From positions 1 to 40,014 of IMG/VR virus record IMGVR_UViG_3300047202_000109: a DNA stretch of 40,014 nucleotides. One strand, written 5' to 3'. This document shows, one piece after another, positions 1-40,014 of the stretch; position 1 is the first letter of the stretch; the number at the start of each line of letters is the position of its first letter. The notes below the pieces were generated by a model, which was given only the letters and a program-made list of their open reading frames with translations, ran no database searches and was not told where the DNA came from. The stretch comes from a virus. A program made the translations under genes and the position numbers.

Positions 1-82
1 GTCACGAAGACGCCGGCCCGCCCGCCCCGCGCACGAGCGCGGGACTCGTCACGCGCGGAACCCCCGTTCAGCGCGGCGTGAC
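1..82. other. Structured non-coding segment at left edge
   Basis: No gene is seen. Two hairpins follow the stop codon of the 118-residue gene on the minus strand. One spans 49-83 (GTCACG and CGCG arms paired with CGCG and CGTGAC, one bulged G). The other is CCCGCG at 26-31 paired with CGCGGG at 38-43, six-base loop. The second has the same arms and loop size as hairpins upstream of the promoters at 8794-8822 and 22221-22249. If the genome is circular this joins 39887-40014 as one 210-base intergenic region. Either hairpin could attenuate or terminate transcription, but neither has a good T run. Confidence 0.5.
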
Positions 83-439
83 CTAGAGTTGGATCCAGAC
101 AGCAGCCTGCAGGCCAGGCTCCGGCGTCTCCCCCTCGCCCCACGCGAATGCCTGCGGCGCGTAGTTGGTCTCTTTCTTTAGATCAATACCCGCCGCGTCG
201 TACACCGCCTTCGCGTAGGCCGAGAAGCAGGCATCCTTGTCAACGACCACAACCTGGAACTGGCTGCCACTGCGGATCGCTAGCCGGTTGAGACCGGCGT
301 CGAACAGAACGTCAAGCGCCGTCGGCCGTCCGAGCATGACCCAAGCCGCCCGATTCATGCGGATGCAGTTCTTGTTGCCGGCCTCCGGCTTGTAGAGCGT
401 GATGGCCGCCTCGTCCGCTGGGACCTCGGTGTAAGCCAT
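83..439 (-). CDS. Hypothetical protein in capsid module (118 aa)
   Basis: Not recognised. The 118-residue product is soluble, mixed alpha/beta in character, with no membrane segment or metal-binding cluster. It begins MAYTEVPADEAAITLYKPEAG and ends in an aromatic/hydrophobic stretch (AAVWIQL). The ATG at 437-439 is preceded by GGAGGAAG at good spacing. It lies downstream of the major capsid and beta-helix genes in the same direction, so it is probably a virion component such as a minor head protein, by position only. In a circular genome the next gene would be 39503-39886. Confidence 0.8.
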   Translation of the reverse strand: MAYTEVPADEAAITLYKPEAGNKNCIRMNRAAWVMLGRPTALDVLFDAGLNRLAIRSGSQFQVVVVDKDACFSAYAKAVYDAAGIDLKKETNYAPQAFAWGEGETPEPGLQAAVWIQL

Positions 440-475
440 CGGCTTCCTCCGCCGGGCGTTCGGCCCGCGTGAGAC

Positions 476-1441
476 CTAGGACTCAGCCACCGTGACCATG
501 AGCAGGCCGCTCACGTCATCCTCGGGGTTCGGCGCGAACATGTAGGTCAGCGTGTCACCTACGAGCGTGCAGCCCAGGATGTCGTTGTGGCCGCGGAAGA
601 CGATCTGGTGGCCAGTCGCCGTCGAGTTGTCATCGATCGCCTGAGCCAGGATCGTGCCCCCGCCGTAGTTGTTGTGGAAGAGACAGTCCTCGAACCACGT
701 CACCCACGGCGTGACCGTAATCTCCGCATCGACGAGCACGTGAACGTGGTCGTGTCCCGCGCCACCACTACCCCACGATAGGAACTCGCACTTGATGAAC
801 TTGTTGCGCGAGACCACCGCAGCGCCGTGCAGCCAAAGCCCATAGCTCGCGTTGGCCCGGAAGTTGGTGAACTGCCCGATCGTGCAACGGTAGAAGACGT
901 TCTCGGAGCTGCCCACCTTCAGCGAGAACGACGCGGCGTCGTTTGCCGTCGGCGCCATGAAGAAGCAGTTCTCGAAGTAGTTGCGGTGGCCGCTGACGAT
1001 CGCCACGCCTGCGGCAGCGCCCGACGCCTTCTCGTTGTTGAACTGGATGTTGCGGAAGATGCAGCCGGTGCCGGAGATCGTGATGACTTGGGACGCCGCA
1101 ACGCCTGCTTGCGTGACGATCCGGCAACGCTGTCCCACACCAGGGATATCGGCAGACAGACCAACGAGGTGCGTGAAGCTCTTGCTCCAGGCAAGAGCAG
1201 CCGCAGGGTTGTTCTCCGTCGAGCTGCCGATGAGGAAGACGACGTCGTTGTGGGCGTCGACGGTCTTGTTGTAGGCAGCTAGCACGGTCTTGAGCGGTGC
1301 AGTGATGTCGGTGCCCGCGTTGCTGTCGCTGCCATTCGCCGGGTCAACGTAGTACGCGTTGCCAACGAAGGGACCGGCGAGCAGGGTGCTGATTGGTACG
1401 CCCCCGACGAAGAGGGGGCCGGACAGATGTGAACCTGCCAT
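476..1441 (-). CDS. Parallel beta-helix (pectate-lyase-like) virion protein
   Basis: This 321-residue protein looks like a right-handed parallel beta-helix. Near residue 30 it has the YYVDPANGSDSNAGT segment that typically opens DUF1565/pectate-lyase-superfamily domains. Coil-like repeats follow (IFRNIQFNNEKASG, NYFENCFFMA, NVFYRCTIGQ, NKFIKCEFLS), with N/F/C positions recurring roughly every 22-25 residues as in stacked helix rungs. No catalytic residues can be assigned. Such folds are usual in phage tailspikes, but here the gene directly follows the major capsid gene and has a strong AGGAGG ribosome site. A capsid-surface decoration or carbohydrate-binding role is therefore an inference; an enzyme acting on host glycan is the alternative. 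Confidence 0.8.
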   Translation of the reverse strand: MAGSHLSGPLFVGGVPISTLLAGPFVGNAYYVDPANGSDSNAGTDITAPLKTVLAAYNKTVDAHNDVVFLIGSSTENNPAAALAWSKSFTHLVGLSADIPGVGQRCRIVTQAGVAASQVITISGTGCIFRNIQFNNEKASGAAAGVAIVSGHRNYFENCFFMAPTANDAASFSLKVGSSENVFYRCTIGQFTNFRANASYGLWLHGAAVVSRNKFIKCEFLSWGSGGAGHDHVHVLVDAEITVTPWVTWFEDCLFHNNYGGGTILAQAIDDNSTATGHQIVFRGHNDILGCTLVGDTLTYMFAPNPEDDVSGLLMVTVAES

Positions 1442-1452
1442 TGTGCCCTCCT

Positions 1453-2358
1453 CTACGTGACCTTATGCCCGTAGACCCAGCGCCAGTCGCTGAAGCCATA
1501 CGAGTACCTCATGTAACCGCGATAGCGTGCCTGCAGGTCATAGTCGCCCGTCGGATCGAGAGCGAACTCCAGAGCGACGCGGTCGATCCACAGCAGGTGG
1601 ATCGCTGCCAGGCGGCTGTCAATCATGAACCAGTTGTTGCTGTCCGTCAGGTAGTCCCAGACGATGACGCGCCGCAGGAAGCCCTGCACGAAGTTGGCAT
1701 GTGCGTCGGCCGTGTCCGGCTTGTTCATCGTGCGCCAGATCGCCCACGCCGTCTCCTCCAGTTGCGGCGGAACCAGCAGCGTATCCGGCGCGATCGGTAC
1801 GGCATTCTCGCGGTCGTCGACGAACGCCCGCATCAGCCGCCTGGTGGCGACGATGTTGTCGTACGAGAGCGCGCTGGTGCCGTAGTTGCCCCACGTGTCC
1901 GCCGTGTGTGTCGGCGACAACGGGTGCGCCGAGTCGCACAGCTCGACAGCATCAGCGCCAGGGTAACTGGAGTCGAAGGCGTTGTTGAAGATGCTGGCCG
2001 CGTGCTTCTCGCGCGTGCGCTCCGCCGAGAGCGCCAGCTGCCGTGGGCGTGCGTTGATGATGTTGTACTGGTCGTCGTCCACCAGCTTGCGCTCCACGAT
2101 AAAGCCCTGCACGAACTCCTTGTGCGTTAAGGTCGCTTTGTAGAGCTGGTCGAAGTTCTCGTAGGCGATGACGCCCTTGAACTCCTCCCAGTCTCCCATC
2201 GCTCCCACGCCGAGGAAGTGCTCCGCCGCCTTTGTGGACGTCATGGCGTTGAAGAGCATCGGTATCTTGCTCTCCGCCACGAGCGCCGCCCGAGCCACCT
2301 CGAAGATCTGTCGCAGTCCCGGCTCGAGGAGCTGCGCCCACTGTTCAGAGATTGCCAT
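1453..2358 (-). CDS. Major capsid protein (Mu gpT-like, HK97 fold expected)
   Basis: The 301-residue product resembles Mu-like major head subunits. It has an N-terminal helical segment, then VELCDSAHPLSP (about 136-147), an ALSYDNIVATRRLMRAF helix and the PDTLLVPPQLEETAWAIW segment typical of the family. It sits after scaffold and decoration-like genes, the canonical place for the capsid gene, and has an AGGAGGG site seven bases before the ATG. The length suits a capsid subunit without an N-terminal delta domain, consistent with the separate scaffold gene and the absence of a recognisable prohead protease. It should form the icosahedral shell. The call rests on motif resemblance and synteny. 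Confidence 0.9.
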   Translation of the reverse strand: MAISEQWAQLLEPGLRQIFEVARAALVAESKIPMLFNAMTSTKAAEHFLGVGAMGDWEEFKGVIAYENFDQLYKATLTHKEFVQGFIVERKLVDDDQYNIINARPRQLALSAERTREKHAASIFNNAFDSSYPGADAVELCDSAHPLSPTHTADTWGNYGTSALSYDNIVATRRLMRAFVDDRENAVPIAPDTLLVPPQLEETAWAIWRTMNKPDTADAHANFVQGFLRRVIVWDYLTDSNNWFMIDSRLAAIHLLWIDRVALEFALDPTGDYDLQARYRGYMRYSYGFSDWRWVYGHKVT

Positions 2359-2418
2359 TGCAATGCCCTCCTAGAATGCTTGTCTTGTCGGCCGCCCTCG
2401 CATCGGGCCGCCCGTCTG

Positions 2419-2868
2419 CTAGCCGATAGCGCCAAACGTCGGCTTCTCGAAGGTGACGTAGGCCAGCACATAGCCGTCGTCATCCACGCCCACGTCCCAG
2501 AGCGCCATCCTGCCGTTGCTGTGGTCGTCAGCGTCCGCGCTGTAGGCATTCGCCGTGTCGCCGGTCTTGGTGTAACCCTGCACCCAGTCGGTGGTGGCCG
2601 CGTCCATGGACACCTTCCAGATCTGCTTGTCGGTGATGATAGCGACCTTGAACTCCTCGCTGTCGTCACAGGTGCCGCCGGTGTCCTCCATCAAGACGGC
2701 CGTCACTTCCGTCGTCGACCCGGTCGCCAGCGATAGATCGCCCGCTGAGTCCACGACGAGCAGCGCACCGATCCTCGCATCGATGGCATTCAGGTCCCAG
2801 TCTCGGATGACGGGGCCCTGATGTGAGCCGTCGATGTTGCCAAAGAACTCGAAGCCTCGAGTAGCCAC
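2419..2868 (-). CDS. Putative head decoration protein
   Basis: A 149-residue, beta-rich acidic protein. It starts from GTG at 2866-2868 with AGGAGG six bases upstream. It contains ARIGALLVVDSAGDLSLAT followed by TEVTAVLMED and a C-terminal acidic DDHSNGRMALWDVGVDDDGY segment. Small beta-rich proteins encoded between scaffold and major capsid are commonly decoration/stabilisation proteins that bind the capsid exterior. That role is inferred from position and composition, since no diagnostic motif was recognised. Confidence 0.75.
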   Translation of the reverse strand: MATRGFEFFGNIDGSHQGPVIRDWDLNAIDARIGALLVVDSAGDLSLATGSTTEVTAVLMEDTGGTCDDSEEFKVAIITDKQIWKVSMDAATTDWVQGYTKTGDTANAYSADADDHSNGRMALWDVGVDDDGYVLAYVTFEKPTFGAIG

Positions 2869-2879
2869 TGTAGACCTCC

Positions 2880-3539
2880 TTAAGTTTCCTGCTTGCGCCT
2901 GGCCGCGATGGCCGCCTTGGATGCAGCGTAGTCATCCGCCTTCAGGCCGAGCTTCTTCGCCATCGCTACCTCGTCCGGCGTCAGCGACTCCGCGCTGGCC
3001 CGCTGACCGCCGCCGGCGCCGGCATCGGTCGATGGCGTCTTGCCGCGCTGCGCCAGCGGGACGCGCCCGGCCTTGACCACAGCCTCGACCGCGGCATCCA
3101 CCCCGACGACGTTATCGCTGTCGTCGATGGAGACGCCGCTGACGTCGGCCAGGGCAAAGACGTCCTCGGGGTGCGCCGCACCCGCCTTGGCCGCTGCGCT
3201 GACGAACGCTGCCCGGATGAGCCGGTCTGTCGCCTTCTTGAGCGCCGCGTCCCGCTCCTGCTCCGCCTTGACGCGGGCGTCTGTCAGCTTCTGCGTCTCG
3301 GTCTTCTGCGCCTCGGCGATAGCGTCGAACTGCGTCGCCTTTTGCTTGAGCGCGTCGTAGTCGGCGAACTGCGCCTTCTGCCGTGACAGCCTGTCGCTGA
3401 TGATGGCATCCAGGTCCAACTGTGAGAACTTGAGCTCCCCAGGCGTTTGACCGCCGCCTGTTGGCGTGACTGTGCCGCCTGATGCCGTCGCCGAGCCGCC
3501 GGTGTTCGTCGCCGTGCCGCCCTGCTGCCCGATTTCCAT
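2880..3539 (-). CDS. Capsid scaffold protein
   Basis: 219 residues. The N-terminus (about 1-35) is Gly/Thr-rich and flexible, followed by a charged coiled coil (about 45-110, rich in K, Q, E, A). The C-terminal part contains LTPDEVAMAKKLGLKADDY, a motif recurrent at the end of phage scaffolding and GP20-like proteins. It ends in a basic helix (AAIAARRKQET) that could contact the capsid subunit. The gene lies between the portal/Mu-F genes and the capsid gene, as scaffolds do. The product is expected inside the procapsid and lost on maturation. No serine-protease motif is visible, so it is not a protease-scaffold fusion. Confidence 0.85.
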   Translation of the reverse strand: MEIGQQGGTATNTGGSATASGGTVTPTGGGQTPGELKFSQLDLDAIISDRLSRQKAQFADYDALKQKATQFDAIAEAQKTETQKLTDARVKAEQERDAALKKATDRLIRAAFVSAAAKAGAAHPEDVFALADVSGVSIDDSDNVVGVDAAVEAVVKAGRVPLAQRGKTPSTDAGAGGGQRASAESLTPDEVAMAKKLGLKADDYAASKAAIAARRKQET

Positions 3540-3579
3540 TTGCTTCTCCTCCCGCCGTTTACCGTGGCGTTACGTAAGA

Positions 3580-3804
3580 TTATAGCCCGGTCTGAACGAC
3601 CGTGTAACCGCCGAATGTTGGCGCCTCGCTGTGCACCGTCACTGCCAGCGGTGGCGCCCCGCAGAAGTTGCAGCCCGGATTGTCCTCGCTGCCCATCTGC
3701 AACTGCCACTGTGCGTGGCACACCTTGCAGGTGCAGTACTTATTGGACACGACCGGCGCCGAAGCGGCCGGGCCGTGCATGTCTGTGGGATAGGTAGTCG
3801 TCAT
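3580..3804 (-). CDS. Small zinc-ribbon-like protein in head module
   Basis: 74 residues with two close cysteine pairs (CTCKVC near residues 24-29 and CNFC near 45-48), the spacing of a small zinc ribbon. Its ATG overlaps the stop of the preceding gene (ATGA), implying translational coupling. Function unknown. By position it may assist head assembly or be carried as a minor head protein. Confidence 0.7.
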   Translation of the reverse strand: MTTTYPTDMHGPAASAPVVSNKYCTCKVCHAQWQLQMGSEDNPGCNFCGAPPLAVTVHSEAPTFGGYTVVQTGL

Positions 3805-4124
3805 CTAGCCGGCTCCCCCGCCAGACGCAGCAGCGAGGCGGAGCCGACCTCCATGCCGGCCGCCCTCATCTCACGCAAGAGCGTGCGAGCCGCCTTCGCC
3901 TTGCCGGCCGCCGACGCGCCCTTGAGCTGGAAGATGCGCCCCGACGCGTTCTGCAGCGCGTTCGCGTTCACCGGGCCGCCCGGCGTGCTCTTGATGGGCA
4001 GCCAGCACAGCCCCTTGACCTTCGCCTGGCCGGGCGGATTGTCGTCAATCAGGCAGACGGCGCAAAAGTCGGCCGCGCTCAGGTCTGCCTCTGGAGAAGA
4101 CCATGCTGCATTCGTGGTAGGCAT
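3801..4124 (-). CDS. Conserved phage head-module protein
   Basis: 107 residues. It contains FCAVCLID, then KGLCWLPIKSTPGGPVNANALQNASGRI and a basic helix (AAGKAKAARTLLREMRAAG). The pattern of an LP-(I/V)-K segment, Gly-rich turn, Asn/Ala helix and basic Lys/Arg/Ala helix occurs as a small domain attached to portals, proteases or capsid-associated proteins in many phages. Here it stands alone. ATG at 4122-4124 follows GGGGAGGG. Function is not established. Confidence 0.75.
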   Translation of the reverse strand: MPTTNAAWSSPEADLSAADFCAVCLIDDNPPGQAKVKGLCWLPIKSTPGGPVNANALQNASGRIFQLKGASAAGKAKAARTLLREMRAAGMEVGSASLLRLAGEPAR

Positions 4125-4145
4125 CTAACCCTCCCCGTCATTAGC

Positions 4146-5234
4146 TCACGGCCCCACCTTGGGCGGCCGCCCCAGTCCCATGTCGCGCAGCGACCGCTCC
4201 CTCCTCATTGTACCATAAACCTTGTCCTGATACGAGCCGACCATCTCCTGGAATTGGAACCTGCCGGCATTCCAGGCCTGCCAGCGGCTGTTGCCCATGC
4301 GCTCGCGCTGCTCCGCCTCCGAGAGCGCCTTGAACCAATCCTCCCCGGCCTGCACCTGGACGCCTGTCTCCGCCACGCCCCGCACGCCCAGCTCAGCCCA
4401 GGTAATCGTCTCTGGCAGCGCCGAGCAGCGCCCCCGGTGGTGGTCGTTCAGCGCCTCCTCCACCGGATGATGCGAGCCGTGCAGAGCGATGCAGGCCATG
4501 CACGTGTCTTTGTCGCCGAGGTTGGCGCTCCATATCCAGCCCTTGACCACGGCCGTGTTGGCCATGTAGCTCTGGCGCGTCGCCTCGCGGTAGGCGTAGA
4601 TCTGCGCCGTGCGCGTCGTCGTCAGTGCCCACGTCAAGCCCTTGCCCAGGCCCAGCCGTACCAGGTCATGCGCTATAACTTCCGGGTGCGCACCGACCGT
4701 GATGCCGTGGATGAGCTGCCGCTCCACTTCCTCTCCGACTGCTGCGCCCAGACTGTTGATGCTCTCGTGCAGCGGGCTGCCCGGCTGCAGGAAGGCCATC
4801 ATGTTGTCGATGGCCGCCGGGTGCAGCCGGTTCCACTCGATGCCCAGCGACGCTCGCAGCTTCTCGCCGGTGCTCAGCCAGCTCAGTTGCTCGGCCTGGG
4901 CCATGCCGGCGTCGATGTTGGCCTCGACCGTGCGCCGCAGCTCCTCATCCATGGTGGCCGTGAACGGCTGCAACCGCTGCGCGATCTGAAACCGCAGCGC
5001 CTTGATGCGGTCGAGCTGGGCCGCGACGTCGCCGGCTTTGCCCGCTTCCAGCGCCCTCTGCAGCGCCGCCTGCTCGGCCGACAGGCTCTGGTAGACGCTG
5101 GCGTAGCGCCGCAGCAGGTAGCGCTCCGTCGTCAGGTCACGGCGCAAGAGATCGTCTCGGAAGCGCTGCGCCTCCGTCAGGACCGTCTTCGCTGGGGCGC
5201 CCTGGCCATCCTGCCCGCCCTCTGCCATAGGCAC
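4146..5234 (-). CDS. Mu F-like / SPP1 gp7-like head morphogenesis protein
   Basis: 362 residues. The N-terminal two thirds is helical. The Mu-F-type C-terminal domain lies at about 200-290 and contains a T-R-TAQIYAYREATRQ helix, DKDTCMACIALHG and the HHRGRCSALP segment equivalent to the family HPNCRC motif. The tail (GEDWFKALSEAEQRERMG) matches a common extension of these proteins. Members bind the portal vertex and are often injected with DNA. It immediately follows the portal gene. The start is GTG at 5232-5234, four bases after GGGGGG; ATG at 5226-5228 is an alternative. Confidence 0.88.
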   Translation of the reverse strand: MPMAEGGQDGQGAPAKTVLTEAQRFRDDLLRRDLTTERYLLRRYASVYQSLSAEQAALQRALEAGKAGDVAAQLDRIKALRFQIAQRLQPFTATMDEELRRTVEANIDAGMAQAEQLSWLSTGEKLRASLGIEWNRLHPAAIDNMMAFLQPGSPLHESINSLGAAVGEEVERQLIHGITVGAHPEVIAHDLVRLGLGKGLTWALTTTRTAQIYAYREATRQSYMANTAVVKGWIWSANLGDKDTCMACIALHGSHHPVEEALNDHHRGRCSALPETITWAELGVRGVAETGVQVQAGEDWFKALSEAEQRERMGNSRWQAWNAGRFQFQEMVGSYQDKVYGTMRRERSLRDMGLGRPPKVGP

Positions 5235-6794
5235 CTAGCCCCCCTTGGCGGGCGCCACCTGCTGCTGTTGTCCCTCCTGCCCCTGCCCCTCCTGGCCGCC
5301 GATGACGTTGTCCGCCCCGCCTGCCGGCGGCGTCTGGCCCGCGGGATTGCCCGCCGGGCCTATCATGGTGCGCCGTGCCTGTGGCCCGCGCTCGAAGGCC
5401 GCCAGCAAGCGATCGCCGAGCTCCGCCTGGGCCTGCTCCTCGTCCGCCGCCTCGAGCAGCATCTTCTCGATCGTCGCCTCGTCGTAGCCGGCCTCACCCC
5501 ACAGGCGCTTCTTGGGGATGCCGAGCTTCAGCTTCAGCTCGAGCGTCTCCATGTGCTCCTTCTCGTTGCGGATCTCGATGTCCGCCCATTGCGTCGACAG
5601 GCCCTCATCCGGCAGGTTAGCACCGCCAAAGGCATTCGCCAGACGCCGGGCCATGGCCATGACGTCCTCCCAGGCGTTGCCGAACGTGACCTGGCGGTTC
5701 TTCGTCTTGGCCACCAAGCCGCTCTCCTCCTGCTTCAGCGTCCCTTCTGCCGGCCGGTCGCCTGAGAGCTGGAAGAACGAGATCGGCGTCCTGGTCACAC
5801 GTGCGACCTCCATGGCCGTGGAGTCTTTGAGCTTGATGAGCGGGGTCAGGTCTTCGCCGGGGAACTGGCCAATATCAACGGATCCCTCCCCGCTGGATGG
5901 CTTGGTCGAGTAGACCCACGACCCGGGCGCCACCTTCAGCCCGCTTGGGTCGTCGCCTATCATGTAGAAGATGCGGAAGGCCGTGGTGTCCGCCGCCGCA
6001 ATGAGGTCGAGCATGGCCTTATTGAAAGCGTTCTGGATAGGCAGCACGTCCGCCAGCTCGCTCGTGCCGTAGTTGTACCCGGTGTCCTTGTTGCGGAAGT
6101 GAATGACCGGAATGCCAAGCGGCTCCCCAGCCCGGTCAGTCCAGCGGATGGGCCACTCTTCGTCGGCCTCCCGCTGCTGCTGCCACTGTGAGCTGGCGCC
6201 GATCTGCGACCCGTACTTCTCGATGCGATCTGGGTAGTAGAGGTTGAGCCGAGCCCGCAGGCCGCCGCCCTCTTGCCGCTCCCGCCAGCGCTTGCTTGCG
6301 AACGCGGGCTGACGGTTATCGCCGTACGTCACCTTGACGCCGCACCCGCCGTCCTTCTGGCTGAGCGCCAGCTCGAGCGCAAAGCGCGGTAGGCTGCGCT
6401 TATTGTCCCAGTCGACCATCACGTAGGCGTCGCCGTCCCGCACCGCCGACAGGTGCACCGTCTGCTGCACGGCGTCCATGCGGTTCGCCTTCCACCAGGC
6501 CCAGAGATCCGCGCCCTGGGCGCCGGCGTCGAAGCCGGTGACGTTCAGCCGCTCCGCCAGAGCGTCCACCACGATGGGGCAGTAGTTGACCCTGAACTCC
6601 TGGTTCGCCCGCAACTCCAGGAACTTCCGCTGCCTGTCCGTGAGCTGGGCATCATGCACGCCGTCGTAGTATTCACGGTACTGGTCGTAGTTCTCCCGCC
6701 GGGCCAGCTCCTCCTCCACAAGCCACTTGAGGAAGGAGACCTGCACGGGCCCGATCTGCAGCGGCTGCGCCGCTGCGCTGGCCAGATCAAGCAT
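5235..6794 (-). CDS. Portal protein (SPP1 Gp6-like)
   Basis: 519 residues. The start YYDGVHDAQLTDRQRKFLELR, VNYCPIVVDALAERLNVTGF and later GIPVIHFRNKD, ELADVLPIQNAFNKAMLDL and TRTPISFFQLSG segments match the SPP1 Gp6-like portal family. Portals form the dodecameric ring for DNA entry and exit and bind terminase and the Mu-F-like protein. The C-terminus is Gln/Gly-rich (GGQEGQGQEGQQQQ), a low-complexity tail inside the head lumen. The ATG overlaps the terL stop by eight bases, the classic terL-portal arrangement. Confidence 0.93.
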   Translation of the reverse strand: MLDLASAAAQPLQIGPVQVSFLKWLVEEELARRENYDQYREYYDGVHDAQLTDRQRKFLELRANQEFRVNYCPIVVDALAERLNVTGFDAGAQGADLWAWWKANRMDAVQQTVHLSAVRDGDAYVMVDWDNKRSLPRFALELALSQKDGGCGVKVTYGDNRQPAFASKRWRERQEGGGLRARLNLYYPDRIEKYGSQIGASSQWQQQREADEEWPIRWTDRAGEPLGIPVIHFRNKDTGYNYGTSELADVLPIQNAFNKAMLDLIAAADTTAFRIFYMIGDDPSGLKVAPGSWVYSTKPSSGEGSVDIGQFPGEDLTPLIKLKDSTAMEVARVTRTPISFFQLSGDRPAEGTLKQEESGLVAKTKNRQVTFGNAWEDVMAMARRLANAFGGANLPDEGLSTQWADIEIRNEKEHMETLELKLKLGIPKKRLWGEAGYDEATIEKMLLEAADEEQAQAELGDRLLAAFERGPQARRTMIGPAGNPAGQTPPAGGADNVIGGQEGQGQEGQQQQVAPAKGG

Positions 6795-8154
6795 AACGCA
6801 CCGTCCCCGCCTTACCTTCGTGCTTAGGCGTCAAGATGTCCACCCCCGCCGACAGCGTATCCACAATGTCATCGTGCGCCCCCTGGGGGAAGAACTCCAG
6901 CTCGTCGAGCAGCAGCGCGTTCCATGGCGCCCTCAGCAGCATGACGTTGCCCGCCTCCACCGCCGACGACACGGGCCGCGCCCGCACGGGCTTGGGCAAC
7001 GTCGGCCGATAACTACGCACGTCCCAACCCGGTAGCAGCGTGCGCCGCCAGGCGTCCAACAGTGACTTGCCCGAGGCGCCGCCCTCCTCCTCGATCCAGA
7101 TGGATACACCCTTGCCGTCCAACTCCGCCGTGCTCCTGACGAGACGCTCGACGTTGTAGGGCGTCGCACGCACCCGCCGCACGTCGGCGATGTACCAGCG
7201 ACCAGCCAGCAGGCCCATCAGCGTGCCGACCGTCCAGTCAGGGTCGCCGCTGCGCCTCCCGCTCGCCTTCTCCGTGGCGGCCAGATCCCATACCCGTATC
7301 AGCCGCAGGCCGGCCGGCAGTGCGTCGACGAAGCAGCGGGCGAACCATTCCCGGTGGAACAGGGAGCCGGTGCTGCTGACGTCCCAGTCGCCATCCCTGA
7401 GCTGCGCCCGGGTGATGGGGTCCAGCTCCTGCAGGGCGCCATCGATGGCCACGGCGTCGACGTAGGGGTTGTCCTCCATCGCCGCCCGAATGACGACCCG
7501 CCCGCCGGCGGCGCCGCCCACGATGAAGCGCTCTTTCACCCACTCGTGGCCCTCGCCGCCCGGATTGCTGGCGCTGCGCATGCGCAGCGGGATGGTGACG
7601 CCGGCCAGGCGCGACAGCCGCGAGAACAGATACGTGTACTGGCGCTCGGTGAACTGCGTCAGCTCGTCGACGCCGATGTACTGAAAGCCAGCGCCCTGGT
7701 AGCGGTAGACGTCCGACTCGGAGTCGCAGTAGCCGAAGGTCAGCGTCGACCCGGCCGGGAAGCGCCAGGTGTGCGTCTGCCCATCCCAGTGGGCGTCCGT
7801 GTTGCGCAGCCACTCTGCGGCCCTGTCCATCAGAGCGCCCGGCAGCGAGAGATCGGTAAAGGTGCGCCTCAGCAGCAGGGCGCTATAGCCGGGAACCTCG
7901 ACCCACTGCAGCCCGCCCATCAGCAGGGCGTCGCTCTTCCCGCCCTTGGTGGCGCCGCCAAAGAACGCCTCGCGGCAGTCCAGGATGAGGAACGCCGCTT
8001 GCTTGGGGGTGGGAACGTGCGGAATGTACTTATTGGTCTTGGGGGTGAGCAGTCGCCTCAGGCTCGGCTGTGTCCTCAGCAGCGGAATCAGGGCTTGTGA
8101 GAGCTCCCGATCTGATAAGGACCGCCAATTCCTGGGCAAGACTGGTGAGGGCAT
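6787..8154 (-). CDS. terL: Terminase large subunit
   Basis: 455 residues from ATG at 8152-8154, chosen because GGAGG lies six bases upstream; a longer GTG start at 8230-8232 gives a non-conserved arginine-rich leader. ATPase domain: Walker-A-like GGATKGGKS (66-74) and Walker B QYIGVDE (about 158-164). RNase H-like nuclease: Asp290 in RVWDLA, the acidic cluster IEEEGG (about 354-359) and DD at 428-429 in GAHDDIVDTLS. It pumps DNA into the procapsid and cuts it. It overlaps the TerS gene by 125 bases, more than usual, but both reading frames look genuine there. Confidence 0.95.
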   Translation of the reverse strand: MPSPVLPRNWRSLSDRELSQALIPLLRTQPSLRRLLTPKTNKYIPHVPTPKQAAFLILDCREAFFGGATKGGKSDALLMGGLQWVEVPGYSALLLRRTFTDLSLPGALMDRAAEWLRNTDAHWDGQTHTWRFPAGSTLTFGYCDSESDVYRYQGAGFQYIGVDELTQFTERQYTYLFSRLSRLAGVTIPLRMRSASNPGGEGHEWVKERFIVGGAAGGRVVIRAAMEDNPYVDAVAIDGALQELDPITRAQLRDGDWDVSSTGSLFHREWFARCFVDALPAGLRLIRVWDLAATEKASGRRSGDPDWTVGTLMGLLAGRWYIADVRRVRATPYNVERLVRSTAELDGKGVSIWIEEEGGASGKSLLDAWRRTLLPGWDVRSYRPTLPKPVRARPVSSAVEAGNVMLLRAPWNALLLDELEFFPQGAHDDIVDTLSAGVDILTPKHEGKAGTVRYA

Positions 8155-8743
8155 CGACGGCCTCCGGCTGGATCGCCGCCTCGGCCCCGGAGGGGCCGGT
8201 GTGGCGGAGCTGTAGCAGTGCCGTTGCCTCACCGTTCTCGAGGCGCGTGCCCTGCGCTCCTAGCTCGATGCCACGCAGGGCGCTGGCCAAGAGCTTGCGG
8301 GCGTCATCGGGGACGAGGTTGGATAGGTCGGCCTTCTGGATGATGCGCATGCCGGCCGTGATGCTGCGCCTGAAGGCGCGGTAGCGCCGGGCCGCATCGC
8401 GCTGCGCCCGCTTGGCGATCGCTTCTCGCTCGCCCTCTGCAACGTGGTCGTCCCAGGCCTTGGCCCGCTCCGCCCAGCGCCATGCAACGCTTCTCCGAGC
8501 GTACTGCCCAGAGACACGCCCTGGCGCTTGGGGCAACACCCCCTTGGCGCCTGTTCCGCGCCGTGATGAGACATAGCTGGCATAGGCCGCCCGCAGCGTG
8601 CGCTGCGGTCCCAGCTTCAGATACGCCATGAACAGGGCGTAGCCGATCGCCGTCTCACCACGCTGCCGTTCCCAGGGCAGGGCTGTCGGTGCCGTGGCCA
8701 CACCAGGTTCTGCAGAGGGAGCGCCGGTCGGTTGGTCCGCCAT
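8030..8743 (-). CDS. terS: Terminase small subunit
   Basis: 237 residues from ATG at 8741-8743, with GGAGG four bases upstream; a TTG at 8789-8791 lacks comparable support. The N-terminal part contains the helix-rich segment TLRAAYASYVSSR ... YARRSVAWRWAERAKAWDDH, typical of TerS DNA-binding regions. A basic helical core (AIAKRAQRDAARRYRAFRR) and an acidic tail follow. It recognises the packaging site and stimulates TerL. It lies directly upstream of terL and about 44 bases downstream of the predicted start of the late promoter at 8794-8822. Confidence 0.85.
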   Translation of the reverse strand: MADQPTGAPSAEPGVATAPTALPWERQRGETAIGYALFMAYLKLGPQRTLRAAYASYVSSRRGTGAKGVLPQAPGRVSGQYARRSVAWRWAERAKAWDDHVAEGEREAIAKRAQRDAARRYRAFRRSITAGMRIIQKADLSNLVPDDARKLLASALRGIELGAQGTRLENGEATALLQLRHTGPSGAEAAIQPEAVDALTSLAQELAVLIRSGALTSPDSAAEDTAEPEATAHPQDQ

Positions 8744-8793
8744 GGCGCCTCCGGGAGTGCTCGCGATGGATGCTACGAGGTGCTTGCACAATC

Positions 8794-8822
8794 AGTGTAC
8801 CAAGAGGCGGAGCGTTTGTCAA
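8794..8822 (-). promoter_or_regulatory. Late promoter before terS
   Basis: On the minus strand TTGACA (8817-8822) is followed after exactly 17 bases by TACACT (8794-8799), with the expected start near 8787, 44 bases before the terS ATG. Its spacer differs from that of the other four promoters, which may mean separate control of the late operon. A CCCGCG-N6-CGCGGG hairpin lies two bases upstream of the -35 box. Confidence 0.7.
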
Positions 8823-8922
8823 GCCCCGCGCCGCGACGCGGGCCAAGATGCAGACGCGAAGAGAGCCTGGGACGTCGCCGCCCCAGGCCCCCGTTATTCT
8901 CCTTGCCCCGCCGCGCCTCGCG
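8823..8922 (-). terminator. Intergenic hairpins ending the upstream operon
   Basis: Two perfect inverted repeats lie between the 150-residue gene and the late promoter: GCCTGGG 8865-8871 with CCCAGGC 8882-8888, and CCCGCG 8825-8830 with CGCGGG 8837-8842. Neither has a long U tract. They could be weak or factor-dependent terminators, or insulate the promoter. The second is nearly identical in form to the hairpin at 22252-22269. Confidence 0.45.
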
Positions 8923-9375
8923 TCACTCCAGCGGCAGCCGCTCACAGTGCTGATGATGAATGCCACGCTCCCCCTTGAACCATCGTGGGCCGTCACCATC
9001 CCAGGCGTTCGATATGGGGGCCTCTCCCCAATGGAAGCGACCACCGCAACGGCAACAGCGTGACCAGGCCCAACGCTGCAAGTTCTGAATGGCGTAGACC
9101 TGAATCTTCCAATGCCTGATGTGCCAGCGGGGGTGCCGCCACCAGGGGCGCGGGCAGAGCCGGTCATGCCAATGCCACCAGATGAAATTGACGGCTCGCT
9201 GTGCGTCTGCTGTCAGCATCGCAAACTCATCAAACACGACGGGTATCCAACCGTTCTTCCGTGTCTTGCGATCACCAAACCAATCGCAACTATCCTCGTC
9301 ACCGCCGACCTGCGGGTCACGATGCCAGATCGTGAACCACCGCGTCTTGAATGCTACCGTGTCTGGATCGTGCAT
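8923..9375 (-). CDS. Conserved phage Trp/His-rich zinc-binding protein
   Basis: 150 residues, very rich in Trp, His and Cys. The order FTIWHRDPQ, DSCDWFGDR, WWHWHDRLCPRPWWRHPRWHIRHW, LQRWAWSRCCRCGGRFHWGEAPIS and GERGIHHQHC matches a widespread uncharacterised phage family with a Cys/His metal site (CCRCGGRF plus the terminal HHQHC). Function unknown. The start ATG 9373-9375 follows AGGAGG. It is the last gene of the unit transcribed from the 16606-16634 promoter. Confidence 0.85.
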   Translation of the reverse strand: MHDPDTVAFKTRWFTIWHRDPQVGGDEDSCDWFGDRKTRKNGWIPVVFDEFAMLTADAQRAVNFIWWHWHDRLCPRPWWRHPRWHIRHWKIQVYAIQNLQRWAWSRCCRCGGRFHWGEAPISNAWDGDGPRWFKGERGIHHQHCERLPLE

Positions 9376-9439
9376 GAATCCTCCTATTTGTCCCCGCGCC
9401 TGTCACTCAGCCAGCGGCAGCCTGAGCTGCGCCTGCGCC

Positions 9440-9526
9440 TCACCGCTCGCGTATGCTGAGCAGAAAGACAGCGAACAGCAGCAGAAAGAAGGCCAACCCG
9501 ACCAGCTGTTGCAGAGACTCCGTCAT
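9440..9526 (-). CDS. Very small membrane protein (28 aa)
   Basis: An ATG at 9524-9526 opens a 28-codon frame, MTESLQQLVGLAFFLLLFAVFLLSIRER. It is one hydrophobic segment (about 8-24) ending in a positively charged tail, as expected for a single-pass membrane peptide. GGGGAAG lies five bases upstream. It fills the gap between two well-supported genes on the same strand. Function unknown; too short for homology to help. Confidence 0.5.
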   Translation of the reverse strand: MTESLQQLVGLAFFLLLFAVFLLSIRER

Positions 9527-9551
9527 ATGTGCTTCCCCTGCGCCCGCGCCG

Positions 9552-9785
9552 CTACGCCCAGGGCTGCCCCCCAGGTGGCGGGGTAGCCCTCTCTGAAACC
9601 AGAACGAAGCCCGTAATGGCCACAGCCCCTAGCGGGGGATCGTCTGTCTCCAAACGCCGCGCGATTGCCTGTAGATCCGCCACGCCTCCTATTTTGCTCG
9701 ACAGGAACATGTCCGCGTACCCGAAGGCTCCTGATGCACCCGCGACCTGTGGCTGACACCTGTAGAAGATGACGTATTTATACAT
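9552..9785 (-). CDS. Small hypothetical phage protein (77 aa)
   Basis: 77 residues from ATG at 9783-9785, which has a strong GGAGGAGGAGGGGG stretch upstream; the longer frame to 9824 adds an Arg-rich leader without support. Features are MYKYVIFYRC, FGYADMFLSS, then IGGVADLQAIARRLETD and VAITGFVLVSE. This resembles a group of small phage proteins with alternating strand/helix pattern and no known role. It overlaps the MazG-like gene by eight bases. Confidence 0.7.
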   Translation of the reverse strand: MYKYVIFYRCQPQVAGASGAFGYADMFLSSKIGGVADLQAIARRLETDDPPLGAVAITGFVLVSERATPPPGGQPWA

Positions 9786-10101
9786 CCCCCTCCTCCTCCT
9801 GGTGGTGGCTGACACCGTCCTCATCTGGCTCTCCCCACGTCCGTTGCACGTTCTGTGTGTGCTTGGCGAGAACAGCGTCCCCAGCGGAAAAACGCGACAG
9901 GTGTGCGATTACGAAGAGCAAGATCATGCAGTCCGCAACCTCAACATCAATGGCCGCGTTCGTCTCGCATGCCCGGATAAGTTCGTTGACCTCTTCTCTC
10001 AAGTGGTAGATTGGCCCCTTTGCGCCTGTCACGGCATGGATTGGGAATGTCCTGTCCGCCCACCCTCCGAGCATTCGCTGCACTTCGTCGAGACTAGCCA
10101 T
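9778..10101 (-). CDS. MazG / DUF550-type nucleotide pyrophosphohydrolase
   Basis: 107 residues with the MazG-superfamily metal motif EExxE...ExxD: E36, E37, E40 in LREEVNEL, then E54 and D57 in DVEVADCMILL. The W-(x)n-TFP-(x)n-GPI-x-HL lead-in resembles DUF550/MazZ-like dATP/dGTP pyrophosphohydrolases, which cleave dNTPs to dNMP and PPi. Housekeeping or anti-(p)ppGpp MazG-like roles are equally possible. ATG 10099-10101 follows AGGAGG. No PurZ or polymerase gene accompanies it. Confidence 0.8.
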   Translation of the reverse strand: MASLDEVQRMLGGWADRTFPIHAVTGAKGPIYHLREEVNELIRACETNAAIDVEVADCMILLFVIAHLSRFSAGDAVLAKHTQNVQRTWGEPDEDGVSHHQEEEGDV

Positions 10102-10322
10102 CTAACCCTCCTGTGGTCTGGTGCTCCTCCTGCCGCGCCAGCCGACGCCCGTGCATTACTCGGCGCCCCGCGTGCTGGTTCCGTCGTCCCGGATGTGCGC
10201 CGGAGGAGAGTGGCTTGACAGGCTCGGCGGGCAGGCTGATGTGGCCCCTCGGGAGGTTACCCACACCACCTGCCGTTCTCCTTGCTCTACGCTACGACCT
10301 CGCCAGCACGCGGGCGCGCCCT
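10102..10322. other. Gene-poor interval
   Basis: Between the MazG-like gene and the hairpin at 10323 no frame has convincing codon use. A plus-strand TTGACA lies at 10215-10220, but the hexamer 17 bases downstream (GATGTG) is a poor -10 box. The only minus-strand frame is the weak one at 10156-10362. Confidence 0.4.
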
Positions 10323-10362
10323 GTCTAAAGTCCCCCTGCGGAGGGGACTGAAACAGCATCAT
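10156..10362 (-). CDS. Doubtful small ORF (68 aa)
   Basis: The ATG at 10360-10362 overlaps the stop of the upstream gene as ATGA, the arrangement used by many real genes here. However the ribosome site is weak, the first 14 codons are made of the hairpin at 10323-10354, and the translation (rich in Ser, Pro, Arg, Gly; ending GTSTRGAE) does not look like a folded protein. I keep it only as a possibility. Confidence 0.2.
   Translation of the reverse strand: MMLFQSPPQGDFRQGAPACWRGRSVEQGERQVVWVTSRGATSACPPSLSSHSPPAHIRDDGTSTRGAE
10323..10354 (+). repeat. Solitary CRISPR-repeat-like hairpin
   Basis: Read on the plus strand, a 32-base element starts GTCTAAAG, has arms AGTCCCC and GGGGACT around a seven-base loop (CTGCGGA), and ends GGGGACTGAAAC. 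A central hairpin plus a terminal GAAAC is the form of many CRISPR repeats. An outer CTGT/ACAG pairing extends the structure. There is only one copy in the window and no cas gene. The alternative is a transcription terminator read on the minus strand (hairpin followed by only three T). Confidence 0.45.
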
Positions 10363-10814
10363 GTCAGGTCCAGCCTCAGTTGCGCCACGCATGTCGGATT
10401 CATCACCAGTACAGATTCACAGTCCCAGCCATAGAGATTGTGGCCCAGACTGAGCCGCGTTGCCCACTGGCCTTTAGCGGTCAGGTAGATCGCGTCCCAG
10501 TTCTTTGCCATCGCCTCGAAGTCCGGCCAGGTCAGACTGTGCAGCTCGGGATGGCAAAGCCACGGCATCTGCTCCATGTCCGAACGGGAATCGATCACAA
10601 GGACGCGCCCATCCAGCTGGAACGTGAAGGATTCTTTGAGCTTTTCCATGCCATACGACTTAGCCTCACACCACGCCCGCCAGCTTTCCTCAGCAGTCAC
10701 TGGCGACGCCCAAAGGCCGCCATCCGGCTTGACGAAGTCGCGATTGGTAATCGGCTTGAACTTGGCTGGATCAAATGCCTTGCCGCAACCGTAGGTGATA
10801 AGATTCAGCAGCAT
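10359..10814 (-). CDS. Conserved phage protein with GLW-SW-WC signature
   Basis: 151 residues. The order FVKPDGGLWASPV, EESWRAWCEAKSYG, VLVIDSRSDM, W-DFEAMAKNWDAIYLT and LYGWDCESVLVMNP matches a family of phage and plasmid proteins of unknown function. The layout (GLW-S near the start, W-x-W-C, a central D-AIYL strand, a C-terminal YGWD...S-V) is suggestive of an ADP-ribosyltransferase-like fold, but I cannot prove this. ATG 10812-10814 follows AGGAGA. It overlaps the upstream coiled-coil gene by 44 bases. Confidence 0.75.
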   Translation of the reverse strand: MLLNLITYGCGKAFDPAKFKPITNRDFVKPDGGLWASPVTAEESWRAWCEAKSYGMEKLKESFTFQLDGRVLVIDSRSDMEQMPWLCHPELHSLTWPDFEAMAKNWDAIYLTAKGQWATRLSLGHNLYGWDCESVLVMNPTCVAQLRLDLT

Positions 10815-11031
10815 CGCTCTCCTGCGCCTGCATCTCGCGCTCGATATCGCGCAGATCGGCCAGTTGCATGCGCAAGAGCCGCCGGCGCTTTAACAGCCCT
10901 TCCAGCTCGTCTTCCGTCTGGTATTCCTCGCTGACGAGCATCTTGGACGCCGCATCAAAGATCTCGCTCTCTGTGCGCAGGACCTGCTCGGCATAGACGC
11001 GGATGCGATTGGCGACGGGGTCACGGGTCAC
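10771..11031 (-). CDS. Coiled-coil hypothetical protein (86 aa)
   Basis: A highly charged helical protein (RIRVYAEQVLRTESEI ... LKRRRLLRMQLADLRDIEREMQAQ), expected to form a coiled coil over most of its length. I choose GTG at 11029-11031, which overlaps the upstream stop (GTGA) in the way common here; GTG at 11083-11085 would add 18 residues. Function unknown. It is in the small-gene operon upstream of the ART-like gene. Confidence 0.65.
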   Translation of the reverse strand: MTRDPVANRIRVYAEQVLRTESEIFDAASKMLVSEEYQTEDELEGLLKRRRLLRMQLADLRDIEREMQAQESDAAESYHLRLRQGI

Positions 11032-11276
11032 GTCCGCCGCTCCGAGATAGCATCGCGTTGCGCCAGCGCGCTGCACTGAGTGCACACCCCCACCAGGCGC
11101 GTCGTCTCTTGGTACTCCGCCATCACAAGCTCCCTATTGCACAGCGTCAGCAGAGACAGCCGGCGGGAGCGCAGCACGGGTGGAATCCAGCCCACGATAT
11201 GGAGCGTGCCACCACCAACGCGGCTGGCAAGCATGTACGTGCGCTTGCCCTGCCACACAGGCTGCGGCTCAGTCAT
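11028..11276 (-). CDS. Hypothetical protein with CxxC (82 aa)
   Basis: 82 residues from ATG 11274-11276, overlapping the previous gene by eight bases. Sequence: beta-rich GGGTLHIVGWIPPVLRSRR, then a Glu-rich helix and one CTQC pair near the C-terminus. ATG 11298-11300 in the same frame is a possible longer start. Not recognised; a single CxxC cannot by itself define a zinc site. Confidence 0.6.
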   Translation of the reverse strand: MTEPQPVWQGKRTYMLASRVGGGTLHIVGWIPPVLRSRRLSLLTLCNRELVMAEYQETTRLVGVCTQCSALAQRDAISERRT

Positions 11277-11658
11277 GGTGCGGCGGCCCCACCTCAACAT
11301 CCCTCAGTGCGATGACCAGGACATTGTCCGTCAGAGCCACCCCATAGCGGCTCGTGGCCACAATGGTCACCTGGAACTGCTGGAACACCTGCTTCAACTT
11401 CATGTGCGCCTGGTGCGTGGCCTTCCGTGGTGCCACAGCCATTGCGCCAGGCGCTATCTCCGTGCACGCACGTAGCGCCAGTGCCTTGCGATCTGCGCTC
11501 CAGAATACCTGGACGTGCGGACCCAGCCGGTCAGCGATCACCGGCGGCAACATGAGGTCGCCATTCATGTTCAACGTGACCATCGGCAGCTGAACCGGAG
11601 GCTCATACAGCGTGAAACCGGCAAGGCTGTTGCTGCTCTCCTGCTTTGCTCCGCGCAT
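11269..11658 (-). CDS. Hypothetical protein, possible AbrB-like beta segment (129 aa)
   Basis: 129 residues. Start ATG 11656-11658 is set by AAGGAG six bases upstream; the ATG 15 bases earlier is less well placed. It contains PMVTLNMNGDLMLPPVIADRLG followed by VQVFWSADRKALALRA, a strand-turn-strand pattern found in a family of phage proteins resembling swapped-hairpin (AbrB-like) units. A basic helix (KATHQAHMKLKQVF) follows. DNA binding is possible but not shown. Confidence 0.65.
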   Translation of the reverse strand: MRGAKQESSNSLAGFTLYEPPVQLPMVTLNMNGDLMLPPVIADRLGPHVQVFWSADRKALALRACTEIAPGAMAVAPRKATHQAHMKLKQVFQQFQVTIVATSRYGVALTDNVLVIALRDVEVGPPHHD

Positions 11659-11741
11659 CTTATACTCCTTCATGCCGTGCTTGGCGCTGCCGGCAATACG
11701 CGATGTAATCGGCTCCCACGCCGGACGCCATGCTGATGCCA

Positions 11742-11981
11742 CTACTGTCGTAGCCCACCATCGCCTCCCGCTACCAGGATGGCCAGCTCCGCCTTCATCT
11801 CCTGCCCGTGCACGTCCAGAGCGATCGCCAGGAGACTGGCCGCCCCGCTGACCGCGCACTCCACCGCTGCGTAGATCAGCGCGTCGCGCGCCACCAGGGC
11901 CCAGATCGCCCCGGCCAGCATCAGGAGAGCCAGCGCCATGAGGACATGCCAGAGAGCCTCAGCCGCCTTGCGCTTGTCCAC
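11742..11981 (-). CDS. Small two-helix membrane protein (79 aa)
   Basis: 79 residues from GTG 11979-11981, preceded by GGAGG with six-base spacing; the apparent longer frame is the shadow of the neighbouring gene. Two transmembrane segments are clear (about 12-30 and 34-56), joined by a short ARDA turn, with a basic N-terminus (VDKRKAAE). It could be a membrane-acting phage protein, such as a superinfection-exclusion protein or accessory holin. That is inference from topology only. Confidence 0.7.
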   Translation of the reverse strand: MDKRKAAEALWHVLMALALLMLAGAIWALVARDALIYAAVECAVSGAASLLAIALDVHGQEMKAELAILVAGGDGGLRQ

Positions 11982-12303
11982 CAGGAGCCTCCTTTCGCCG
12001 GCGCCGCTTCGCTGCCGGCAGCCACGCGTGCACCCGTCCGACGATCTGCAGCAATCCGTCCGCCAGCAATTCCATGTCCTCCGCAGACAGCGCCCCCGTG
12101 CGCGCCTGTGCATCCACGACGACGAGACGGCGATCTGTGACGACGGCCCGCAACAGCAGCGCTGTCTTGCCGCAGGCGCACAGCATGGCCAACTCCAGGC
12201 GACCATCCTGGCGCACGACGACCTGGCGTGGTCGCAAGCGCCGAGGCCAGGCATAACCGCAGAACCTGCACCGCTCCCAGCGGCTGTTATCATACCGTGG
12301 CAT
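11959..12303 (-). CDS. Zinc-ribbon hypothetical protein (114 aa)
   Basis: 114 residues. An N-terminal metal site is suggested by CRFCG (13-17) and CACG (about 42-45). The middle is beta-rich (LLLRAVVTDRRLVVVDA). A helix and a Lys/Arg cluster (AAKRRRRKEA) near the C-terminus suggest nucleic-acid contact. Its ATG overlaps the upstream stop as TGATG, so it is probably translated by coupling. Function unknown. Confidence 0.75.
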   Translation of the reverse strand: MPRYDNSRWERCRFCGYAWPRRLRPRQVVVRQDGRLELAMLCACGKTALLLRAVVTDRRLVVVDAQARTGALSAEDMELLADGLLQIVGRVHAWLPAAKRRRRKEAPGGQAQGG

Positions 12304-12566
12304 CAGACTGGCCAGGTCACTTTGTAGGCTTCCTTTGGCACCAGGCCAAAAGCAACATCAGCCGGCGGCCACCAGTCATCACCCAGGCGCCAATAGTGGT
12401 CATAGCCGAGGGCGATACACTGCAAGCGAACCTGCTCCCACTTATCCGCGGGATCGCCGGGCTGCCGAATGTGCTTCTCAATGAAGGCCCGCGCCGTGCC
12501 AAAACTTCTACTTGCCACGTTCCACTCCTCCTCGACCCAACTGGCATCGCTCCACGTTTCAAGCAT
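12303..12566 (-). CDS. Hypothetical protein (87 aa)
   Basis: 87 residues, Trp/Glu/Asp-rich (WSDASWVEEEW, DHYWRLGDDWWPPADVAFG). ATG 12564-12566 is preceded by GGAGGGG. No domain is recognised. The composition suggests a small acidic protein of unknown role in the early small-gene operon. Confidence 0.7.
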   Translation of the reverse strand: MLETWSDASWVEEEWNVASRSFGTARAFIEKHIRQPGDPADKWEQVRLQCIALGYDHYWRLGDDWWPPADVAFGLVPKEAYKVTWPV

Positions 12567-12578
12567 TTTCCCCTCCGC

Positions 12579-12893
12579 TCACGTTTTCGCCGGTGTCTTC
12601 TTCCACCATTCCAACGGCAGGCCCACCTGGTCGCCGTGCCCTCGATTGAATGCAAAGCCGCGCTCCTGCCAGAGCCTTAGGTCCGCCTCCCAGACTGTGC
12701 CATCGAGGCAGACAAGGCGGATGCCCTTGAGCCCGGGTATAAGCAGGTTCGCCGCCTCCGTCGCCCACGCCCGCGGCTGCTGCAGCATGTGCCGCTTGGG
12801 ATCGACCTTCGTGCGCAGGAGCCAACCGTCAGCGTAGACGTAGCCCGTGACCTTGGTGCCGCCGTCAGCGTAGCGCGGGCCGATGAACGTCAT
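12579..12893 (-). CDS. Hypothetical protein (104 aa)
   Basis: 104 residues; MTFIGPRYADGGTKVTGYVYADGWLL then HMLQQPRAWATEAANLL and LRLVCLDGTVWEADLRLWQERG. A strong AGGAGG lies at the right distance from ATG 12891-12893. Beta-rich N-terminus with a helix in the middle; not recognised. No membrane segment, no metal site. Confidence 0.75.
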   Translation of the reverse strand: MTFIGPRYADGGTKVTGYVYADGWLLRTKVDPKRHMLQQPRAWATEAANLLIPGLKGIRLVCLDGTVWEADLRLWQERGFAFNRGHGDQVGLPLEWWKKTPAKT

Positions 12894-12905
12894 GCTTGGC
12901 CTCCT

Positions 12906-13115
12906 CTAGTTCTGTAGTGTCAGGGCCACGAACGCATAGATCAACAGCATCAGCGCCGCGGCCCCGATAAGCCCCTCGACTGACGCGTGCTGTATAGCCG
13001 CCGTGAACTCCCGCAATGCCTGCACAAGCTCCATCGCCGCCCTCCTATCCCTCTGGCTGTGGGATCTCAAGACGCCTTCCCATGCCTCCGGCTCGTTGTC
13101 AGACCATGCTGCCAT
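12906..13115 (-). CDS. Small membrane protein with two possible starts
   Basis: The frame from ATG 13113-13115 gives 69 residues with a C-terminal transmembrane segment (about 48-67) and a charged N-terminal half. An in-frame ATG at 13032-13034 gives a 42-residue short form keeping the membrane segment. Both starts have AGGAGG at good spacing, so two products from one frame are possible. Function unknown. Confidence 0.65.
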   Translation of the reverse strand: MAAWSDNEPEAWEGVLRSHSQRDRRAAMELVQALREFTAAIQHASVEGLIGAAALMLLIYAFVALTLQN

Positions 13116-13305
13116 CGCCCCCTCCTCGCAACCGGACGAACAAAAGCCGTGTCTTCGGTATCCGGGCAACCCGACGCAGTGGGTGCTCGTCCCAGACTTC
13201 CCAGGCCGCCCCTGTCTCCTGGAATATCTGCCCAAAGCCGAGCGCAATCCACCAGCGCCACGTTCATAGACCACTGACATCCGGTCGCCGTGTCCGCTGA
13301 GTCAT
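13099..13305 (-). pseudogene. Small gene interrupted by an in-frame TGA
   Basis: ATG 13303-13305, preceded by GGGGGAG, opens a frame that reaches TGA at 13264-13266 after 13 codons and continues in the same frame for 54 protein-like codons to TGA 13099-13101. The second part (WRWWIALGFGQIFQET, AAWEVWDEHPLRRVARIPKT) looks like a real protein and has no standard start codon of its own near its beginning. Possibilities: a degenerate gene, a sequencing error, stop readthrough, or a non-AUG start. The two other frames over this stretch look random. Confidence 0.5.
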
Positions 13306-13382
13306 GTCACTCCCCCTACTTCGTCCACGCCGGGTCGACCTGGTAGCCGCCCCGCCGATAGACGTCAACCTCTTCGTCTGAG

Positions 13383-13844
13383 TCACACACGCTCCGGGAG
13401 CAGGTTCGGCATGCCATACTTGGCGTAGTTCGCTTCGATAAGTTTTTCTGCGGCCTCGGCCATCGTCTGGCCGTCCGCCAAGAGCGTGTAGCCCAGAAAC
13501 TCCTGGTCGAGGCTGACGATTCCTGCTTCCACTGCCTCCAGCTTGGCTTTGATGATAAGGGCCAGCGCCCGCCAGCATTGCCGCTGCGCCTGTTGATAGG
13601 CTTCGCTGGCAGCGTTGCCCCGGCGTGGCCGGCCAGTCTCCGTCCGCGTCCACTCGGGCGCCGCCGGATCCGGCAACTTCAGCATGAAGCGAATCATGCG
13701 CCCATGCAGGCGGAAGGCTATCATCGCCTGGTGCTGCTCAGTAGCGTAGGCGAACGACTCGGCACCGTAGCGCGCTAGAGTACGCTCGATCTCGCCCTTC
13801 GAGCGGTCAATGGAAACGGATGTGTCAGCAGCGTAGCGGGTCAT
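13383..13844 (-). CDS. Conserved phage protein of unknown function (153 aa)
   Basis: 153 residues from ATG 13842-13844, preceded by AGGAGGAGTG. Its order RYAADTSVSIDRSKGEIERTLARYGA, AFRLHGRMIRFMLKLPDP, a Arg/Ala/Gln-rich linker, RCWRALALIIKAKLEAVEAGI and FLGYTLLADGQTM matches a widespread phage/prophage family with no assigned biochemical role. The gene overlaps its upstream neighbour by 20 bases. Confidence 0.85.
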   Translation of the reverse strand: MTRYAADTSVSIDRSKGEIERTLARYGAESFAYATEQHQAMIAFRLHGRMIRFMLKLPDPAAPEWTRTETGRPRRGNAASEAYQQAQRQCWRALALIIKAKLEAVEAGIVSLDQEFLGYTLLADGQTMAEAAEKLIEANYAKYGMPNLLPERV

Positions 13845-14250
13845 CACTCCTCCTCTGCCCACAGCTCAGCGGGCACTCGTCGGCACACCAGATACAGTGC
13901 GTCTGACAGCCACGCCACTTGCGATATTGCTCACGGTAGTAGCCTTGCACATACTCTGGATGTGGCGGATAGACCCCCGCTGTATAGGCATCCCAGTGTG
14001 CGACCGCCTCCTCGCCCACGATGTCCACGACAACGGCTCGCATAGCCGCCGTCTTCTGGGACTCCTGCCGGTCGAGCTCCACCCGTCGCTCCTGAAACGC
14101 ACCGTGCTGAGCGATAACCTGGTCTGCCGTCCATTCGGGCAACAGGCCGGCATGGGCGAAGAGAGGAGCGCGCTTGGCAGCATTGCGGTTGCGGTGAGCC
14201 GCCATGCGCCTGGCGCGTTCGGGCGACAGTTGTTCGCTCACCGCTCCCAT
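13825..14250 (-). CDS. Hypothetical protein with Cys-rich C-terminus (141 aa)
   Basis: 141 residues. I choose ATG 14248-14250 because AGGAGGAGGG is adjacent; longer starts at 14275 and 14293 have weak sites. The N-terminal half has the basic helix ARRMAAHRNRNAAKRAPLFAHAGLL, found in other phage proteins. The C-terminus (CQTHCIWCADECPLSC) could bind a metal. Function unknown; DNA or RNA contact is plausible from the basic helix. Confidence 0.75.
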   Translation of the reverse strand: MGAVSEQLSPERARRMAAHRNRNAAKRAPLFAHAGLLPEWTADQVIAQHGAFQERRVELDRQESQKTAAMRAVVVDIVGEEAVAHWDAYTAGVYPPHPEYVQGYYREQYRKWRGCQTHCIWCADECPLSCGQRRSDDPLRC

Positions 14251-14331
14251 CCCTCCTCCTTCGGCCACTGGCGCCATGGTGTCATAGTCGCCCATCGCTC
14301 AGCGCCCCAAAAGTCTATCCGTTAGGTGACA
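14251..14331. other. Short non-coding gap next to integrase
   Basis: The 80 bases downstream of the integrase stop hold no gene. An attachment site often lies beside int, but no arm-type repeats or tRNA-like core could be recognised here. Confidence 0.3.
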
Positions 14332-15354
14332 CTATGGGATACTGCTATCCATCAGCTTTTCCAGGTAGGCCGCCGGATTCTCTTTCATCCGGTCTGCAAT
14401 GCGTGCGTAGACGGTGGTCGTGGCCACGCTCGCGTGGCCTAAGTCCGCCCCGATGGCCTGCAGGTCCGCCCCGCCGAAGCGGGCCCACGTCGCAAACGAA
14501 TGCCGCAGACTGTGCGCACTGACCCCCGCGGCCTTTAGCCCCGCTTGCGTCAAGTAGTGGTCGACACGGTCGCGCAGGTTGCGCACGCTCAGGCGTTGCC
14601 CGGCCGCGTTCTTGCCCGGATGCAGGGCCAGCAAAAGCGCCGGGCTATCAGTGGTGGGCCGCAAAGCCAGCCAGGCGCGTAGGGTGGCCGCCGTCTTGGG
14701 GGTCAAGTACACGGTGCGCAGCTTGTCCCCCTTCCCATGCCGAATGACCACCCGCCCCGCCTCTCCCGTCAGGTCCAGATCGCCAAGGTCGAGCCCCGCC
14801 ACCTCTGCCACCCGTAGGCCGTGCATGCCCATCAGGAGCATGGCTGCCCGATCACGCGCCCCCGTTGGCGTCGCCGCCTGTGGCAAGAGCAAGAGACGCT
14901 GGAGACCGGGTAGGGGCAGAAACTTGACTTTCTCCGCCTTGTCGGTTCCGTCCTTGGGGGCCTTCAGCCCGTGGGCGGGGTTGTCAGATCGCAGGTTGCG
15001 CCATTGCATGGCAGCATAGAAGCGATCGACGGCGCCCAGCTTTTCCTTGACCGTCTTTCGGGCATACCCGCTGTCGATCAGGCTGCGCCGGTAGCTTTCC
15101 AGATCGCCCACCGTTGCTTGGCCGGCGTCGATCTGCCGGCCAGCGCACCAGGCCACGAACGCGCGCACGTGGCTATAATAGGCGCGGGCAGTCGCGGCGC
15201 TTGCGTCACCGTCGGCCACGCGCAGACGCAGAAAGTCAGCAAAAGCCGTGTCCAGATCGCCCCCTGGCCCGAGCACCTGGCCGCCGCTCTGCACCGTCAA
15301 GCCGAGCTCTATCACCGGCAGCACCGCCTGCGCCTCGCTGAGTGAGAGGGTCAT
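14332..15354 (-). CDS. int: Tyrosine recombinase / phage integrase
   Basis: 340 residues from ATG 15352-15354 (ATGA overlap with the upstream gene, AGGAG eight bases before). An N-terminal SAM-like core-binding domain (about 30-130) precedes a catalytic domain with the full active site: R181 in HGLRVAEV, K208 in HGKGDK, H281 and R284 in HSLRHSF, H307 in LGHASV and the nucleophile Y316 in TTVYARI. It is XerC/D-like in length. It would catalyse integration/excision at attP, marking the phage as temperate or descended from one. No excisionase was identified nearby. Confidence 0.95.
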   Translation of the reverse strand: MTLSLSEAQAVLPVIELGLTVQSGGQVLGPGGDLDTAFADFLRLRVADGDASAATARAYYSHVRAFVAWCAGRQIDAGQATVGDLESYRRSLIDSGYARKTVKEKLGAVDRFYAAMQWRNLRSDNPAHGLKAPKDGTDKAEKVKFLPLPGLQRLLLLPQAATPTGARDRAAMLLMGMHGLRVAEVAGLDLGDLDLTGEAGRVVIRHGKGDKLRTVYLTPKTAATLRAWLALRPTTDSPALLLALHPGKNAAGQRLSVRNLRDRVDHYLTQAGLKAAGVSAHSLRHSFATWARFGGADLQAIGADLGHASVATTTVYARIADRMKENPAAYLEKLMDSSIP

Positions 15355-15683
15355 GACCGCCACTCCTGCTTTGCTCCACAGAACGGACAGAAGCTCACTC
15401 TGACGCGCTCGTAGTTCCGCCACACATCCTTGCCATCGTTTGGGTACTTGCGGACGTCAAGCGCGCCAGCCATGTAGCCATCCTCCTCCGCACACGCGAG
15501 GAACAGTTGCCGCCAACTCTCACAGCAAACCTTGTCGCCCCAGAAGAGCGGGAAGTTATCACGCAGCGTTGCCATGCGGTAGAAGCGAGAGCAAATCTGG
15601 CCGCCACAGATGACGGTTCCGCGCAGCCTCCAGTTTTGACAGTCCCTATCGGGCGCTTGCATGTTCGGGCATGCTATGCTCAT
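15351..15683 (-). CDS. Cysteine-rich zinc-binding hypothetical protein (110 aa)
   Basis: 110 residues, eight cysteines, including CPNM...C-NW at the start, ICGGQIC in the middle and FCPFCG at the end, suggesting one or two zinc ribbons. Start ATG 15681-15683 overlaps the preceding stop (ATGA). Not recognised otherwise. It is coupled to both the Gp37/Gp68-like gene and int. Confidence 0.75.
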   Translation of the reverse strand: MSIACPNMQAPDRDCQNWRLRGTVICGGQICSRFYRMATLRDNFPLFWGDKVCCESWRQLFLACAEEDGYMAGALDVRKYPNDGKDVWRNYERVRVSFCPFCGAKQEWRS

Positions 15684-16372
15684 ACCGGCCACTCCTGCCG
15701 GTCACTGACGTGTGCCAGCGACCGCTTCACGTAGATCGGCGTCCGCCGAGCGGCGCAGTAGTCCACCAGGCGCGTCACCCAATCGCGCTCCGGCCGGTGT
15801 GCCTTGCTGCCCGGCCCCGTCAGCGCGCCGACAATGAACCATTCTGCCCAGTCCAGCCAGTCCGGCAGGATGCGCTCCAGCAGCGGCTCGACCGAAACGA
15901 ACGTGCGCCAGCCAGCGGATCGCACAACCGACATGGACTGGCCGGTCGATTCGGCCGCCGACCAGGTGTCGACCGTCGCTCCCAGCCACAGGTTGCGGAA
16001 ACGCTCCGGCCCGATGCACAGCTCGCCGAGCACCGGCAGCACACGCTCCGGCCGCTTCGTCAGGATGTAGAACGTGTGCTGTTCGCACAGCGATACGGTG
16101 GCCAGGACGCTGAGCATCTGCTCGGCCGTCACCCAGACGCCGAACATGTCGGTCATTGAGCCAAGGAAGATGCGGCTGGCCTTCTTCAGCCGCATTGGCT
16201 CGAGCACACGCTCCGGGTGCCAGGTGGGCGCGAAACCGTTAGGGAAGGCTGGCGTGCCGGCAAAGCGCTGGGCGATGCGGCGGCCGTAGCAGTAGAAGCA
16301 GCCGTTGAGGCAACCCGTGACCGGATTCCACGTCCAGTCCGCCCAGCCGATTGATCTATCGCAGCAGTTCAT
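15680..16372 (-). CDS. Phage Gp37/Gp68-like (DUF5131) radical-SAM-type protein
   Basis: 230 residues from ATG 16370-16372 (ATGA overlap). It opens with IGWADWTWNPVTGCLNGCFYCYGRR: the CxxxCxxC of radical SAM enzymes at C21, C25 and C28, preceded by the W-T-WNP-TGC motif of the Gp37/Gp68 family. Later IFLGSMTDMFG, FYILTKRPER, LWLGATVDT, FVSVEPLLE and IVGALTG match that family in order. The reaction is unknown; the family is common in phages and prophages. The cluster would hold a 4Fe-4S cofactor, which suits an anaerobic or microaerobic host, but this is inference. Confidence 0.9.
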   Translation of the reverse strand: MNCCDRSIGWADWTWNPVTGCLNGCFYCYGRRIAQRFAGTPAFPNGFAPTWHPERVLEPMRLKKASRIFLGSMTDMFGVWVTAEQMLSVLATVSLCEQHTFYILTKRPERVLPVLGELCIGPERFRNLWLGATVDTWSAAESTGQSMSVVRSAGWRTFVSVEPLLERILPDWLDWAEWFIVGALTGPGSKAHRPERDWVTRLVDYCAARRTPIYVKRSLAHVSDRQEWPV

Positions 16373-16578
16373 CCTCCGCGCCCCTGGCCGGGCGCGTGCC
16401 GCTGGCGCAGATAATCGGCCACGCCACGCCTCATCACGTCCCGTAGAATGGCGGCCTCGATGCAGGCGGAGCAGTCCCTGCACAGCAGCAGGACGTGGCC
16501 GTCCCCCAGCTTGACAACCAAATCGGGGCTGCCACTCTCCGCCAGGTGGTCGCACCTGTCCATCCGTAAACCTGCCAT
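16369..16578 (-). CDS. Small Cys-containing protein (69 aa)
   Basis: 69 residues from ATG 16576-16578 with AGGAGGG at six bases. Cys9-x-His11 near the start and LLCRDCSACIEAAI in the middle suggest a single zinc site. First gene after the promoter at 16606-16634. Function unknown. Confidence 0.75.
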   Translation of the reverse strand: MAGLRMDRCDHLAESGSPDLVVKLGDGHVLLLCRDCSACIEAAILRDVMRRGVADYLRQRHAPGQGRGG

Positions 16579-16605
16579 GCTTCGCCCTCCTGTTCCCGCG
16601 TCAGC

Positions 16606-16634
16606 AGGATAGCACACTATGCCTAATTTGTCAG
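16606..16634 (-). promoter_or_regulatory. Promoter of the int / small-gene operon
   Basis: CTGACA (16629-16634), 17 bases, TATCCT (16606-16611) on the minus strand, with TG two bases before the -10 (extended -10). The spacer begins AATTAGGCATAG, the element shared with three other promoters. The -35 lies inside the last codons of the upstream gene. Predicted start about 16599, 21 bases before the next ATG. Confidence 0.75.
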
Positions 16635-17150
16635 GCGTTTTGCCCCAGACGTCCAGCAGACGTCTGGGATGTCGTGGATGCCGTGCACGACCACCGGCGG
16701 CTCGAGCGTGACGGCGACGATCGCCGCCCGGCAAACGGCCACCGCCAGCGTCGGGCCGCTCTGCGGGATTCCGGCCAGCGAGCGGCGGAAGAGCACAGTA
16801 GGCCCCTGCGTCTGGCCCGCCGGCGCCACAACGACAGAGAAGCCGAACCTCACCATCCGCACAACGACGTCCGCCCACGGCCCTGTTGCCTCCGAGTACA
16901 TAGCCGCCGGGTAGCGTGACCGCCAGAAAACCGCGTCGACCTCACCGAAGATCTCAGCCTTGACGAGGGCATCGAGCTCCTCGCCCGCCGGCAGGCTGAC
17001 CGCCCGCGCTAGAGCCTCCCCCACCGGGCCGGCCGGCCAGGCGCTGGCATGCGCCAATAGCTCAGAGATGCTCGGCACTGTGGCGTCACGTGGCGCTCTG
17101 GTCGCCACTCTGTTCTGACGGTGACCCTTCGGCTTCCACGGCTTCCCCAC
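16623..17150 (-). CDS. Hypothetical protein (175 aa)
   Basis: 175 residues from GTG 17148-17150 (GGGGGAG just upstream). Basic N-terminus (WKPKGHRQNRVATRAPRD), a helical middle and beta-rich C-terminal half (FGFSVVVAPAG, TLAVAVCRAAIVAVTLEPPVVVHGIHDIPD). No domain recognised. It follows the replication-type gene and its 5' region contains the iteron-like repeats, so it may act in replication or regulation; that is inference. Confidence 0.65.
   Translation of the reverse strand: MGKPWKPKGHRQNRVATRAPRDATVPSISELLAHASAWPAGPVGEALARAVSLPAGEELDALVKAEIFGEVDAVFWRSRYPAAMYSEATGPWADVVVRMVRFGFSVVVAPAGQTQGPTVLFRRSLAGIPQSGPTLAVAVCRAAIVAVTLEPPVVVHGIHDIPDVCWTSGAKRLTN
16644..16668. repeat. 10-bp perfect hairpin upstream of promoter
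   Basis: CCCAGACGTC (16644-16653) pairs perfectly with GACGTCTGGG (16659-16668) around a five-base loop, inside the 3' end of the upstream gene and nine bases beyond the -35 box of the 16606-16634 promoter. It may be a regulator site or stop upstream transcripts; there is no U run. Confidence 0.6.
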
Positions 17151-17198
17151 GGTCTCCCCCTCCTGGCCGCCGCTCAGCGGCTCCTCGATTTTCGGCTG

Positions 17199-17245
17199 GA
17201 GCGCCCTTTCCCTTTTTCTTTTCTCTTTTTTTTAGAAATGCGCTC
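17199..17245. other. Homopyrimidine tract framed by inverted repeat
   Basis: GAGCGC at 17199-17204 and GCGCTC at 17240-17245 enclose a 30-base run of only C and T on the plus strand (17204-17233), the most T-rich stretch in this GC-rich genome. With the three repeats immediately to the right it resembles the easily melted part of a replication origin. Alternatives are a curved promoter UP element or a transcription pause site. Confidence 0.45.
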
Positions 17246-17261
17246 TAATGAGACAGCCCAA

Positions 17262-17327
17262 GGTGGTTAACGACGTTACCTAGGGTGATTAACGACGTTG
17301 CCTAGGGTGGTTAACGACGTTAACTAG
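17262..17327. repeat. Three tandem 22-bp iteron-like repeats
   Basis: Units at 17262-17283, 17284-17305 and 17306-17327 are abutting and differ at two or three positions each. Every unit carries the core TTAACGACGTT, which is almost palindromic (TTAACG-A-CGTTAA in the third). The third unit contains the stop codon of the winged-helix gene. Such arrays bind replication initiators or repressors. Confidence 0.75.
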
Positions 17328-17737
17328 CTGAGAGGCCACAGGCCCGGCTGGTGCGGCTCCATTGTTTCCTCGCCTGGCTTCAGTTTGATGTTAGTCGCCG
17401 ACGTGATGTTGAGGCGCCACTGGCTCACCGGCCACTTTCGGACCTGCGTTATGATACCAGCCCGGCAGAGTCTGCGGGCTGCCTTGCTGATTGCCGGCCG
17501 GGAGAGGCCCGAGCACTTTTGCATGTCCGTGAGGGAGAGGCCGCCACTGGTGGTCTGATGATAGCCTAGGGTGGCGCGGATGACCAGCAGGAGCACGCAG
17601 AGCTCCGGATGCGAGAGGTCTCCAAGCATCGTAAAGACCTCGTTGGGGGTCTGCGTGTACCTTGGCTCCTGGAATCCGTAGCCGGCGGCTGCTAGCGTTG
17701 CAGAGTTGCGGCGCAGCGGTTCGGGCGCTGGCTGCAC
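17324..17737 (-). CDS. DnaD/phage O-like replication protein (winged helix)
   Basis: 137 residues from GTG 17735-17737 (GGGAGG six bases upstream; longer frames run into the shadow of the previous gene). RYTQTPNEVFTMLGDLSHPELCVLLLVIRATLGYH and LSLTDMQKCSGLSRPAISKAARRLCRAGIITQ form the winged helix-turn-helix of phage replication organisers (lambda O-like, DnaD-like N-terminal domain), about residues 30-115. No C-terminal helicase-loader domain remains, so it is short for the family. Iterons overlap and follow its 3' end, consistent with an initiator that binds its own origin. A transcriptional regulator is the alternative. Confidence 0.8.
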   Translation of the reverse strand: MQPAPEPLRRNSATLAAAGYGFQEPRYTQTPNEVFTMLGDLSHPELCVLLLVIRATLGYHQTTSGGLSLTDMQKCSGLSRPAISKAARRLCRAGIITQVRKWPVSQWRLNITSATNIKLKPGEETMEPHQPGLWPLS

Positions 17738-17758
17738 GGCTGTCCTCCCGATGACGAT

Positions 17759-17780
17759 GCCCCGCGGTGGCTTGCGGGGC
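17759..17780. repeat. Hairpin in the leader of the winged-helix gene
   Basis: GCCCCGC and GCGGGGC pair around an eight-base loop, between the upstream stop codon and the GGGAGG ribosome site. It could modulate translation of the replication gene or terminate; there is no T run. Confidence 0.5.
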
Positions 17781-17796
17781 GCCCTGCGCAGCGCTG

Positions 17797-18252
17797 TTAC
17801 GCGCCGATGTATTTGCTCAGGTCTGACTTGATGCTGGCCATGGGGACGTCCATCACGGTGACGAAGTTCAGGCCCGGGTCCGGCGTCTCGGTGTTCTTCA
17901 CCATCGCCTCGAAGGCAAGGGAGTCCAGTTTCAGGCAGACGCCCTTGGCCACGCACCACTGCAGCGCCCGCGCTTCCTCGTAGAGGACCTGCTTCTCGAG
18001 GCGGATGTCGACGCCGGCTGCCGGGTGCTTGTCCTTCTGGCCGCTCTCGTTGTAGGCTTCGACCGCCCGCAGACGGAGCGCTTCGTCGGCTTCCTCCACC
18101 TCTTCCTTCTGTGTGTTGAGCAGCTCGATCTCCGCCCTGTGCTCCTGCTCCCAGGCCGCCCGGGCCTGTCGCAGCTTCCCTGCTGATTCTGCCGCGGCGA
18201 CGCGCTTCTGCTGCAGGGTCTTGACCAGCTCGAGCAGAGTGACTATGCTCAT
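17797..18252 (-). CDS. Conserved coiled-coil phage protein (151 aa)
   Basis: 151 residues. About 1-70 is a charged coiled coil (KTLQQKRVAAAESAGKLRQ ... NTQKEEVEEADEALRLR). The following segment QKDKHPAAGVDIRLEKQVLYEEARALQW plus PDPGLNFVTVMDVPMASIKSDLSKYI recurs in phages next to single-strand annealing or replication genes. Function unknown; recombination/replication accessory by context. ATG overlaps the upstream stop (ATGA). Confidence 0.8.
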   Translation of the reverse strand: MSIVTLLELVKTLQQKRVAAAESAGKLRQARAAWEQEHRAEIELLNTQKEEVEEADEALRLRAVEAYNESGQKDKHPAAGVDIRLEKQVLYEEARALQWCVAKGVCLKLDSLAFEAMVKNTETPDPGLNFVTVMDVPMASIKSDLSKYIGA

Positions 18253-18746
18253 CCCTCGGCCTCCTCGCCGCCCGTGGCGCCGCTCGCCGCCGTGACGGGC
18301 TTGCGTTGCTTGCAGTACACTGGCCGGCCATCGCCGCCGTCATCAGCGATCTTCACCGGGCAGAAGTAGTGGTCGCCCCGCTTGCTGAGCTTCATGGCCT
18401 TGCCGTGCGTCGGACAGCCCGGGCCGCCACCGGCCGCGCCGCCGCCGTTGTTGCCGCTGCCACCCTGGCCGCGCTGCGGCTGCGGCTTGCATCCGCCCTT
18501 GACCATCGCATCGAGGGCCGACCGCGCCAGCGTCATGACGGCCTTGACGTCTGCTCCACGCAGCGTCAACATGGCGTCGTAACCGTCTGGCGTCAGGTAC
18601 CGCACGTTCCACGACACCGGAGCCTCTGTCACGGTCATGTGCCCGTTGTCAGCAGGGGCCGGTTGTGGCGCTTGCTGCGCCGCCGCCGACGCTGGAGCCG
18701 GGTGCTGTCCCGTGGTGCTCGCTGGCTTCTGGACTGTGCCTTCCAT
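18249..18746 (-). CDS. Hypothetical protein with Gly linker and zinc site (165 aa)
   Basis: 165 residues. Pro/Ala/Gln-rich N-terminus (1-37), a core SWNVRYLTPDGYDAMLTLRGADVKAVMTLARSALDAM, a Gly/Asn-rich linker, then C-x(2)-H (CPTH) and a C-x(13)-C arrangement (FCPVKI ... YCKQR) that could bind zinc. Similar proteins accompany phage recombination/replication genes. Function is not known. ATG 18744-18746 follows AAGGAGG. Confidence 0.8.
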   Translation of the reverse strand: MEGTVQKPASTTGQHPAPASAAAQQAPQPAPADNGHMTVTEAPVSWNVRYLTPDGYDAMLTLRGADVKAVMTLARSALDAMVKGGCKPQPQRGQGGSGNNGGGAAGGGPGCPTHGKAMKLSKRGDHYFCPVKIADDGGDGRPVYCKQRKPVTAASGATGGEEAEG

Positions 18747-18761
18747 CAGACGACCTCCTTG

Positions 18762-19076
18762 TTAATTGGCCCTGTCTTTCGGCGGGGCCGGCCTATTGAT
18801 GAGAACGGCGGGTGGCTTCACCCAGGCCGCATGCGGTTGCGACTGGCTTGTGAGCGCCGGCGCCGCGGCCTCGCCCACCGCTGCCTTCATGAAGCGTGTG
18901 CGCCGCCCGTCGGCGATCGGTGCGTTCTTGATGTAGCCCTGCCGCTCCAGCACCGCTTTGATGAACCGCCCGACGGTGATGCCCTTGGCCGCGTGCCTCA
19001 AGCTGACGAGGTCCTCGGGCGTGAAGCGCAGAAAGACCTGCCTGTATCGGCTGACGCCGTGGCCTATCCGAGCCAT
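18762..19076 (-). CDS. Putative ribbon-helix-helix-like DNA-binding protein (104 aa)
   Basis: 104 residues from ATG 19074-19076 (AGGAGG). RYRQVFLRFTPEDLVSLRHAAKGITVGRFIKAVLERQGY follows the strand-helix-helix plan of RHH/Arc-MetJ regulators: a short basic strand, then two helices joined by a Gly turn. The C-terminal half is Ala/Pro-rich and flexible. First gene after the 19117-19145 promoter, so it is the best candidate in the window for a regulator of the shared operator. It could equally be a DNA-bridging or replication accessory protein. Confidence 0.6.
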   Translation of the reverse strand: MARIGHGVSRYRQVFLRFTPEDLVSLRHAAKGITVGRFIKAVLERQGYIKNAPIADGRRTRFMKAAVGEAAAPALTSQSQPHAAWVKPPAVLINRPAPPKDRAN

Positions 19077-19116
19077 ATTGCCTCCTTCATGCCTCTTGTC
19101 CTCCCTCAGCCTGCTG

Positions 19117-19145
19117 AGCATAGCACATCTTGCCTAATCTGTCAA
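19117..19145 (-). promoter_or_regulatory. Promoter of the replication operon
   Basis: TTGACA (19140-19145), 17 bases, TATGCT (19117-19122) on the minus strand, with TG before the -10. The spacer starts GATTAGGC. Predicted start about 19110, 34 bases before the RHH-like ATG. A CTACGG (19153-19158)/CCGTAG (19163-19168) hairpin lies seven bases upstream of the -35. Confidence 0.8.
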
Positions 19146-19152
19146 GCTCTGT

Positions 19153-19260
19153 CTACGGGTGGCCGTAGGCGCTGGCGATCTGGTACCACAGCCAGATCGT
19201 GGCGATGGCCAGCAGGATTGTGGCGGCGATCTCTGTGCGGCTGTGGTGGCGGCGTGTCAT
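19153..19260 (-). CDS. Small membrane protein (35 aa)
   Basis: ATG 19258-19260 to TAG 19153-19155 encodes 35 residues with a basic N-terminus (MTRRHHSRTE) and one membrane segment (about 11-29, IAATILLAIATIWLWYQIA). The start overlaps the previous stop as ATGA, which supports it as a real coupled gene. Function unknown. Confidence 0.7.
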   Translation of the reverse strand: MTRRHHSRTEIAATILLAIATIWLWYQIASAYGHP

Positions 19261-19463
19261 GGTGTTGCCTCGTCCTGGCGGGCTGGTTGTTGGGCCAGGT
19301 CTTGGCCGTTGCTGGCGGCGACGACTCTGGTTGCCTGGCGCACGATTGCCGCGGTGAGTTTCCTCTGCAGAGCGCAGAAGTTGGCGAGTTCCGCGATTTC
19401 GTGGGCGAGCGTGGTGTCTGGCTGGCTGGCGGGTTGGGCTGTGGCCGGGTCCGTCGTGTTCAC
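19257..19463 (-). CDS. Hypothetical helical protein (68 aa)
   Basis: 68 residues from GTG 19461-19463 (GTGA overlap with the upstream gene; GGAGG seven bases before). Helical (LAHEIAELANFCALQRKLTAAIVRQ), with a low-complexity Ser/Gln/Pro N-terminus. Not recognised. Confidence 0.7.
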   Translation of the reverse strand: MNTTDPATAQPASQPDTTLAHEIAELANFCALQRKLTAAIVRQATRVVAASNGQDLAQQPARQDEATP

Positions 19464-19990
19464 GTGGCGGCCTCCATGTATGCGGCTGCGGCTTGGAGGG
19501 CTTGGGCCTCGGCGGCCTCGAAGTCGGCCAGTGCGGTCTGCTCGGCCCTCGCGCGTGCCTCGATCTCTGGGTCGTTGCCGTGGCCGTTGTCGGCTGGCTT
19601 GGCGTGCTTGGCTGCGCGGGCGGTGTTGACGGGGTAGCGTTCGGCGTGGCGTGCCTTGGCGGCGTCTTCGAATCCTGGCAGATACTTGGAGGCCTCTTGG
19701 AGTTGGCGTTCTTCGTCCCAGTCTACGCGTTTGCCGTCTCTGTACCAGGTGACGCCGTTGTAGGTGACGCCCTGGTCGGCGCTAATGAGCTCGAGCTGCC
19801 GGGCCTCGTGGAGGCACGGCTTCGTGTAGATCATCGGTGGCTCGGCCAGGATGGTGACGGTCGTGCCGTCGATGCTCAGCATGAGGGCCGCGAACTTGGC
19901 TAGTATCTGCTTGTTGTAGCTGCCGAATGTGGCGTCGCTTATAGCTGCGACGGCGCATCCGCATGGTCTGATTGCTGCCCAGGTCGACAT
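19460..19990 (-). CDS. Hypothetical protein (176 aa)
   Basis: 176 residues from ATG 19988-19990 (AGGAGGGG). N-terminal half beta/alpha mixed (SYNKQILAKFAALMLSIDGTTVTILAEPPMIYTK), a conserved-looking TYNGVTWYRDGKRVDWDEE, then an Ala/Glu-rich helical C-terminus (about 145-176). No family recognised. Several GTG-start codons and Ala-rich tail are typical of this region. Confidence 0.7.
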   Translation of the reverse strand: MSTWAAIRPCGCAVAAISDATFGSYNKQILAKFAALMLSIDGTTVTILAEPPMIYTKPCLHEARQLELISADQGVTYNGVTWYRDGKRVDWDEERQLQEASKYLPGFEDAAKARHAERYPVNTARAAKHAKPADNGHGNDPEIEARARAEQTALADFEAAEAQALQAAAAYMEAAT

Positions 19991-20057
19991 GTTCTCCCCT
20001 CCTATGGGGTGGTGCTGTGCGGGCCGGATCGGACCAGACCCGCTGGCTTGCGTTCAC

Positions 20058-20408
20058 CTACAGCGCGGCGTGCTCCCGGCTCAGCAACACCTGGATACCC
20101 GCCTCGACGTAGTCGTCTGACTGTACCGTCTCCCCAGATGCCAACTCGTCTATGCTCATGGTCAGGTCGTCGATCTCTGACCTCGTCTGAGCCATCTCTT
20201 CACGCTCATCCTCGAGCTTGCCCCGCTTGGTCTCCAGCTCCTTTCTCAGCGCCTTGAGCTGCCTCCGGGCTGGCTCAGCCGCCTTGACCGCCCGCTCCCC
20301 CTCGTACAGCGCATCGCGCCAGTGCTGCCAGCAAAGCGGCTGCGCCGCCGGGCCGAAGACCGCCACGCCGTCGATCTCTATCTTGCAGACCGTGCACCGA
20401 ATGGTCAT
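20058..20408 (-). CDS. Zinc-finger plus coiled-coil protein (116 aa)
   Basis: 116 residues: CTVC (5-8) and C26-x-x-H29 (CWQHW) form a probable zinc site, followed by a long charged coiled coil (about 35-85, LKALRKELETKRGKLEDEREEM) and an acidic tail. ATG 20406-20408 follows AAGGCGGGGT. A structural or nucleic-acid tethering role is possible. Confidence 0.7.
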   Translation of the reverse strand: MTIRCTVCKIEIDGVAVFGPAAQPLCWQHWRDALYEGERAVKAAEPARRQLKALRKELETKRGKLEDEREEMAQTRSEIDDLTMSIDELASGETVQSDDYVEAGIQVLLSREHAAL

Positions 20409-20423
20409 CTCACCCCGCCTTCC

Positions 20424-20912
20424 CTATCCACAATGGACGATGTAGTACATACCACACGCCGCACATCGGGCGCTGGTTTCATAGGGCCCCGTCCCCATGA
20501 CCTCGAAGTGGATGCCCGCGCAGTTCCGACACACCAAACGATCAAACACGGCGCCAGGAGGGAAGACGTGGTCGAGGTTCGTGTCTGACCACGTTATGTC
20601 GCGGCGCTCAACCGCGTCGGCGGATGGATTCAGCACTCCCATTTGCTTGTCCATTGTCCCTGCCCCCAGCGGTTCCGTTACCAAGATTGTCTTGCCGTCT
20701 TCGTGGTACACGGCGGACGCTCCGCCTGCCTCTTGCTTCGCCGTCCTCTGGGAGGCATACATCTTGCTGAGCGTCTCGCTCAAGGCGCCGTCGACTGCGT
20801 CCTGAATGTATGCCTTGACCGTCTCACGGTCCGGCCTCCCCTCGTGCCCGCCCCAGAATGCCACCGCCTGCAGGTCCGATTCTGCGAGCTCGAACGACAG
20901 GTGCACCCTCAT
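20424..20912 (-). CDS. Hypothetical protein with C-terminal zinc ribbon (162 aa)
   Basis: 162 residues from ATG 20910-20912 (AGGAGG). N-terminus strand-rich (MRVHLSFELAESDLQAVAFWGG), helix EGRPDRETVKAYIQDAVDGAL, then a C-terminal ribbon with CRNC and CAACG. Not recognised as a known enzyme. The family could be a host-directed early protein. Confidence 0.7.
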   Translation of the reverse strand: MRVHLSFELAESDLQAVAFWGGHEGRPDRETVKAYIQDAVDGALSETLSKMYASQRTAKQEAGGASAVYHEDGKTILVTEPLGAGTMDKQMGVLNPSADAVERRDITWSDTNLDHVFPPGAVFDRLVCRNCAGIHFEVMGTGPYETSARCAACGMYYIVHCG

Positions 20913-20923
20913 ACGCCGGCCTC

Positions 20924-21592
20924 CTAGTCGAGATCGGATAGCCACCTGGCGGAATCCCCCAATGCTATGGCGCGCTCGAGCGCCGCCAGCTTCGCCTCCA
21001 CCGGCCGGCCGCCGTGCCACGCCACCACGACCGGGTTGGCTATATTGTCAATGCCAACCACGCTGTTCCAGCGGTACTCGATGCGCTCAACCAAGACCGA
21101 CCAGTGTGGGACGGATAGGAGGGCGTTAAGGACACGTTGCTCACTCGTCGGCGCGAGCCACCAGGGGGCGGCATCGTCAGTCAGGTTGGCGCCGCGGGGC
21201 GCCAGTGCCAGCATCTCGTCGAAGAGGTCCAGGACGGCGGAATAGCGCTTAACGTACATCACGCCGGCGTTGAAGTGCCAGGGTTCGCCGCCGGGAGCCT
21301 GCCCCCAGCGCATGCCGATCTGCGTGACCGACAGCGCGTCGCGCAGATCGGCGGCAGGGTCCACGATGAGAGCGTCCGCGTCCATGTAGACGACGAACGC
21401 GTAGTCGGCCAGGAGTCTGCTGATGTGGAAATAGCGCGACCACATCGGCGTCGTCTGGTAGTCGGACTTCGTGATGGCCACGTAGTCGAAGCCGTGCTGC
21501 CGGCAGTACGCCGAGTGCCGTTCGCGGCTGGCATCCAGGAGAGCCGCCCACTTCTCGCCGACGCCGATCTGCAACAATACCGCCTTGTTCAC
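20924..21592 (-). CDS. GT-A glycosyltransferase (GT34/GT8-like)
   Basis: 222 residues from GTG 21590-21592 (GTGA overlap with its neighbour; GGAGG seven bases upstream). A nucleotide-sugar domain opens with AVLLQIGVGEKWAALLDASRERHSAYCRQHGFDYVAI; the metal-binding DxD motif is DAD at 71-73 in VVYMDADALIVDP; HFNAGVMYV (107-115) and a late HGGR histidine motif follow. This pattern fits nucleotide-sugar transferases of the GT34/GT8 type. Acceptor unknown: phage surface, DNA or host glycan. It sits in the early operon, unlike the other two glycosyltransferases. Confidence 0.85.
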   Translation of the reverse strand: MNKAVLLQIGVGEKWAALLDASRERHSAYCRQHGFDYVAITKSDYQTTPMWSRYFHISRLLADYAFVVYMDADALIVDPAADLRDALSVTQIGMRWGQAPGGEPWHFNAGVMYVKRYSAVLDLFDEMLALAPRGANLTDDAAPWWLAPTSEQRVLNALLSVPHWSVLVERIEYRWNSVVGIDNIANPVVVAWHGGRPVEAKLAALERAIALGDSARWLSDLD

Positions 21593-21891
21593 GACGTCAC
21601 CTCCACGGGAACCGCGGCCACCGCCCGATACGTCCAGACCGACGCCGTGCGCAGCGAGGCCGGCAGGCGCTGCTCGAGCGACACCACGCCCTCGTGCCAA
21701 TTGTTCGCGCACTGCTGGCACAGATTCTTCTCCACCGTCATGCCGTCTGAATAGCAGACCCGCACGTGCAGGATCGCGGGCCGCTCGCACCGGACGAGAT
21801 GCCCCGGCCTGCCGCGCCTGTACCGCGCCCCGTTGTGCGGAGTGATGACCGCGTAGTCCGGCAGATACTCCAAGGTCTCGCATTGCGCCAT
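21589..21891 (-). CDS. Zinc-site hypothetical protein (100 aa)
   Basis: 100 residues, with CERPAILHVRVC and NLCQQCANNW pairs forming a likely zinc site. First gene of the operon read from the promoter at 21936-21964; ATG 21889-21891 follows AGGAGGGG. Not recognised. Confidence 0.7.
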   Translation of the reverse strand: MAQCETLEYLPDYAVITPHNGARYRRGRPGHLVRCERPAILHVRVCYSDGMTVEKNLCQQCANNWHEGVVSLEQRLPASLRTASVWTYRAVAAVPVEVTS

Positions 21892-21935
21892 CGCCGCCCC
21901 TCCTCAGTTCGTTTGCTGCTTGCCCCAACGGAAGC

Positions 21936-21964
21936 AGCATAGCATACTATGCCTAATTTGTCAA
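21936..21964 (-). promoter_or_regulatory. Early-operon promoter
   Basis: TTGACA (21959-21964), 17 bases, TATGCT (21936-21941), extended by TG. The spacer AATTAGGCATAGTATGC shares ATTAGGC and TGC with three others. Predicted start about 21929, 38 bases before the 21891 ATG. It begins immediately downstream of the structured-RNA terminator. Confidence 0.85.
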
Positions 21965-21967
21965 GGG

Positions 21968-22214
21968 GGAAAAGAAAGTCCCGCCTCGATTGGGCGGGAA
22001 AAGCAGCGGGAGCGACACCGCCTTGCTTGCCAGTGTCGCTCCCTTATTTAATTATCGGTGGGGAGCCCCGATCGCTCGGGGCTCCCGCTCTGAGGAAGGT
22101 GCCCCGATGGAACCGGGGCGATGGCGCTCCGCCGTATGGCCGGAGCGTTCGGCGAGGCGTCGCCGGTGGATCCGCCGGACTCCTCGCTCATCAATCGTGG
22201 GGCGACGATTGAAC
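21968..22214 (-). ncRNA. Structured non-coding RNA, about 245 nt
   Basis: No gene fits this stretch. From the predicted start at 22214 the minus-strand transcript contains, in order: an 8-bp stem (22205-22212 with 22191-22198); GCGAGG/CCTCGC (22182-22187 with 22152-22157) enclosing a smaller stem; a 7-bp stem (22141-22147 with 22125-22131); GCCCCG/CGGGGC (22114-22119 with 22101-22106); an 11-bp perfect stem with a GCGA tetraloop (22076-22086 with 22061-22071); a second 11-bp stem (22033-22043 with 22008-22018); and a terminator. Both 11-bp stems start GGGAGC, so arm exchange is possible. No known RNA family is recognised. A 47-codon frame exists but lacks a ribosome site. Confidence 0.7.
21970..21998 (-). 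terminator. Intrinsic terminator of the structured RNA
   Basis: CCCGCC (minus strand 21998-21993) pairs with GGCGGG (21985-21980) around a seven-base loop, followed by ACTTTCTTTT. It is the best rho-independent terminator in the window, and ends directly upstream of the 21936-21964 promoter. Confidence 0.75.
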
Positions 22215-22220
22215 ACCTGA

Positions 22221-22249
22221 ATACTAGCACAGGCCGCCTAATCTGTCAA
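22221..22249 (-). promoter_or_regulatory. Promoter of the structured RNA
   Basis: TTGACA (22244-22249), 17 bases, TAGTAT (22221-22226) on the minus strand, with TG before the -10 and the spacer GATTAGGC... shared with other phage promoters. Its start (about 22214) lies two bases before the first stem of the RNA. Confidence 0.8.
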
Positions 22250-22251
22250 GT

Positions 22252-22269
22252 CCCGCGCGCCAACGCGGG
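22252..22269. terminator. CCCGCG-N6-CGCGGG hairpin ending the late operon
   Basis: Perfect 6-bp arms (22252-22257 and 22264-22269) two bases from the -35 of the RNA promoter and just downstream of the holin gene. The arms are identical to those at 8825-8842 and 26-43. It may stop late transcription or be a protein site; no U run is present. Confidence 0.5.
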
Positions 22270-22284
22270 GCAAGCCCCCGCCGG

Positions 22285-22626
22285 CTACCGCCCCAGGCCG
22301 CCCACGCGCTGTAGCCCAGCCTTGCCCGCCACGTACATCAGCGTCGCCCACGCCGCTATCGCCACCGCCTGCAACGCCACCCAGGCATAGTCCGCCGGCG
22401 GCGGCGCCGTGCTCAGCACCTGCGCGATGACCGCCAGCACGCCGGCGATGATAGGCGCGAACAGGATGGCATAGCGGTCGACGATGCCCTGCCCGGGCGC
22501 CGTCTGCTTCTTGAGCCACGCCCGGACGACCTGCTCAGCCACCTTTGCCACCTGCACCAGAACGAGCACCGCACCGCCGGACGCCAGCCAGCGGACGAAC
22601 TGGTCCCACGTGATGAACTCTGGCAT
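22285..22626 (-). CDS. Putative holin
   Basis: 113 residues with three membrane segments (about 14-30, 52-71 and 80-100) separated by a charged loop (RAWLKKQTAPGQGIVDR). ATG 22624-22626 follows AGGAGG. Size, topology and position at the end of the tail module fit a class I holin, which forms membrane lesions to trigger lysis. No endolysin gene is adjacent, so the assignment is by topology and context. A superinfection-immunity membrane protein is an alternative. Confidence 0.65.
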   Translation of the reverse strand: MPEFITWDQFVRWLASGGAVLVLVQVAKVAEQVVRAWLKKQTAPGQGIVDRYAILFAPIIAGVLAVIAQVLSTAPPPADYAWVALQAVAIAAWATLMYVAGKAGLQRVGGLGR

Positions 22627-22644
22627 TGCTGCCCTCCTTGTGCG

Positions 22645-22899
22645 TTAGTGAGCCTGCTCAGGCTCCCAGACGGGAAGGGGTCCCCCCGTCGTGTACCAGT
22701 CGACCTTGACGTGCGTGGCAAACCCGACGTCGCTCGGATACGACGTCGCATAGCTGTGTGGCCCTTTGTGCTGCGCCTTGCCCTGGCAGCGGTGTGCGCT
22801 GATACCGGATCCGTGCTCCACCACCAGCACAAGCCCGTACGGGCACCGCCCGCCGTCCGGCTCATGCGCCCAATCCATCAGAACAGTGAAAGCCAACAT
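22645..22899 (-). CDS. Hypothetical protein (84 aa)
   Basis: 84 residues from ATG 22897-22899 with AGGGGGGG upstream. Contains MDWAHEPDGGRCPYGL, HRCQGKAQHKGPHSYATSYPSD and DWYTTGG; two Cys and several His might bind metal. No membrane segment. It lies in the lysis/tail-end region next to the holin, but no hydrolase motif is visible. Function unknown. Confidence 0.7.
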   Translation of the reverse strand: MLAFTVLMDWAHEPDGGRCPYGLVLVVEHGSGISAHRCQGKAQHKGPHSYATSYPSDVGFATHVKVDWYTTGGPLPVWEPEQAH

Positions 22900-22909
22900 A
22901 TGACCCCCC

Positions 22910-23971
22910 CTAGGGCTTCCTGAACGGGGCCAGGATGACATAGCCACGCCCCGGGCTGACCGTCAGGTCGTGCTGCATGTTCCAGGCCGGAACGAGGCCC
23001 TCGAGCGTGATGGCCAGCGTGTAGGACAGCACACTGACCTCATAGCCGCCGGCTGGCAGCGTCAGCGTCACGACGCCCGCCCGGCCCGTCCACACCGATT
23101 CGCCCCACGGCAGCAAGCCCCGTGACATAAAGAGCACGCTGGCGTCAACCGGCGCCGCTCCCGCCTCATAGACGCCGTCATCCTCGACGTCATACCACGC
23201 CCGCACCACGATCTCCCCCTGCAGCGGCGTCGGCGTTGCTGGACAGATGACGGCCGTCGGCTGCACCGTGGGCGTCGGACTATAGGCAACTACAGGCGTC
23301 GGCGTCCCCGTCGGCGTGGGTGTTGCCTCCGCCGTCCTGGTCGGCACGATGGTCGGCGTCGGCGTGTTGGTCGGCCAGGAGTGTGGCGTGACGCCGATCG
23401 CCGACAGCTTCGGGTTGCCGGACCGGCTGTGCAGCTCGACGGTCAGAGCGCCGTCAATCACCGTCGCGCCCCGCCAGACGATGTCGTACGCCACGTAGCG
23501 CCCCGCCTGCTGCATCAGGTCCAGCGTCTCCAGGGTTCGCCCCTCGATGATGACGTCGAAGACCCTGTCCCCCACGTAGGTCTGCGGGTAGATCTCGGCG
23601 AAGCGCAGCCAGACCTCGTAGTCGCCGTTCGGCAGCGTGAAGGTGTAGCGCCCATCACCGATCCAGTAGCGCTCCGTCTGATAGAGCTGGGTGTCCGTTG
23701 TCCTGCGGATAGGCGTCGCGTTGGTATAGGTCAGGCCGCCCGTGAAGCCCCATCCGCCTGCCGTGAACGCACGGTCCGCCTGCCAGACGCGGCCCTGGGC
23801 ATCGGTGTATGCCCTGGCGCTGCCGGCGTTGACGTACCAGTCACCGCCGGCCGCAACCGTCACCGGCGCTGCCCGATGCCCGATGGGCCGCAGGCGCCAA
23901 CCGGCCAGGAAAGCCACAACGAATATCGTGACGAGCAGGCCGACAAGGCAGCCCCTAGTTAGCTTTACCAT
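22910..23971 (-). CDS. Membrane-anchored malectin-domain protein
   Basis: 353 residues. An N-terminal basic stretch and hydrophobic segment (about 8-25) act as signal anchor. A malectin domain (about 40-198) shows YVNAGSARAYTDAQGRVWQADRAF, YQTERYWIGDGRYTFTLPNGDYEVWLRFAEIYPQTYVGDRVFDVIIEG and SGNPKLSAIGV, matching the family order. A Thr/Pro linker (about 200-250, TPTPT repeats) leads to a beta-sandwich Cna-B-like C-terminus (about 253-350) with EGEIVVRAWYDVEDDGVYEAG. Malectin binds diglucosides. The product would be a surface lectin displayed by the infected cell. Possible roles: host receptor masking, wall attachment for lysis, or biofilm/adhesion. It overlaps the upstream gene by 17 bases. 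Confidence 0.82.
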   Translation of the reverse strand: MVKLTRGCLVGLLVTIFVVAFLAGWRLRPIGHRAAPVTVAAGGDWYVNAGSARAYTDAQGRVWQADRAFTAGGWGFTGGLTYTNATPIRRTTDTQLYQTERYWIGDGRYTFTLPNGDYEVWLRFAEIYPQTYVGDRVFDVIIEGRTLETLDLMQQAGRYVAYDIVWRGATVIDGALTVELHSRSGNPKLSAIGVTPHSWPTNTPTPTIVPTRTAEATPTPTGTPTPVVAYSPTPTVQPTAVICPATPTPLQGEIVVRAWYDVEDDGVYEAGAAPVDASVLFMSRGLLPWGESVWTGRAGVVTLTLPAGGYEVSVLSYTLAITLEGLVPAWNMQHDLTVSPGRGYVILAPFRKP

Positions 23972-24347
23972 GCCGCCCCTGCTCGGTGGCCACGCGGTGC
24001 TCCTGTACCTCGTGCATCACGGTGGCCAGGCAATCCGTATTCTTCTGCAGACCGGCGCAGATGTCCCTGACCGCATCCGTCATGACCCCCTCGACCCGCT
24101 CCCGTTCCTTCAGGGTCACGTTGTTGGCGTCTTGGAATTGCTGGATGACCGTCGCGGCGTCCTTCACGACGCCGATGATGGTGTTCTTGTCATCCCGTTG
24201 CGCCTGGCCCCACTCCTCGACTTTCCCCGTCCAGGTCTTGTTCGCCTCGAGCTGCCATTTGATGAGCTGCGCTATAATCCAGGCCATCGCCAGGATCGCG
24301 ACGACGCCCAGACTCAGGTCTCGCAGGTCGCTTATAGTTCCCGTCAT
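23955..24347 (-). CDS. Membrane-anchored coiled-coil protein
   Basis: 130 residues with an N-terminal membrane segment (about 12-29, LGVVAILAMAWIIAQLI) then a long helical, charged region (about 35-130) likely to form a coiled coil outside or inside the membrane. This layout resembles holin-associated or XkdX/Bhl-type phage membrane proteins but no family is certain. ATG 24345-24347 follows GGGAGGAG. It overlaps the malectin gene, implying joint expression. Confidence 0.7.
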   Translation of the reverse strand: MTGTISDLRDLSLGVVAILAMAWIIAQLIKWQLEANKTWTGKVEEWGQAQRDDKNTIIGVVKDAATVIQQFQDANNVTLKERERVEGVMTDAVRDICAGLQKNTDCLATVMHEVQEHRVATEQGRHGKAN

Positions 24348-24357
24348 GTGCTCCTCC

Positions 24358-26508
24358 CTACAACCGTAGCCAGTCGGTGCCGCCGTCCGACATCACGCGG
24401 GCCACCTCGTAGGCTGCCAGGCTGATATCGCCGGGCGTCGCGTCGATCGTGTCGGCGCCGGCTGGGTGCACGGCTATCGTCGCCGCCGTGCGGCTCTTGA
24501 TGATGTAGATGCGTCCGCCCAGCCCGCTGGCTGCCGGCAGGTTGACCGTCGCGTCCAGCGTCCCCGCCATGATGACCGCCGAGTGCACTGTCCCCAGCGT
24601 GGCCACCGTCCCATACTGCACGGTCTCCGGCAGCCACAGCCCGCCGCCGGTGACCTTGACGCCGCTGGCGAACTGCTGCGCCTGCGCCGTGGCGCCGGCT
24701 CGGCTGCCGGTTATCAGCACGGACGCCTGCGCCAGCTCGGCCAGGGCGCCCTCGACCGTCGTGGCCGTTATCAGGTTGCCGGCATCCACGATGGGCATGT
24801 CGTCCGCCCCGACCTGGGCGGCCCCCGTCCCCCAGTCGACGTGCGTGTCCTTGACCGCGTCCGTGCCCAGTCCGCCGCCGGTGCCGCCGGCCACCGACGT
24901 GTTGGTGCCACTGACGGCCAGGTTGCTGCCCGCCCCCGCGTTGGGAGCGATGCCGGCCAGGCTCGAGCGGAAGGCCTTGTCCAGACGCACCAGGAACTCG
25001 TTCTGGACGCTGTTCAGCTCGACCTCCGCCTGCAGATCGCAGGGCCCCTGCGCCTCCTTGGCAGCGATGCCCAAGATGCGGTAGTCGCCGACGAATTCAC
25101 CGACCGCCACGACCTTGACCGTGTCGCCCACCTTGTAGTCGAAGAACGGGAAGTGCGGCGTGGTCGTGAGCTTGCACTTGATTGACTTCTGCCCGTTCTT
25201 CACGGCCGTCAGGAACAGGCTGGCCGCCTGGCTGAGCTGCCCGCTGTCCGCCGTGTTGCCGACCGACAGGTACGCCTCCCGCCGCCCATAGTCACCTATG
25301 CTCGTCGTGTCCGTCGCCTCGATGAAGAGACCCTGCCCCTCGGCCAGAACGACCCCGGCGAGGTCGTGCCCCTCGTCCATCGTGGTGCACTCGAGCATGT
25401 TCCAGGCTTTGCGGAAGATGACACTCAGGGTCAGATCGTCGCCCAGCGCCTGGTAGCAATCGAGCCGCCGATCGGGCCGCACAATGAAGTCGAGGCCCAG
25501 GGCCGCCAGTTGCCGCATCACCTCGAGCATGGTCTGGCCGGCCTTGTACTTCAGGTAGACGGAGTCGCTCCAGGCCTGGCCGTCGGTGTCATAGGTCGTG
25601 TTAAAGGTCAGATGCAGATCGCCGCCGCCCCGCAGGATGAACTCGTTCCATAGGCTGATGAAGATCTCGGCCTTTTTCTTGCCGTCGAACGCCCGCTCTG
25701 CCGTGTTCGGATCCGCCAGGTTGGCCGGATAGACGAGCGCCTTGTCCAACAGGCCGATAAGCCCACGCCCGCTGACCTTGTTGACCCGGGCCGCGACCTC
25801 GCCCTGCCCGACCACGACTTCCTCGTTGTTCTCGATGACCCAGGCGCCGATGTGGGTGTTGCGGTACCGCATGCGAACAATGTTGCCCTTCTTGAGCGCG
25901 GCCCCACTGTTGGCCAACACCTTGGCGTCGTTGGCGTAGATGTCGAAGCTGCCGCCGCCGGCGTCGTCCTTGGTCTCGATGTAGCTGACATTGGAGGCAT
26001 TGTCGAGCTGGCAGATGTACTGGTCGATGCGGTCGTAGACGTGCACCTCCCAGCAGTTGAGCACCGTCGCCGGCCGCCCGACGTAGCCCTCGACCTGTAG
26101 GCTGACCGCCGTCACGCGCGCCGGAACCTCGCGGCTGACGTCCAGGCTGACGCCCGCCTGCGTCACGTTCGCCGGCACGATGCGCTGGACGTCGATGCCT
26201 GCGCCGGCCTGCGTCACGTTCGCCGGAACGTCCAGGCTGACGTCCGCCAGGATGCCCGCCTGGGTGACGTTGACCGGAACCTCAGCCGAGGAGTCGAACT
26301 GCAAGGCGACCTGCGTCAGCCGGGCGTCACCCTCACCGCCCAGCCAGGCGGTAACAGATCCGCCAGAATAGGACGTGCCTGCTGCGTGCGCCGCCACCGC
26401 CAGCCACATGACGGCCGTGCCGGCGGAGACCGCCGTACCGTGGGCCTCTGGTCCGGCCTCCTCCGCCGCTGCAGCAAGGTAGGCGAGCAGGTGCCTCGTG
26501 TACGCCAT
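24358..26508 (-). CDS. Tail protein with Gp37-like domain (716 aa)
   Basis: 716 residues. The N-terminal region ends in four repeated segments (about 70-146) of the type VP-NVTQAG...-DV. A central domain (about 148-520) resembles the siphovirus ReqiPepy6 Gp37-like tail protein: WEVHVYDR, then NNEEVVVGQGEV, GRGLIGLLDKAL, EVMRQLAALGLDFIVR. The C-terminal 190 residues are Gly/Ala-rich, ending in a beta-rich knob (IYIIKSRTAATIAVHPAGADTI) like phage fibre ends. It is probably the tail-tip/fibre protein. Large enough to be the receptor-facing component. Confidence 0.8.
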   Translation of the reverse strand: MAYTRHLLAYLAAAAEEAGPEAHGTAVSAGTAVMWLAVAAHAAGTSYSGGSVTAWLGGEGDARLTQVALQFDSSAEVPVNVTQAGILADVSLDVPANVTQAGAGIDVQRIVPANVTQAGVSLDVSREVPARVTAVSLQVEGYVGRPATVLNCWEVHVYDRIDQYICQLDNASNVSYIETKDDAGGGSFDIYANDAKVLANSGAALKKGNIVRMRYRNTHIGAWVIENNEEVVVGQGEVAARVNKVSGRGLIGLLDKALVYPANLADPNTAERAFDGKKKAEIFISLWNEFILRGGGDLHLTFNTTYDTDGQAWSDSVYLKYKAGQTMLEVMRQLAALGLDFIVRPDRRLDCYQALGDDLTLSVIFRKAWNMLECTTMDEGHDLAGVVLAEGQGLFIEATDTTSIGDYGRREAYLSVGNTADSGQLSQAASLFLTAVKNGQKSIKCKLTTTPHFPFFDYKVGDTVKVVAVGEFVGDYRILGIAAKEAQGPCDLQAEVELNSVQNEFLVRLDKAFRSSLAGIAPNAGAGSNLAVSGTNTSVAGGTGGGLGTDAVKDTHVDWGTGAAQVGADDMPIVDAGNLITATTVEGALAELAQASVLITGSRAGATAQAQQFASGVKVTGGGLWLPETVQYGTVATLGTVHSAVIMAGTLDATVNLPAASGLGGRIYIIKSRTAATIAVHPAGADTIDATPGDISLAAYEVARVMSDGGTDWLRL

Positions 26509-26517
26509 GCGCTCCGC

Positions 26518-26844
26518 CTATATGAATAACAACGCCCAGGGGAAGTCCCGCCCCGTTCCGGCCGTCTGCTTGAGCGTCACCTTGCACTCGATGTCACAGG
26601 GGACGGGTGGGCTGTACTTGTTCGGCTCGCCCTGCGCATGCGAGAAGGCAGCGTAGTAGACCACGCGCGCCGTTCCGCCGGTGAGCACCTTCGTATAGAC
26701 GCGCAGCTCCAGGATATCGCCGTTGACCATGGCGCCGGTATCGACGGCCAGCACGTAGGTGCCATTGTCCGTCTTGGTGGCCAGCACGTGCTCCGTCGAG
26801 ATGACGGCCGTCTGCGTTCCCGAAGCCGAGAGAGTCCAGGCCAT
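26518..26844 (-). CDS. Small tail structural protein (108 aa)
   Basis: 108 residues, strand-rich (TQTAVISTEHVLATKTDNGTYVLAVDTGAMVNGDILELRVYTKVLTGG). It begins MAWTLSASG and is flanked by large tail genes, so a virion tail part such as a tip or fibre-attachment protein is likely. ATG 26842-26844 has GAGGT nearby. Similar small proteins with the ALAVDTGAM pattern accompany receptor-binding genes. Confidence 0.75.
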   Translation of the reverse strand: MAWTLSASGTQTAVISTEHVLATKTDNGTYVLAVDTGAMVNGDILELRVYTKVLTGGTARVVYYAAFSHAQGEPNKYSPPVPCDIECKVTLKQTAGTGRDFPWALLFI

Positions 26845-26852
26845 GGCTCACC

Positions 26853-27674
26853 TCACGTTAATGCATATAAGACTGCGTCGAAGAGCCTGTCAGATGCGTC
26901 GTTAATCGAGCATTGCGCCCGGATAGCGATGCGCGTCCCCGCAGGAACGTCTACTGGAATCGGCCCAGTGTAGAATGGGACGACGGCGTTGTTCACATTG
27001 TTGATGTAGACGTCGGGCACTAAGACGACCTCACTAGCCGCCGCCCCCACGCCGATGTCTACGAGCCAGCCAGTCAGGACCCTACTGAAGTTGCCGCCGC
27101 AGCCGACGCCCAGGATCAGCCCCCTGATGTGCTCTGCGCACGCCGCAGACAATTCGACCCAAGCACCTTCAGTGTTGACGGTCCCACCCGGATCGATGGA
27201 CGTGCCTCCACTATCAGCAGTGGCGGCGCCATAGGTGCTGGCGGGAATGAGGTCGGCGTGGTGCGGCCAGCACGTGGTCGAAAGGTGCATATTCACGTAG
27301 ACGCTTCTGTCGGACGTGCTGTTGACTTGCCCCCTCATCGCGATGCGTGTGCCCGCGGGAATCCTCACCGGTATCTGCACGGTCTGCATGGCAACGAAAA
27401 TTGCGTTGACCTCGGACAATATCAGGTCGGAAACAAGGACGACCTCGCTACCGGCTGCGCCAACGCCTATGTCTAACAGCATGTCGTAGCCGCCATTTGC
27501 CAGGGTGAGTGTAATCATCCGTACGGGATACGGTGTGGAGGCCACGATCTCGTTCCACGCCCCCTTCGCATTGTTCTTTAGCGTGCTAAAGCCCAAGGCG
27601 CCGATGGAGACGTGGCTGTGCCCATAGGAGGGGACGTAGGAATGCCCCAGAGAGTAGACAGGCCAATCAGCCAT
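26853..27674 (-). CDS. Receptor-facing tail protein with two repeated domains, copy 1
   Basis: 273 residues from ATG 27672-27674 (TAATG overlap with its upstream paralogue; GGAG at seven bases). Two copies of a 120-residue domain are visible, each containing GAW-E followed by DIGVGAAGSEVVLV and VPAGTRIA. Beta-rich; probably a tail-fibre or baseplate decoration. The longer frame to 27944 is a shadow of the paralogous gene. Confidence 0.75.
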   Translation of the reverse strand: MADWPVYSLGHSYVPSYGHSHVSIGALGFSTLKNNAKGAWNEIVASTPYPVRMITLTLANGGYDMLLDIGVGAAGSEVVLVSDLILSEVNAIFVAMQTVQIPVRIPAGTRIAMRGQVNSTSDRSVYVNMHLSTTCWPHHADLIPASTYGAATADSGGTSIDPGGTVNTEGAWVELSAACAEHIRGLILGVGCGGNFSRVLTGWLVDIGVGAAASEVVLVPDVYINNVNNAVVPFYTGPIPVDVPAGTRIAIRAQCSINDASDRLFDAVLYALT

Positions 27675-28510
27675 TAGCCAGCTCCTATGACGCTGACGTC
27701 CAGGACAGTGTTCTGTGCCGTGTTGCCCGCAGCTCGAGCGGACAGTCGAAGGCCTGCCGGGATGTCGACGATGAACGGGCCGAAGGCCACGGGCGTCAAA
27801 AGATCGGTGATGGAGTTGTTGTCGACCAGCATGTCCTCTACGACGACGATCTCGCTGCCGGCGTCGCCGATAGAAACGTCGATGATGAAGGCGGTGCAGC
27901 AGCCGGATGCACGGTTGAGCAACTGGCTGCCAACGAACACCCACAGCAAGCGGATAGGATGGAGCGTCGCGGCCGTAAGTTGCGAGTAGGCCCCCTTCGT
28001 GTTGGCGCTGGCGCCGGAGTCCACGCTGGCGCCGCCGCTATCTGCTTCGGCGGCGCCATAGGTGTCATACGTGTGCGGGACTGGCATCGAGCCTAAAGTG
28101 CCAGCGATGGCGTGCATCACCACGGTCAGCGTCGTGGTGCCACCCGTGCTGCATTGGCTGCGCATCGCTATGCGGGCGCCCGCAGGAATGTGGACCGGGA
28201 ATCGAAGTCCTGTCTGCCAGCAACCTATGCTAGCCGAGTTGCTTATCTGGATGTCGGAGATGATGACCTGCTCGCTGCCCTCTGCACCTACACCAATGTC
28301 CAGAAGGGCATCCCTGGCGGCCGTGCTCCTGAACGCGATGTTCACGAGGAGCCAGGCGATATCAAAAGGCGCCGCCGCAGAGAACTCGACCCACGCCCCT
28401 TTCGTGTTGGCGCTGGCGTGGGTCGGCACGGCCGTCCCCAGACTGGATGCCGACAGGCTTCCTAGCGCCGCGATCTGATTGGCGGCCGCACCGAAGGCAA
28501 ACTCCGCCAC
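27674..28510 (-). CDS. Receptor-facing tail protein with two repeated domains, copy 2
   Basis: 278 residues from GTG 28508-28510. Two copies of the same domain (about 20-135 and 150-278), containing NTKGAW/NTKGAY, DIGVGAEGSEQVIISD and IPAGARIAMRSQ. It is a paralogue of 26853-27674, produced by tandem duplication. Probably part of the adsorption apparatus. GTG start overlaps the upstream stop region with GGGGGTG nearby. Confidence 0.75.
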   Translation of the reverse strand: MAEFAFGAAANQIAALGSLSASSLGTAVPTHASANTKGAWVEFSAAAPFDIAWLLVNIAFRSTAARDALLDIGVGAEGSEQVIISDIQISNSASIGCWQTGLRFPVHIPAGARIAMRSQCSTGGTTTLTVVMHAIAGTLGSMPVPHTYDTYGAAEADSGGASVDSGASANTKGAYSQLTAATLHPIRLLWVFVGSQLLNRASGCCTAFIIDVSIGDAGSEIVVVEDMLVDNNSITDLLTPVAFGPFIVDIPAGLRLSARAAGNTAQNTVLDVSVIGAG

Positions 28511-28932
28511 TACGCCACCCCCATCGTCAGGTCGCCGGCGCCGATGTTGAGGCTGTCGTCCTCCGCTGGATCGCGCGCCGTCTCGAACTGCCAGCAGGCC
28601 ATGACGTACCCGACCGTCCCGATGCTCGTCGTGCACAGGAACAGGTAGCCGATCTCCGGCGGATCCGCCTCGAAGGGGCCGAACGTGACGAGGGCCGCGC
28701 TCGCCATCACTGACGGGTCACTGCCCGTCGCCGGATCCCAAGTCACCGGCTGGCGTGCGTAGCCCGCCGTCGTCAGCTCGACGGAGCCGTAGGCCGCCAG
28801 GTTCGCCGTGACGGAGCCGGCTGGCACCGCCGTCGCCAGCGCCAGGTACATCGCCGCCGACGCCGCTACGGCGTCGCCCAGCCCAGCCTGAACCGCCCTG
28901 TTTGCGCCGTATTGCGTGAGTCTGCCTGCCAT
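28510..28932 (-). CDS. Tail-module structural protein (140 aa)
   Basis: 140 residues from ATG 28930-28932. MAGRLTQYGANRAVQAGLGDAV, AMYLALATAVPA, TTAGYARQPVTWDPATG, FGPFEADPPEIGYLFLCTTS and GYVMACWQFETARDP follow the order of a small phage tail-associated family that occurs beside fibre genes. It may attach or trim the fibre. Site AAGGGGG is at good distance. The 28933-29058 gap after the preceding gene (127 bp) holds no clear gene. Confidence 0.75.
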   Translation of the reverse strand: MAGRLTQYGANRAVQAGLGDAVAASAAMYLALATAVPAGSVTANLAAYGSVELTTAGYARQPVTWDPATGSDPSVMASAALVTFGPFEADPPEIGYLFLCTTSIGTVGYVMACWQFETARDPAEDDSLNIGAGDLTMGVA

Positions 28933-29058
28933 GTTGCCCCCTTGCGCTGTACACAATCGCACGCAGCCGCCAGTGAGTTTGCACCGTCACCCGTCGAGGT
29001 GGATCCGCACCTGTGCACGATTGCACAATGTCGCGCTGAGCAGTTGCGTTTGCTCCAG

Positions 29059-30102
29059 CTAGGCCGGTATCTCGATGCCTGCCTGCAGAGCGTTCAGCGC
29101 CGTCAGGTCCCAGGCGCCGGCGCCGCTCGGCTGGCTGTAGTAGAAGACGCCGCCGTGCAGCACGTACGTATCCGTGAGCGACACTTCCGTCACCGTCCCA
29201 CCCTCGTAGTCGACCGTGCCCTGGCGCACCACGTCCACAAGCTCCTGGCTGCCCGACGTGATGACCGCCGACTGATAGACGACCTGCACGACGTCGATCG
29301 CCCCCACGTAGTCCGGGCAGGCCTCCAGGTTGAACAGCTCCAACGCCGCCGAGCCCGCCTGCACGAAGTCCGTCGTGTTGGCCGGCACATCGTCCACCAG
29401 CGACCAGTGCACCGTGCCCGCCGACGGCGTCCACTCCTGCACGTCGCCCTCGGCATTCGGCTTCAGCAGGAAGATGCCGCCCAGCCCTATCCACGTGTTC
29501 TGCTCAGCCCCCTCGTCGTTATTGATGGCCACGTCGTCCACGTCGAGCAATGTATAGTTGACGAGTGTCTGGTAGGGCCGGATCTGGAACGAGCGCACCG
29601 ACGCGTTGGCCGTGGCCTGCGTGTCGCCCGAGAAGGTGAGGTCAGTCACCGAGTTGATTTTCGTCGTGAACTCGCCGACCGAGTTGTCGACGGTGTACTT
29701 CCACTCGAGCACGTAATAGCGATCCGGCTGGATGACCAGGTAGCCATAGGCGATCGGCGTCCCCGTCCCCCCGCGCTTGAGCTGGAAAGTGTAGGTAGCG
29801 ACGTCGAACGACAGGCTCATCTGGCACGCACCGTCCTGGTCATAGAAGGTCAGCAGGTCGCTATCGCCGTCGTAGTTGTGGGTGTGCAGGTAGATGGCCA
29901 CGCGGCCAAAGATGGTGTTCTCGTTGGCGGAGAAGATGTGCGAGTGGCGGATCGTGCTCAAGCCGCCGCCCGTCAAGCGCAGGTTGTAGCTGCCGGTGCG
30001 CGGATTGTCCGTCACGGCCCCGCCGCCTGAGTTGAAGATGCCGGCGCCGTTCATCTCCTGCGTGGATCCCGTCTCCCAGCCAGCCATCAATATGCGTGCC
30101 AT
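29059..30102 (-). CDS. LamG-like jelly-roll tail protein (347 aa)
   Basis: 347 residues. The first half resembles a concanavalin-type jelly roll (GSYNLRLTGGG, IFGRVAIYLHTHNYDGDSDLLTFYDQDG, YYVLEWKYTVDNSVGEFTTKIN), as in LamG domains that bind sugars. The second half is a beta-rich tail (DVDDVAINNDEG, VQEWTPSAG). It lies between the distal tail protein and the fibre genes and is probably an adhesin of the tail tip. ATG 30100-30102 follows GGAGG. Confidence 0.75.
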   Translation of the reverse strand: MARILMAGWETGSTQEMNGAGIFNSGGGAVTDNPRTGSYNLRLTGGGLSTIRHSHIFSANENTIFGRVAIYLHTHNYDGDSDLLTFYDQDGACQMSLSFDVATYTFQLKRGGTGTPIAYGYLVIQPDRYYVLEWKYTVDNSVGEFTTKINSVTDLTFSGDTQATANASVRSFQIRPYQTLVNYTLLDVDDVAINNDEGAEQNTWIGLGGIFLLKPNAEGDVQEWTPSAGTVHWSLVDDVPANTTDFVQAGSAALELFNLEACPDYVGAIDVVQVVYQSAVITSGSQELVDVVRQGTVDYEGGTVTEVSLTDTYVLHGGVFYYSQPSGAGAWDLTALNALQAGIEIPA

Positions 30103-30147
30103 GTGCGCCTCCGTTTCGATCCTCGCCCGCCTGCAGGCAGGCTGCCA

Positions 30148-30975
30148 CTAGACGAACGCCGGTGTAAAGCCGACGGTGAGTGTCGGTGTGTTCGGGCCGG
30201 TGCCCAAATAAGACGCCGTCACCGTCAGCGTGTTCGTGCCGACCTCGATCGGCAGCCACCAGGGCACGCCGTCATGCGTGATGTTGCCGCTGACGTCCAC
30301 CCCGTCGAGCAGCGCCTTGCACAGCCCAGTGTAAATGACGAGTGTCTTGCCCGCCGCAACCGCCCCCGTGTAGAGCAGCCAGCAGGTGACGCCCAGGGCC
30401 GTCATGGTCAGCTTCGGGTTCGTGATGGCGCCCGTGAACGTGTAGACGGGCTTCTCGGCCATGTAGGTGCCCTCGTTCTCGACCGCCACGTTGATAGGGC
30501 TGGACGTCAGCGGCGTCGGGCCGATCGTCGCCCCGTTCTCGGCGTACCACCAGGGATCCGCCATCTTGTACTCGACGAGGAAGCCGTAGTGGTCCGGCCC
30601 CTCCGGCACGAACTCGACCACGCTCTGGATCTCCGCCGTCGCTATGCGCGTCTCGTTGGTCGCCGCCTTGCACTTCAGCGTGTACTCGCCGACCTGGGCG
30701 AACTTCGCCCGCAGGGTATCGAGATTCTGCCAGAGCCACGAGCCGGAGTAATCGCCGCCGTGGTCGGGGTCGCAGCCCTTGACGAAGCAGGCCAGCGCCA
30801 GAAGACGCTCGTCCCTGAACTTGATGGTATGGGTGCGCCCGGTCTTGTGCGGCACCAGGACGTTCTCGCCGCGCATGCCTGGCACCTGCTCGGGCGCCCC
30901 CAGCGCCCGCACGTCCCAGGCGTGGTTGTTCAGCGACAAGCCGTCCCACTCCCATGAGATGTTTGCCCGTGTCAT
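30148..30975 (-). CDS. Distal tail (Dit-like) protein
   Basis: 275 residues. MTRANISWEWDGLSLNN, PGMRGENVLVPHKTGRTHTIKFRDERLLALACFVKG and LRAKFAQVGEYTLKCKA correspond to the N-terminal hexamer-forming domain of siphovirus distal tail proteins, with a beta-sandwich C-terminal half. The gene directly follows the tape measure gene, the canonical Dit position. It joins the tube to the tip. Confidence 0.8.
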   Translation of the reverse strand: MTRANISWEWDGLSLNNHAWDVRALGAPEQVPGMRGENVLVPHKTGRTHTIKFRDERLLALACFVKGCDPDHGGDYSGSWLWQNLDTLRAKFAQVGEYTLKCKAATNETRIATAEIQSVVEFVPEGPDHYGFLVEYKMADPWWYAENGATIGPTPLTSSPINVAVENEGTYMAEKPVYTFTGAITNPKLTMTALGVTCWLLYTGAVAAGKTLVIYTGLCKALLDGVDVSGNITHDGVPWWLPIEVGTNTLTVTASYLGTGPNTPTLTVGFTPAFV

Positions 30976-30998
30976 AGCCTAGCCCCTGTGCCGCGTCC

Positions 30999-33737
30999 CT
31001 ACGCGGCGCCCGCCCCGGACGGAACGGGCTGAATGATGCCGAGAGCCGCCAGGTACTTGAGCTGCCGGAAGATATCGCCCTCCGCTGGACGCCCGGTCGG
31101 GTTGTGGATAACTATGTGGATAGGCTGTTGATAAGTGGTCGTGTTGCCGGCCGCGCCGCCCCTGTACGCTGGCGCCGGAGCGCCGGGCCCCATGCCCGGT
31201 CGTGCGCCCACGCCGGCGCCTGACATGGCGGCTGCGTCCGCCAAGCCCTGCGCCGCCCGCCGCACGTCACGCTCGCCCGACAGGATGCCGGCTGCGAAGC
31301 TGTTGGCCATGGCCGGACCTGTGCTCGACACGTCGGACAGAGGGCCACGATCTGCGTCTGAGTGCGGCAGATAACCCGCGGCAGCGGCCGCCAGTTGCGC
31401 TGCCGCTGCCGCCACCGCTCCCACCTGGGATGCTATGCCCGCTGCGAAAGCGGAGCCTATGGCCGCGCCCGCCCCGCCCGCCTGTCCAACCGCCCCCTGC
31501 ATTTGGCCGATGATGGACGCCACCATGCCGACCACGGTCTGCACGACGCCGCTGCCCATCTCCTGCATGACGGACAGGACGGACGTCTTCGTCAGCGCTG
31601 CGCCCTCCGTCATGCCAGAGTACATCTTCTCTGTCTGGACGATGACCGTGTTGGTCGTGGTGGTCATCGTTGCAGCGCTGGTCGCAGTGGACGCCGCCAG
31701 GCCGGCCATAGCCGTCTGTGCCGTCTGCGTCGAGGCAGCCATAGCGGACGCCCCGGCCGAGAGCTGCTGCATGGCGGTTGCGCTCTGCGTTGCGCCTGTA
31801 CCCAGGGCCGTCATGCTCGTCGCCGTGGCCGCTATCGTCGGCTGCGCCGTCCCCAGGGTCGTCCCCAGAGACGCCGTCGCAGCGTCCGCCAAGTCCATGT
31901 CATCGGGGAAGGCCGCAGCGGCCTTAGCCACGTCCAGCAACCCATCGGCGCCCATCGATGCCTTGAGCGCGAGCTGGTGCTGAGACTCCGCCAGGGCGTC
32001 CGTCGCCGCCCCCGCCAGGTCCATGTCATCGGGGAAGGCCGCAGCGGCTGCCGCCAGGTCGCCCTTCGCCATCGCGGTTGCGTACTTTTCTTTCGCCGCC
32101 GCGAAAGCGGCCTCCCCTACGGCAGTATCCTTGACGCCGTCAGCCAACCCCTTGCCATAGCTCGTTCCCGCCGCCTGGCCGGCCCCCTTGAACGCCCCGA
32201 CCACCGTGTCCTTGATGCCGCCGACGCTGCTCTTGAGCGCCCCGCCCAGCGAAGCGACGCTGGCATTGATGTCCGCCTCTGAGATGCCGAACAGCTTGCC
32301 CAGCACGCTCTTGAGCACGCCACCCAGGCCAGACAGGACGTTCTTTATCCAGCCAACCACGTTGGCGACGACGTCGCGGATGCCGAACCAGTTGTTCTTC
32401 CAGGCCAGGGCAAAGGCCGCAATCGCGCCGATGATTATAAGCAGCGGTGCGCCTATCGTGCCAATGACGGCCGCGATGGCGCCCCCGACGACACCGAACA
32501 CGCCGCCCAGGGCCGCTATCCCCGAAACTGCCAGGCCAGCCATCGTCAGCAGCGGGCCGAGCACAGCCAGCAGGATACCGAGGACGACAACCACTTTCTT
32601 GGCCGGCTCAGGCAGGTTGGAAAACGCCCGCACCACCGGCAGCACCGCCTGGCCCAGACCGGTCATGATGGGCAGGAGCTGCTCGCCTATGGCGATCTTG
32701 AGCACATTGACCGTGTTGGAGAAGTTCTTCGCCTGGGCGTCGTAGCTCTTGGTCTGGATCTCGAACGCCTTCGCCGTCGCGCCTGCCGCCCCCTGCATGG
32801 CGGTGAGGTCTCCGGCGAAGGCTGCCCCTTCCCCTCTGGTCAGGCCGAGCGCCCCCTTCAGGGCACGCACGTTGCCGAACAGCTTGGCCATGGTCTCGAC
32901 GTTGCCGCCGGCAACCTGACCCACCATGGCCATGGCCCCGCCCAGGCCCTTCGTCGCCAGGGTGTTGGCGTTGAACTCGATGCCAAGCGCCTTCGCCGTC
33001 TTTATCTCGTCTTTGGACGGCGCGATGAAGGTCAGCATCACCTGGTTCAGCGCCGTGACGGCCTCGGCCCCCGACAGGCCTCCCTTGGTCAGGGTAGCGA
33101 TGGCGGCGCCCACCTGCTCGATAGGAACGCCCGCCGTGGAGGCTGTGGAGATGACGTCGCCGATCTGGCCTGACAGCTCCTCGAAGTTGATGATGCCGCG
33201 GTCGACCGTCTTGAACATGACGTCCGACACCCGTGTCGCCTGGTCCGCCCCCATGCCGTAGGCGTTGAGCACGGCCAGGATGCCCTTGGCTGCCGTCTCG
33301 GTGTCGGTGAGGCCGGCAGAGGCCGCCTTGGTGGAGGCCTTCAGCACCTCCATGGCGGCGCCGCCCTCGAAGCCCGAGGACTGCACCTGATAGAAGCCGG
33401 CGGCCAGCGATGCTGCGTTGTCCGTGGTCTGGGTTATATCGGTGGAGAGGGTCTTGAAGGTCGCGCCCAGCCCCTTCAGAGACTCGTCCGACTGCTTCGA
33501 GATGCTTTGGATGTTGCGCATCTGCTTGTCGAAGTCAGTCGCTGCCGTCGCCGCTTCCTTGCCGAGCATGGTCAGCGGCACGGTCACGCCGGCGGTCAGC
33601 GCGGCGCCGCCCACGATCGCCGCCTTGGCGGCGCCCTGGATGCCCTTCTGCACCTGGCCCATGCCCTGCTGAAAGCCGGAGACGTTCGCCCCGACCGTCA
33701 CCATGAGCGCGGCTATAACGCCGCCGCCACCAGCCAT
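30999..33737 (-). CDS. Tail tape measure protein
   Basis: 912 residues. The TIGR01760-type core is at about 60-340: TDFDKQMRNIQSISKQSDESL ... TTDNAASLAAGFYQVQSSGF ... DTETAAKGILAVLNAYGM ... INFEELSGQIGDVISTAS ... GGLSGAEAVTALNQVM. Hydrophobic stretches at about 379-446 are the membrane/ejection part. An internal duplication (AAAFPDDMDLA twice, about 563-616) and a Thr/Ala/Ser-rich low-complexity region follow. With roughly 1.5 A per residue the tail would be near 137 nm. ATG 33735-33737, preceded by GGAGAGGG. Confidence 0.95.
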   Translation of the reverse strand: MAGGGGVIAALMVTVGANVSGFQQGMGQVQKGIQGAAKAAIVGGAALTAGVTVPLTMLGKEAATAATDFDKQMRNIQSISKQSDESLKGLGATFKTLSTDITQTTDNAASLAAGFYQVQSSGFEGGAAMEVLKASTKAASAGLTDTETAAKGILAVLNAYGMGADQATRVSDVMFKTVDRGIINFEELSGQIGDVISTASTAGVPIEQVGAAIATLTKGGLSGAEAVTALNQVMLTFIAPSKDEIKTAKALGIEFNANTLATKGLGGAMAMVGQVAGGNVETMAKLFGNVRALKGALGLTRGEGAAFAGDLTAMQGAAGATAKAFEIQTKSYDAQAKNFSNTVNVLKIAIGEQLLPIMTGLGQAVLPVVRAFSNLPEPAKKVVVVLGILLAVLGPLLTMAGLAVSGIAALGGVFGVVGGAIAAVIGTIGAPLLIIIGAIAAFALAWKNNWFGIRDVVANVVGWIKNVLSGLGGVLKSVLGKLFGISEADINASVASLGGALKSSVGGIKDTVVGAFKGAGQAAGTSYGKGLADGVKDTAVGEAAFAAAKEKYATAMAKGDLAAAAAAFPDDMDLAGAATDALAESQHQLALKASMGADGLLDVAKAAAAFPDDMDLADAATASLGTTLGTAQPTIAATATSMTALGTGATQSATAMQQLSAGASAMAASTQTAQTAMAGLAASTATSAATMTTTTNTVIVQTEKMYSGMTEGAALTKTSVLSVMQEMGSGVVQTVVGMVASIIGQMQGAVGQAGGAGAAIGSAFAAGIASQVGAVAAAAAQLAAAAAGYLPHSDADRGPLSDVSSTGPAMANSFAAGILSGERDVRRAAQGLADAAAMSGAGVGARPGMGPGAPAPAYRGGAAGNTTTYQQPIHIVIHNPTGRPAEGDIFRQLKYLAALGIIQPVPSGAGAA

Positions 33738-33746
33738 CGCCCTCTC

Positions 33747-33944
33747 CTACCGGCCTCGATGCTTTGGTTTCGGTGTCGCCTTCTCTATGCCGTCCCAGAC
33801 CGCGATGATGCCGTTGACGTCTACGTTGGTAACGTCACCGTAGGCATCCAGCGTCCAGCCGAATCGCTCGCAGAACACGGCTCGCCAGTATTCCCACGGC
33901 AGCTCGGTTCCGCCCTTCAGGCCGATGTAGACGGCCTTGCTCAG
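33747..33944 (-). CDS. Tail assembly chaperone extension, made by -1 frameshift
   Basis: This open frame has no well-placed start of its own (only GTG 33972-33974 with poor context) but follows the short chaperone in the -1 frame. Ribosomes slipping on A AAA AAC at 33944-33950 would add about 65 residues (LSKAVYIGLKGG ... KATPKPKHRGR) to give a 163-residue fusion. Equivalent to phage lambda G-T. Confidence 0.85.
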   Translation of the reverse strand: MSKAVYIGLKGGTELPWEYWRAVFCERFGWTLDAYGDVTNVDVNGIIAVWDGIEKATPKPKHRGR

Positions 33945-34237
33945 TTTTTTAGGCTGGTCTCGCCACGGAGCCACTTGCCGACCGCCCGGTTAATCGCTCG
34001 ATAGACCGGGATGTCCAGAGCGTCATAGTCCTCGACCTTGGTCGGGTCGAGCGGCCTGCCGTCCTCCGTACAGTCCCAGGCGTAAATCAAGCGCACCAGG
34101 TACCCGTAGCATGCAAGCAAGTCGCCCGCCGCCTCTGCCTCGCCCCAGGCTCGCAGCTCACGCATCTTGAGCGTGCCGCGCACCTTGAGCGTCTGGCCGG
34201 TATCGGTGGTCAGCTTTGCCTCATACAGTTCTGGCAT
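33941..34237 (-). CDS. Tail assembly chaperone (gpG-like), short form
   Basis: 98 residues from ATG 34235-34237 (AAGGAGA six bases upstream). PELYEAKLTTDTGQTLKVRGTLKMRELRAWGEAEAAGDLL ... LIYAWDCTEDGRPLDPTKVEDYDALDIPVYRAINRAVGKWL. Located between major tail protein and tape measure genes with a slippery heptamer at its end, exactly as for lambda gpG. The product chaperones tape measure protein during tail assembly. Confidence 0.88.
   Translation of the reverse strand: MPELYEAKLTTDTGQTLKVRGTLKMRELRAWGEAEAAGDLLACYGYLVRLIYAWDCTEDGRPLDPTKVEDYDALDIPVYRAINRAVGKWLRGETSLKN
33944..33950 (-). promoter_or_regulatory. Slippery heptamer A AAA AAC for -1 frameshift
   Basis: On the minus strand the codons CTA AAA AAC precede TGA (33941-33943). 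The heptamer AAAAAAC fits the X XXY YYZ rule, and slipping re-reads base 33944, giving CTG AGC AAG in the downstream frame. This is the classic tail chaperone frameshift geometry. Confidence 0.88.
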
Positions 34238-34253
34238 CTGTCTCTCCTTGTGG

Positions 34254-34676
34254 TTATGCAACTACTGCGTCCGTCGGCTCGTCCGAGAACTGGAAGGCGA
34301 CGGTCAGGGCCACAACATCGTCGTAGGGAAACTCGCGGTTGCGGGTTTGGATATAGGCGGGAACGGAGTGGTGCACCGAGCCGCTCGCCGTGCCCACTGG
34401 ATACCAATGCACCGTGCCCGACGTGCGCGGCTTGATGTTCGCCCACGCCGCCGTGCCCGCCGTGCCGCCCGAGCCGTGAATGTCCAGCATCTCCAGCTCA
34501 CCGTCAGCGTCCGCAAACGTCGGCAGGTGCTGGCTGTACGTGTCGTTGCCAGCCGTGGCGTCAGCGTCGTTCACTTCCTCGTTCGTGCTGAAGTTGCGGA
34601 AGTCGCCCGACAGATCCACGCTGCCGCCCGTGTACGCCCAGATGACCACCAGGTCGTGACCGGTGTAACGTGCCAT
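34254..34676 (-). CDS. Major tail (tube) protein
   Basis: 140 residues from ATG 34674-34676 (AGGAGG six bases upstream; ATG at 34680-34682 touches that site). MARYTGHDLVVIWAYTGGSVDLSGDFRNF is typical of siphovirus tube proteins, followed by MLDIHGSGGTAGT and a beta-rich C-terminus. Position before the chaperone and tape measure genes supports it. Confidence 0.85.
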   Translation of the reverse strand: MARYTGHDLVVIWAYTGGSVDLSGDFRNFSTNEEVNDADATAGNDTYSQHLPTFADADGELEMLDIHGSGGTAGTAAWANIKPRTSGTVHWYPVGTASGSVHHSVPAYIQTRNREFPYDDVVALTVAFQFSDEPTDAVVA

Positions 34677-34678
34677 GC

Positions 34679-35083
34679 TCATCCTCCTACCATGCGAATT
34701 AGGTACTCCCCCCCGGCGTGGCCGATGAAATGCCCCGCCGGGTCTTCCTCCGTGTAACGCATCTCTGTCAGGCGTTCCGTTTGGAAGTTGGTTTGCCCCG
34801 CTACGGTCAGCGTCGCATGGTGTAGCCGTGCGTCGATGGCGACCGCTATCGGATCTGCCTCGAATAGAGACGCCGCCACCGCCTTGACCAGGTAGACCAG
34901 TCGTTGGCTTCTTGTCGGCGTCATGTTCTCCTCAGTCCCCGCCGCCATAGAGAACACCACGTACGGTTTGGCAGTGCCTCTGGGAGCCTGCCCGTTGTAA
35001 ATCACGGTGCCCCCCAGCAGCGCAACCAACGCCGTTCCGCCCGCCAGTTGATTGAACAGCCCTGTTTCGACCGCATTGCTCAT
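34679..35083 (-). CDS. Tail terminator-like protein (DUF3168-type)
   Basis: 134 residues. MSNAVETGLFNQLAGGTALVALLGGTVIYNGQAPRGTAKPYVVFSMAAGTEEN is characteristic of the DUF3168/tail-terminator family, which caps the tail tube and joins it to the head. Position just upstream of the tube protein gene agrees. The ribosome site is weak, so it may rely on coupling to the preceding gene seven bases away. Confidence 0.8.
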   Translation of the reverse strand: MSNAVETGLFNQLAGGTALVALLGGTVIYNGQAPRGTAKPYVVFSMAAGTEENMTPTRSQRLVYLVKAVAASLFEADPIAVAIDARLHHATLTVAGQTNFQTERLTEMRYTEEDPAGHFIGHAGGEYLIRMVGG

Positions 35084-35089
35084 TGTCGC

Positions 35090-37099
35090 TCAGCCCAGCG
35101 CACTGCGCATCACGTGCACGTTCTCTGTCCCCAGCTCCGCCTCGACGATGGCCAGCAGGGCGTCCGGCGTCTTGCCGAGCTTGGTCAGCGTCTCGCCGGT
35201 GTGGAACTCGCCGACCAGGCGCTTGACCTTGTGCAGCGGGGTCTCGCCGACACCGTTCAGGATGTCGTACTCGGCGCCCTCGGCGTCGATCTTCAGCAGG
35301 TCGATGTAGTCGAGGCCGAACTGCCGCATGATGCTGCAGACCGTGCGTGAGGCGATCTCCTCGCGCTGCATCTTGGCGTCCGTCGTGTCGTCGAGGTAGG
35401 CCGACCAGGCGCCGCTGTTCATATCCGGCCGCCCGTTGAGCCGGATGAGCCGGCCGTCACTGCTGACGGCCGTGTTGAGCGCCACCACGTTCGTCACGCC
35501 GTTGGCCTGGATGTTGCGGCACAGCCGCTCATAGTTGACCTTGACCGGCTCGATCGCGATGATGGTTGCCGTTGGCCAGCGCTTCGCCGCCCAGATCGAC
35601 ACGACGCCGACGTGCGCCCCGATGTCCACGATGACGGCGCCCTCCGGCAGCTCGAGGTTGGTCATCTTGTAATACAACGCAACCTCACGCAGGCAGAACT
35701 TCGCCACCGCTCCCGTCGGGTCGTCCTCGATGTCCAGGCCGATATCGCCCAGCCACAGCGGCAGGCCGTGCTTGATGACGGTCTTCTCCTTGCCCCTGAC
35801 GACAAGCTCCGCATCGCACGTGGGATCCGCACACGCGACACTGATTGACCCGTCGGCGTTGCGTAGGCCGGTCGGCGTCCACGGGTGGTCGTGGTCCTTC
35901 GTGCTGCCGTGGCTGATTGCGTCCGCCAGGTTGCCGAGCAGCGGTGCCCAGTAGGTCTGCACGACGGTGTCCCAGTCAAACTGGCTGGCGCCCGCCCGTC
36001 CCTGCGCCGCCCAGCTCTCCCGCTGCGCCGGATCCTGGCTGCGCTCGAAGATCTCGCCGTACGCCTCGGTCAGTGCCGGCAGTGACACGACGTTGTCCCA
36101 GGCGCCCAGCGGCGTGAACTCCGGCTGCTGCTGCTCGATGCAGATGCCGGCGAAGGTCAGCTCCGTCATCGCCGTGTTGTGCGCCGTGATGACCGGCAGG
36201 CCGCAGGCCTGCGCCTCGATGAGCGGGATGCCGAAGCCCTCGCCGCGGCTGGGCAGGCTGAAGGCGTCGAAGCAGTTATAGAGGTCAGCCATCGAGGACT
36301 CGGCGAAGCCCAGCGTCATGGCGTACTGGTCCGAGAAGAACACGTCCCGCCCCTCCACCAGCTCGAGGCTCTTCAGGAGCAGAGGAAAGTCGATGCCGTT
36401 GGCGACCTTCTTGAGCGTGTGCAGGTAGAAGACCGCCTTTTCGCGTCCGGCCTTCAGCTTGAAGTCGCGGAAGGCCCTGAGCTGCTCGGGAAAGCTCTTG
36501 CGTGGCGGAAAGCCCTTGTTGGCCGCCACCGTGCCAAAGACCCAGGCGTCTTCCGGTATGCCGAAGCGCCTGCGGCTGGCCAGCCGCTTCTCGGCCGTTT
36601 GTGGTACGAAGACCGTCGTGTCGACGCCATGCGGCACGTAGCGCACGTTCGGCAGGCCGGCCGCCTTGAGCTGCGCCTCGCCGTGCCGGGCGTAGGGCAA
36701 CACCATGTAGGCGCCTCTGGCGTTCTCAACGACCGCCTCTGGCACCGGCTCCTGGTCGACCGGCGTCCAGGGCAGCCAGTACCAGCCGCCGTCCCTGGCT
36801 ATCTCGGCATAGCCGTCGAGCACCCAGACGTCGACCAGCGAGATAAGGACGTCGCCCTTGAAGTGCTGCATGTGGGCGTCGACGATGTCCTGGCCCCACA
36901 ACGTCTGCCCCATCGGGTAGATCGTCACTTTGTCTATAACCAGGATCCCGTTCTGCAAGCCAAAGTAGGCGAAGTAGGCGATGCGGTAGCCCAGCTTCTG
37001 CAGGCGCGGGGTCAGGTGCTTGCCCTGTATCCCGTAGCCTGTGGTGCACCAAGGAGCGTTGCTCTGCAGCATGATACTCAGCGGATGGTCAGTAGACAC
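35090..37099 (-). CDS. Glycosyltransferase-FkbM methyltransferase fusion
   Basis: 669 residues from GTG 37097-37099 (GGAGGAG). A GT-B glycosyltransferase half (about 8-395) has the CTTGYGIQGKHLTPRL start, VRYVPHGVDTTVF and the GT4 signature SRGEGFGIPLIEAQACGLPVITA (about 284-306). A linker with CADPTCDAELVVRG (a possible metal site) leads to a FkbM-type SAM methyltransferase half (about 470-665): VIVDIGAHVGVVSIWA (489-504), IEPVKVNYERLCRNI (516-530) and LLKIDAEGAEYDIL (601-614). It is placed between tail terminator and HK97 gp10-like genes. It probably builds and O-methylates a glycan; acceptor unknown, perhaps the virion. Confidence 0.88.
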   Translation of the reverse strand: MSTDHPLSIMLQSNAPWCTTGYGIQGKHLTPRLQKLGYRIAYFAYFGLQNGILVIDKVTIYPMGQTLWGQDIVDAHMQHFKGDVLISLVDVWVLDGYAEIARDGGWYWLPWTPVDQEPVPEAVVENARGAYMVLPYARHGEAQLKAAGLPNVRYVPHGVDTTVFVPQTAEKRLASRRRFGIPEDAWVFGTVAANKGFPPRKSFPEQLRAFRDFKLKAGREKAVFYLHTLKKVANGIDFPLLLKSLELVEGRDVFFSDQYAMTLGFAESSMADLYNCFDAFSLPSRGEGFGIPLIEAQACGLPVITAHNTAMTELTFAGICIEQQQPEFTPLGAWDNVVSLPALTEAYGEIFERSQDPAQRESWAAQGRAGASQFDWDTVVQTYWAPLLGNLADAISHGSTKDHDHPWTPTGLRNADGSISVACADPTCDAELVVRGKEKTVIKHGLPLWLGDIGLDIEDDPTGAVAKFCLREVALYYKMTNLELPEGAVIVDIGAHVGVVSIWAAKRWPTATIIAIEPVKVNYERLCRNIQANGVTNVVALNTAVSSDGRLIRLNGRPDMNSGAWSAYLDDTTDAKMQREEIASRTVCSIMRQFGLDYIDLLKIDAEGAEYDILNGVGETPLHKVKRLVGEFHTGETLTKLGKTPDALLAIVEAELGTENVHVMRSALG

Positions 37100-37109
37100 G
37101 CGTCTCCTC

Positions 37110-37445
37110 CTACATCTTGACGATTTGCTTCATCGCCTCGATGAACACCGGGCCCACCTTTTCCGCCGCCGGTCGCATGTACGGGCGAGCGCCCATTCTG
37201 CTCGTCCCGTACTCGACGTAGATGGCGTAGTCCGTGTGGGGCGCCACGTGCCAAACGAGGTCAGACTCCTGCTCTGCCAAGATGCTGTTTTTTAGGTTGC
37301 CGGTGCGGACGGGCACGACCGTCTTGGCGTGCGCCTCGATGTCGCGGGCCGCCTTCTGCACCGCCTGAATCGCTTTCTCCTGCACCTGAGCGGAGATCTT
37401 CGCCGTCAGGTCGAACTCGATGACGATCTTGAAGTCGCCAGCCAT
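37110..37445 (-). CDS. HK97 gp10-like head-tail connector
   Basis: 111 residues from ATG 37443-37445 (TGATG overlap). Contains AARDIEAHAKTVVPVRTGNLKNSI and YAIYVEYGTSRMGARPYMRPAAE, the hallmark of the HK97 gp10/tail-component family that joins neck and tail. Strong call by sequence and position. Confidence 0.92.
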   Translation of the reverse strand: MAGDFKIVIEFDLTAKISAQVQEKAIQAVQKAARDIEAHAKTVVPVRTGNLKNSILAEQESDLVWHVAPHTDYAIYVEYGTSRMGARPYMRPAAEKVGPVFIEAMKQIVKM

Positions 37446-37810
37446 CACTCTATCCTCGTCGCCTGCCCCCGCTTCGCCGTCAGCCAGCTCTCCTCCGCCG
37501 TGGTGTCCGTTATCTCGAAGACCTGGCCGCCGCTCAACGTCACCCGGTCGCCCTCGAGCAGGCTCTGGTCCCACTCCAGGGACACAACCCACGACGTCAC
37601 AATCGCCTGCTGCTCGCCGACGGGAAGCCGCGACGGCTGCAACTGAGCCGCCCGCACGCGACACGGCAGCGCCGTGCCCTGCACCGTCCAGATGGTCGTC
37701 CCTTCGCCGATGCTGTTTCTACCAGACGTGGGCCGGCTCACGCTGCACGTGTCAGGCAACGCCCCGTCCTGGTCCGCCCGCATCTGCGCCATCTGCGCTG
37801 CGCTTACCAT
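37445..37810 (-). CDS. Head-closure / neck protein (121 aa)
   Basis: 121 residues with beta-rich DGALPDTCSVSRPTSGRNSIGEGTTIWTVQGTALPCRVRA and LLEGDRVTLSGGQVFEITDT. The order resembles phage head-closure (stopper) proteins encoded directly before the HK97 gp10-like gene. ATG 37808-37810 has GAGG upstream. Confidence 0.75.
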   Translation of the reverse strand: MVSAAQMAQMRADQDGALPDTCSVSRPTSGRNSIGEGTTIWTVQGTALPCRVRAAQLQPSRLPVGEQQAIVTSWVVSLEWDQSLLEGDRVTLSGGQVFEITDTTAEESWLTAKRGQATRIE

Positions 37811-37817
37811 GCCGGCC

Positions 37818-38105
37818 TCACTGTTCCTCGATTGGTGGCAGGTCCCTCTGCCTCTCGATGCGCTCGAGCCGCTTCACGATCGAGAGGATGTCAGCGCTCG
37901 GCCGCTCAGCCTGCGTCGCGTGCTCGTGCTGGTGGCCATCTATCTGCTCCTGCAGCAGGTTGTAGCGAGCCGTGAGCGTTGATAGAGCCTCCGCCGCCGC
38001 CGTAAGCTGCAGCTTCATCTTCGCCTGTTCCTCCGTGAGGGTGGCCACGGCTGGAATCAGGAGGTCCAGCGCATCGGACATCTGGACAATGTCTAGGTGT
38101 GGCAT
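37818..38105 (-). CDS. Coiled-coil protein in connector module (95 aa)
   Basis: 95 residues from ATG 38103-38105 (GGGGGG upstream), almost entirely helical (AALDLL, KMKLQLTAAAEALSTLTARYNLLQEQI, ADILSIVKRLERIERQRDL). Position between the GT-A gene and head closure gene suggests a virion or assembly protein. A GTG 42 bases earlier is an alternative start. Confidence 0.65.
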   Translation of the reverse strand: MPHLDIVQMSDALDLLIPAVATLTEEQAKMKLQLTAAAEALSTLTARYNLLQEQIDGHQHEHATQAERPSADILSIVKRLERIERQRDLPPIEEQ

Positions 38106-38190
38106 CACGAACCCCCCGTCTAAGCCCGCCTTGCCGTCATACACCACGTCAAGCCCCCCAGACGCCCCTGTACGGGCATTGTAGCACCGG

Positions 38191-38910
38191 CTAGATGCTG
38201 TTCCATGACGCCGGCTGCGGCGTCCATAGATGCAGCGGCTGCTGGATGGCCAGGGTCGGGTCTACCCATAACTGCCGCCCCTGCGCCCGCAGGAGCTCAC
38301 AAAGCCCCAGGTTGTGCCGCTCCGTGAAGTGCGCCCCCGCCCGCACCGCGGCCGCCGGGAACATGTAGAGGCAGCCGAAGGAGTCCACCTCGAACGGCTC
38401 GTCCTTGCGGTAGCAGGCGTGGTACGGCGGCGTGTTGGTGAACCTCAGCCCGTCCTTGCGGTAGGCCCAGACATCATAGAAGACGGTCAGGTTGTGAGAG
38501 ATGCGGAGCGTCGGCCAGCCTGCGATGCAGTCCCGACCCCGGGACGCATGCGCCAGGAGAGTATCCACCAGATTGACCGGGCTGAGCAGGTCCGACTCGT
38601 GCCAGACGACGTAATCGTCCGTGGGCCGGAGCTCTCGCAGAGCCGTGTTCGCGGTTGCACTCAGCCGGCGGAGCCGCGCCTCGGGCGCCATGCCCTCGAT
38701 GCCTGTCTCCGTCACCTTGAGCGTAACGTCCCGCCCGTGCTGCGCCAGGATGCGCGCCAGTAGCTGCGCCGTCTGGTCCTGACTATCGCCCACAACCCAC
38801 AGGAAGCGCACGTCGCGCCCCTGCTTGTTCAGCAGATGGCTCGCCCGCTGCGCCAGGGTGCGGTGAGCGTCGTTGCGCCAGAGCGAGACCATGACGACCG
38901 AGGTGGTCAC
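38191..38910 (-). CDS. GT-A glycosyltransferase inside connector module
   Basis: 239 residues from GTG 38908-38910 (GTGA overlap; AAGGGG). A GT-A-type domain: FLWVVGDSQDQTAQLLARIL (37-56), LSATANTALRELRP, the acidic ESD motif of YVVWHESDLLSPVNLV (about 99-114), and DSFGCLYMFPAAAVRAG later. It resembles Mnn9/GT2-like transferases. Located between connector genes on the late operon, so virion or host-surface glycosylation late in infection is plausible. Acceptor unknown. Confidence 0.75.
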   Translation of the reverse strand: MTTSVVMVSLWRNDAHRTLAQRASHLLNKQGRDVRFLWVVGDSQDQTAQLLARILAQHGRDVTLKVTETGIEGMAPEARLRRLSATANTALRELRPTDDYVVWHESDLLSPVNLVDTLLAHASRGRDCIAGWPTLRISHNLTVFYDVWAYRKDGLRFTNTPPYHACYRKDEPFEVDSFGCLYMFPAAAVRAGAHFTERHNLGLCELLRAQGRQLWVDPTLAIQQPLHLWTPQPASWNSI

Positions 38911-39107
38911 TTGCGCCCCTTGAAGCCAAAGGCAGACCGCTCAGGCTTCTTGCGTGCGATCCACAGGTCACGCCAGCCCCGCCGCTCTGTCGGATCCGGA
39001 ATCCACAGCACAGCCACGGCTGGCTCACTCTCCGTGCTCGCGCTCTCGTCCGACGCTGCGCCGACCGTTTGCGGCGTCTGCGCGTCCTCGGCATCCTCCG
39101 CCTTCAC
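38907..39107 (-). CDS. Hypothetical protein (66 aa)
   Basis: 66 residues from GTG 39105-39107 (AGGAGG). Acidic Ser/Glu N-terminus, then WIPDPTERRGWRDLWIARKKPERSAFG, and a basic end. Stop overlaps the glycosyltransferase start. Not recognised. Confidence 0.65.
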   Translation of the reverse strand: MKAEDAEDAQTPQTVGAASDESASTESEPAVAVLWIPDPTERRGWRDLWIARKKPERSAFGFKGRK

Positions 39108-39108
39108 G

Positions 39109-39501
39109 CTAGACCTCCTGGTTGTCGACGTCCTGCGAGTAGCCGTCTACTCTCGTCATCGCTCGAGATCCAGCCTTGCCGCTGGAGGACGAGCCGGCGT
39201 CTCCATACTTCTGCCGCCATGTCTTCGCCTGCTCAGCGTAGCCGTCGGCGATCGCCGTCCGGCGCAGGGTCAAGCCGTCAGCAGTGAAGTCGGGGTGCTT
39301 GCGCCAGGCCGCCGCCAACGTCTCGTATGCGGCCGCGACCGACCGCTGCCAGGTGCCCTCCGTGGCCAGCAGGCCGTCGATCTCCGCGTCGCTGAAGTTG
39401 GCGTCGCCAGGCAGTGGGCCGCTGTTCGCCGTGACGTCGTGCACGTAGAAGCGCACCCGGTCCCGATCCGTCGTCGGAGCGCCGCTATAGGTGAAGGCCA
39501 T
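39109..39501 (-). CDS. Head-tail connector (gp6-like)
   Basis: 130 residues. TYSGAPTTDRDRVRFYVHDVTANSGPLPGDANFSDAEIDGLLATEGTWQRSVAAAYETLAAAW resembles helical gp6-type adaptor proteins that bind the portal. ATG 39499-39501 follows GAGGAG. Correct position for a connector just after capsid genes across the circular junction. Confidence 0.8.
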   Translation of the reverse strand: MAFTYSGAPTTDRDRVRFYVHDVTANSGPLPGDANFSDAEIDGLLATEGTWQRSVAAAYETLAAAWRKHPDFTADGLTLRRTAIADGYAEQAKTWRQKYGDAGSSSSGKAGSRAMTRVDGYSQDVDNQEV

Positions 39502-39502
39502 C

Positions 39503-39886
39503 TCACTCCTCCAGCAGCAGCGTCACATCCAGCGTGTCCTCGTCGTCGCCCTGCGCCAGCCGCGCCTCGACGTAGTCGCAAACCACCTGCTGAGTGACCA
39601 CCGGATGAGTGCCGTCATAGGTCAAGGCCGCCCCGGAGCTGGCCAGGTGCGATGCCGCCATGGGGAAGTACCACCCATCCGTGATGTTGTTGGCGACGGA
39701 GAGCAGGGTCATGGCCGGACTGGCCCGAGTCAAGAGCGTGACGTCCGTCGTCGTCGCTGTACCGCTGTAGTTCAGATACGCTGCCACCAAGCGCCCCCGC
39801 ACCGGCTCGGTCGAGACGGCCGTGCCTACGGCCGTCCCCGCCGACCCCGCCGCGACGAGCTGGGGCATCGCGATACGCCGAATCAT
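39503..39886 (-). CDS. Hypothetical virion protein (127 aa)
   Basis: 127 residues from ATG 39884-39886 with AGGAGG. Beta-rich (GRLVAAYLNYSGTATTTDVTLLTRASPAMTLLSVANN), ending DDEDTLDVTLLLEE. First gene of the right-hand block; in a circular genome it follows the capsid gene block. Probably structural, by location and composition only. Confidence 0.75.
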   Translation of the reverse strand: MIRRIAMPQLVAAGSAGTAVGTAVSTEPVRGRLVAAYLNYSGTATTTDVTLLTRASPAMTLLSVANNITDGWYFPMAASHLASSGAALTYDGTHPVVTQQVVCDYVEARLAQGDDEDTLDVTLLLEE

Positions 39887-40014
39887 AGCCGCCTCCTATA
39901 AGCGGGCCAACGGGTCTGTCGCCGCTGACCGTCTATCAGTCAACGGGTCTGTCACCGCCGGCCCGCTCCATTCACCCGGAGCATCGGCAGCAAGTGCCCG
40001 ATGACGTGAATGCC
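39887..40014. other. Structured non-coding segment at right edge
   Basis: 128 bases without a gene beyond the ribosome site of 39503-39886. Two 13-base direct repeats, CAACGGGTCTGTC, lie at 39908-39920 and 39941-39953, enclosed by GCGGGCC (39902-39908) and GGCCCGC (39960-39966). A nested hairpin follows: CATTCAC 39969-39975 with GTGAATG 40006-40012, enclosing CATCGG 39982-39987 with CCGATG 39998-40003. Joined to 1-82 it forms one structured intergenic region of 210 bases. Confidence 0.55.

Follow-up and report, generated by a model that had tools for sequence, protein, structure and literature searches.

Is the DNA that separates the late from the early genes of this phage transcribed into a discrete RNA, and what could such an RNA do? 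The window analysed is a whole IMG/VR record (IMGVR_UViG_3300047202_000109, 40,014 bases), in which portal, large terminase, scaffold, tape measure, tail and integrase genes were recognised, and in which the minus strand carries 58 of the 58 genes called. The structural genes of a distant relative (G013) stand in one continuous order that bridges both ends of the window, and we therefore take the record for a circularly permuted tailed phage, in which the series of head genes at the left of the window is resumed at the right end. Along the minus strand, the tail genes are followed by a holin-like gene (ending at 22285), by the RNA unit, and by an early region that starts at 21891 and runs downwards, with an O-like replication protein and the integrase, as far as the promoter at 8822 that precedes the terminase genes. 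The unit thus lies between late and early operons, as an earlier note on this DNA had placed it, the terms 'early' and 'late' being assigned from gene content. No repressor was recognised among the phage proteins scanned. Near the end of the tail genes, a malectin-domain protein with PT-rich repeats is encoded (22910-23971), possibly a sugar-binding one; its repeats are reminiscent of Chloroflexota, which we take as a guess about the host.

The promoter of the unit, P1, combines a perfect -35 (TTGACA, 22249-22244), a 17-base spacer and an extended -10 (TAGTAT, 22226-22221) with an upstream TG. Counting both strands, it is one of the top four sigma-70-type matches in the window, which agrees with the strong promoter claimed previously, and transcription from it is predicted to start at about 22214. 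Three other promoters, P2, P3 and P4, share with P1 the pattern YTGACARATTAGGC-N4-TRTGCTA (at 22249, 21964, 19145 and 16634), and ATTAGGC occurs four times in the 40-kb window, each time inside one of these four promoters. The motif that bears it may serve as an operator, or may help the host polymerase to recognise these promoters. Because P1 belongs to this set, the RNA is likely made together with the early operons, or under the same regulator. The repeated motif also eases the mapping of early operons in this phage. It was observed that, over 16606-22249, the four promoters have TTGACARATTAGGC-N4-TRTGCTA in common, one of them with CTGACA. A fifth strong promoter (8794-8822), before the terminase genes and devoid of ATTAGGC, is likely a late promoter.

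Downstream of P1, the transcript is predicted to fold into seven hairpins, HP1 to HP7 (Table 1). The earlier note had correctly described a structured RNA, with a count of six stem regions that has to be raised to seven, and both of its perfect 11-bp stems, one with a GCGA loop, were found (HP5 and HP6). Perfect stems of at least 11 bp number six in the window, compared with none or one in each of ten shuffles. Of 399 segments of 200 bases on the minus strand, none is more strongly structured than 21901-22100 (z -8.1; genome mean -0.4, sd 1.2), and the whole RNA has a folding z of -6.2 to -6.5, none of the shuffles folding as well. This structural excess peaks in HP5-7 (z -7.1), HP1-4 alone giving z -3.0 to -3.7. 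HP7 and its U-rich tail form an intrinsic terminator in the direction of P1, also as proposed. In conclusion, the sequence features give good support to a discrete, structured RNA that is placed between late and early genes and has a promoter and a terminator of its own, and we consider it probable that this RNA is made.

Table 1. Predicted features of the RNA unit, of the related promoters and of the proposed target
Feature	Position	Strand	Sequence or basis
Non-coding RNA, about 245 nt, seven hairpins	21970..22214	-	ends predicted
P1, promoter of the RNA	22221..22249	-	TTGACA-N17-TAGTAT, TG before -10
HP1, 8-bp hairpin two bases from the predicted 5' end	22191..22212	-	fold
HP2, interrupted hairpin	22152..22187	-	fold
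HP3	22125..22147	-	fold
HP4	22101..22119	-	fold
CU-rich linker, largely unpaired, possible anti-Shine-Dalgarno seed	22090..22099	-	CCUUCCUCAG; fold and pairing
HP5, perfect 11-bp stem, GCGA tetraloop	22061..22086	-	arms 22061-22071/22076-22086
HP6, 11 perfect bp (13 pairs in the fold)	22008..22043	-	arms 22008-22018/22033-22043
HP7, hairpin itself	21979-21999	-	fold
HP7 with U-rich tail, intrinsic terminator	21970..21999	-	tail CTTTCTTTT
P2, promoter of the first early operon, class of P1	21936..21964	-	sequence match
Shine-Dalgarno region, first P2 gene; strongest predicted pairing with the linker	21898..21907	-	CTGAGGAGGG; pairing
First gene of the P2 operon	21589..21891	-	100 aa, CxxC motifs, no family
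P3, third promoter of the set	19117..19145	-	sequence match
P4, fourth promoter of the set (CTGACA)	16606..16634	-	sequence match

The minus strand of the unit contains open frames of 47 to 60 codons, so that a small protein encoded in the stretch had to be considered. Scored against the codon usage of the phage, all six frames, and the frames of 47, 54 and 60 codons, fell below background. The small frames scored -0.19 to -0.52 per codon, most called genes being positive, and no Shine-Dalgarno site was found ahead of their starts. A coding function is thus very improbable, and the description of the transcript as gene-free holds, the 47-codon frame included. The covariance search suggested in the earlier note was carried out with the Rfam models: no family matched the RNA, which is an orphan there, and nothing came near a gathering cut-off even at E up to 10. 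ARAGORN detected no tRNA or tmRNA match.

The stems of HP5 and HP6 both carry GGGAGC, and it had been proposed that their arms could swap, the RNA acting as a switch or sponge. Forcing the HP5/HP6 exchange gave -123.2 kcal/mol compared with -131.2 kcal/mol for the unforced fold, a cost of about 8 kcal/mol; forcing an HP4/HP5 exchange gave -124.4 kcal/mol, a cost of about 7 kcal/mol. The mean pair probabilities of the two 11-bp stems were 0.99 and 1.00. In the folding model neither exchanged fold is populated at equilibrium; the arm-swap switch is therefore disfavoured, and we regard this reading as highly unlikely in spite of the common GGGAGC.

What, then, could the unit do? The sequence speaks neither for nor against the counter-defence or packaged RNA listed among the possible roles in the earlier note. 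Our tentative preference, held well short of conviction, is for a small-RNA gene at the late/early boundary that also closes the late operon and acts by pairing on the early operon. P1 would be used early, alongside P2, P3 and P4. The RNA would be stable, as it begins and ends in hairpins. The same terminators would stop late read-through ahead of P2, which starts five bases past the HP7 tail. HP6 is followed by GCTGCTTTT, a U run shorter than that of HP7, and is possibly a first terminator; since U runs follow both hairpins, two terminators may stand in tandem. Read on the plus strand, HP6 precedes TTATTTAATTAT (22008-22056) and could terminate plus-strand transcripts too; no plus-strand genes were called. 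Several observations argue for a small-RNA gene. The structure of the unit is the strongest in the genome, and HP1-4, which no terminator needs, still show the excess given above. P1 is in the best promoter class of the phage, with a spacer motif common to the promoters of three other operons. The frames give no coding signal, and a U-tailed terminator immediately precedes P2.

The main rival reading, which we consider possible, explains the same arrangement as a leader and insulator without any function for the RNA: the hairpins would end the late operon in tandem, and P1 would duplicate the early promoter upstream of it. The RNA would then be a by-product, or an attenuated leader like lambda 6S at pR', read through only once termination is overcome. 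From the holin-like gene to P1 no U-tailed terminator was found, so that transcription of the late genes must run on into HP1-7; most of the structural excess is in HP5-7, adjoining P2. Furthermore, P1 and P2 are 77% alike over a 26-base stretch, and P1 could be a leftover copy of P2, which argues against a small-RNA gene. Hairpins are also present upstream of other promoters of the set: in three of the four, the preceding 50 bases contain a perfect hairpin of 8 bp or more (chance 3% each). However, P1 and HP1-4 would be superfluous for an insulator, and a P2 placed five bases past the terminator would be superfluous for an attenuated leader. Lambda 6S is located ahead of the late genes, whereas the RNA described here is located ahead of the early genes.

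The proposal that the small RNA acts by pairing comes from ACCUUCCUCAG, between HP4 and HP5, the only long unpaired pyrimidine-rich stretch of the RNA. Pairing energies were calculated including the cost of opening both partners (accessibility). Among 53 phage start regions, the best partner of this linker is CUGAGGAGGG (-10.9 kcal/mol), the Shine-Dalgarno region that serves the first P2 gene, and twelfth place goes to the first P3 gene, paired by the same linker. The chance that the best of 53 is the neighbour gene is about 2%, a post hoc value, as partners were sought after the linker had been noticed. Of about 80 control windows, one gave a stronger pairing (-12.5 kcal/mol), 33 of 300 random phage segments do as well as the linker, which is unexceptional among them, and CU-rich segments pair with any AGGAGG site. 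By covering the Shine-Dalgarno site of the first P2 gene and, with weaker pairing, the corresponding site of the first P3 gene, the linker (22099-22090) might dampen early protein synthesis. We consider such a base-pairing mechanism doubtful; the linker pairing is a weak hypothesis that deserves one reporter experiment. A more elaborate version appears unlikely: the RNA would be a new kind of timer, in a phage of an unstudied host lineage, that is transcribed first, from the promoter class of the early operons, and throttles these operons by covering their Shine-Dalgarno sites.

Relatives of the RNA were searched for in several collections. There was no blastn match in 50,697 phage records, none in plasmids, and none in 30 IMG/VR records that have terminase, portal or tail relatives or a promoter-pattern match. 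Hairpin and promoter patterns run over IMG/VR gave 0, 9 and 1 matches, which were chance-like on inspection and were rejected; none of the nine hairpin-pattern matches had a related structure. No relatives of the holin-like protein were found, and the terminase search of genome contigs returned one distant Cytobacillus match. Portal relatives include one long syntenic record, G013, most others being short fragments that need not reach the late/early junction; the G013 junction is not comparable, because most of its non-structural genes are on the other strand. The absence of RNA relatives is weak evidence, since the collections may omit records very near the window. A glycosyltransferase-like gene of the early operon (20924-21592) has its G013 relative (L067:12132-12701) among structural genes, an apparent gene relocation.

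The earlier note had stated that it knew no phage RNA family with such a layout. As a claim that none is known, this is too strong, given the early RNA of cluster A mycobacteriophages (PMC5712189) and the small RNAs of lambda and other phages (PMC12197685). In cluster A phages, the most abundant RNA is made from the first early promoter, is non-coding and lies ahead of the early genes; its level drops sharply before these genes, host toxicity has been found for its region, and the RNA has no clearly assigned role (PMC5712189). This Pleft RNA, known from L5, D29 and StarStuff, is the nearest published parallel in position, being likewise non-coding, transcribed from the first early promoter and just ahead of early genes (PMC5712189). 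By analogy, the RNA described here could be an abundant early RNA that acts on the host, titrating a host protein or RNA, or defeating a defence. We find this rather unlikely, Pleft RNA being about 500 nt long and without evident terminator. Pleft RNA is moreover processed, and has been measured and found toxic (PMC5712189). The blastn search of the 50,697 phage records detected no sequence similarity to the mycobacteriophage Pleft locus.

A second parallel is HK022 putL and putR, in which hairpins directly follow an early promoter and precede terminators (PMC9378689). HP1 and HP2 might by analogy bind the polymerase while they emerge from it, so that it reads past the terminators and enters the early operon, as the two hairpins of putL would suggest. 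However, HK022 put is about 70 nt, has two stems and suppresses termination in cis (PMC9378689), whereas the present RNA has seven hairpins in 245 nt and ends in a terminator; moreover, put works in an E. coli phage, and read-through is unnecessary given P2. A put-like role is accordingly quite improbable.

A review counts lambda 6S, OOP, PreS, VpdS and others as phage small RNAs; like the RNA described here, these are short phage RNA genes, several of which run from promoter to terminator and some of which base-pair (PMC12197685). Judged by its sequence, the unit has the hallmarks of a phage small RNA, namely its own promoter and terminator, a length between 50 and 550 nt and no conserved protein frame. 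In contrast with this likeness in layout, it has no sequence match to lambda 6S or to the other phage small RNAs listed. The RNA is thus a new orphan among the phage small RNAs, a kind already known, and none of the collections searched contained a relative. Studies of phage small RNAs are scarce and mostly concern the phages of some model bacteria. In a phage that has no close sequenced relative, a clear promoter-RNA-terminator unit offers a candidate open to testing, its ends, seed and target being predicted.

The promoters of the set are partly reminiscent of PeSL cassettes of T4-type phages (Arbiol 2010), in which promoters stand beside stem-loops and are repeated in one genome, as far as these cassettes are outlined in two further articles (PMC3950731, PMC4503421). 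Compared with that outline, only four copies are present here, and their hairpin sequences differ. The perfect hairpins just upstream of P4 (10 bp, 16644-16668) and of P3 (8 bp, 19176-19199) are devoid of U tails and lie inside the 3' ends of the preceding genes.
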